A DNA stretch of 33,742 bases, taken from Hungatella sp. (GTDB lineage: Bacteria > Bacillota > Clostridia > Lachnospirales > Lachnospiraceae). Both the position numbers and the translations under genes were made by a program. Under the pieces are notes generated by a model, which saw only the letters and a list, made by a program, of their open reading frames with translations, was not told the origin of the DNA and made no database searches. Of the stretch, positions 1-33,742 are shown piece after piece. The stretch is taken from the NCBI GenBank assembly GCA_022796015.1, contig JAAWHU010000038.1:1-33742 (forward strand), read 5' to 3'. How positions within the stretch are numbered: position 1 is the first letter of the stretch; every line of letters begins with the position of its first letter.

Positions 1-47
1 ACTACCGACAACATACTGATTTGGATTTTTGATTTGATCGACTTCAT
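1..47 (-). CDS. 5' end of a gene leaving the window (possible membrane sensor or chemoreceptor)
   Basis: Only the first 15 codons or so are present. An ATG at 47 on the minus strand is preceded by an AGGAAGG ribosome binding site with a 6-nt spacer. The translated start is MKSIKSKIQISMLSVV: a short basic stretch followed by the beginning of a hydrophobic segment. This style of N terminus is common in methyl-accepting chemotaxis proteins and membrane sensor kinases, but with 16 residues the family is a guess. The start call rests on the Shine-Dalgarno match and the plausible N terminus. Confidence 0.5.
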   Translation of the reverse strand, partial: MKSIKSKIQISMLSV

Positions 48-418
48 ATCTAACCTTCCTTTCACCTACTTCTATTTAGGGCAAGAGAGTATGTTTCTCT
101 GCAATATATGCGATTTTTGATTGCGCTCTCTCGTCTTGGTATTTTAGCATGAAATCACAAAACCTTCAATATAGATCTTTGTTTTCTCAAAGGTTGTAAT
201 GCAGAGCTTAACATAGCACATACGAGGCAGCAGGCAGTCAAATATATCAATGTGGAAATGGCAGGCAATGTGGCATACTCCTGTTTCAGCGATTGTATGG
301 ACGGCAGCTTCTTCAAACCGATGGAATCAAAATGACGCTTCCCCCCACAACACGATGTGCTGCACTGTTTAAATTATTCCGTAATTTTAATATCAGCAAA
401 AATACTTGATACAGCAGA
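48..418. other. Intergenic region, with a possible decayed gene fragment
   Basis: No intact gene is seen. On the plus strand a frame stays open from 153 to a stop at 333-335 and its end reads like protein (VKYINVEMAGNVAYSCF). It has no ATG or ribosome binding site at its beginning, so at best it is the tail of a decayed gene. An imperfect inverted repeat (CAAGAGAG near 80, CTCTCTCG and CTTG near 126-137) lies upstream of the left-edge gene. Confidence 0.25.
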
Positions 419-976
419 TTATATCCCCAATTCTGTAAGGTCAATCCTCAGATTTTCAAAGATATTAACCTTTATTTCGTCCTGGAATGTATAAGCTGTA
501 GTTTTAAATCTGTCCTTTTCCATAAAATATACATAAACGGACTGATCTAAAGGATTTACAATCCAATACTCTTTTACTCCGGCATCTGCATATAAATTCA
601 ACTTACGAATATAGTCATGGCTGGAAGTACTGGGAGAAATAATCTCAATAATCCAATCCGGCGCCCCGGTACAGCCCTTATTCGTCAATTTATTTTGGTC
701 GCAGATCACGCTGATATCTGGCTCTACTATAGTCTTATTGTCATTTTCAAATAATTTGACAGCAAATGGGGATGGGTATACTTTACAGTCCCCCCTTTTC
801 TGATCAATATAATATACTATTTTTTTGAACATGTACCCCAATATTTCCTGGTGTATTCTGCTGGGAGCCTCCATATAATAGATCCGGCCGTCAATCAACT
901 CAGCTCTGATATTCTCTGGTAAATTATAATAGTCCTCTTCGGTATAAACGTCTTCATGGATGAATGCTTCTGACAT
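419..976 (-). CDS. Uma2 family (DUF820) putative restriction-endonuclease-like protein
   Basis: This 185-residue protein fits the Uma2/DUF820 family, small proteins with a PD-(D/E)XK nuclease-like fold whose cellular role is unsettled. The visible core is EPDISVICD (about residues 85-93), then WIIEIISPS (about 108-116), then KLNLYADAGVKEYWIVNP (about 125-142). The Asp and Glu in the first two blocks and the Lys of the third are the expected metal-site residues. The N-terminal YYNLPENIRAELIDGRIYYMEAPS segment is also typical. The start at 976 has an AAAGGA ribosome binding site 8 nt upstream. It is monocistronic; the next gene in the same direction ends 600 nt upstream. Family assignment is firm, function is not. 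Confidence 0.85.
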   Translation of the reverse strand: MSEAFIHEDVYTEEDYYNLPENIRAELIDGRIYYMEAPSRIHQEILGYMFKKIVYYIDQKRGDCKVYPSPFAVKLFENDNKTIVEPDISVICDQNKLTNKGCTGAPDWIIEIISPSTSSHDYIRKLNLYADAGVKEYWIVNPLDQSVYVYFMEKDRFKTTAYTFQDEIKVNIFENLRIDLTELGI

Positions 977-999
977 TGTATTATTCCTTTCTGCATGTA

Positions 1000-1026
1000 G
1001 ACTGTTAGTAGGTGATTGTAACAGTC
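1000..1026. repeat. 8-bp perfect inverted repeat upstream of the Uma2 gene (possible operator)
   Basis: GACTGTTA at 1000-1007 and TAACAGTC at 1019-1026 are perfect inverted copies separated by 11 nt, centred about 37 nt upstream of the Uma2 start. On the minus strand the outer arm overlaps a TTGACT hexamer, so the dyad could be an operator. No good -10 is seen at the right distance, so this is only a candidate. Confidence 0.3.
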
Positions 1027-1475
1027 AAGACCTGGAGAATATTCAGCTAAGTTTTGAGTTTCTCGATCCCTATGCAGAATATCCTGCTGTTTTTATTGCT
1101 GAGATTACATTGATTTACACTTAAATTAGCCTTGTAAAACATTCTTTCTTAATTTTAGTAACTGAAGATTATCTCTGTCAACGTGTCCATAGTATATCAT
1201 ATGTATACATAAGGCTCAAGTCTCTATGCCAAATGGGGAATAGAACGCAGGAACTAGTGTAATGTACTGTGGTAAAATCATCTGTTTGAGGTTGTGCTTC
1301 CGTATTATAGCCTGGGAGGCCGTCGCCAAAATATACTGGGATAATATCTGGAACATATAGATAACTTGTGGAAATTATAGATTTCTTTAGAGTGTCTGAT
1401 GAATCCATCAATAATCATTTTTCTAAATATGCAATTCTATTATAAGGCATTATAGCAATGTATTTAAATGAAATC

Positions 1476-1527
1476 GGCACTGCATATTATTTCAAACATT
1501 GTTTAAAATTATGTCTCATGCAGTGCC
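1476..1527. repeat. 52-nt palindrome (possible terminator or small mobile remnant)
   Basis: GGCACTGCAT at 1476-1485 pairs perfectly with ATGCAGTGCC at 1518-1527, and the 32 nt between are themselves an imperfect dyad around AAACATTGTTT. On the plus strand the hairpin is followed by TTTATATT, which is only weakly terminator-like. It lies 57 nt beyond the stop of the minus-strand secreted protein gene, where a terminator would be expected, but no T-run follows on that strand. Confidence 0.45.
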
Positions 1528-1584
1528 TTTATATTAATTACATAGCATTTATTAATGCTTAATTCCATATAAAAACAACTATGT

Positions 1585-2109
1585 TTACTTGACGTCTTTT
1601 GCCCGACGATATACAGGATAGTCTGTAAGCAATACCCCATCAGTTCGAGTTGTCTTTGACTCAAATCCATTTGGGGTTCTGACTTTGTGGAAGCAAGTTA
1701 AACGATAATAATAATTTGTTTCCAGTCCATAAACATCAAATTCTGTATATGCATATGTTATCTTTCCATCGGGATAGTCTGCCCCATCAAATTCTTCTGT
1801 ATATGTATCTACCGTACTCCAGGTACCTGATGTCGCACTTTTCCTTCTCTGTAAATTAATCTCAATTTGTCCCCATTCAACACCACTAAAAGATTTGAAA
1901 TCAGCGTAAATGTAAAGAACACCTTCACCTTCATTTGTTATTTCTGATGTTGCACTTGCTAAATATAGACTTCTAGGTTGAATTGTATCATTTTCTGTAT
2001 TATATGTCATATTACCATTTACAGGCACTTCACTTGCAAATACATTACTAGTTCCCAATAGCATAATTACTAACACCAAACTAATTATTTTTGCTGTTGT
2101 TTTTCTCAT
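1585..2109 (-). CDS. Small secreted protein (tentatively DUF6147-like)
   Basis: A 174-residue protein with a clear Sec signal peptide: basic MRKTTAK, a hydrophobic core IISLVLVIMLLGTS, and a likely signal peptidase I site after VFA at about residue 26. The mature part has many aromatic residues and beta-strand-like alternation (EGVLYIYADFKSF, ETNYYYRLTCFHKV) and no catalytic motif I recognise. It resembles secreted Lachnospiraceae proteins annotated DUF6147, an assignment from memory. The start at 2109 has AAGGAG 7 nt upstream. It begins 22 nt after the stop of the DUF4367 gene, so the two are probably one transcript, linking this protein to the cell-surface system that gene serves. Confidence 0.7.
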   Translation of the reverse strand: MRKTTAKIISLVLVIMLLGTSNVFASEVPVNGNMTYNTENDTIQPRSLYLASATSEITNEGEGVLYIYADFKSFSGVEWGQIEINLQRRKSATSGTWSTVDTYTEEFDGADYPDGKITYAYTEFDVYGLETNYYYRLTCFHKVRTPNGFESKTTRTDGVLLTDYPVYRRAKDVK

Positions 2110-2131
2110 ACTGCCACTCCTTTAAATGAAA

Positions 2132-2923
2132 TCATTTACTATTTTCCCATAAACTTATTCCACAAACAATTTGTTCAAATTCCTCTATATCTATAACACC
2201 TTCTAGAATATAATAACAATTTCCCTCTACAATTCGGATACTAAATCCATTTTCCCCATTCTCTAATTTATCTTGATATATTAAAATATCTCTCTCAAAG
2301 AATGAATTATAAACTTTCTTATATGCTTCCATATCCGAGCCATAACTGAGTGAACTTGGCTTATCATTTATTCCTTGGGTTAAAAAGAGTTTGTTAATTC
2401 CATCACTAAATTCTATGACACCTTTTTTCTGTGTTATCACTACATTACAAAACACCACATTCTCTGGCAAATATGAAAGTTCTACTATTCTAGAGTTTAT
2501 CTGTTCTTCTATTTGAGCATACACTCTTTCTATTTCAGAATCATCGACCAAATTATTCTCATCATTATTAAAAACTACTGCATTTTCTATATCCGCCCTA
2601 TCCCTAACATCCTGCACATAATACCGCTTCGCTCCAACCCACATACCTCCGCCGATCACCATAGCGCCCAGAACCGCTGCTGCCACCAAAACCTTAACCA
2701 GCTTCCGCATCCGAATAACCTTATGCCCGACTGCCGGCTTTTCGTCTAGGCGGTCCATGATTTTTTGCAGCTCGCCTGCCGGAGGTCTTGAGGAATCGTC
2801 TTCTGCCTCTTCCTGCATCCGCTCCATCTCCTGTGCAAGCTGCTCCTCACCATATCCGAAGGCCTCTGGCAGACTTTGCTCTATGAAGTTGTCCTCTAAT
2901 TCTATCTGATTTCTGTTCTTCAC
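2132..2923 (-). CDS. DUF4367 domain membrane protein, anti-sigma-factor-like
   Basis: This 263-residue protein has an acidic cytoplasmic N-terminal region (about residues 1-70), one transmembrane segment (about 74-96, VKVLVAAAVLGAMVIGGGMWVG) and an extracellular C-terminal part. The last 120 residues (ELSYLPENVVFCNVVI to IEEFEQIVCGISLW) match the DUF4367 pattern. In Clostridia such proteins are usually encoded just after an ECF-type sigma factor and are thought to restrain it. Here the nearest sigma gene (4365-4898) is on the same strand but separated by murG. The start codon is GTG at 2923 with a GAGGG ribosome binding site 6 nt upstream. The anti-sigma role is inferred from architecture and neighbourhood. 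Confidence 0.75.
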   Translation of the reverse strand: MKNRNQIELEDNFIEQSLPEAFGYGEEQLAQEMERMQEEAEDDSSRPPAGELQKIMDRLDEKPAVGHKVIRMRKLVKVLVAAAVLGAMVIGGGMWVGAKRYYVQDVRDRADIENAVVFNNDENNLVDDSEIERVYAQIEEQINSRIVELSYLPENVVFCNVVITQKKGVIEFSDGINKLFLTQGINDKPSSLSYGSDMEAYKKVYNSFFERDILIYQDKLENGENGFSIRIVEGNCYYILEGVIDIEEFEQIVCGISLWENSK

Positions 2924-3289
2924 AGGTTACCCTCGCATATTCTCTCGTGTTTTTGGAAATCATACATCATCTGAGATCATGTTTGACAGCTCGGCTGTAC
3001 CAGTATAGGGATCTGCTGTCTCGCATTTATCAGGCATTTTTACAAAAACGACCAAAATCAGGTTCTTTCAGAGCTCCCACCCCTCCGTAAAATAGCTGGT
3101 AAAAGCAGGAATGCCACAAAAGTCGTCTGTCTCAAAATGTATGTCATGATTTAGTGTTGACTTTTTAAGCGAATTGATTAGTATATTATAAGTATATAGT
3201 TACCTTGATAAGGCATATCCAGACCCTTTAGGGACAGGTGCGCTCTGCATGACAAGGTACACGTTTTGCGAATATGGAGGCAGTTTACT
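2924..3289. other. Intergenic region between the DUF4367 gene and murG
   Basis: This 366-nt gap holds the divergent control regions. On the plus side lie the candidate murG promoter and a leader in which TACCTTG (3201-3207) can pair with CAAGGTA (3253-3259) around two small hairpins (CCTTGATAAGG, CCCTTTAGGG). On the minus side a 25-codon frame (2960-3037, beginning MPDKCETADPY) has no ribosome binding site and is probably chance. Confidence 0.4.
3157..3187 (+). promoter_or_regulatory. Candidate promoter of murG
   Basis: TTGACT at 3157-3162 is followed by TATATT at 3182-3187. The 19-nt spacer is longer than ideal. Placement 100 nt upstream of murG is suitable, leaving a leader of about 95 nt. 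Confidence 0.4.
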
Positions 3290-4363
3290 ATGAAAAAAAT
3301 CATTCTAACTGGCGGCGGCACCGCTGGTCATGTGACACCCAACCTGGCTCTGATTCCCTCTTTACAGGAGTTGGACTATGAGATCCACTATATTGGATCC
3401 TATCAGGGAATCGAAAAAAAACTAATTGAAACTACAGGAATCCCCTATGAGGGAATTTCTTCCGGCAAACTGCGCCGGTATTTTGACTTAAAAAATTTTT
3501 CTGATCCCTTCCGCGTAGTCAAGGGATATGGCGAAGCTTTGCGAATCCTCAAAAAGTATAAACCTGATGTGGTATTCTCCAAAGGGGGTTTTGTTGCCGT
3601 ACCTGTGGTCCTGGCAGCAAAACATTATCATATTCCCACTATCATTCATGAATCGGATATGACACCGGGACTTGCCAACAAGTTATGTATCCCTTCTGCC
3701 AGAAAAGTATGCTGCAACTTTCCTGAAACTCTTGCCTATCTTCCTCAGGATAAAGCAGTACTCACCGGTTCCCCTATCAGGGCGGAGCTTCTTTTGGGGG
3801 ATCGTTTATCCGGTCTGCAATATGCCCATTTGGCGGCTGACAAACCTGTAATCCTTGTTATTGGCGGAAGCCTTGGATCCGTGGCTGTCAATGGGGCCGT
3901 GAGAAGTCTGCTGCCGCGCCTGCTGCCTGATTATCAGGTAGTACATATCTGCGGGAAAGGCAATCTGGATGAACATTTGATTGGCACCAAAGGATATGTA
4001 CAGTATGAATATGTGGATGCACCCTTAAAGCATCTCTTTGCTGCCTCCGACCTGGTAGTATCAAGAGCCGGGGCCAACTCCATCTGTGAGATTCTTGCAC
4101 TGCGCAAACCCAATATTCTGATACCCCTTTCTGCTGCTGCCAGCCGCGGGGACCAGATCCTTAATGCCAATTCATTTGCAAACCAGGGCTTTAGTATGGT
4201 TCTTGAAGAAGAATCAGTGAATGATGATACTCTGTACCAGGCCATCTGCCGCACTTATGACAACAGGGCCCAGTTCACCCATAATATGGAACAAAGCCAT
4301 CTGAGCAATGCTGTACAGACCATCATAAACCTTATTGAAGAATGTACCTCCAGCGAAAGCTGA
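3290..4363 (+). CDS. murG: MurG, lipid II-forming N-acetylglucosaminyltransferase
   Basis: MurG transfers GlcNAc from UDP-GlcNAc to lipid I on the inner face of the membrane, giving lipid II for peptidoglycan synthesis. The N-terminal glycine-rich loop GGGTAGHVTPN is at residues 8-18. Further family blocks are FSKGGFVAVPVVLAA, HESDMTPGLANK, VIGGSLGS and the donor-site region SRAGANSICEILALRKPNILIPL. At 357 residues it has the usual length. The frame is open upstream to a TTG at 3266, but ATG 3290 has GGAGG 9 nt upstream and gives the canonical MKKIILTGGGTAGH start. It is not next to other mur or division genes, and its stop lies 1 nt from the stop of the convergent sigma gene, leaving no room for a terminator between them. 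Confidence 0.95.
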   Translation: MKKIILTGGGTAGHVTPNLALIPSLQELDYEIHYIGSYQGIEKKLIETTGIPYEGISSGKLRRYFDLKNFSDPFRVVKGYGEALRILKKYKPDVVFSKGGFVAVPVVLAAKHYHIPTIIHESDMTPGLANKLCIPSARKVCCNFPETLAYLPQDKAVLTGSPIRAELLLGDRLSGLQYAHLAADKPVILVIGGSLGSVAVNGAVRSLLPRLLPDYQVVHICGKGNLDEHLIGTKGYVQYEYVDAPLKHLFAASDLVVSRAGANSICEILALRKPNILIPLSAAASRGDQILNANSFANQGFSMVLEEESVNDDTLYQAICRTYDNRAQFTHNMEQSHLSNAVQTIINLIEECTSSES

Positions 4364-4364
4364 T

Positions 4365-4898
4365 CTACAGCTTAAGCTGTAACTTCAAGTATTTTCTGAT
4401 TCTGGATACCCTCATTCTGCATGCAGCATTGCTGATATTCAAAATCTCACATACCTCAACCAGTGGCCGGCCTTCTATCAAATGAAGGACGGCTACCTCG
4501 CGCCAGGATGGCTTCATTTTCTCAATGCACTCCTGAATCTTGCGGGATTCCTCATCTGCAATCAACCGATCACAGACATCCCGCATCAGATGATATCTCA
4601 TGATGTTATACTCAATTTCGGAAGCCTTTGAATCAATGCTCACAATACGAATCCGTGTGGATCTTCGGAAATAATCGTGACAGCGATTCAGCAGAATCTT
4701 CATCAACACAGCTTTTCTCTGAGTCTCGTTCCAAGTCAAAGCTGTTTCTCCATATGAGCGCATAAATGCACAAAATGTATCCTGAATAATATCGTCAACT
4801 TCACACTCAGGCACCTTTTCTTTTAATGCCTTCAAGCGGAGTGGTCTCCAATATTTTTCGTACAGCGCCTGCAACAACTCTTTCTGCTCTTGTTGCAT
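4365..4898 (-). CDS. RNA polymerase sigma-70 family (ECF-type) sigma factor
   Basis: A 177-residue sigma factor with only the two DNA- and core-binding regions of ECF types. Region 2 covers about residues 10-85 (YEKYWRPLRLKALKEKVPECEVDDIIQDTFCAFMRSY, the last part being the typical core-binding helix). Region 4 covers about 125-175, with the helix-turn-helix PLVEVCEILNISNAACRMRVSRIRKYLK. AGGAG lies 6 nt before the ATG. It ends 1 nt from the convergent murG stop. It follows the HIT gene by 75 nt on the same strand. Its likely regulator is the DUF4367 protein at 2132-2923, though the two genes are split by murG. Target promoters are unknown. Confidence 0.85.
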   Translation of the reverse strand: MQQEQKELLQALYEKYWRPLRLKALKEKVPECEVDDIIQDTFCAFMRSYGETALTWNETQRKAVLMKILLNRCHDYFRRSTRIRIVSIDSKASEIEYNIMRYHLMRDVCDRLIADEESRKIQECIEKMKPSWREVAVLHLIEGRPLVEVCEILNISNAACRMRVSRIRKYLKLQLKL

Positions 4899-4948
4899 GG
4901 TATTCTCCTAATTCTGATTTCTCAGCAACTCCGCAGGAATTGCTAAAC

Positions 4949-4966
4949 TGTGTGCAATGACACACA
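4949..4966 (-). terminator. Weak hairpin after the HIT gene
   Basis: TGTGTG at 4949-4954 pairs with CACACA at 4961-4966, just after the HIT stop codon. On the minus strand it is followed only by a short GTTTAG, so termination would be weak and read-through into the sigma gene is possible. Confidence 0.25.
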
Positions 4967-4973
4967 TTCCTGA

Positions 4974-5390
4974 TTACAGCCCGGCTTTTATAGCCTGGAC
5001 TATCTTTTCTGCATCTTCTGCATCAATGGTACCTGGTTCCCAACTAACCATGGCCGGTCCGTTCTCATATCGAGGAATAATATGCATATGAAAATGATAT
5101 ACCGTCTGCCCTGCCGCCTCCCCATTATTCTGCACCAAATTAAAGCCGGCGCAGCCCAGACCGCTTTTCATCGCCCTTCCGATCTTCGCAGCCAGTCCTA
5201 ACACCTTGGACCCTACAGCCTCATCCAGTTCACACACATCTTCATAATGCTGTTTCGGCAAAATCAGCGCATGGCCTTTAGACGCCGGACCAGCATCTAA
5301 GACTACACGGAAGTTGTCGTCCTCATACAAGGTAGATGCGGGAATCCCGCCATTAGCTATTTTACAGAAAATACAATCATCTTTTACCAT
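4974..5390 (-). CDS. HIT family nucleotide-binding hydrolase
   Basis: A 138-residue histidine triad protein of the Hint/HinT branch, whose members hydrolyse nucleoside phosphoramidates or related nucleotides. The catalytic HxHxH motif is YHFHMHIIPR near residues 98-107, and the N-terminal DCIFCKIANGGIPAS with Cys6 and Cys9 is the usual zinc-site beginning. Length is normal. The longer frame begins at 5408, but ATG 5390 has AGGAGG 4 nt upstream and gives the standard N terminus. The start overlaps the end of the rhomboid gene by 7 nt, so the two are translationally coupled. The physiological substrate cannot be read from sequence. Confidence 0.92.
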   Translation of the reverse strand: MVKDDCIFCKIANGGIPASTLYEDDNFRVVLDAGPASKGHALILPKQHYEDVCELDEAVGSKVLGLAAKIGRAMKSGLGCAGFNLVQNNGEAAGQTVYHFHMHIIPRYENGPAMVSWEPGTIDAEDAEKIVQAIKAGL

Positions 5391-6010
5391 AAATCCTCCT
5401 TTGACCAAACAATTTTCCTTTTCGGTTTCCTATATAAGACTGCCCCCATGACCACACCGAGAAGAAGGCCCGACACATGAGCCACATTGTTCACGCCGCT
5501 GCTGGTAAATCCGTGGTAGAGAGAAAATCCAGCCAAAATTACCATCTGCCTGGTGTTTAAATCTTCCAGTCTTCCCCGGTTCACTGCCACCGCATATAGA
5601 AGACCGCCGATGACACCGAAGATGGCGCCGGATGCACCTGCCGACACTGCATAGGTCTCATTCATCAGGTTCACAGCCATGGAAGCTGCATTGGCCCCCA
5701 CGCCGCAGACCAGATAAAAGACAGCATACTTGATCTTTCCTAAAGCCCGCTCCAGGTTATCTCCCAAAACAAACAAAAGCAGCATGTTATTGGCCAGATG
5801 CTCTACACCGAAATGCATAAAAACAGCTGTCAAAAGCCGCCAGTATTCTTTTCCGTACAAAACAGCCGGCTCAAACAGTGCACCATAAGCAACCATGAAC
5901 TTTGAATTCTCTGTGGAGCCTTTTGTTTCCAAATACAGAAAAACAACCACATTAACCACTATAATTATAAAGTTTACATAAGCGGTTTTCCGGTATTTTC
6001 CGAATTCCAT
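5384..6010 (-). CDS. Rhomboid family intramembrane serine protease
   Basis: A 208-residue multi-spanning membrane protein with all rhomboid marks. The catalytic serine is Ser127 in GASGAIFG, the catalytic histidine is His178 in NNVAHVSGLLLG, and the oxyanion-region HxxxN is His71-Asn75 in VEHLANNMLLL. About six hydrophobic segments are visible. Rhomboids cleave transmembrane substrates within the bilayer; the substrate here is unknown. AAGGAG lies 6 nt upstream of the ATG. A good promoter (6040-6068) lies in the gap to the preceding FHA gene, so this gene and the overlapping HIT gene form their own transcription unit rather than the end of the Tad operon. Confidence 0.93.
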   Translation of the reverse strand: MEFGKYRKTAYVNFIIIVVNVVVFLYLETKGSTENSKFMVAYGALFEPAVLYGKEYWRLLTAVFMHFGVEHLANNMLLLFVLGDNLERALGKIKYAVFYLVCGVGANAASMAVNLMNETYAVSAGASGAIFGVIGGLLYAVAVNRGRLEDLNTRQMVILAGFSLYHGFTSSGVNNVAHVSGLLLGVVMGAVLYRKPKRKIVWSKEDLW

Positions 6011-6039
6011 AAAAATCTCCTTCAGCCTTATGTAACTTT

Positions 6040-6068
6040 ATTCTATCATAGCTTTCCTGTTTTGTTAA
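6040..6068 (-). promoter_or_regulatory. Promoter of the rhomboid-HIT operon
   Basis: On the minus strand TTAACA (6068-6063), a 17-nt spacer and TAGAAT (6045-6040) form a good vegetative-type promoter. It leaves a leader of about 23 nt before the rhomboid ATG. Confidence 0.65.
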
Positions 6069-6072
6069 GGTC

Positions 6073-6705
6073 TTATATTAGCCGGAACTTTAAGTCAGCG
6101 ATACCGATTTCGTCTCCCTCTTGTACCGGCGCCGCCTCATTGGCATTTAAACATCTGCCGTTTAAGTAGGTGCCGTTGGTGGAGTTTAAGTCCGTAATCC
6201 GGCATCCTCCTTCTGTCTCATCTATACGGAGATGAAGACGGCTCACTGTGCTTTTTGAAATCACATGATCACAGAGTCCCTCCTGTTTTCCGATAATAAA
6301 CGGATAGTAGGATAATTCAATGCTGCTGCCGTCATCTCTTACCAGACTGCGCACCTTCTTTACCTTTTCCTGGTTCCACAACACCATAGTGTTCATTTCC
6401 TCTGCCTCCTCCTGACAGGATTCGGGCTGTAATTCTGATTTCTCCTCTTCCTGAAAAAGCATCTGCCATGGGCCTGGCTGTACCAAAATTTTTTCAGGCG
6501 GTTTATCACCCTGGATTTGTTGTGAGAGCTGGGGATTCGTATGGAAGACACAACTGGTCTGATTCATTGATGAGTCACTATAGGATGTCCGAGTATAAGA
6601 AGCCTTGCTGTCTGCTGGATGATTATGAGATGATTTTTCATGGGATAACCAATCTTTTAATCCTCCGCTTTCCCGCAGGACATAAAAGATAGTTCCAAAT
6701 GACAA
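6073..6705 (-). pseudogene. FHA domain, C-terminal part of a frameshifted DUF6382/FHA protein
   Basis: This frame encodes about 200 residues: a low-complexity linker, then a clear FHA phosphothreonine-binding domain (about the last 90 residues) with YYPFIIGKQEG, SKSTVSRLHLRI and ITDLNSTNGTYLNGR, the typical R/S/N..NGT core. It has no credible start: the frame opens at a TTG without a ribosome binding site, inside the coding region of the DUF6382 gene, which it overlaps by 68 nt in the +1 frame. In related Clostridia DUF6382 and FHA are, as I recall, one polypeptide. The simplest reading is one gene, 6073-7507, broken by a 1-nt insertion (or 2-nt deletion), a sequencing error, or a programmed +1 shift. 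The domain itself looks undecayed. Confidence 0.75.
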
Positions 6706-7507
6706 ACAGGCATATTCCTATTCCTGCCAGCCATATTCCATAGGCTATAAACGCGGACATTCCAAGAAAAACTCCGAGAGCCCCCGCCAGCGCAAACATC
6801 ACTGCCGCCGGTAAACAATACCAATAAAATGGTTTTTTCTCTGGAACATCCACCTTAGCTCCATAAGATGGCGCCTTGGATGGCTCCTTGATTTCCCATG
6901 TTTCGATTCTCTGTGAGAGTATTGTCTCACAAGGTTCCCTTTCCTCCACAGTCCCCACATTTGGGCAATTCTCTTTTGTCAGCCAGGAAAGCAGATTATC
7001 AAGTCCATAATTTTCCTTTAAACTTTCTCTATACAACCCATAAATCAGGACCACCGCCTCTTTATCCTGATGATCAGCCTTTCCCAGAAGATATTGAAGA
7101 AAGCTGCTGAGTTCTTCCGGGAAATTTCCATGTTTGCCGGGAACCAGACAGAGAAAAGGGCGGTACTCCTCGGGATCTATATAAATATAATCAGGATCAA
7201 GCAAAATCTGTTCTTCTGTCAGAAGATAGTCCTCCATTGTTGTCAAAGTCCGTGCAATTCCCAGCAGTAAGCTCCGTATTTGGATATTATTAATCGTTCT
7301 GTTTTCCAACAAACGGTTCAAAGGCTGTCTGGAGGTAATCTCATAACAGAACTGGCTCCTGTTATCTGTCTTTTTTATCCGGAATTTGAGCAATCCATCT
7401 ACGGTGTTGCCAATCATCATTTTTGCTTCATACCCTTGTTCCTGTCCTTCTTCCACCTCAAGCACAAGATAATTCTGCCGCATTTCCCTTATATATCGGA
7501 CTTCCAT
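6638..7507 (-). CDS. DUF6382 domain protein, N-terminal part of a frameshifted FHA-containing Tad companion
   Basis: 289 residues. About 1-190 form a DUF6382-like cytoplasmic domain (EVRYIREMRQNYLVLEVEE at the start, LLGIARTLTTMEDYLL, then DPDYIYIDPEEYRPFLCLVPG). Two adjacent hydrophobic segments follow (about 228-275), then a basic stop-transfer CPAGKRRIKRL. The frame ends right after this, where related proteins continue to a C-terminal FHA domain; that domain is present in the +1 frame (6073-6705). ATG 7507 has GGAGGA 4 nt upstream and is preferred over a GTG at 7531 that overlaps the stop of the preceding gene. Such proteins accompany Tad loci and may sense phosphorylated partners; the specific role is unknown. 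Confidence 0.75.
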   Translation of the reverse strand: MEVRYIREMRQNYLVLEVEEGQEQGYEAKMMIGNTVDGLLKFRIKKTDNRSQFCYEITSRQPLNRLLENRTINNIQIRSLLLGIARTLTTMEDYLLTEEQILLDPDYIYIDPEEYRPFLCLVPGKHGNFPEELSSFLQYLLGKADHQDKEAVVLIYGLYRESLKENYGLDNLLSWLTKENCPNVGTVEEREPCETILSQRIETWEIKEPSKAPSYGAKVDVPEKKPFYWYCLPAAVMFALAGALGVFLGMSAFIAYGIWLAGIGICLFVIWNYLLCPAGKRRIKRLVIP

Positions 7508-7527
7508 ATTATCCTCCAATTTTCCCC

Positions 7528-7905
7528 TCACTCCTGCTGCCCGCCTTCCCCGCTGAATATGGTCAGCATCCTTAAAACCTCCTCCGGTTCATATATCTTA
7601 GTGATAATCTCCTTTTCCCTGCCGGATATTCCCACATATCCTTCCACCTCACCGGAGTCCTTCTTCACCTGCCCATGGTTTAATATACTTTCCTGATCCT
7701 CTTCCCGAAAACGCTGTTTCTGTACAATACCGTGGAGATTCATGACCTCCGTAGTCCAACAAAACTCTCCGTATGCGGTTCGTATAAGCACGGACAAAGC
7801 CATAAGCACCATGGCCATAACATAGGATGCCTCCACCGTCATACTGGCGGGCAGGCTTTCCTTTTCCTTCCTCCATACATTACTGTTATTTTCTTCCACT
7901 CTCAT
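7528..7905 (-). CDS. TadE-like pseudopilin (short)
   Basis: A 125-residue protein with one transmembrane segment preceded by the pseudopilin signature ASMTVEASYVMAMVLMAL (about residues 20-37), in which the Glu follows a short polar leader as in TadE/TadF prepilins cleaved by an A24 peptidase. The rest is a small, charged extracytoplasmic domain without a known motif. GGGAGG lies 4 nt before the ATG. It follows the short prepilin peptidase gene by 13 nt and its end is close to the DUF6382 start, so it belongs to the same operon. Probably a minor pilin subunit; family placement is by the signature and context. Confidence 0.75.
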   Translation of the reverse strand: MRVEENNSNVWRKEKESLPASMTVEASYVMAMVLMALSVLIRTAYGEFCWTTEVMNLHGIVQKQRFREEDQESILNHGQVKKDSGEVEGYVGISGREKEIITKIYEPEEVLRMLTIFSGEGGQQE

Positions 7906-7918
7906 TCAACCTCCCTGA

Positions 7919-8329
7919 CTATATGAGCATCAACAAGCCGACAGGCCACATACATGTCAAAAGGGGAATGGTGTCTCTATGTATATCTGATTTTGTCCAT
8001 ACCCGGTACAAAATTAAGCCTATACTCCACACCCAGCCAACTCCCATTCCCCCCAGCAAAAGCCCCCAGATCTCCTCCACAGTCAAATACCCTGCGCTTG
8101 CCAGGACAAACCAGCCGTCCCCGCTTCCCACTCCTCCTTTGGTGATCCGGCTTAAAGCCAAAAGCATACAGCCTGCCGGCAGACCGGCAACACAGTCCGC
8201 CGGCCCTCTCCTCCACGCCCAGATCATACCGGCTATACCGCATACTGCCAGAAGATGGCAGGATATACTTCTTGTCTTTAAGTCTGACACTGCAGCCCAG
8301 GTAAGACAGAAAAACCAAAACCATCTCAT
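7919..8329 (-). CDS. Second A24 prepilin peptidase (short, TadV-like)
   Basis: A 136-residue polytopic protein with the two aspartates of A24 prepilin peptidases: Asp16 in AVSDLKTRSIS and Asp71 in GVGSGDGWF, the GxGD motif. It lacks the N-terminal methylase domain, as do TadV/CpaA enzymes, and is shorter than usual. The residues after GxGD are GW rather than the common VK or IK. It has a GAGG ribosome binding site 7 nt upstream and sits between the two TadE-like genes. It would process the pilin and pseudopilins at the membrane. A second such enzyme is at 15904-16428, so the locus has two. Confidence 0.82.
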   Translation of the reverse strand: MRWFWFFCLTWAAVSDLKTRSISCHLLAVCGIAGMIWAWRRGPADCVAGLPAGCMLLALSRITKGGVGSGDGWFVLASAGYLTVEEIWGLLLGGMGVGWVWSIGLILYRVWTKSDIHRDTIPLLTCMWPVGLLMLI

Positions 8330-8387
8330 TACCCCACCTCCTTGTTTACCTTTTTCTCCAGGTAATTGCGAAACTCAAATCTTGGCT

Positions 8388-8545
8388 GAATATTCTGACC
8401 ATATATTACAGGAAAAGACATTTGCACCATGGAAATGAGACCATGGAACACAGGAGGGTCTAACCCCGACTGGGTTCTGCTTTCCTGGGCTCATTGGAAT
8501 GCTTGGTGCAACAGGCTTTGGATGTAAGATATGGGCAGAATATTC
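8388..8545. repeat. 158-nt long imperfect hairpin element in the Tad operon
   Basis: The 241-nt gap between the TadE-like gene and the second prepilin peptidase is mostly one long imperfect inverted repeat. GAATATTCTG (8388-8397) pairs with 8536-8545, CCATAT (8399-8404) with 8529-8534, TTACA (8406-8410) with 8523-8527, TTGCACCA (8422-8429) with 8504-8511, AATGAG (8434-8439) with 8490-8495, and AACCC (8462-8466) with GGGTT (8472-8476) at the tip. There is no T-run at either end. It may be a small non-autonomous mobile element or a structured RNA within the operon transcript. A 30-codon frame on the minus strand (MSFPVIYGQNIQ..) overlaps it but has no ribosome binding site. Confidence 0.65.
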
Positions 8546-8570
8546 TTTCAGCTTTGACGTTTGCAGTCAC

Positions 8571-9437
8571 CTACCTTTTTCTACTACAATAGGAGCAGAC
8601 TCCCAAGTACTCCACCTGTGATTTCTTCACTGCCTTTACATAGGCGTTTATGGCAGAACAGGATGGGGTGCTGTGATAATGTCTGCCCCATGGCATAAGA
8701 TACACTGTCTGGCCTGTCTGACTTTTGCACCTGGCGCAAGGCTCATAGATCCGTCCCTCCTCATTACGGCAATATGGTATTTCCTCTGCCCGTATGGCTG
8801 TCAGGTCATTGTACAGATAATGACAGGTGCGGTTTACATGGTAGCGGGTACTGCTTTTTCCGATGTATACCATCACATCGTCTTCCTCTCCCTCTGTCTC
8901 GGAACCCCCTGCGCCCTCCTGCCCTACCCATGCTCTCCTGTAGCTTCTCACGGTCTGTTTCACACAGTTAAGACCCAGCACCGAAAAGGGCAGGTTCACC
9001 TCATAATCCACCACCAGATCCACTGTCTCCCCATCCTCCAGCAGACTGGACCTAAGAAGGGACACATGGCGTACCGAAAGATGCTTAATCCTTGTTCTCA
9101 CGGCAGCCTCCCCATAGGCGTAAGCCGCCGCAGTATTCCAAAAAGTCTCTGTCTCTTTGTATTGGGCCAGACAGACCGTATGACTTATGGCCTCGCTGAC
9201 ATGCTCAGCTGCTGCCTGAACCTGTCTTTGGGTGTCCATAACGCGAAAAAGCATCATTAGAATCACCCCTCCGTAGAGAAACAAAGGCAGTACCAGGGCT
9301 GCTTCCAGAGTCAGACTTGCGCAGGCAGAGAAGGACACCTTTTTTCTGCCGCTTGATTTTTTTATTGTCAGGATTCGTACTTGGAGAGTCACGCCTATAT
9401 GTTTTATTTTTTTACTTATACTGCAGAAAAAAGGCAT
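8571..9437 (-). CDS. TadE-like pseudopilin with duplicated His/Cys C-terminal modules
   Basis: 288 residues. The pseudopilin signature ASLTLEAALVLPLFLYGGVIL (about 40-60) precedes the single transmembrane segment, as in TadE/TadG-like proteins. The extracytoplasmic part (about 70-170) looks like a TadE domain. The tail is unusual: two similar modules, each VY.. YH-x4-C followed later by CxxC, with His200, Cys205, Cys234, Cys237 and then His255, Cys260, Cys281, Cys284. This pattern suggests two metal-binding or disulfide-bonded units. GGAGG lies 9 nt before ATG 9437, confirming the long basic N-terminal leader. It follows the DUF5702 gene by 17 nt. Role in pilus assembly is inferred; the tail function is unknown. 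Confidence 0.8.
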   Translation of the reverse strand: MPFFCSISKKIKHIGVTLQVRILTIKKSSGRKKVSFSACASLTLEAALVLPLFLYGGVILMMLFRVMDTQRQVQAAAEHVSEAISHTVCLAQYKETETFWNTAAAYAYGEAAVRTRIKHLSVRHVSLLRSSLLEDGETVDLVVDYEVNLPFSVLGLNCVKQTVRSYRRAWVGQEGAGGSETEGEEDDVMVYIGKSSTRYHVNRTCHYLYNDLTAIRAEEIPYCRNEEGRIYEPCARCKSQTGQTVYLMPWGRHYHSTPSCSAINAYVKAVKKSQVEYLGVCSYCSRKR

Positions 9438-9454
9438 CCTTCTTCACCTCCGTT

Positions 9455-11350
9455 TTAATAAGCTTTTTCTGCTCCTGCCTCCAGACCATATCCCTCTTTT
9501 TTGCGAACAAAGTTTTCCACAACCGGCAGAGCAAAAAAGACATGTTTTCCACAGGCCTTTCCCCGGATGTCTACATAATAGGCACAATGGTCCATAGAAA
9601 ATCCCGGCTCTGTCTGCCTGATATTCCTCTCCATAAGGTCCAGCATCCGCATATGCTTTACTTCCGGCTTCTCCTTCAAAAGAAGAAGCTTCAGATACCC
9701 TTCATAGGCAAATCCCTGCTGTCCGTCATGATTTTGTGCTGTATCAGGCATCTTTCCGCCTCCCATATCCAGAAGTCCCTCAAGGCTTATGTTCCAGTCT
9801 CTTTTCTGCTTCCACAAGGGAACCTTTCCGCCGGACATCAGGATCCTCAGATCCTGGATCGCCTCACCAAGGGCCCATACCCCCATAATCAGGCAGGCTG
9901 CAATATCTGCCAGAGGCGCCAGGCCCACACCTCCTGTAATCACAAGGGCAAGGGCCCTGGCCTGCTCCCTCTTCTCCCCATCCGACAAAATATGAATCAG
10001 GTTCAGTCCCTGTCTGACCAGCAGCAGCTCCCTTAAGACAGCCTCCAAGTTTTCCTGATCCGTGTTTCTTCCCTGGAGAAGATATTCCATCTCATAAGCT
10101 ATATTACGACTGTTCTCCTCAAGGACATTTGGAAAAAAATAACCGCAGTACTCGTCAATAAGAACCCTTTCTGCCATGGAACCGCCCAAAAGCCCTGCCG
10201 CTCCTGCCTCCTGCAAAGTTCTGGGTTCGCCGGTAAAGGTTCCCTTGGAGATCACTGTTTTCTCCGGCATCACAAGCTTTGTCAGTCCTCCTTCGGCCAG
10301 TTTCTGAACCTGGTCTAACAGATTTTGTTTCTTTTTATCGCCGGAACCGGTATTTGTGTTGATTTTACTCCTTTCATACCTGCTGCTCCAAGTTTCTGCT
10401 GCCGGTTCCAGTGACAACTCCTCTTCCTCGTCTTCCTCATCATAATCCAACAACTCCTCCACCAAAATTTCTGTTTCTTCCAATAGCTCCTGATTTCTTT
10501 TCGTGATGCTCTGCTGCTCAAAAAGTTCCTGATACCGCGCCCCATCCTTTTCCAAATAGGCGTCATAGGGATTCCACTGGCTTTCCAAAAGCTCCCCTCT
10601 CTCTTCCTGGAGATCCGGTTTGGCGCTGTTGATGCCGGCTCTTGATTCCTGCTGCTTTGCAGCCAGAGTCCGGGCCTGTTTTTCGTATTTTTCCAAAAGC
10701 CCCGGATATTGGTCTGCCGTCCTTTTGAAGGCCTGAGCTTTCTCTTCAAATTCCTGTTCATCATCGGACTCCAGGGCTTCTTCGATCTCCCCACTCAAAC
10801 GCTCCTGGCTGCGGATATTGGCAGTTAGGTTCTCCACTGCTTTTTCCAGCCTGCGGACTTCCCGCTCCTGCTTGTTGTACATTCCTGCAAGGCCTCCTGT
10901 GACAGCCGCCTCCTTTATATCTTTTAAGAACTGTTCTCCTTCTTCCGGGTGAATCACAAACCGGCTTACGATTCCGTATTTCATATAGCTTAGTACCTCC
11001 TGAGCCAGATAATCTCCGCCTGCCTCCCCCAGCCCTTTCATCTGTGTAATCTCCACACCTTCCAGTCTCATGGGATACCAGGTATCCGTCTCCAAATACT
11101 TGTTTACATAAGTCTCAAGATCCCGTTCCAGCTCTTCCTGCAAACCATACTCCAATCCCAGAATCTTATATTCTTCCCAGAGCCGGCGGTGGTAGCGGCT
11201 GAACAATGTGTCCAGGCCGCTGTTGACTGCCACTTGAAAATAGAACTTTGAACCGGCTGTTCTTGCGGACTCAAGCATCACACATAAAAGTGCCGTTACA
11301 CAGAGCAGGCACATGCTGAGAAACACCGTGATCTGTCCGCTGCGCCTCAT
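9455..11350 (-). CDS. DUF5702 domain protein of the Tad locus
   Basis: A 631-residue protein with an N-terminal pseudopilin-like membrane anchor (RRSGQITVFLSMCLLCVTALLCVMLESAR, about residues 2-30). A long extracytoplasmic region follows, with charged coiled-coil-like stretches (about 165-330, rich in Glu, Lys and Gln), and a second hydrophobic stretch near 465-505 (LALVITGGVGLAPLADIAACLIMGVWAL). DUF5702 proteins are found in Clostridia Tad loci next to TadE-like genes; their role is not established, perhaps as a large minor pilin or an assembly scaffold. Its ATG overlaps the stop of the Flp pilin gene by 1 nt (TGATG), indicating coupled translation. Confidence 0.85.
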   Translation of the reverse strand: MRRSGQITVFLSMCLLCVTALLCVMLESARTAGSKFYFQVAVNSGLDTLFSRYHRRLWEEYKILGLEYGLQEELERDLETYVNKYLETDTWYPMRLEGVEITQMKGLGEAGGDYLAQEVLSYMKYGIVSRFVIHPEEGEQFLKDIKEAAVTGGLAGMYNKQEREVRRLEKAVENLTANIRSQERLSGEIEEALESDDEQEFEEKAQAFKRTADQYPGLLEKYEKQARTLAAKQQESRAGINSAKPDLQEERGELLESQWNPYDAYLEKDGARYQELFEQQSITKRNQELLEETEILVEELLDYDEEDEEEELSLEPAAETWSSRYERSKINTNTGSGDKKKQNLLDQVQKLAEGGLTKLVMPEKTVISKGTFTGEPRTLQEAGAAGLLGGSMAERVLIDEYCGYFFPNVLEENSRNIAYEMEYLLQGRNTDQENLEAVLRELLLVRQGLNLIHILSDGEKREQARALALVITGGVGLAPLADIAACLIMGVWALGEAIQDLRILMSGGKVPLWKQKRDWNISLEGLLDMGGGKMPDTAQNHDGQQGFAYEGYLKLLLLKEKPEVKHMRMLDLMERNIRQTEPGFSMDHCAYYVDIRGKACGKHVFFALPVVENFVRKKEGYGLEAGAEKAY

Positions 11351-11523
11351 CAGTATACCTCTTTGGTCTGCTTTTCGATTTCCTTAAAAATTCCTTCCAG
11401 CAAAGTTGTGATCTGTCTTTTAAAAATAATTACCAATCCCACCAAAACCACCAGAATCAGTACCACCTCAATGACTCCGATTCCCTCTTCTTCCTGTAAA
11501 AACTCACGGATTTCCTGACTCAT
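11350..11523 (-). CDS. flp: Flp1-type type IVb pilin, major Tad pilin subunit
   Basis: A 57-residue protein, MSQEIREFLQEEEGIGVIE followed by a hydrophobic VVLILVVLVGLVIIF and a charged tail ending KQTKEVY. This is the Flp prepilin layout: a short acidic leader, Gly14 as the residue before the cleavage site, Glu19 at position +5 of the mature pilin, and an N-terminal hydrophobic assembly helix. AGGAGG lies 9 nt before ATG 11523. It sits between tadC and the DUF5702 gene, whose ATG overlaps its TGA by 1 nt. It should be cleaved by one or both A24 peptidases of the locus and polymerised by the TadA/B/C machinery. It is easily missed because of its length. Confidence 0.9.
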   Translation of the reverse strand: MSQEIREFLQEEEGIGVIEVVLILVVLVGLVIIFKRQITTLLEGIFKEIEKQTKEVY

Positions 11524-11539
11524 TGTCTCTTTTCCTCCT

Positions 11540-12763
11540 TTACTTTACCACCATCAATGCAGGTACCATAATAATCACCATCACCACCAGAAGCATCAGG
11601 AACAGGGGAACCAAAAGTTTGGTTTTGGCTTCCTCCCCCATACGTCTGGCCGTATGTTTCTGTTCCTCCCATGCAGCCGTCATCTCCTGCTCCAGAAGCT
11701 GGTTAAGATTTTTTGTTCCCGTCCTTCGATTCTGCTCCAGAAGACTGCTTAATTTCATATATGGCTGAAGATTACACCTCCTTCCGAATTCACTCACTGC
11801 CTTTCCCTCCGGCAGGCCGCACTGCATCTGACCCAGGGTCAAGGCCATCTCCTCATAGGCCGGCCGTTCCGGCATACGATTCTGCTTACGCCCCCTCTCA
11901 TAATTGTCCACAATATACTCCCATGCCTTCGCCGCCGTCAGGCCTGCTCCTATGTATACCATAAGCTGATACACCACATCCGCGTAATCCAGCATGAGAA
12001 GCTGGCGGCGCCTCTTTTTCTTCTTCTCTTCCTCTGCCTTCTCCTGACCGTAAAGCACCCCCCCAATGACTGCTCCCAAGATGGGAAGGACCCAGTAAGA
12101 AGTCACCTGAACATTCTGGTAGGACACCGGACGTCCCTGAAACTCCTGGGGAAGAGTCACCTGGCTCTTTTCAGGCTCTCTGGAATTTGCCTGATCCAAT
12201 TCCTTTGCAAAGTCCGCCGCCAAACTTTCATCTGCAGTCTCAAAAGGCGGCAGTACTGTCAGCCCTATTTCCTCCTCTCTTTGGTATCTGCCATCGGTGA
12301 GAGTCACCATGAGGACTGCCGCCTCTCCTCCTGCGGAGATTTCCTCCGAAAGGATTCGGCCGTAGGAATCCACAAGCTGGGGACTCTTGCTCTGCCAGAG
12401 AGCTCTAACCCCTGTTCCTTCAAAAAATGTCACCAGGTTTAAGTCTTTCTTCACCTGATTCAGGGATTCATTGTCCCCGAGAATCAGGGAAGGCAGCCGG
12501 GAAAGGATTTCCTCAAAGGCTGCGTTTGCCTCTTCGCTGCTGTACTGGACAGATGTGATCTCCACCCTGCAGGGAAATGGCTTTTCACCGATTCCCTCCA
12601 CCAAAATCTCATAGGTCTTTGGCTCCTCCCCATACCCGCCTCTCTCAAGAATCCCTGGGTTCAGGGAATTTTCATGATCTGCGTACTGTGCGGCAGCAAA
12701 AAGCAGACATCCTGCCAGAAGGGAAAGTATCTGTTTCTTCCATCTCCATGCCTTAATCATCAT
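11540..12763 (-). CDS. tadC: TadC-like type II secretion F domain protein with large outer domain
   Basis: 407 residues. An N-terminal transmembrane segment (about 9-26) is followed by an extracytoplasmic domain of about 190 residues, a second transmembrane segment (about 222-239), a very basic cytoplasmic stretch (KKKKRRR), and the T2SSF domain (about 250-380). The protein ends with a C-terminal membrane helix (LLVPLFLMLLVVMVIIMVPALMVV). TadC pairs with TadB as the inner-membrane platform worked by the TadA ATPase. The extra outer domain is not part of classical TadC but I recall it in other Lachnospiraceae. AAGGCGG lies 6 nt upstream of the ATG; the gap to tadB is 11 nt. Confidence 0.85.
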   Translation of the reverse strand: MMIKAWRWKKQILSLLAGCLLFAAAQYADHENSLNPGILERGGYGEEPKTYEILVEGIGEKPFPCRVEITSVQYSSEEANAAFEEILSRLPSLILGDNESLNQVKKDLNLVTFFEGTGVRALWQSKSPQLVDSYGRILSEEISAGGEAAVLMVTLTDGRYQREEEIGLTVLPPFETADESLAADFAKELDQANSREPEKSQVTLPQEFQGRPVSYQNVQVTSYWVLPILGAVIGGVLYGQEKAEEEKKKKRRRQLLMLDYADVVYQLMVYIGAGLTAAKAWEYIVDNYERGRKQNRMPERPAYEEMALTLGQMQCGLPEGKAVSEFGRRCNLQPYMKLSSLLEQNRRTGTKNLNQLLEQEMTAAWEEQKHTARRMGEEAKTKLLVPLFLMLLVVMVIIMVPALMVVK

Positions 12764-12774
12764 GTCTCACCGCC

Positions 12775-13494
12775 TTACAAAATCTTCACATCCATAATCT
12801 TGTATGCCAGAAGCAAAGCCAGGAGATAGACTGTCAGACATACCGTCATAACCAAACGTCCAAAAAACGACTCATACATCACCTGGAAAAATCCCGGGGA
12901 TGTGAAATCAATAAAGAGAATCATGCAAAATGGTATCAGGTTCATGATCTTTTGCTCAAACTGCACCGAAGCCGTCATGGTGCGTATCTCCTCCTTCACC
13001 TGGCTCTGGTCTTCCATGACAGAAACGGTATGGCAGATCACAGGGGCCAGCCGTCCTCCGCTCCGCTTTGCAATTCCAAAAATACCGGCAAATCTTATAG
13101 CTTCCTCCAAACCGCTTCTGTCGGCAAATTCCTGTATTACTTGTTCCACAGACCGGTTTAACCGCATCTGTTCTTCCATATACCGAAATTCCTTTACAAT
13201 CATTTCACGAGGGCCATACAGAAGTTCCAGCTCCCTGCTGCATACGGCAACGGCATTCTCCGGGGAATAGCCGGCTCCAAGGGCTCCGGCCATCACCTGA
13301 ATGGCTTCCTTAAACTGAGTTTCCAGGTCCCTTCTTCGCTTCTGCCTCCAGGCCCTTTCGTAAAACCGGGGATAGATGCAGGCAGGAACCATGAGGATGG
13401 CAAAGGCGATGAAGCTTCGATAAAAGGTGTAGGCCACTGCCCCAGCGGCCAGGCTTCCCTGCCCAAAGGCCAAAAGCATCCCGGATATTCCCAT
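12775..13494 (-). CDS. tadB: TadB-like type II secretion F domain protein
   Basis: 239 residues from the start chosen. Two N-terminal hydrophobic segments (GISGMLLAFGQGSLAAGAVAYTFYRSFIAFAILMVPACI) precede the T2SSF domain (QFKEAIQVMAGALGAGYSPENAV through SGGRLAPVI..). Two C-terminal membrane helices end the protein. It forms the inner-membrane platform with TadC. The start is uncertain. The frame stays open to 13638, and an ATG at 13632 has a GGAGG 9 nt upstream, but that would overlap tadA by 116 nt and the GGAGG encodes conserved TadA residues. ATG 13494 avoids overlap but has a weak ribosome binding site; TTG codons at 13506 and 13542 are other options. Confidence 0.85.
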   Translation of the reverse strand: MGISGMLLAFGQGSLAAGAVAYTFYRSFIAFAILMVPACIYPRFYERAWRQKRRRDLETQFKEAIQVMAGALGAGYSPENAVAVCSRELELLYGPREMIVKEFRYMEEQMRLNRSVEQVIQEFADRSGLEEAIRFAGIFGIAKRSGGRLAPVICHTVSVMEDQSQVKEEIRTMTASVQFEQKIMNLIPFCMILFIDFTSPGFFQVMYESFFGRLVMTVCLTVYLLALLLAYKIMDVKIL

Positions 13495-13516
13495 GGTACC
13501 CAGCAAATCCTCTCTG

Positions 13517-14767
13517 CTATGTGGTTTCTCCGGCTCTCTCAAGCTTCTCCCGGTTTTTAATCCGGCCCTTTTTCTTAAGGGTTCCATCTTCATACTGATA
13601 AAGTGTATGGAGCCGGATCTCCCCTTCCTCATAATCATCTACCTCCACAATCCACAATACTCTTCTGCTTTTGTCCCGGAGCCGTCCCAGATGAATCAAA
13701 ATATCCAGAGCGGAGGCAATCTGGCTTCGGATAGCCGCCAGCGGAAGATCTGCCCCCATAAGAACCATGGTCTCCAGCCTGGCCAGCATATCCTTGGGAC
13801 TGTTGCCGTGGCCGCTGCTCATGCCTCCATCGTGCCCTGTATTATAGCTGTTAAGCAGCTCCAGAGCTTCCTTTCCCCGGACTTCCCCCACAATAATCCG
13901 GTCAGGATTCATGCGCAGAGACGCCCGGATCAGATCTCCTATGGTGATAGCCCCTTCCCCCTGGGGATTGGCTGTGCGGGTCTCCAGGCGTATCAAGTTC
14001 TTTACCTGCTGAATCTGCAGCTCCGCCGAGTCCTCAATGGTAATGACCCGCTCGCCAGAGGGAATATAGGCGGACAGCGCGTTTAAAAACGTGGTTTTTC
14101 CTGAATTGGTTCCTCCACTGATAAAAATGTTGTAACCGGACCGGACCAGCTTCTTTAAAAATTCTGCCGCCTCCCGGCTTACGGTGCAGGACTCGATCAG
14201 CATGTTCATCGTGATTTTCCTGGGAAATTTTCTGATAGTCACCACCGGTCCATCAAGGGAAACCGGCGGCAGAACCACATGTACCCTGGAACCATCGGGA
14301 AGTCTGGCATCGGCTATGGGAGATGCCACATTGACGGTTCGGTTTACCCGGCTTACCATCTGCTGAATCATGTCCTCCAGCTGTTCCTGGGAGTCAAATT
14401 CCTTCTCCCACTCTTTCATGGCTCCCTTTTTTTCCACAAACACATGGTCCGGTCCGTTGATCATGACCTCTGTAATATCGGGATCATCTATAAGCTGCTG
14501 TAAAATATCTAACTTGCGGAAGGAATTAAACAGCCCTCTCCGCAGCTCCAGTCTTTCTTTTAAGGGGAGATATTCCTCCTCTCCCTTTCCCATAATCATT
14601 CTGTCAATAATCTCATAGAGTTCCTCGTCGCTGATTCCCAGACTTCCCTTTATTTCTTCCCGAATCTGTTTCCGCAGCTCCTCCCTTATGCTTCTTCCGC
14701 TCTCGGCCCTGCCAGCCTTTTCCCCCTTTCTTCTCCTCTCAAGCCCTTCAGCTCTTATTCCTGTCAT
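13517..14767 (-). CDS. tadA: TadA/CpaF secretion ATPase
   Basis: A 416-residue type II/IV secretion ATPase that powers Flp pilus assembly. Walker A is GGTNSGKTTFLNAL near residue 224. Other family blocks are the N-terminal EEIKGSLGISDEELYEIID, DPDITEVMINGPDHVFVE, the Walker B-like PDRIIVGEVRGKEALELLNSYNTGHDGGMSSGH (containing the Asp and His boxes), and the C-terminal ASALDILIHLGR. ATG 14767 overlaps the tadZ stop (ATGA) and has AAGGAG 7 nt upstream. A start further upstream at 14818 would overlap tadZ by more than 50 nt and is rejected. Assignment is firm. Confidence 0.95.
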   Translation of the reverse strand: MTGIRAEGLERRRKGEKAGRAESGRSIREELRKQIREEIKGSLGISDEELYEIIDRMIMGKGEEEYLPLKERLELRRGLFNSFRKLDILQQLIDDPDITEVMINGPDHVFVEKKGAMKEWEKEFDSQEQLEDMIQQMVSRVNRTVNVASPIADARLPDGSRVHVVLPPVSLDGPVVTIRKFPRKITMNMLIESCTVSREAAEFLKKLVRSGYNIFISGGTNSGKTTFLNALSAYIPSGERVITIEDSAELQIQQVKNLIRLETRTANPQGEGAITIGDLIRASLRMNPDRIIVGEVRGKEALELLNSYNTGHDGGMSSGHGNSPKDMLARLETMVLMGADLPLAAIRSQIASALDILIHLGRLRDKSRRVLWIVEVDDYEEGEIRLHTLYQYEDGTLKKKGRIKNREKLERAGETT

Positions 14768-15762
14768 GTCTGTACTCCTTTCAGCAGCTTTCTCACATAG
14801 TCTCCCAGCTCTCCCCACAGAAGCTGTTCCATATAGGTGTCTTTTCTCCCGAAGCTGCTGTGATAAGGAAGCTTTGTCTTATAAATCCGCTGATGAAGGG
14901 TCTCCTGCCCTGACAGCTGAAGATATTCTTCAAATTCCTCAACTTTTGCTGAAGAGACACAATCCTCCTTCACCGGCATATACACCATATCGCAGTTTTC
15001 CAGGATAGGAATAACATTACAAAGAACCTGTCCCACATCCACAATCACATAATCATAACCACATTGGCAGGCCATGTGTTCCACCAGAAGGGCAGCCTCT
15101 TCTCCAGTCAGCTGCTCCAGGTCCTGAGGATATTTTACCGGCGGAATGTATTCCATGTCCTTCCAGCTGTACACCATGCTTTTGAGCCTCATGACTCCAA
15201 AGTCATCCTGGCGGAAAAAATACAGTACATCTGACAGGTCTCCTCTGCATTCATCGCTGATCAATTTTCTGAATCCGGAAAATGTTTCAAAGCTCATATA
15301 GATGACTTTATGTTCCCTGGCCAGCTGCTGTCCCATAGTGAGAGCCAGAGAGGTCTTTAAGCACCTGTTTATGGGAGAGTAGATACCCAAAACCTTTGCC
15401 CGCCTCCCTATGGCTACAAACTGGGACTGAGGCTTTTCGCAATAATAGGACATGACCTCCCGCACCAAAGTGTCTGCAGATTGGTACTTATAGACACTTG
15501 GGTAGCTTCCTGCTGCAGATACAATCTCTCCTTCTGCAAGAGTGACCACAGCCTGGGCCTTAACCTCCTCTATCTGCTTTTGCAGCACCGCTCCGCTGAC
15601 CAGAAGGATCTCTATGGTGTGATTGTTTCCATAGGCTTTTAAGGCTTCCAGTGATGTAAAAGGCACAACCATAAAGGGTGTCTTTGCCTTCTGATTCACC
15701 ACATCGGCAAATCGTTGGGCATAACAGGCGTCCACATCATAGACCGCCATGATTTTTTCCAT
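14764..15762 (-). CDS. tadZ: TadZ/CpaE-like P-loop localisation protein with altered Walker A
   Basis: 332 residues. The N-terminal third resembles a degenerate receiver domain (AVYDVDACYAQRFADVV.., EILLVSGAVL), as in CpaE/TadZ. The C-terminal two thirds are a MinD/ParA-like ATPase fold: GIYSPINRCLKTSLALTMGQ where the deviant Walker A belongs, and CGYDYVIVDVGQ as the Walker B region. The glycine normally before the catalytic Lys-Thr is Leu here, so ATP binding may be weak. TadZ proteins place the pilus machinery in the cell. ATG 15762 has AGGAGG 4 nt upstream; the longer frame to 15804 lacks this. It lies directly upstream of tadA with a 4-nt ATGA overlap. Confidence 0.82.
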   Translation of the reverse strand: MEKIMAVYDVDACYAQRFADVVNQKAKTPFMVVPFTSLEALKAYGNNHTIEILLVSGAVLQKQIEEVKAQAVVTLAEGEIVSAAGSYPSVYKYQSADTLVREVMSYYCEKPQSQFVAIGRRAKVLGIYSPINRCLKTSLALTMGQQLAREHKVIYMSFETFSGFRKLISDECRGDLSDVLYFFRQDDFGVMRLKSMVYSWKDMEYIPPVKYPQDLEQLTGEEAALLVEHMACQCGYDYVIVDVGQVLCNVIPILENCDMVYMPVKEDCVSSAKVEEFEEYLQLSGQETLHQRIYKTKLPYHSSFGRKDTYMEQLLWGELGDYVRKLLKGVQT

Positions 15763-15903
15763 GATACCTCCTTTGTAAAATGTCAGAGTCAAAAAGTCAT
15801 CCATGGCGCCCCCATGTCAGCACATGACCTCAAGACCCGAAAAAATTTCTATTTCTGTACGGTTCTGTCAGCACAATCTCTCTGCATTAAAAATTCTTCT
15901 CCA

Positions 15904-16428
15904 TCACCCCCCATAATACAGCAGGCTCATTACATAACCTGCCATCAGGCAAAAACCTAACGGAATCACCACAGTTCTCCCATCTCTTGATGCCTCATAA
16001 TAGGGCATCCGTTCTCCAGTCAGGAACAACCGCCTGAAATAGGCGAAACAATACCTAAGACGCTGATGCAAGTTTCTGCACACCAGCATTTTCAGAAAAG
16101 CCAGAACGGCTCCAATGAAAAATCCATATAACACAGCGCGGGCGCCGGCCCTAAATCCAAGATATCCGGCCATAAGCGCCATTAATTTTATATCTCCGGC
16201 CCCTATCATACGAAGCCAGAACAGGGGAAACCACAGGACTGTCACTGCAAGGATCCTTCCCCCATAGAGCAGAAGCTGCCACAGGTTTTCACCTGGCAGA
16301 GCCCAAGTCCAGGTAAGGATGAATCCTCCCACCAGAGCGCATATGCACCACCAGTTGGGAATTCTGTGTTCCCTGATATCATACCAGGCTCCTCCCAGCA
16401 ATACTACCAGCAAAAGCCCTGAATCCAT
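15904..16428 (-). CDS. tadV: A24 prepilin peptidase (TadV/CpaA-like), first gene of the Tad operon
   Basis: A 174-residue polytopic membrane aspartyl protease that removes the leader from Flp prepilin and TadE-like pseudopilins. The catalytic aspartates are Asp17 in WYDIREHRIPN and Asp79 in MIGAGDIKLM (the GxGD motif). There is no N-terminal methyltransferase domain, as usual for the CpaA/TadV group. ATG 16428 is preceded in frame by TTG 16431; an AGGAGG lies 16 or 13 nt upstream respectively, rather far, so the start is not certain. A 141-nt gap separates it from tadZ. Its 5' leader is long and structured (see 16540-16669). Confidence 0.9.
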   Translation of the reverse strand: MDSGLLLVVLLGGAWYDIREHRIPNWWCICALVGGFILTWTWALPGENLWQLLLYGGRILAVTVLWFPLFWLRMIGAGDIKLMALMAGYLGFRAGARAVLYGFFIGAVLAFLKMLVCRNLHQRLRYCFAYFRRLFLTGERMPYYEASRDGRTVVIPLGFCLMAGYVMSLLYYGG

Positions 16429-16480
16429 CAAAATAAACCATCCACCTCCTCATTAACTTTCTGTCTTCTCACAGGAATCT

Positions 16481-16515
16481 TTGCCCGAAACGGGCGGTAA
16501 TATCAAATATTACGG
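16481..16515 (-). repeat. Two adjacent perfect hairpins in the Tad leader
   Basis: GCCCG-AAA-CGGGC (from 16483) and GTAATAT-CAA-ATATTAC (from about 16497) are two back-to-back perfect stem-loops located between the structured leader element and the tadV ribosome binding site. Neither is followed by a T-run on the minus strand, so they are not ordinary terminators. They may fold the region around the initiation site. Confidence 0.55.
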
Positions 16516-16539
16516 AATTACTGAACATTTATGAATTGT

Positions 16540-16669
16540 GCTGAACATGGGACGGGGGAACCTAAGCTCCGCGCTGCCTGGATGACTTGCTGCACAGTCG
16601 GACAGGAAACCCAAGTTCCGAGCTGCTATGTCTTGACAGCCAATGGCTTCTCGCAGAAATGCGTTCAGC
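16540..16669 (-). ncRNA. Candidate structured leader RNA of the Tad operon
   Basis: The predicted minus-strand transcript begins at about 16671, and its first bases GCTGAAC (16669-16663) can pair perfectly with GTTCAGC (16546-16540), closing a domain of about 130 nt. Inside are a CGCA-TTTC-TGCG hairpin, a GCCATTGGC dyad, and two copies of a related module (16600-16625 and 16550-16576, 50 nt apart), each with a small GGA..UCC-type hairpin. I could not match it to a riboswitch consensus I know (c-di-GMP-I, c-di-GMP-II, ydaO, glycine, FMN, T-box were considered). It could be a regulatory RNA or a protein-binding leader. The folding is by eye. Confidence 0.5.
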
Positions 16670-16677
16670 TATTTTTC

Positions 16678-16706
16678 ATTATGCATAACAAAGTCGGAAA
16701 TGTCAA
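16678..16706 (-). promoter_or_regulatory. Promoter of the Tad pilus operon
   Basis: Minus strand: TTGACA (16706-16701), a 17-nt spacer, CATAAT (16683-16678). This is a near-consensus vegetative promoter with a predicted start near 16671. It leaves a leader of about 240 nt before tadV. Confidence 0.8.
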
Positions 16707-16749
16707 GGACTTTTTTTCCTATTCTCTGTCAATTTTTTCACAGTCTTGG

Positions 16750-16778
16750 TTGACCCCCTTCTGGTAAAATGGTAAAAT
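16750..16778 (+). promoter_or_regulatory. Promoter of the DUF2508-glgB operon
   Basis: Plus strand: TTGACC (16750-16755), a 17-nt spacer, TAAAAT (16773-16778). It is divergent from the Tad promoter and about 45 nt away from it, with a leader of about 75 nt before the DUF2508 gene. Confidence 0.75.
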
Positions 16779-16860
16779 AGAGTCAAATTTCCATGTATAA
16801 AACTTCCATTTCCGGCAATACTGTTTCTATCAAATTACCTATTTTCAGGAGATGATGGAT

Positions 16861-17088
16861 ATGAGACATGGAAAAAAATTAAGCGCGGCCCTGTCCAGAT
16901 TCAGGGAACGTCAGGCTCTTCGGGCAGAGATTGAGCAGACACGCCACAGCATTGATTCGGCAAGGAATCATTTTGAACACGTAGTGGACCCGACTCTCAT
17001 CGACTGCTATATCTACGAACTCAACGCGGCGCAGCTGCGGTATCAGTTTCTGCTGCGCAGATTCAAGAGTCTGGAGGTGGACGCGTAG
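16861..17088 (+). CDS. DUF2508 (YaaL-type) small protein
   Basis: A 75-residue, mostly helical protein with the DUF2508 pattern: a basic N terminus, then EIEQTRHSIDSARNHFEHVVDPTLIDCYIYELNAAQLRYQFLLRRFK. Members are small cytoplasmic proteins of unknown function; the Bacillus relative YaaL is encoded by recR. Here it lies upstream of glgB with a 43-nt gap and shares its promoter. The frame opens at 16852 with ATG ATG GAT ATG; only the ATG at 16861 has a proper distance (9 nt) from AGGAG, so it is chosen. Confidence 0.8.
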   Translation: MRHGKKLSAALSRFRERQALRAEIEQTRHSIDSARNHFEHVVDPTLIDCYIYELNAAQLRYQFLLRRFKSLEVDA

Positions 17089-17131
17089 GGCAGCTGGGGG
17101 GCTGTCTTAAAACTTATGGAGGAATAAATTT

Positions 17132-19042
17132 ATGGCACGCAGCAAAAAAGAATTGGGTACAGGGTTTATCACCGAGACCGACCGCTACCTCTTTGGAGAA
17201 GGAACACATTATCAGATTTATGAAAAACTCGGGGCTCATCCAAAGACTTACCGCAGAAAAGAAGGCATGTATTTTGCCGTGTGGGCGCCCCATGCCCAGT
17301 CGGTGGGTGTGGTAGGGGATTTTAATGACTGGAATCCCGACGCCACTCCCATGGAGGCTTTGGGAAGTTCCGGCATTTATGAAGTGTTCGTGCCGGGGCT
17401 GGGAACAGGTCAGCTATACAAGTATGCCATCACCACATCCGACGGAAAAGTGCTGTTTAAGGCCGATCCTTATGCATTTGAGGCAGAATACCGTCCCGGT
17501 ACTGCTTCCATAACCTCAGATCTTTCAGGTTTTGCCTGGAAAGACGACACCTGGATGGCCAAGAGAAAAGAAGCCAGCCTTCTTTCCTCACCCCTTGCCA
17601 TTTATGAAGTTCATCTGGGTTCCTGGAAAAAGCAGAGTCGGGAGGAAAAAGATGGATACTATACCTACATAGAGGCCGCTCATGAGCTGGCGGCTTATGT
17701 AAAGGAGATGGGATATACCCATGTGGAGCTTATGGGAATTGCCGAGCATCCTTTTGACGGCTCCTGGGGATATCAGGTAACCGGCTATTATGCTCCCACC
17801 TCCCGCTACGGCACCCCTAAAGACTTCATGTATTTTGTGAACTATATGCACAAAAAAGGAATCGGAGTGATTCTTGACTGGGTTCCCGCCCATTTCCCAC
17901 GGGATGCCCATGGACTGGCAGACTTTGACGGGCAGCCTCTCTATGAGTATGCAGATACCAGAAAAGGGGAACACCCGGACTGGGGGACGAAAGTCTTTGA
18001 TTACGAGAAACATGAAGTATCCAACTTCCTCATCGCCAATGCACTCTACTGGATTGAGAAATATCATATCGATGGCCTCCGGGTAGATGCCGTGGCCTCT
18101 ATGCTGTACTTAGATTATGGACGTTCCGGCGGCAACTGGGTGCCCAACAAATACGGCGACAACAAAAACCTGGAAGCCATTGAGTTCTTTAAGCATCTCA
18201 ACAGTATTGTAAACCAGAGAGCCGGCGGCGCCATGGTGATTGCCGAGGAGTCCACTGCATGGCCTATGGTGACAGGCAAGCCGGAAGATGGAGGCCTGGG
18301 ATTTAAGTTTAAGTGGAATATGGGCTGGATGCATGACTTTTTGGAATACATGAAGCTGGATCCCTATTTCCGCAAATATAATCACAACAAGATGACCTTC
18401 GGCATGACCTATGCCACCAGCGAGAACTTTATCCTGGTTCTGTCCCACGACGAGGTGGTTCACTTAAAGTGCTCCATGATCAACAAAATGCCCGGCCTTG
18501 GCGATGACAAATTTGCCAATTTAAAAGTCGGATACACCTTTATGATGGGCCATCCCGGCAAGAAACTTCTGTTTATGGGCCAGGATTTCGGCCAGCTCCA
18601 CGAGTGGGATGAAAAAGTCTCCTTAGACTGGTATTTGACGGAAGAACCTGCTCACAAGGACCTTCAGAACTACTTTAAGGATCTGCTCCACATTTACCAG
18701 AAATACCCGGCCATGTACAGCCTGGACTATGACTGGGACGGATTCCAGTGGATCAATGCCAACGATGGGGACCGGAGTATTTTCAGCTTTGTCCGCCGCA
18801 GCAAGACCGGCAAGCAGAACCTGCTGTTTATCTGCAATTTTACTCCTGTGGCCAGGCCGGACTACCGCATAGGTGTGCCTAAGAAAGGCAATTTCTCCCT
18901 GATTCTCGATCAGAGCCACGGCCTCTATAAACCGGGTGATGACAAAGTGACCTACCGCTCCACCAAATCCGAGTGTGATGGCCAGCCTTATTCCTTTGCC
19001 TATCCTCTTCCTGCCTACGGAACCGCGATTTTCCGTTTCTAA
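17132..19042 (+). CDS. glgB: 1,4-alpha-glucan branching enzyme
   Basis: A 636-residue GH13 branching enzyme that introduces alpha-1,6 branches during glycogen synthesis. It has the N-terminal CBM48-like domain (YFAVWAPHAQSVGVVGDFNDWNP), the catalytic barrel with nucleophile Asp319 in GLRVDAVASMLYLDY, acid/base Glu372 in VIAEESTAWP and Asp440 in LSHDEVVH, and a C-terminal beta domain. SWGYQVTGYYAPTSRYG is also diagnostic. GGAGG lies 9 nt upstream of the ATG. It follows the DUF2508 gene and is followed by a hairpin terminator. No other glycogen genes are in the window, so glgB is separated from any glgC/A/P cluster. Confidence 0.96.
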   Translation: MARSKKELGTGFITETDRYLFGEGTHYQIYEKLGAHPKTYRRKEGMYFAVWAPHAQSVGVVGDFNDWNPDATPMEALGSSGIYEVFVPGLGTGQLYKYAITTSDGKVLFKADPYAFEAEYRPGTASITSDLSGFAWKDDTWMAKRKEASLLSSPLAIYEVHLGSWKKQSREEKDGYYTYIEAAHELAAYVKEMGYTHVELMGIAEHPFDGSWGYQVTGYYAPTSRYGTPKDFMYFVNYMHKKGIGVILDWVPAHFPRDAHGLADFDGQPLYEYADTRKGEHPDWGTKVFDYEKHEVSNFLIANALYWIEKYHIDGLRVDAVASMLYLDYGRSGGNWVPNKYGDNKNLEAIEFFKHLNSIVNQRAGGAMVIAEESTAWPMVTGKPEDGGLGFKFKWNMGWMHDFLEYMKLDPYFRKYNHNKMTFGMTYATSENFILVLSHDEVVHLKCSMINKMPGLGDDKFANLKVGYTFMMGHPGKKLLFMGQDFGQLHEWDEKVSLDWYLTEEPAHKDLQNYFKDLLHIYQKYPAMYSLDYDWDGFQWINANDGDRSIFSFVRRSKTGKQNLLFICNFTPVARPDYRIGVPKKGNFSLILDQSHGLYKPGDDKVTYRSTKSECDGQPYSFAYPLPAYGTAIFRF

Positions 19043-19070
19043 GGCTTTAGAGGGCCGGATTGTTGATACA

Positions 19071-19110
19071 GGGGCGCTGACAGCCATGGCTGCCGGCGCC
19101 CTATTATAAT
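19071..19110 (+). terminator. Terminator after glgB
   Basis: GGGGCGC (from 19071) pairs with GCGCCC (19096-19101), with CAGCCATGGCTG paired inside. This makes a strong hairpin 28 nt after the glgB stop. The following TATTATAATT is only moderately T-rich. Confidence 0.65.
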
Positions 19111-19206
19111 TGACCATAATTCTTAATAAAATTTACATACCCTTTTTTTCTGTCTCGTTGTATACTGTTCCTATAGTGTGGATCATGAATGAAGGAGGAA
19201 TTCCAT

Positions 19207-19902
19207 ATGCAGACGATACTGGTTTGTGATGATGATAAGCAGATCGTAGAAGCCATAGACATCTATCTCACCGGCGAAGGCTTTCAGGTCATCAAAGCTT
19301 ATGATGGCTATGAAGCCCTGGAACTCTTAGAATACAACCAGGTGGATCTGATGATTGTCGATGTTATGATGCCCGGGCTGGACGGCATACGCACCACCCT
19401 GAAGGTGCGGGAGAACAGCAGCATCCCCATCATTATCCTTTCTGCCAAATCGGAAGATAATGACAAGATCCTGGGACTGAATATCGGAGCCGACGACTAT
19501 ATTACCAAACCTTTCAATCCCCTGGAGCTGGTAGCCAGGGTTAAGTCTCACATCCGGCGCTACACTCAGTTAGGCAATATGGGCCAGCAGAATGTAGAGA
19601 ATGTCTACAAGTGCGGAGGCCTTCTGATTCAGGATGACAACAAGGAGGTCTTTGTAGATGGAGAGCTGATCAAACTGACCCCCATCGAGTACAATATTCT
19701 CCTTCTTCTGGTAAAGAACGCAGGAAAGGTCTTCTCCATCGATGAGATCTATGAGCAGATCTGGAACGAGGAGGCCATCGGCGCCGACAATACGGTTGCC
19801 GTACATATCAGACATATTCGGGAAAAAATCGAGATCAATCCCCGGGAACCCCGCTACCTGAAGGTCGTGTGGGGTGTAGGGTATAAGATTGAAAAACAAT
19901 AG
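19207..19902 (+). CDS. OmpR/PhoB family response regulator
   Basis: A 231-residue two-component response regulator. The receiver domain (1-118) has the acidic pair in VCDDDKQ, phosphoacceptor Asp52 in LMIVDVMMPGLDG, and the conserved Lys in DDYITKPFNPLEL. The C-terminal winged helix (about 130-230, LIKLTPIEYNILLLLVKNAGKVFS.. AVHIRHIREKIE..RYLKVVWGVGYKIE) is of the OmpR type. AAGGAGG lies 8 nt before ATG 19207; an in-frame codon at 19189 is rejected. The partner kinase starts 9 nt after its stop. A TATACT at 19161-19166 could be its -10, but no -35 fits. VanR-like in style; the signal is unknown. Confidence 0.93.
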   Translation: MQTILVCDDDKQIVEAIDIYLTGEGFQVIKAYDGYEALELLEYNQVDLMIVDVMMPGLDGIRTTLKVRENSSIPIIILSAKSEDNDKILGLNIGADDYITKPFNPLELVARVKSHIRRYTQLGNMGQQNVENVYKCGGLLIQDDNKEVFVDGELIKLTPIEYNILLLLVKNAGKVFSIDEIYEQIWNEEAIGADNTVAVHIRHIREKIEINPREPRYLKVVWGVGYKIEKQ

Positions 19903-19911
19903 GAGCTGTTC

Positions 19912-22221
19912 ATGAAAAGAAATACCTGGCCTGTCAACCTAAAAAAACACCTGTTACTTTTGCTCCACGGACTGTTCCTCACTCTGTTCCTTACGGGAGT
20001 TTCTTTTATCTACTTTAATGAAAATTATGGGCGTGGATTAAGCTGGCTCCATGAGGAGTCTTATTCCGATACCCGTTCCTTTACGGAACAGCTGGAATCT
20101 GATGTGGAAATGATCTTCAAATATGTAAAATACAAGGACTTATTTGAGGTTGACGGAACCCTTGACTATGACAAGGACATGGTGTGTGTCACCTTCAGCT
20201 CCGGAAAAACCATGATCTACACCCTCAATGATATGATTCGGTCCGCTAAAAACTGGGGGTATTACCTGACGGATTCCTTTGAGGTGGCCGGCGGGCCGGC
20301 GATTCACGAGCGGGAAACCAAGAATCCCACCATCCCTCTTATTGAGTGGAAGGCCTATGACCCCGACGCGGCCTCCCATTATACGGAGCCAGGGGATGCC
20401 TATGCCACCAGAGAAGAGCTGGCCTTTGAAGTGCTGACGATTCTGGGAGAATACTATCAGATTCAGTACAACTATATGGATCAGCCCTCCAATTTGTATT
20501 TCCGCGTCTCCTACATGGACCAGGCCGGCAAGGAACTGCTTTATACCAATGCAGCCCAGTATCCCCTAAAAGACTTAAAAAATATGGGACGATATCTGTA
20601 CCTGTCGGGAAATTCCATTTTGATCGACACAAATTTAAAATATATTCCTAAAAATATTACTTCTGAACTGGAAAATTATAATCTCTACGGCAATAACAAT
20701 TATTATATTATCCTGGGCTTAGATACCAATTACCCCAACACGGACCCTTATTCCCAGGCCCACAATGCCTATACCAAAGTGCGGGTCAACTACATCACCG
20801 GGCTGATTCTCTTTGCAATCGGCGCCTCAGGGCTTCTGGTCACGCTGGCCTGCCTGATCTGTCTGGCAGGGCATCAGACAGCCAAAGAGCATACCATATC
20901 TCTGACCTATTATGATCTGATTCCTCTGGAGTGCAGCCTGGCCTTGTTCTTTCTGTGCCTGTGGTGCTGGAAGCTTCTCTCTCCTCATACAGGCTTATGG
21001 GCCGCCAAACTTTTGGTAGATCAGAACCACCGCAATTTCTTCGCGTCCGTGAGCCACCTGGTAGGCGTCTATGTGATCGGCCTGTTGGAACTTTTCAGCC
21101 TTGTAAGACAGTATAAGGCGCGGTCCATAGTCCATAACAGCCTGGCCTGCCATTCCTGGAGATGGGCTATGACCGCCTTAAGAGGGGCAAGCTTCCCTGC
21201 CCGCATGACTGCCCTTTTCCTGGGATATACAGGAATCAGCGGAATTCTCATCTACACCCTTTATTATCTCTACGAGAACCGTAGTTTTCTGCCCTTGTCC
21301 TACTTATACTTTATACCGGCCCTTGTGCTGACAGGATTCCAGATCTGGACCTTTCTTCTTCTGTACAGAAACGCCAATGAAATGGAAAAAATCTCCTTTG
21401 GTATTTTCAAAATGTCTGAAGGGGAGACGAGCTACAAGATTGATACTCTTGGCTTTTCCGGTAAAGGCACAGACCTTGCCCAGACCCTCAACAATATCGG
21501 TGATGGACTGGAATCTGCCCTCCAGGAAAAAGTAAAGAGCGAACGCCTGAAAGCAGACTTGATTACCAATGTGTCCCACGACATCAAGACGCCTCTCACC
21601 TCCATCATCAGCTATGTGGATCTTCTGAAGCGGGAAAAGATTCAGGATGAAAAGATTCAGAAATACTTGGATGTATTGGACCAGAAGTCTCAAAGGCTTA
21701 AGACCTTGACCGAAGACCTGGTGGAGGCTTCCAAGGCCAGTTCCGGTAATCTCAAGCTGGATATCGCGAAAATTGACTTTGTGGAATTGATTCACCAGAC
21801 CAACGGAGAATTTGAAGACAAGTATGAACTGCGTCATCTGGAACTTGTAGCTGCGCTTCCTTCCGAGTCCATAGTGATCGCTGCCGATGGACGGCGCTTA
21901 TGGCGTGTGCTGGAAAATCTGTACAATAATGCATTTAAGTATGCCATGGAAAACAGCCGGGTTTATGTAGATGTAACCGGGAAACATGACCATGTATATT
22001 TTACCATTAAAAATGTATCGGAAAATCCGCTGAATATCAATGCCGATGAACTGACGGAACGTTTTGTCCGGGGAGATGTGGCCCGCACCACGGAGGGAAG
22101 CGGCCTTGGGCTGTCTATTGCCAAAAGCCTTACGCTCCTCCAAGGCGGTACCTTTAAGATCTATATTGATGGCGACCTGTTCAAAGTGCAGGTGGGCTTT
22201 CCCATTGATACGCCCCAATAG
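19912..22221 (+). CDS. Membrane sensor histidine kinase (VanS/PhoR style)
   Basis: 769 residues. One N-terminal transmembrane helix (about 12-33) is followed by an extracellular sensor region of some 260 residues rich in Tyr and Asn. Several further transmembrane helices follow (about 296-485). The HisKA domain has His556 in LITNVSHDIKTPLTSIISY, and the ATPase domain has LENLYNNAFKYAM (N box) and TTEGSGLGLSIAKSL near residue 729. It should phosphorylate the regulator encoded 9 nt upstream. AGGAG lies 6 nt before the ATG. The stop at 22221 is 1 nt from the convergent ribH stop. The ligand is not evident. Confidence 0.93.
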   Translation: MKRNTWPVNLKKHLLLLLHGLFLTLFLTGVSFIYFNENYGRGLSWLHEESYSDTRSFTEQLESDVEMIFKYVKYKDLFEVDGTLDYDKDMVCVTFSSGKTMIYTLNDMIRSAKNWGYYLTDSFEVAGGPAIHERETKNPTIPLIEWKAYDPDAASHYTEPGDAYATREELAFEVLTILGEYYQIQYNYMDQPSNLYFRVSYMDQAGKELLYTNAAQYPLKDLKNMGRYLYLSGNSILIDTNLKYIPKNITSELENYNLYGNNNYYIILGLDTNYPNTDPYSQAHNAYTKVRVNYITGLILFAIGASGLLVTLACLICLAGHQTAKEHTISLTYYDLIPLECSLALFFLCLWCWKLLSPHTGLWAAKLLVDQNHRNFFASVSHLVGVYVIGLLELFSLVRQYKARSIVHNSLACHSWRWAMTALRGASFPARMTALFLGYTGISGILIYTLYYLYENRSFLPLSYLYFIPALVLTGFQIWTFLLLYRNANEMEKISFGIFKMSEGETSYKIDTLGFSGKGTDLAQTLNNIGDGLESALQEKVKSERLKADLITNVSHDIKTPLTSIISYVDLLKREKIQDEKIQKYLDVLDQKSQRLKTLTEDLVEASKASSGNLKLDIAKIDFVELIHQTNGEFEDKYELRHLELVAALPSESIVIAADGRRLWRVLENLYNNAFKYAMENSRVYVDVTGKHDHVYFTIKNVSENPLNINADELTERFVRGDVARTTEGSGLGLSIAKSLTLLQGGTFKIYIDGDLFKVQVGFPIDTPQ

Positions 22222-22222
22222 C

Positions 22223-22702
22223 CTACATCTGATTCAGCAAATTTACCATTTCTATGGCAGACAATGCACAGTCATATCCTTTATTGCCTGCCTTGCTTCC
22301 TGCCCGGGCAATGGCCTGTTCGATATTCTCGGTGGTGATCACTCCGAACAATACCGGAATCCCTGTGGACAGGCCGACCTGGGCCACTCCCTTAGACACC
22401 TCGTTACATACATAATCATAGTGAGTAGTATCTCCCCGAATCACAGCACCCACACAGATCACAGCATCATATCTGCCGGATTTGGCCATCCTGGCTGCCG
22501 TAACGGGAATCTCAAATGCCCCAGGCACCCAGGCGGCCGTAATGTCCTCCTCCTCAACTCCATGGCGGACCAGTCCATCTACCGCACCTGCCAGCAGCTT
22601 ATTGACAATAATCTCATTGAACCGGGATGCCACAATTCCAACCTTCATCCCCTTTGGCGCCACTACCTTGCCTTCTAAAACCTGAATATTCTTTGTCATC
22701 AT
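22223..22702 (-). CDS. ribH: 6,7-dimethyl-8-ribityllumazine synthase
   Basis: 159 residues, the usual length. RibH condenses 5-amino-6-ribitylamino-uracil with 3,4-dihydroxy-2-butanone-4-phosphate, and subunits form large shells. Family motifs: [61 protein letters not shown] (with the catalytic His) and [23 protein letters not shown] lies 5 nt before ATG 22702; a second ATG follows directly. Last gene of the riboflavin operon, 19 nt after ribBA. Its stop nearly touches that of the convergent histidine kinase and no terminator is visible between them. Confidence 0.97.
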
Positions 22703-22721
22703 AAAATCCTCCTTGATTTTT

Positions 22722-23930
22722 TTACACTCTTATTTTCTGGAAAATATGTCCCATCTTTTCCTGTTTTGTCCTCATATAGAACATGTCATACTGCTGAGGC
22801 GCAATCTCAATGGGAACTCGCTCTTCTATGGTAAGACCGAAATCCCCGATTCCATATACCTTCTCCGGATTGTTGGTCATGAGCCGCAGAGATTTCACCC
22901 CCAGGTCTGCCAGAATCTGGGCGCCTACCCAGTACTCCCGAAGATCCGGTGCAAATCCCAGCCGGAGATTGGCCTCCACCGTATCCATCCCCTGCTCCTG
23001 AAGCTCATAAGCCTTCAGCTTATTGATCAGACCGATTCCACGGCCTTCCTGGCGCATATAGAGAAGGATTCCACGGCCTTCTTTCTCCACCATCTCCATG
23101 GCTGCCTGCAGCTGGTTTCCGCAGTCGCACCTGAGAGAACCGAAGGTGTCTCCCGTAAGACACTCAGAATGAACCCGGCATAAAACTCCCTGTCCGTCGC
23201 CGATCTCCCCCTTCACCAGGGCCACATGATGCTCTCCTGTTATGTCGTTGACATACCCATAGATTTTAAATTCTCCGAATTTTGTGGGCATATTGGCGCA
23301 GGCCTCTCTTACCACATGTTTTTCATGGATACGGCAGTAATTCTGCAGATCCTTTATGGTAATGAATGTGAGCCCATACTCCTTTGCCAGCTTCCACAGG
23401 TTGGGGGTTCTCATCATGGTGCCATCATCCTCCATGATCTCACAGCACACGCCGCACTCCTTAAGCCCTGCCAGGCGCATAAGATCCACAGTGGCTTCCG
23501 TGTGGCCTCCCCGCACCAGCACTCCGCCTTTTCTGGCAATCAAGGGGAACACATGACCCGGCCTGCGAAGCTGCTCCGGCCTGGTATTCTCGTCCACACA
23601 CTTCATCATGGTATAGGAGCGCTCTGCTGCCGAGATCCCTGTATCCGTATCCTCATGATCAATGGATACGGTAAATGCCGTGGTATGATTGTCTGTATTC
23701 TCCGCCACCATAGGCGGCAGCCCCAGCCTGGATGCCAGTTCATAACTCATAGGCGTGCAGATCAGCCCTTTGCCATGGCATGCCATAAAGTTAATGTTCT
23801 CCTGGGTGGCAAACTGGGCGGCGCAGATAAGGTCCCCTTCATTTTCCCGGTCCGGATCATCTGTTACCAGAATCAGCTTCCCCTCCCTCAAATCCCTTAA
23901 GGCTTCCTCAACGGTGTTGTATTCGTTCAT
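22722..23930 (-). CDS. ribBA: Bifunctional DHBP synthase / GTP cyclohydrolase II
   Basis: A 402-residue fusion supplying both precursors of riboflavin. The N-terminal RibB part (about 1-200) has [16 protein letters not shown] (acidic metal site), and [28 protein letters not shown]. The C-terminal RibA part (about 205-402) has [22 protein letters not shown] with the zinc cysteines, and [25 protein letters not shown] 23930 has GGAGG 8 nt upstream; the in-frame TTG at 23945 is rejected. It begins 18 nt after the ribE stop. Confidence 0.97.
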
Positions 23931-23948
23931 TGTATATGCCTCCAATCT

Positions 23949-24605
23949 CTATGATAAAAATTCCTTTAAAGCATCCATGGTCAGTCCGTCCTCCTGTGTG
24001 GTTTCACAGCGCTCTCTCTCTATGCCCATGAGCCGTTCCACATATTTTCCAATTATGTCATTCTCCAGATTAACCGTTTCTCCCGGCCCTTTCCCGAGGA
24101 GAGTCGTCTCCTCCCCTGTATGGGGAATGACAGACACTTGAAATGAGTGTTGTCCCACAGATGCCACAGTCAGGCTGATGCCGTCAATGCATACAGAGCC
24201 CTTTTCCATAATCAGCCGGAGAATCTCTTTTGGGGCCACCACCGTAACCCATACCGCGTTCTCCTCTCTTCGGCAGCTTTTAATGATTCCCGTTCCATCG
24301 ATATGGCCTGACACAATGTGGCCGCCGAATCTTCCGCCTGCCGCCATGGCTCTCTCCAAATTGACCCGGTCCCCTGCTTTCAGCTGTCCCAGATTGCTTC
24401 TCCTGACGGTCTCCGCCATAACATCTGCCGTAAATCCGTCTTTTCCCATGGCAATCACTGTCAGGCACACACCGTTTACCCCGATGCTGTCTCCGATCCT
24501 TGTGCCCTCCAGCACCTTCCTTGCTTTCACGGAGACCTTTCCTGAACTGCCCTCAATGGATACCATGCGGATACTTCCCACTTCCTCTATGATTCCGGTA
24601 AACAA
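23949..24605 (-). CDS. ribE: Riboflavin synthase, alpha subunit
   Basis: 218 residues, two lumazine-binding barrels. It dismutates two 6,7-dimethyl-8-ribityllumazine molecules to riboflavin. The N terminus MFTGIIEEVGSI is the universal start of the family, followed by GDSIGVNGVCLTV, LERAM..GGRFGGHIVSGHIDGTG in the first barrel and GSVCIDGISLTV, VIPHT in the second. The start codon is TTG at 24605, with GGAGG 9 nt upstream; both lie inside the end of ribD, which it overlaps by 19 nt. The overlap and rare start probably set translation relative to ribD. Confidence 0.96.
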   Translation of the reverse strand: MFTGIIEEVGSIRMVSIEGSSGKVSVKARKVLEGTRIGDSIGVNGVCLTVIAMGKDGFTADVMAETVRRSNLGQLKAGDRVNLERAMAAGGRFGGHIVSGHIDGTGIIKSCRREENAVWVTVVAPKEILRLIMEKGSVCIDGISLTVASVGQHSFQVSVIPHTGEETTLLGKGPGETVNLENDIIGKYVERLMGIERERCETTQEDGLTMDALKEFLS

Positions 24606-25708
24606 CGATTCTCACCTCCCACCTTGTACTCCATCAAAATATCTTCTCCTATTCTGGTAATGTCCTGCAGCCGTAAAGGCACTGCCTGGCACAGCCTTTC
24701 CACGCCCTTTCCCATAACAGGGCCCTTGGCCTCTCTGCCCCCGAGGATCTTAGGCGCCATGAAGACCTTTACCTCCTGCACGATTCCGGCTCTCAGGGCG
24801 CTGTCGTTTAAGGAAGCCCCTCCCTCAAGGAGAATACTGTCCATTCCCTGGCGTCCCAAGTATTTCATAAGCTCCTTTAAATCCACCCTGCCGTTCTCAT
24901 CAGGCAGGGAAACTACCTCCGCTCCCTGTGCCTGTAGGGCTTTTGCCTTATCCTCCCTAGCATTCCCCGTTTCGCTGCAAACGATTATGGTCTTATACTC
25001 TCCGGCACTTCGGACAATACAGCTGTTCATGGGAATCCTCAGATGGCTGTCGCAGATTATGCGTGTTGGGCTCTTTTTTCCCTCAAGACGCACATTGAGC
25101 ATAGGGTCATCTGCCAGAACCGTCCCGATGCCGGCCATGATCCCCATATAATTATGGCGCATCTCATGGACCAGAAGGCGGGATTCCTCCCCGGTAATCC
25201 ATTGAGACTCCCCGCTTCTTGTGGCAATCTTCCCATCTGCAGTCATGGCATATTTCATGACCACATAGGGGGTCTTCCTGGTGATGTAGTGGAAAAATAC
25301 GGGATTCAGGCGGTCACATTCTTCTTTCATAAAGCCCTCCTCCACCAAAACCTTCGCCTTTTTCAGAAGCTCTGCCCCCTTCCCTGCCACTTTGGGGTTG
25401 GGGTCTGCCGAACCAATGACCACTCTGGCAATCTTATGCTCCAGAATTGCCTGGGTACAAGGAGGCGTCTTTCCATAATGGCAGCAGGGTTCCAGAGTCA
25501 CATATAAGTCCGCGCCCTCCGCACTCTCCGTCAAAGCGGCCAAAGCATTGCGCTCCGCGTGGAGCTCCCCGTATCTGGCGTGATATCCTTCACCGATGAT
25601 CTTACCGTTTTTCACAACGACCGCACCTACCATGGGATTGGGATTGGTCCAGCCCCTTCCCTTTTCGGCAAGACGGATGGCTCTCTCCATATAATCTCTG
25701 TCTGTCAT
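24587..25708 (-). CDS. ribD: Bifunctional riboflavin deaminase/reductase
   Basis: 373 residues. The N-terminal deaminase domain (about 1-145) has the zinc motifs HAERNAL (His, catalytic Glu) and EPCCHYGKTPPCTQ (two Cys). The C-terminal reductase domain (about 148-365) has PYVVMKYAMTADGKIATRSGESQWIT, DDPMLNVR and ILLEGGASLNDSAL. It acts after GTP cyclohydrolase II in riboflavin synthesis. AGGAGG lies 6 nt before ATG 25708. First gene of the operon, downstream of the FMN riboswitch and two terminator-like hairpins. Confidence 0.96.
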   Translation of the reverse strand: MTDRDYMERAIRLAEKGRGWTNPNPMVGAVVVKNGKIIGEGYHARYGELHAERNALAALTESAEGADLYVTLEPCCHYGKTPPCTQAILEHKIARVVIGSADPNPKVAGKGAELLKKAKVLVEEGFMKEECDRLNPVFFHYITRKTPYVVMKYAMTADGKIATRSGESQWITGEESRLLVHEMRHNYMGIMAGIGTVLADDPMLNVRLEGKKSPTRIICDSHLRIPMNSCIVRSAGEYKTIIVCSETGNAREDKAKALQAQGAEVVSLPDENGRVDLKELMKYLGRQGMDSILLEGGASLNDSALRAGIVQEVKVFMAPKILGGREAKGPVMGKGVERLCQAVPLRLQDITRIGEDILMEYKVGGENRCLPES

Positions 25709-25738
25709 AGCCTTCCTCCTGACATACTCCTATCATTA

Positions 25739-25771
25739 CAAAAAGTCCCTGTCATTCTATCCAGGGACTTT
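25739..25771 (-). terminator. Second terminator-like hairpin, just before ribD
   Basis: On the minus strand AAAGTCCCTG (25771-25762) pairs perfectly with CAGGGACTTT (25751-25742), followed by TTTG. It ends about 20 nt upstream of the ribD ribosome binding site. It lies beyond the terminator at 25804-25839, so two such hairpins stand in series between riboswitch and gene. Confidence 0.7.
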
Positions 25772-25803
25772 CCATGTTCACAGGGGCCCGGTTTTCGCGG
25801 AAT

Positions 25804-25839
25804 AAAAAAGCTCTGAAACGGGAACTCCCATCTCAGAGC
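25804..25839 (-). terminator. Riboswitch-controlled intrinsic terminator
   Basis: On the minus strand GCTCTGA (25839-25833) pairs with TCAGAGC (25816-25810), with GGGAGTTCCC inside, followed by TTTTTT. It is 42 nt after the FMN aptamer and is the expected expression platform. Confidence 0.85.
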
Positions 25840-25880
25840 ATCTTGCTGATTCCACGGCAAACCATCCTTGCCTGTCAACC

Positions 25881-25987
25881 ATCTTCTTTCATCCAGACTA
25901 TACTGTCGGCCCCGGAATCTCACCGGATCATGCCTTTCGGCTCGCGGGCTGTACCGCCGGTAGGGATTTGCACCCTGCCCTGAAGAT
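25881..25987 (-). ncRNA. FMN riboswitch (RFN element)
   Basis: The minus strand shows the conserved RFN core: ATCTTCAGGGCAGGGTG at the 5' end, then AATCCCTACCGGCGGTA, AGCCCGCGAGCC, GATCCGGTGAGATTCCGG and GCCGACAGTATAGTCTGGAT, ending GAAGAT. P1 is ATCTTC (25987-25982) with GAAGAT (25886-25881). Bound FMN should favour the downstream terminator and shut off ribD-ribE-ribBA-ribH. Confidence 0.97.
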
Positions 25988-26006
25988 CTGTATTCAACTG
26001 GTGATC

Positions 26007-26035
26007 ATTATAAACCATTTTTTTATAACAATCAA
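26007..26035 (-). promoter_or_regulatory. Promoter of the riboflavin operon
   Basis: Minus strand: TTGATT (26035-26030), a 17-nt spacer, TATAAT (26012-26007). The predicted start is near 26000, just ahead of the FMN aptamer. Confidence 0.8.
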
Positions 26036-26064
26036 GTACCTTTTTTTGGATTGCCGGCATATTG

Positions 26065-27630
26065 CTATCCGAAAATCCTCCATCCGCAGATAAAGTTATT
26101 TCTCCACCAGGAGCTTAAGGAGCGGTGTACCACCTTTCCGTTGCTGGAGGATGCATCAATAACCGTACCTCCGCCGGCTACAATCCCCACATGGCCGCTG
26201 ACTACAATAATATCGCCGGCCTGAAGATTATTAAAGCTGGTAATCTTTGTATATTTACCTACACTGCGCCATCCGGAAGAAGTGATGTAGCTCTGGCGTA
26301 CTCCTGCCTGATTCAGACACCAGTATACGAATCCGGAACAGTCAAAGGAGTTAGGCCCTTTGGCCCCATACACATAGGGACAGCCGAGCTTAGAACTTGC
26401 AATGGATATCAGGGAGGAGGCTTTCCCGCTTCCGCCTGACGAACTGCCTGGCGAGTTGCTGCTTCCAGGGCTTGAAGAACCGCCCGAAGGAGTGCTTCCT
26501 GTAGAACGACGCACGCTGTTTCCCGTCAGCTTGGCCATGGTCTGCATTCCCACGGAGCCATCGCTGGACAGGCTGTTGTTTTTCTGGAAGCTCTTTACCG
26601 CATTCTCTGTCACCTCACCAAAGTATCCCGTCACATTGGCGGAGGAGAGATAGCCATATTTGCTTAAAAGCTGCTGGATTCTCTCCACACTCTCCCCCTG
26701 ATCTCCCAGGCCCAGACCGTTGGGCACTGCCTGAGAGCTGTTGAGGACCGCCCTGGTGGAAGGACCCAGATATCCGTCAACCACCAGGTCATTTCTTGAC
26801 TGGAACTGTTTTAGGGCCACGGATGTGTCCAAGCCATAGGCCCCATCCGGCTCTGTCGTCAAGTATCCCAGAGTTTTCAGACGCTCCTGGGCTGCCTGAA
26901 CCACCTCGCTTCTGTCCCCATACACCAGCATGTTAGGCTTTATCTCATCGCTGTACAAAAGATTCATGGTCTGGCGTCCCACCTTGCCATCCTGCTCGAT
27001 TCCGTTGACCTGCTGCAGCTTTAACACCGCTTCCTCTGTCTTCTCCCCGAAATTGCCTGTTACCAGGTCCTCTGTGGCAAGATATCCCAGCTCATAAAGA
27101 CGGCTTTGGATCCTCTGAATATCTTCTCCCTGGTCGCCGTTGGACGTAGAATAATACTTGGCCGTCGGATTCATAATGGCTTCCCATGTGGAGGGACCTA
27201 TGATTCCGTCCTGAGCCAGATCATTCTGCCTTTGAAATGTCTTTACGGCAGACTGAGTCACATTGCCGTAATATTCCGTAGGTTCATCATTGTCCATAAA
27301 CCCAAGCTCCATAAGACGCTGCTGGAGCTTGGCTACATTTTCATGTTCTACTCCTATACGATAATACTCAGGCGCCGGCTCTGTCTCCGGAACCGGAAGA
27401 TCCTTTAATATCTCATACTCAGGCCCCTGAGGTGTAATGCGCCCCACTCCTTCCAGAACATTCTCCTGGGAAGAGCTTTCCTCTGTTATGATAGTTACCT
27501 CTTGAGGCTCGGTAGGGACCTGTATCTGCCCTCTGTAGGCCGCACTGTCGCAGCCTGCCAGTCCCAAAGCCAATATAACTGCAAAGCCTGGGAGCAGCCT
27601 CTGCTTTCCCCGCCTGTTTTGTCTGTTCAT
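26065..27630 (-). CDS. Lipoprotein with four peptidoglycan-binding repeats and an NlpC/P60 endopeptidase domain
   Basis: 521 residues. A lipoprotein signal peptide ends in LGLAGC, so Cys27 is the lipid anchor. Four PG_binding_1 repeats follow (about 92-155, 160-225, 235-298, 305-370; each with the pattern VxxLQxxLxxLGY..G.FG..T..AV..FQ..N.L..DG..G..T). A Ser/Gly/Pro linker (about 373-402) leads to a C-terminal NlpC/P60 domain with Cys431 in FDCSGF and His480 in SGHVGIV. It should cleave peptide stems of peptidoglycan outside the cell. It starts 30 nt after the hybrid kinase stop and probably shares its transcript, which suggests wall-related signalling. An AGGAAGGA site precedes the ATG. Confidence 0.92.
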   Translation of the reverse strand: MNRQNRRGKQRLLPGFAVILALGLAGCDSAAYRGQIQVPTEPQEVTIITEESSSQENVLEGVGRITPQGPEYEILKDLPVPETEPAPEYYRIGVEHENVAKLQQRLMELGFMDNDEPTEYYGNVTQSAVKTFQRQNDLAQDGIIGPSTWEAIMNPTAKYYSTSNGDQGEDIQRIQSRLYELGYLATEDLVTGNFGEKTEEAVLKLQQVNGIEQDGKVGRQTMNLLYSDEIKPNMLVYGDRSEVVQAAQERLKTLGYLTTEPDGAYGLDTSVALKQFQSRNDLVVDGYLGPSTRAVLNSSQAVPNGLGLGDQGESVERIQQLLSKYGYLSSANVTGYFGEVTENAVKSFQKNNSLSSDGSVGMQTMAKLTGNSVRRSTGSTPSGGSSSPGSSNSPGSSSGGSGKASSLISIASSKLGCPYVYGAKGPNSFDCSGFVYWCLNQAGVRQSYITSSGWRSVGKYTKITSFNNLQAGDIIVVSGHVGIVAGGGTVIDASSSNGKVVHRSLSSWWRNNFICGWRIFG

Positions 27631-27660
27631 AAAGCCGTTCCTTCCTCTATCAAATTCTTC

Positions 27661-29835
27661 CTATCTCAGCACATCGGCTAAAATCCGTATAAGGGCATCT
27701 ACATCAACGGGTTTGGCAATATGTCCGTTCATGCCGCTTTCCAATGCATTTTTCTTATCATCCTCAAAAGCATTTGCCGTCATGGCAATAATCGGAATGT
27801 CAGCATAGGACGAATCTGACAATCCTCGAATGGTTCTCGTCGCCATGTATCCATCCATAACAGGCATCTGAATATCCATAAGAATTAAATCATACCATCC
27901 GGGCCGGGCATTTTTTATGGTTTCCACTGCCACCGCACCATCCTCTGCCTCCTCAATCTCAAAGCCATACTGCTGCAGAATCTCTGATGCAATCTCCCGG
28001 TTCAATTCATTATCTTCCACAAGAAGAATCCTTTTTCCGGAAAAATTCGGTTCTTCGCTGCTGGTTTCGTTCTCTTTTCTCGGCGTATCTTCTCCCTGTT
28101 CCTGAATCTTTAATTCTACATGGACAATGAATTCCGTACCCTGATCAGGCGCCGTCTCAACGCAGATAGAGCCCTTCATCAAATCAATAATATTCTTGGT
28201 AATCGCCATCCCAAGGCCGGTTCCCTGAATACCGCTGACAGTTGAAGTGCGTTCCCTCTCAAAAGGTTCAAAAACCCGCTTTGCAAATTCCGGCGTCATA
28301 CCGATTCCGTTGTCTTTCACCCGAAATTCATAAGAACCATATTCTCCATGCCTGCCTTTTTGAAGCACGGTTACAGATATGGTTCCGCCTGCCGGCGTAA
28401 ACTTTACGGCATTCCCCAAAAGGTTCAGGATTACCTGATTCAGCCTCAGCTTGTCACAGTATATGCCATCGTTTTGGATACCTTCGGCGTCCATGTGAAA
28501 GTTCTGACCCTTATCCTGTATCTGCCCATGGACAATGGTGTTAATATTGTTAAGAATCTGGGAAATACTGCAGGGTTCTATATCTAAGTGCATTTTCCCG
28601 CTCTCAATCCGGCTCATATCCAGCACATCATTAATCAGGCTCAGAAGGTGGCTGCCGGCCGCCCGAATCTTAAGTAAATAGTCCTGAATACGGCTGTCGC
28701 CTGACTCAGACTCATATTGTATTGCCAGATCCGTGAAACCGATAATGGCATTCATAGGCGTGCGGATATCGTGGGACATGTTGGAGAGAAATACACTTTT
28801 AGCTCTGCTCCTCTCCTCCGCCTGGATTTTTTCCAACTGCAGAATCCCATTCCTATGGCGCTGCCACAGATAGACTGTAAACACTGTCAGTACTGCCGCC
28901 AGCACCAGCAGGAGCAAAATCATGCTGTTTCTGGTAATGACAGCACGGACCCTCTCTACATCGGCGCTGATGGTATCATAATGCATGGTGGTAGTCAAAT
29001 ACCACTCTGTCCCCTCTGCCGGCGCATAATATGTATAATGGAGAAATCCCTCAAGATAATATGCGGTAATACCACTTCTTCCTGCCTGGATATCCTCCTG
29101 TATCTTTTCAGCCGAAAGCCCCTCCATGAATTTGGCATGAGTTTTTAGAGCAGAAAAAATATTGTTGTTATCCGCCAGGTGGCTGTGAGGTGTTTTTATA
29201 ATATAGGATCCATCTCTTTGAATCACATTGGAAAAAATCTGATTGGCATCATCCTTCAGGGAAAGCCTGGAGACAACTGCACCTGTGTCGATACCGACAA
29301 CACCGCCTCTTATGGCCCTGCCTTCTAGTTCCAGGTCTCGGATCGGTAAAGCGATAACTATCATATTCTGAAAATTCTGTATTTGATTTACAAAAATCTT
29401 CGGACCGTCAAAACTCTCTTTCGGTAATACCACAGATTCCAAGATGCTTCCATCCTTTGTATAAGCAGTTCCCTCCTCGTCTATGAGGGCATAAAAATCA
29501 AATCCATAAATTTCCGACATACTGGAAATATAACGGCTCAGGGATTCCTCATCCTGCATATCTTTCTTTTGAATTATCTGAAGGGCATTCTCCAGGTTTT
29601 GAACCTGATAATCAAGACTGTTGTACATCTGGCGTCCGGTCTGTTCAGAAAGTTCCCGCAGATAAAACTCACTTACATTATGTACGGAGGCCTCCGTGGC
29701 TTTCTGGGAAGAACCCATAAGCCATGCTGTGGAAACAATCAAAATCAGCAGAACAAAAACAATCAGGATAAAAGCATGTCCAAGAGATTTCCTCTGATAT
29801 GCTTCTTCTTTTTTCTTGCGAAACAGTGATCTCAT
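27661..29835 (-). CDS. Hybrid sensor histidine kinase / response regulator
   Basis: 724 residues. Transmembrane helices at about 18-40 and 310-332 bracket an extracellular sensor of some 270 residues that looks like a double Cache domain (YGFDFYALIDEEGTAYTKDG, VGIDTGAVVSRLSL, YYAPAEGTEWYLTTTM). HisKA follows with His355 in FLSNMSHDIRTPMNAIIGF, then HATPase with LNLLGNAVKFTPAGG and GTGLGMAITKNII. The C-terminal receiver has Asp654 in LILMDIQMPVMDG. No DNA-binding output is attached. ATG 29835 has GGAGG 12 nt upstream; ATG 29883 is only about 2 nt from the predicted transcription start and is rejected. Confidence 0.93.
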   Translation of the reverse strand: MRSLFRKKKEEAYQRKSLGHAFILIVFVLLILIVSTAWLMGSSQKATEASVHNVSEFYLRELSEQTGRQMYNSLDYQVQNLENALQIIQKKDMQDEESLSRYISSMSEIYGFDFYALIDEEGTAYTKDGSILESVVLPKESFDGPKIFVNQIQNFQNMIVIALPIRDLELEGRAIRGGVVGIDTGAVVSRLSLKDDANQIFSNVIQRDGSYIIKTPHSHLADNNNIFSALKTHAKFMEGLSAEKIQEDIQAGRSGITAYYLEGFLHYTYYAPAEGTEWYLTTTMHYDTISADVERVRAVITRNSMILLLLVLAAVLTVFTVYLWQRHRNGILQLEKIQAEERSRAKSVFLSNMSHDIRTPMNAIIGFTDLAIQYESESGDSRIQDYLLKIRAAGSHLLSLINDVLDMSRIESGKMHLDIEPCSISQILNNINTIVHGQIQDKGQNFHMDAEGIQNDGIYCDKLRLNQVILNLLGNAVKFTPAGGTISVTVLQKGRHGEYGSYEFRVKDNGIGMTPEFAKRVFEPFERERTSTVSGIQGTGLGMAITKNIIDLMKGSICVETAPDQGTEFIVHVELKIQEQGEDTPRKENETSSEEPNFSGKRILLVEDNELNREIASEILQQYGFEIEEAEDGAVAVETIKNARPGWYDLILMDIQMPVMDGYMATRTIRGLSDSSYADIPIIAMTANAFEDDKKNALESGMNGHIAKPVDVDALIRILADVLR

Positions 29836-29891
29836 AGCAGCGCTTTTCCTCCCCCCATGACCCTTTACCTGGCCTAATACCATTTTACTTT

Positions 29892-29920
29892 ATTATAAAG
29901 ATTCCTAACCATAGAGTCAA
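29892..29920 (-). promoter_or_regulatory. Promoter of the hybrid kinase-lipoprotein operon
   Basis: Minus strand: TTGACT (29920-29915), a 17-nt spacer, TATAAT (29897-29892), predicted start near 29885. It lies between the terminator of the upstream signalling operon and the kinase gene. Confidence 0.85.
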
Positions 29921-29933
29921 GGGATAGCAGAGT

Positions 29934-29963
29934 AAGAAAAAGAATCCTGGTTGGCAGGATTCT
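29934..29963 (-). terminator. Intrinsic terminator of the FIST-MCP operon
   Basis: On the minus strand AGAATCCTG (29963-29955) pairs perfectly with CAGGATTCT (29949-29941), followed by TTTTCTT. The hairpin begins at the stop codon of the MCP-like gene. Confidence 0.9.
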
Positions 29964-30895
29964 TACTCTTCGATTATGGGAGCTATCTGAGACAGCAGAT
30001 TGTCGATGTCCTCAAACATGGCACTTTTTGTAGTACCCAGGCGGCTGGCACTGCTGATATGTTTTACTACTTCCTGATACTGGTCTTTGATCTTATCAAA
30101 GAAACTGCATAAAGTCCCGAGGGCCGTCCTGGACTCTCCGATCACTCCTGATATCTGTGTATGCACAGCGGTAGCCCCCTCGGCCGCCTGCGTAATCTTG
30201 TCGAACATATTATAGGTCTCCTGGACCTTGTCAAGGCTCTGCCCCAAAGCCTGCCTGGACGTGTCAATGCTGTCGCTCAGCTTATCCGTTCCATGCTCCA
30301 CATCCTTAAGGCCTGAGTCAACCTCTGCCGCCAGGTCTTTGATCTCGTCTGCCAGCTTCTTTACTTCCATGGCCACAACGGCAAAACCCTTGCCTTTCTC
30401 ACCTGCTCTGGCCGCCTCAATGGAGGCATTGATGGCAAGAATATTGGTCTGGTCGGCAATGGACACAATCCTGCTCATTCTCTGCTTAATCTGCTCTACA
30501 GAGCTCTGAAGCTCTGCAAAGGTAGTTCCCATCTCTCCGAAATGAGTTTCTACTTCCATAGAACTGTTCTTAAGGATCTCCACCTCATCTTGTGCCTGGC
30601 CTACAGACTTGGCAATCTCGTCTCTCACCGTCACAAACTGCTCTGAGGCTTCATTCACACTCATAAAATTTTGTCCTAAATCTTCCAGCTTATTCTGAAA
30701 ATTCTCTGCTTCTCCCATGACGTTATTAAAAGAAACGCCTACCAGATTCAGCTCCCACAGAGATTCCACTTCTTTACGCACCAAATCCGTATGATACTGC
30801 TTCAAGCTGTCTGTCACATAACGCACCGGGTACAAATCCTTCTCTGCGCCCTGTTTTTTATTTACTGTCTGTTGTCCGGCTTTCCAAAACAGCAT
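29963..30895 (-). CDS. Soluble methyl-accepting chemotaxis-type signalling protein
   Basis: 310 residues without a transmembrane segment. It is nearly all coiled coil, with the MCP hairpin tip [44 protein letters not shown] (about residues 143-187), the site that contacts CheW and CheA. There is no recognisable sensor domain in the first 60 residues ([22 protein letters not shown] may be a small helical input region). The FIST-domain gene ends 14 nt upstream and probably supplies the sensing function, giving a two-protein cytoplasmic receptor. A GGGGGAAGAAGG tract precedes the ATG. No che genes are in the window. Confidence 0.9.
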
Positions 30896-30909
30896 GCCTT
30901 CTTCCCCCT

Positions 30910-31986
30910 TTATTCAAATACCACACATGACATGGATTGATTGACAAACTGGTTATTGTAGTGCTCCCCATACCCTACAAGACCGGCATGGTCTCCTAAT
31001 GCCCCCATGTCTCTCAAGTACTCATTCATATAACCGTTCTCGCTGAACAGCTTATACCGGAACAGACAATTCACGGAAAATACAGCCGACCGTCTGGGGA
31101 AATCCTTACAAATCCTTTGTATGGTCTCTTTCACCACTGCCTTATAATCGGCAAGCTCAAGCAAAATCAACACATCTGAATCATTCACCTGCCTGAAACA
31201 AGCCAGGGCGTTCCCACTCACCTCTTTGATGGAAATGATACAGGTTTCATCTCCATTGAGCTTCCCAAATGGATTTTTAAATGTCTGGGTTAAGATCTGC
31301 TGTTCTGTAACATGAAGGATATCCTGATAAACCTGTCTTGCAGGCCTTCCATTGAGTGCTCCTATTATGTACTTTGCTTTGTCTGTGTTGGAAGCAATAA
31401 ACCGATAATTCCCCATGGGGCGGTAAATGTTTTCCTTATAGGCTTTGACCCTGCCTCCCTGGTTTCTCACCAAAGCGTAGGCCACAGAGTCCTCATAGAT
31501 CTTGCCGTTAGCAGACACTTTGCCTCCATCCCCGGTTCCTCCAACCAGTGAAATATTGCGATGTCTCAAGGCAGTATATATGGTAGTCAGTACGCATGCA
31601 TCGTTACCGCTGCAAAAATCAATACAGATCGTATCTGCCTGGGAGGCACTGATTCTGTTTAAATCCTCTTCCAACCGGCGTATATATTTTACCGGCATAA
31701 CCGACACTTGTTCTAATACATTGGCGGCAGCACTGACTCCGTCCAAAAAGGCCACCACTCCCACTCCGTGTTCTGCCACTTTTGTGTCATAGCACATCCC
31801 GATGCATCCAATACTGGGAACTTGAGGAAAAAGTGCCTCAAGTTCTTTTACATGCTGTTCAAACATGGTACTGTTTGACATCAGCATAATCAACTGCGGA
31901 TTGTAAAGCCCCTGAACAGCTTCTTTCAAATCTCCCCGCTGACTCATACCAAAAAACTGTTTCACTGCAGCATTCCTCTCTTCCAT
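30910..31986 (-). CDS. FIST domain sensory protein
   Basis: 358 residues with the FIST N domain (about 20-210; [54 protein letters not shown]) and the FIST C domain (about 215-345; [65 protein letters not shown]). FIST proteins are proposed small-ligand sensors, perhaps for amino acids, joined to signalling outputs. No output is fused here, but an MCP-like gene follows after 14 nt. ATG 31986 is chosen; the TTG at 32010 lies at the predicted transcription start. AAGGA is 14 nt upstream, a rather long spacing. Confidence 0.9.
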
Positions 31987-32015
31987 ATTCTTTATGGCAA
32001 TCCTTTGCAACTGTT

Positions 32016-32045
32016 ATTATACTGGATATGGCAGGAATACGTCAA
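32016..32045 (-). promoter_or_regulatory. Promoter of the FIST-MCP operon
   Basis: Minus strand: TTGACG (32045-32040), an 18-nt spacer, TATAAT (32021-32016). The predicted start near 32009 gives a 5' leader of only about 24 nt. Confidence 0.7.
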
Positions 32046-32080
32046 GAAGAAATGGCCATAACCGCATTCCCGCGCAAAAC

Positions 32081-32124
32081 AAAATAAAAACCTCAGACTC
32101 CTTGATTCTTCAAGGTTTCTGAGG
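32081..32124 (-). terminator. Intrinsic terminator next to the partial tRNA copy
   Basis: On the minus strand CCTCAGA and CCTTGA (in 32124-32110) pair with TCAAGG and TCTGAGG (in 32105-32091), then TTTTTATTTT. Its core CCTTGA..TCAAGG is shared with the terminator behind the intact tRNA-Cys (33523-33561). Confidence 0.85.
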
Positions 32125-32130
32125 CTCTCA

Positions 32131-32159
32131 ATGAGAGGCGGCAACCAGATTTGAACTGG
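32131..32159 (-). repeat. Partial copy of the tRNA-Cys 3' end (remnant or attachment site)
   Basis: These 29 nt match 33571-33599 with two differences. They comprise the T-arm, the 3' acceptor strand and a few bases beyond; the 5' half of a tRNA is absent. One difference (32141 versus 33581) falls in the acceptor strand, so this copy would not pair fully with the 5' end of the intact tRNA-Cys. It may be an att-type repeat left by an integrative element, or the stump of a second tRNA-Cys gene. Confidence 0.75.
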
Positions 32160-32294
32160 GTAATGCCTAAAAAGTACTGGAAAAGGAGGCTTGTACATGC
32201 CGATTAGCGTTTGCACAAAGATGAACGCAAACACGTTATTACCTCTTCCCGTCTGGCTTCATTCATTAACCTCTTTCCAACTTGTCTGGAGTTT

Positions 32295-33101
32295 TTACAC
32301 CACCACACATGCCTCCTGCTCCCAGCCTTTAATAGTTTCTACTGGAAGTTCTAAAACCTCTGCTATTGATTCGGGTGAATCTCCTCTCTTTAACATATTT
32401 ATAGCTGTCTTCTTTACAGCTTCCTGTCTTCCTTCCCGTCTTCCTTCTTGTCTTCCCTCATCCATCAACATTTTTCCAACTTGAGTCATTCCCACTACCT
32501 CCTTGATATACTGCCTGGTCTCCTCGCTAATCACCTTGTCTGTAAAACTTAAGATTCCTGCCAGCGCAAAGGTTTCCTGTCCTTTATCCGGTATCCGTCG
32601 CGCCAGTTCTACACCTTCTCTGATGGCCTTCTGTTTCTTTTCCTTCCCCTTATAAGTCAGCGGGAGAATCACCAGATGCATAAGCACTTCATCCGTGATT
32701 ACATTTTCTTCCACACTCCTTCTGATCTGCTTTAACCACTCTTCCGAAGGAACCCCAAGCAGATAGGATGCCTCCACCTGTATGCTGCATGCCGTCCTTG
32801 TAAGGGTCGTCTTTGATTTCTCTATATCAGCAGTATATAATACCATCATATGAATATCGGGCTCTTTTCCTTCCTTGAGATACCGGTTGATCACATCTAT
32901 GATATAATGGCCATACTTGGTAAAATTAGCTTCCCTGTACTCACTCTCGTAATCCAGGATCGCCACACTTCCATCTTCCAGCTCAAACAGGTTATCCATT
33001 CTTAGTTCCCTTGCCTGGACAAGAGGAATATTCGTTGGTCTGGCATCAACTACTTTCAAATCTGTCCCAAGCCCAAACAGCGACAGGGATTTCCCTTTCA
33101 T
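32295..33101 (-). CDS. Rpn/PD-(D/E)XK nuclease-like (transposase-associated) protein
   Basis: 268 residues. The early segment MDNLFELEDGSVAILDYESEYREANFTKYGHYIIDVI (about 35-71) has the Asp and Glu-x-Glu arrangement of a PD-(D/E)XK nuclease core as in Rpn/YhgA-like proteins. The C terminus has the tail common in this group: charged GRQEGRREGRQEAVKKTAINML and a short helical motif GDSPESIAEVLELPVETIKGWE. ATG 33101 overlaps the stop of the upstream gene (ATGA). The frame stays open for about 17 codons further up (DREKIIKLFGDQ directly before the Met), sequence that also looks native, so a longer ancestral N terminus is possible. Function is unproven; Rpn proteins promote recombination. Confidence 0.7.
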   Translation of the reverse strand: MKGKSLSLFGLGTDLKVVDARPTNIPLVQARELRMDNLFELEDGSVAILDYESEYREANFTKYGHYIIDVINRYLKEGKEPDIHMMVLYTADIEKSKTTLTRTACSIQVEASYLLGVPSEEWLKQIRRSVEENVITDEVLMHLVILPLTYKGKEKKQKAIREGVELARRIPDKGQETFALAGILSFTDKVISEETRQYIKEVVGMTQVGKMLMDEGRQEGRREGRQEAVKKTAINMLKRGDSPESIAEVLELPVETIKGWEQEACVVV

Positions 33102-33436
33102 CTGATCCCCAAAAAGTTTGATAATCTTTTCCCTATCTGCTTGATCTGTTCAGCAGACAGCTTCGGGAAAAATTCTTTGATCTCTTCAACAGACATCCTT
33201 CCAGCCTTCACCATTCTTATAACTGCCTCTTCTGCCGTCTTTTCCTCTGCCTTTTTTTCCTCTGCATCCAGCTTTTTCAACAGTGCATCCTTAGCCGCCT
33301 GCCTGGTCTTACCGCTCCCATTCTCCCGATAAGATTCCTTAGCTAGCTGCACCGTACACCTTGCCTCATAATAGACATATTTTTTTCCCTTGATTGTCCT
33401 TGTCCTCTTATTAATTTCAATAGGAGTGTACTTCAT
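33098..33436 (-). CDS. Small protein with integrase arm-binding-like N terminus
   Basis: 112 residues. The first 60 (EINKRTRTIKGKKYVYYEARCTV.. NGSGKTRQAAKDALLKKLDA) resemble the beta-beta-beta-alpha arm-type DNA-binding domain at the N terminus of tyrosine integrases. A Lys/Glu-rich linker follows (about 61-70). The last 40 residues (EEAVIRMVKAGRMSVEEIKEFFPKLSAEQIKQI) look like the helical tail of Rpn-type proteins. It lacks a catalytic integrase domain. The start has a GAGG 5 nt upstream and an extended -10 promoter. It overlaps the Rpn-like gene by 4 nt. It may be a DNA-binding partner of that protein or a chimeric remnant; resemblance was judged by eye. Confidence 0.6.
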   Translation of the reverse strand: MKYTPIEINKRTRTIKGKKYVYYEARCTVQLAKESYRENGSGKTRQAAKDALLKKLDAEEKKAEEKTAEEAVIRMVKAGRMSVEEIKEFFPKLSAEQIKQIGKRLSNFLGIR

Positions 33437-33479
33437 CCGTTCCTCTTTTCCGCCACTTTTCCGCCAATCGCTTTTGAAA

Positions 33480-33488
33480 AGTATAGCA
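33480..33488 (-). promoter_or_regulatory. Extended -10 promoter of the Rpn-like operon
   Basis: On the minus strand TGC directly precedes TATACT (33485-33480), an extended -10. A weak TTTTCA stands 17 nt further upstream. The start would be about 35 nt before the 112-codon gene. Confidence 0.5.
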
Positions 33489-33522
33489 TATTTTAGTCGG
33501 ATTGAAAATGGGTGTTTCCGCC

Positions 33523-33561
33523 AAAAAAAGACTAGAACCCTTGAAATATCAAGGATTCTAG
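33523..33561 (-). terminator. Intrinsic terminator behind tRNA-Cys
   Basis: On the minus strand CTAGAA and CCTTGA pair with TCAAGG and TTCTAG around a 4-nt loop, followed by TTTTTTT. It ends the tRNA transcript just before the small island. Confidence 0.9.
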
Positions 33562-33575
33562 CCTTTGAAAATTAG

Positions 33576-33646
33576 AGGCGACAACCAGATTTGAACTGGT
33601 GATCAGGGTGTTGCAGACCCACGCCTTACCGCTTGGCTATGTCGCC
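33576..33646 (-). tRNA. tRNA-Cys (GCA)
   Basis: A complete cloverleaf of 71 nt. The acceptor stem is GGCGACA with TGTCGCC, discriminator U73 (the cysteine identity base), D-arm AGCCAAGCGGTAAGGCG, anticodon loop CTGCAAC with GCA, and T-arm CCAGTTCAAATCTGG. CCA is not encoded. It lies 15 nt after tRNA-Glu and is probably co-transcribed with it. Confidence 0.96.
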
Positions 33647-33661
33647 GTATTATATATCAAA

Positions 33662-33733
33662 TGACCCCAACGAGATTCGAACTCGTGTTACCGCCGTGAA
33701 AGGGCGATGTCTTAACCGCTTGACCATGGGGCC
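33662..33733 (-). tRNA. tRNA-Glu (UUC)
   Basis: A complete cloverleaf of 72 nt. The acceptor stem is GGCCCCA with TGGGGTC (one G-U pair), D-arm GGTCAAGCGGTTAAGAC, anticodon loop CTTTCAC with TTC, and T-arm ACGAGTTCGAATCTCGT. CCA is not encoded. Its promoter lies beyond the right edge of the window. Confidence 0.97.
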
Positions 33734-33742
33734 CTCTTTCCT

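Follow-up and report, generated by a model that had tools for sequence, protein, structure and literature searches.

A putative modular leader RNA of UC-loop hairpins and AUUC(C) sites upstream of Lachnospiraceae tad pilus operons

The tad pilus operon of a Hungatella-like member of the Lachnospiraceae is preceded by a structured leader RNA which, as read from its sequence, is probably regulatory in cis, with conserved hairpins that carry compensatory changes situated between the promoter and the first gene. We consider the chances about even that this leader is modular, with UC-loop hairpins and AUUC(C) sites arrayed along it and recognized by an RNA-binding protein or, less likely, by an sRNA. 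The fixed element of such an array would be the hairpin with AUUCC at 16495–16474; a multivalent RNA-binding protein (less likely an sRNA) would bind the repeated UC/AUUC elements, and binding would govern the tad mRNA at the level of translation, stability or readthrough. Along the lineage of the window, by which we mean the whole stretch of 33,742 nt analysed, about 125 nt would have been added to the array, in part through tandem duplication, and the P1-closed domain singled out by the initial annotation would fall within the added sequence. The features of the region are as follows.

16678–16706, minus strand: tad operon promoter, TTGACA-17-CATAAT (extended form TGCATAAT), matching 11/12 consensus positions and recurring in relatives
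16671, minus strand: transcription start predicted from sequence by the spacing rule, 7 nt past the −10 box
16540–16669, minus strand: domain of the initial annotation, with P1 arms at 16669–16663 and 16546–16540; read as about 125 nt added in this lineage rather than as a conserved RNA
16652–16663, minus strand: candidate hairpin 1, CGCA-UUUC-UGCG, in place and loop type as in other genera
16531–16626, minus strand: diverged tandem duplication of about 46 nt, copies at 16626–16582 and 16577–16531, from gapped alignment
16521–16545, minus strand: conserved AUUCA-type segment (TTCAGCACAATTCATAAATGTTCAG), which aligns with CAGTCAGCACAATTCATAA of relatives
16474–16495, minus strand: core, consisting of hairpin GCCC-GUUUC-GGGC (16495–16483), A at 16482, AAG and AUUCC (16478–16474), from conservation, covariation and a CM score of 41.9 bits
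16445–16450, minus strand: Shine–Dalgarno sequence AGGAGG of tadV, from sequence
15904–16431, minus strand: tadV, prepilin peptidase (Peptidase_A24, 8.9e-12), first gene of the tad operon

Genomic setting and promoter

The source genome is of metagenome type (3.7 Mb in 163 contigs). Downstream of tadV follow tadZ-like, T2SSE and T2SSF genes and DUF5702, and the initially flagged interval sits between the promoter-like site at 16706–16678 and tadV at 16431–15904. Elsewhere in the window, a sigma-70 region-4 (ECF-like) gene (4365–4898, minus strand) has a DUF4367 gene (2132–2923, minus strand) nearby, a possible sigma/anti-sigma pair.

The near-consensus promoter proposed at the outset is upheld by its 11 of 12 consensus matches and by its recurrence before tadV in the upstream regions of relatives; sites of such quality are not significant alone, with 4 in 2.5 kb against 3.0 ± 1.9 in shuffles. 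One leader, L073, was added to the set by eye and has TATCAT as its −10 box. The exact pattern TTGACnTT..CATAAT-N6-ACATTC is found a single time in each of 7 genomes out of 15 chosen, with identical spacing and always at a tad leader with tadV downstream, the conserved ACATTC beginning exactly 7 nt after CATAAT in all seven. Among 140 family genomes the exact combination of promoter and ACATTC is present in five, of which four are the same tad leaders and one (G084) has no tadV nearby. The spacing from the −10 box agrees with the initially predicted start at about 16671 and, as the tadV ORF runs from 16431, with a predicted leader of about 240 nt. A scan of 15500–18000 listed no minus-strand terminator between 16671 and 16431 that would point to a riboregulator acting by intrinsic termination.

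A conserved core hairpin followed by AUUCC

Leaders were sampled by TadV homology, which gave 24 loci from a contig search (Hungatella and other Lachnospiraceae) in addition to matches in 25 of 26 genomes of the same genus. Upon removal of 15 duplicates and of a paralogue without the promoter (L081), 33 distinct leaders remained, or 34 with the window; L082 and the coreless L157 were also left out. The locus L122 (genome G393) was dropped as a two-unit leader, its downstream gene not being tadV; it is counted in the figures on pairing probability, stem and loop types and 5′ complements.

All 34 distinct leaders, that is the 33 relatives chosen by TadV homology and the window, possess a 4-bp hairpin followed 3–7 nt on by (A/T)TCC, and its loop has 4–6 nt and ends in UC, a loop figure that holds partly by construction because the core finder rewarded GC pairs, A and UC-ending loops. 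An A directly follows the stem in 33 of the 34 (G in L050). The core, which the initial annotation missed both in its hairpin (16495–16483) and in the AUUCC that follows, lies upstream of the Shine–Dalgarno sequence of tadV and in most relatives about 25–45 nt upstream of the ribosome-binding site.

The stem changes while its pairing is kept. Where the loop has 5 nt (19 leaders), the 76 pair cells contain no non-standard pair, and two-sided change is seen at every one of the four pairs; the covariation score is 0.257 against 0.152 ± 0.015 in shuffles, none of 500 of which reach it, and slid versions collapse. Where the loop has 6 nt (10 leaders), two pairs are invariant and the other two are changed on both sides; here the count of two-sided pairs does not exceed shuffles (317/500), but the cells with two-sided change (0/500) and the covariation score (0/500) do. 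On a TadV tree of 32 rows, from which L190, L210 and L176 were left out for their short protein matches, the minimum numbers of state changes for the four core pairs are 2, 2, 4 and 4, one-sided changes included.

The 41 leaders tabulated for stem and loop type (L122 included; L134, L135 and L175 left out as they have no clean 4-bp core) have GCCC/GGGC in 23 cases, GCTG/CAGC in 4 and GCCG/CGGC in 3, alongside nine rarer types, and the stem is fully paired in 40. Their loops end in UUC in 22 and in AUC in 17, and UUC is therefore not strictly conserved in the core. By ViennaRNA, the mean pair probability of the core is below 0.5 in 9 of 40 leaders, L122 included, and UUCC, treated here as a single-stranded site, is predicted to be paired (probability at least 0.5) in 31 of 40, L122 included.

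With respect to specificity, the core model finds the tad leader in the window's genome at E 2.2e-9, followed by matches at E 0.2 and 2.08. The model R1, built on the 19 leaders with 5-nt loops, recovers 25 of 34 searched leaders at E ≤ 1 and misses most of those with 6-nt loops; of its 12 other matches 11 fall in tadV coding sequence and one elsewhere. Within tadV of the window (16021–16051, minus strand), the hairpin GCCT-ATTTC-AGGC followed by GGTTGTTCC resembles the core (18.6 bits) and occupies the same place in other tadV genes, which coding conservation may explain. Family-wide, R1 matched 46 of 397 genomes at E ≤ 0.05, and the 29 loci inspected (L114 excepted) include five tadV leaders (L098, L099, L104, L107 and L112), with tadV on the other strand in L107 and L112; the remaining contexts have no tadV directly downstream.

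A tadV-like match at 1e-8 is found in 115 of 298 family genomes. Of 113 further tadV-like upstream regions, 88 were examined by regular expression and by eye: nine have the core (finder score at least 7), four have variants recognized by eye (L132, L135, L175 and L210) and 75 have none. Some of the nine repeat known leaders at the core (for example, L127 equals L045, and L128 equals L044), and many of the 75 coreless regions may belong to other prepilin peptidases or to genes that are not first in their operon. A palindromic core-like match, L221 in genome G017, lies inside an ORF of 955 aa, transglutaminase-like by sequence reading, and was rejected as a false hit of a short model.

The leader start and repeated UC/AUUC motifs

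Beyond the core, conservation extends to the 5′ end. Past the −10 box, Hungatella hathewayi, H. effluvii, [Clostridium] aerotolerans and other genera have N6-ACATTC or a close form followed by a hairpin whose loop contains UUC; in several other Lachnospiraceae genera the predicted transcript would begin with ACAUUC and lead into a second covarying hairpin with UUC in the loop. In the six gap-free leaders with 5-nt loops, bulged copies and those with loops of 4 or 6 nt having been left out of the count, five of six pairs of this hairpin 1 are changed on both sides with the loop UUC invariant, and the covariation score is reached by 0 of 500 shuffles. Most leaders within the window's genus have no clear hairpin 1. 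The candidate in the window is weak and was chosen post hoc; a 4-bp hairpin of this kind arises in 18 of 1000 shuffles of the 45-nt stretch.

The same loop type recurs along the leaders. In tests that were framed after looking at the leaders, and with figures that overstate independence because the leader sequences are related, 11 of 18 loops of hairpins of at least 5 bp upstream of the core in 42 leaders contain UUC or end in UC, against 0.95 ± 0.94 in shuffles (maximum 3 in 200 runs); with the core included the figures are 15 of 23 against 1.75 ± 1.32, and 16 of 25 loops with L122 still included. Subject to the same reservations, ATTCA occurs 39 times between start and core in 33 leaders against 13.5 ± 3.4 in shuffles (0 of 200 reach it), and GTTCA is not enriched there (6 against 7.6 in shuffles).

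These motifs bear on the two most serious competitors of the array reading. The hairpin with AUUCC could be an element of mRNA stability or processing, a 5′ stabilizer or RNase site without a dedicated regulator, as might be expected of a single-copy short stem at a conserved position near the ribosome-binding site; we hold this to be unlikely, as such an element would have no need for the conservation of UC-ending loops, AUUCC or ACAUUC starts alongside covarying stems. Alternatively, the leader could be the target of a trans-acting sRNA with GAA/GGAAU loops that pair with the UUC loops and AUUCC. Repeated short unpaired motifs of constant sequence at variable spacing are in line with this proposal, which is nevertheless improbable, as the variation between UUC and AUC in the core loops is awkward for base pairing.

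A lineage-specific expansion in the window

The initial annotation had drawn a different structure, an aptamer-like domain of 130 nt closed by a P1 stem. Its arms GCTGAAC (16669–16663) and GTTCAGC (16546–16540) are indeed perfect complements and close the MFE structure; on the other hand, the 5′ end finds a complementary run of 7 nt or longer in 82 of 1000 dinucleotide shuffles of the window's leader. Seven of 43 other leaders also possess such a complement, read as mostly their hairpin 1. The folding energy has a z of −0.71 for the 242-nt leader and of −0.65 for 16540–16669, and pairing of P1 and folding energy of the flagged interval are near chance.

Among the other 33 distinct tadV leaders, drawn from the genus and neighbouring groups, none has a homologue of the flagged domain, and none offers a counterpart to its P1 stem that would show conservation with covariation. 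In these 33 relatives 36–90 nt separate the −10 box from the core hairpin, versus 182 nt in the window. L032, the closest relative by the TadV tree (76% identity, in a supported clade), is of the short type, and the domain was found only in this genome. Leader length is labile, since L133 of another genus is also long, with the core 168 nt after the −10 box.

The riboswitch initially proposed, closed by P1 and sensing a second messenger, had in its favour that P1 closes the MFE fold and that the operon makes a pilus. It is now very improbable: P1 as the terminal stem of a riboswitch lacks support when the domain is missing from the 33 relatives, P1 and energy lie within the range of shuffles and Rfam offers no match, and what is conserved is of too small a size and too variable a spacing to resemble one aptamer fold. 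Judged from sequence, small hairpins at variable spacing look more like a protein- or RNA-binding array than like a ligand-binding aptamer. That the tad operon carries a structured and probably regulatory 5′ leader is, by contrast, supported by the covarying hairpins, the conserved motifs and the conserved position of the promoter. The initial annotation is upheld in part: a lineage-specific domain was mistaken for the real structured leader beside it.

Part of the extra sequence of about 125 nt is explained by the tandem duplication, the copies of which are identical in 36 of 44 aligned letters with 4 gap positions and align with a score of 47, whereas none of 300 shuffles scores above 33. 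Since the conserved leader start TTCAGCACAATTCAT forms the end of the second copy, the duplication happened in place. Tandem Repeats Finder reports no array in 16430–16720 and the repeat listing does not hold the 46-nt pair, which needed gapped alignment to be found. A short EKPLAV-like reading of 16661–16630 was dropped as chance.

A foreign mobile element as the source was rejected, as plasmids, phages, E. coli and family genomes hold no convincing relative of the extra 125 nt. Plasmids gave no match at E ≤ 1 and E. coli genomes none at E ≤ 0.1, the phage search gave a single 27-nt match in two records of one Pantoea phage (E 0.1), and two exact patterns of the extra sequence have 0 occurrences in viral contigs. 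Among 299 family genomes, 10 others match at E ≤ 0.1, the best over 33 nt at E 6.8e-4 per genome, which is about chance level for 299 genomes; the contexts of four of the 10 were inspected by eye and three looked coding. With no convincing relative elsewhere and a tandem duplication inside it, the flagged domain is therefore read as an expansion of the leader in this lineage. As the comparison covers one genome per species, the expansion may also be an assembly oddity.

Relation to known RNA families and regulatory systems

The initial annotation could not fit the leader to a known class, and Rfam 15 offers no match for it. At gathering score the whole window gives only an FMN riboswitch and two tRNAs and nothing in the leader; region 16400–16760 searched at E ≤ 10 gives the lone match ACA64 on the other strand (E 5.8, 11.5 bits versus 35 needed), and 13 related loci give none at E ≤ 1. 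The FMN riboswitch (25877–25991, minus strand, 112.4 bits) is an ordinary member of RF00050, and the tRNA genes, for tRNA-Cys and tRNA-Glu, are adjacent at the window end (33575–33733, minus strand). In the open-access literature, as judged by titles and abstract starts, no paper was found on leader-RNA control of Tad pili in gut Lachnospiraceae. The tad leader is uncatalogued, a claim of novelty that extends to Rfam 15 and the open-access literature searched.

Several systems share traits with the leader. Leaders recognized by ANTAR proteins contain dual hexaloops with A1 and G4; as in the tad leader two hairpins share a loop motif, although the tad loops have 4–6 nt and end in UC. CsrA/RsmE-type leaders are multivalent with the motif GGA and, like the tad leader, place several short motifs, in part within hairpin loops, at uneven intervals close to the ribosome-binding site, whereas the repeated motif here is UUC/AUUC. 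Cyclic di-GMP riboswitches on surface-structure genes are alike in being leader RNAs upstream of a pilus operon, but in contrast to them neither the window nor the 13 related loci have a corresponding Rfam match.

Two further explanations may be named. AUUCC could act as an anti-Shine–Dalgarno switch by pairing with GGAG or GGGG in the ribosome-binding site whenever it is not sequestered by a fold further upstream. The pairing probability between UUCC and the Shine–Dalgarno sequence is at least 0.25 in 8 of 40 leaders (L122 included); with a median of 0.00, and 0.00 in the window, a general role is unsupported and this switch hardly probable.

A small leader hairpin ahead of a long operon also recalls the dfn/mln leaders, where a hairpin of the UNCG tetraloop type is recognized and bound by LoaP (PMC12691694). 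The tad leader differs from these in its 4–6-nt loops ending in UC and its conserved AUUCC. The window's genome holds, besides one strong housekeeping NusG, five weaker NusG-domain matches on contigs C44, C131, C98 (two) and C112, which are candidate NusG paralogues. The tad leader of L190 (G252) has an extra hairpin TTCTGT-TTCG-GCAGAA, whose UUCG loop is of the UNCG type that LoaP binds. Processive antitermination across the long tad operon by a LoaP-type NusG paralogue that the leader hairpin would recruit, for which the weaker NusG-domain matches and the hairpin binding of LoaP (PMC12691694) would speak, is the least probable explanation of all, as no core loop is of the UNCG type; a UUCG loop occurs in one extra hairpin, that of L190.

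Outlook

Returning to the array, its broadest formulation is a tentative one, which we think somewhat more apt to fail than to hold: a previously undescribed class of leader RNA, restricted as far as seen to Lachnospiraceae tad operons, would form an array of UC loops and AUUC(C) sites from the first bases ACAUUC onwards, through which an RNA-binding protein would decide post-transcriptionally on Tad pili, and which would be able to lengthen when its own units are duplicated in tandem, as in the window. The example also illustrates that a striking fold of a single sequence can be lineage-specific filler that adjoins the real element. Tad pili are a machine for surface attachment, and as the leader is also present in the cultured species Hungatella hathewayi, H. 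effluvii and [Clostridium] aerotolerans, a direct experimental handle on it is available.
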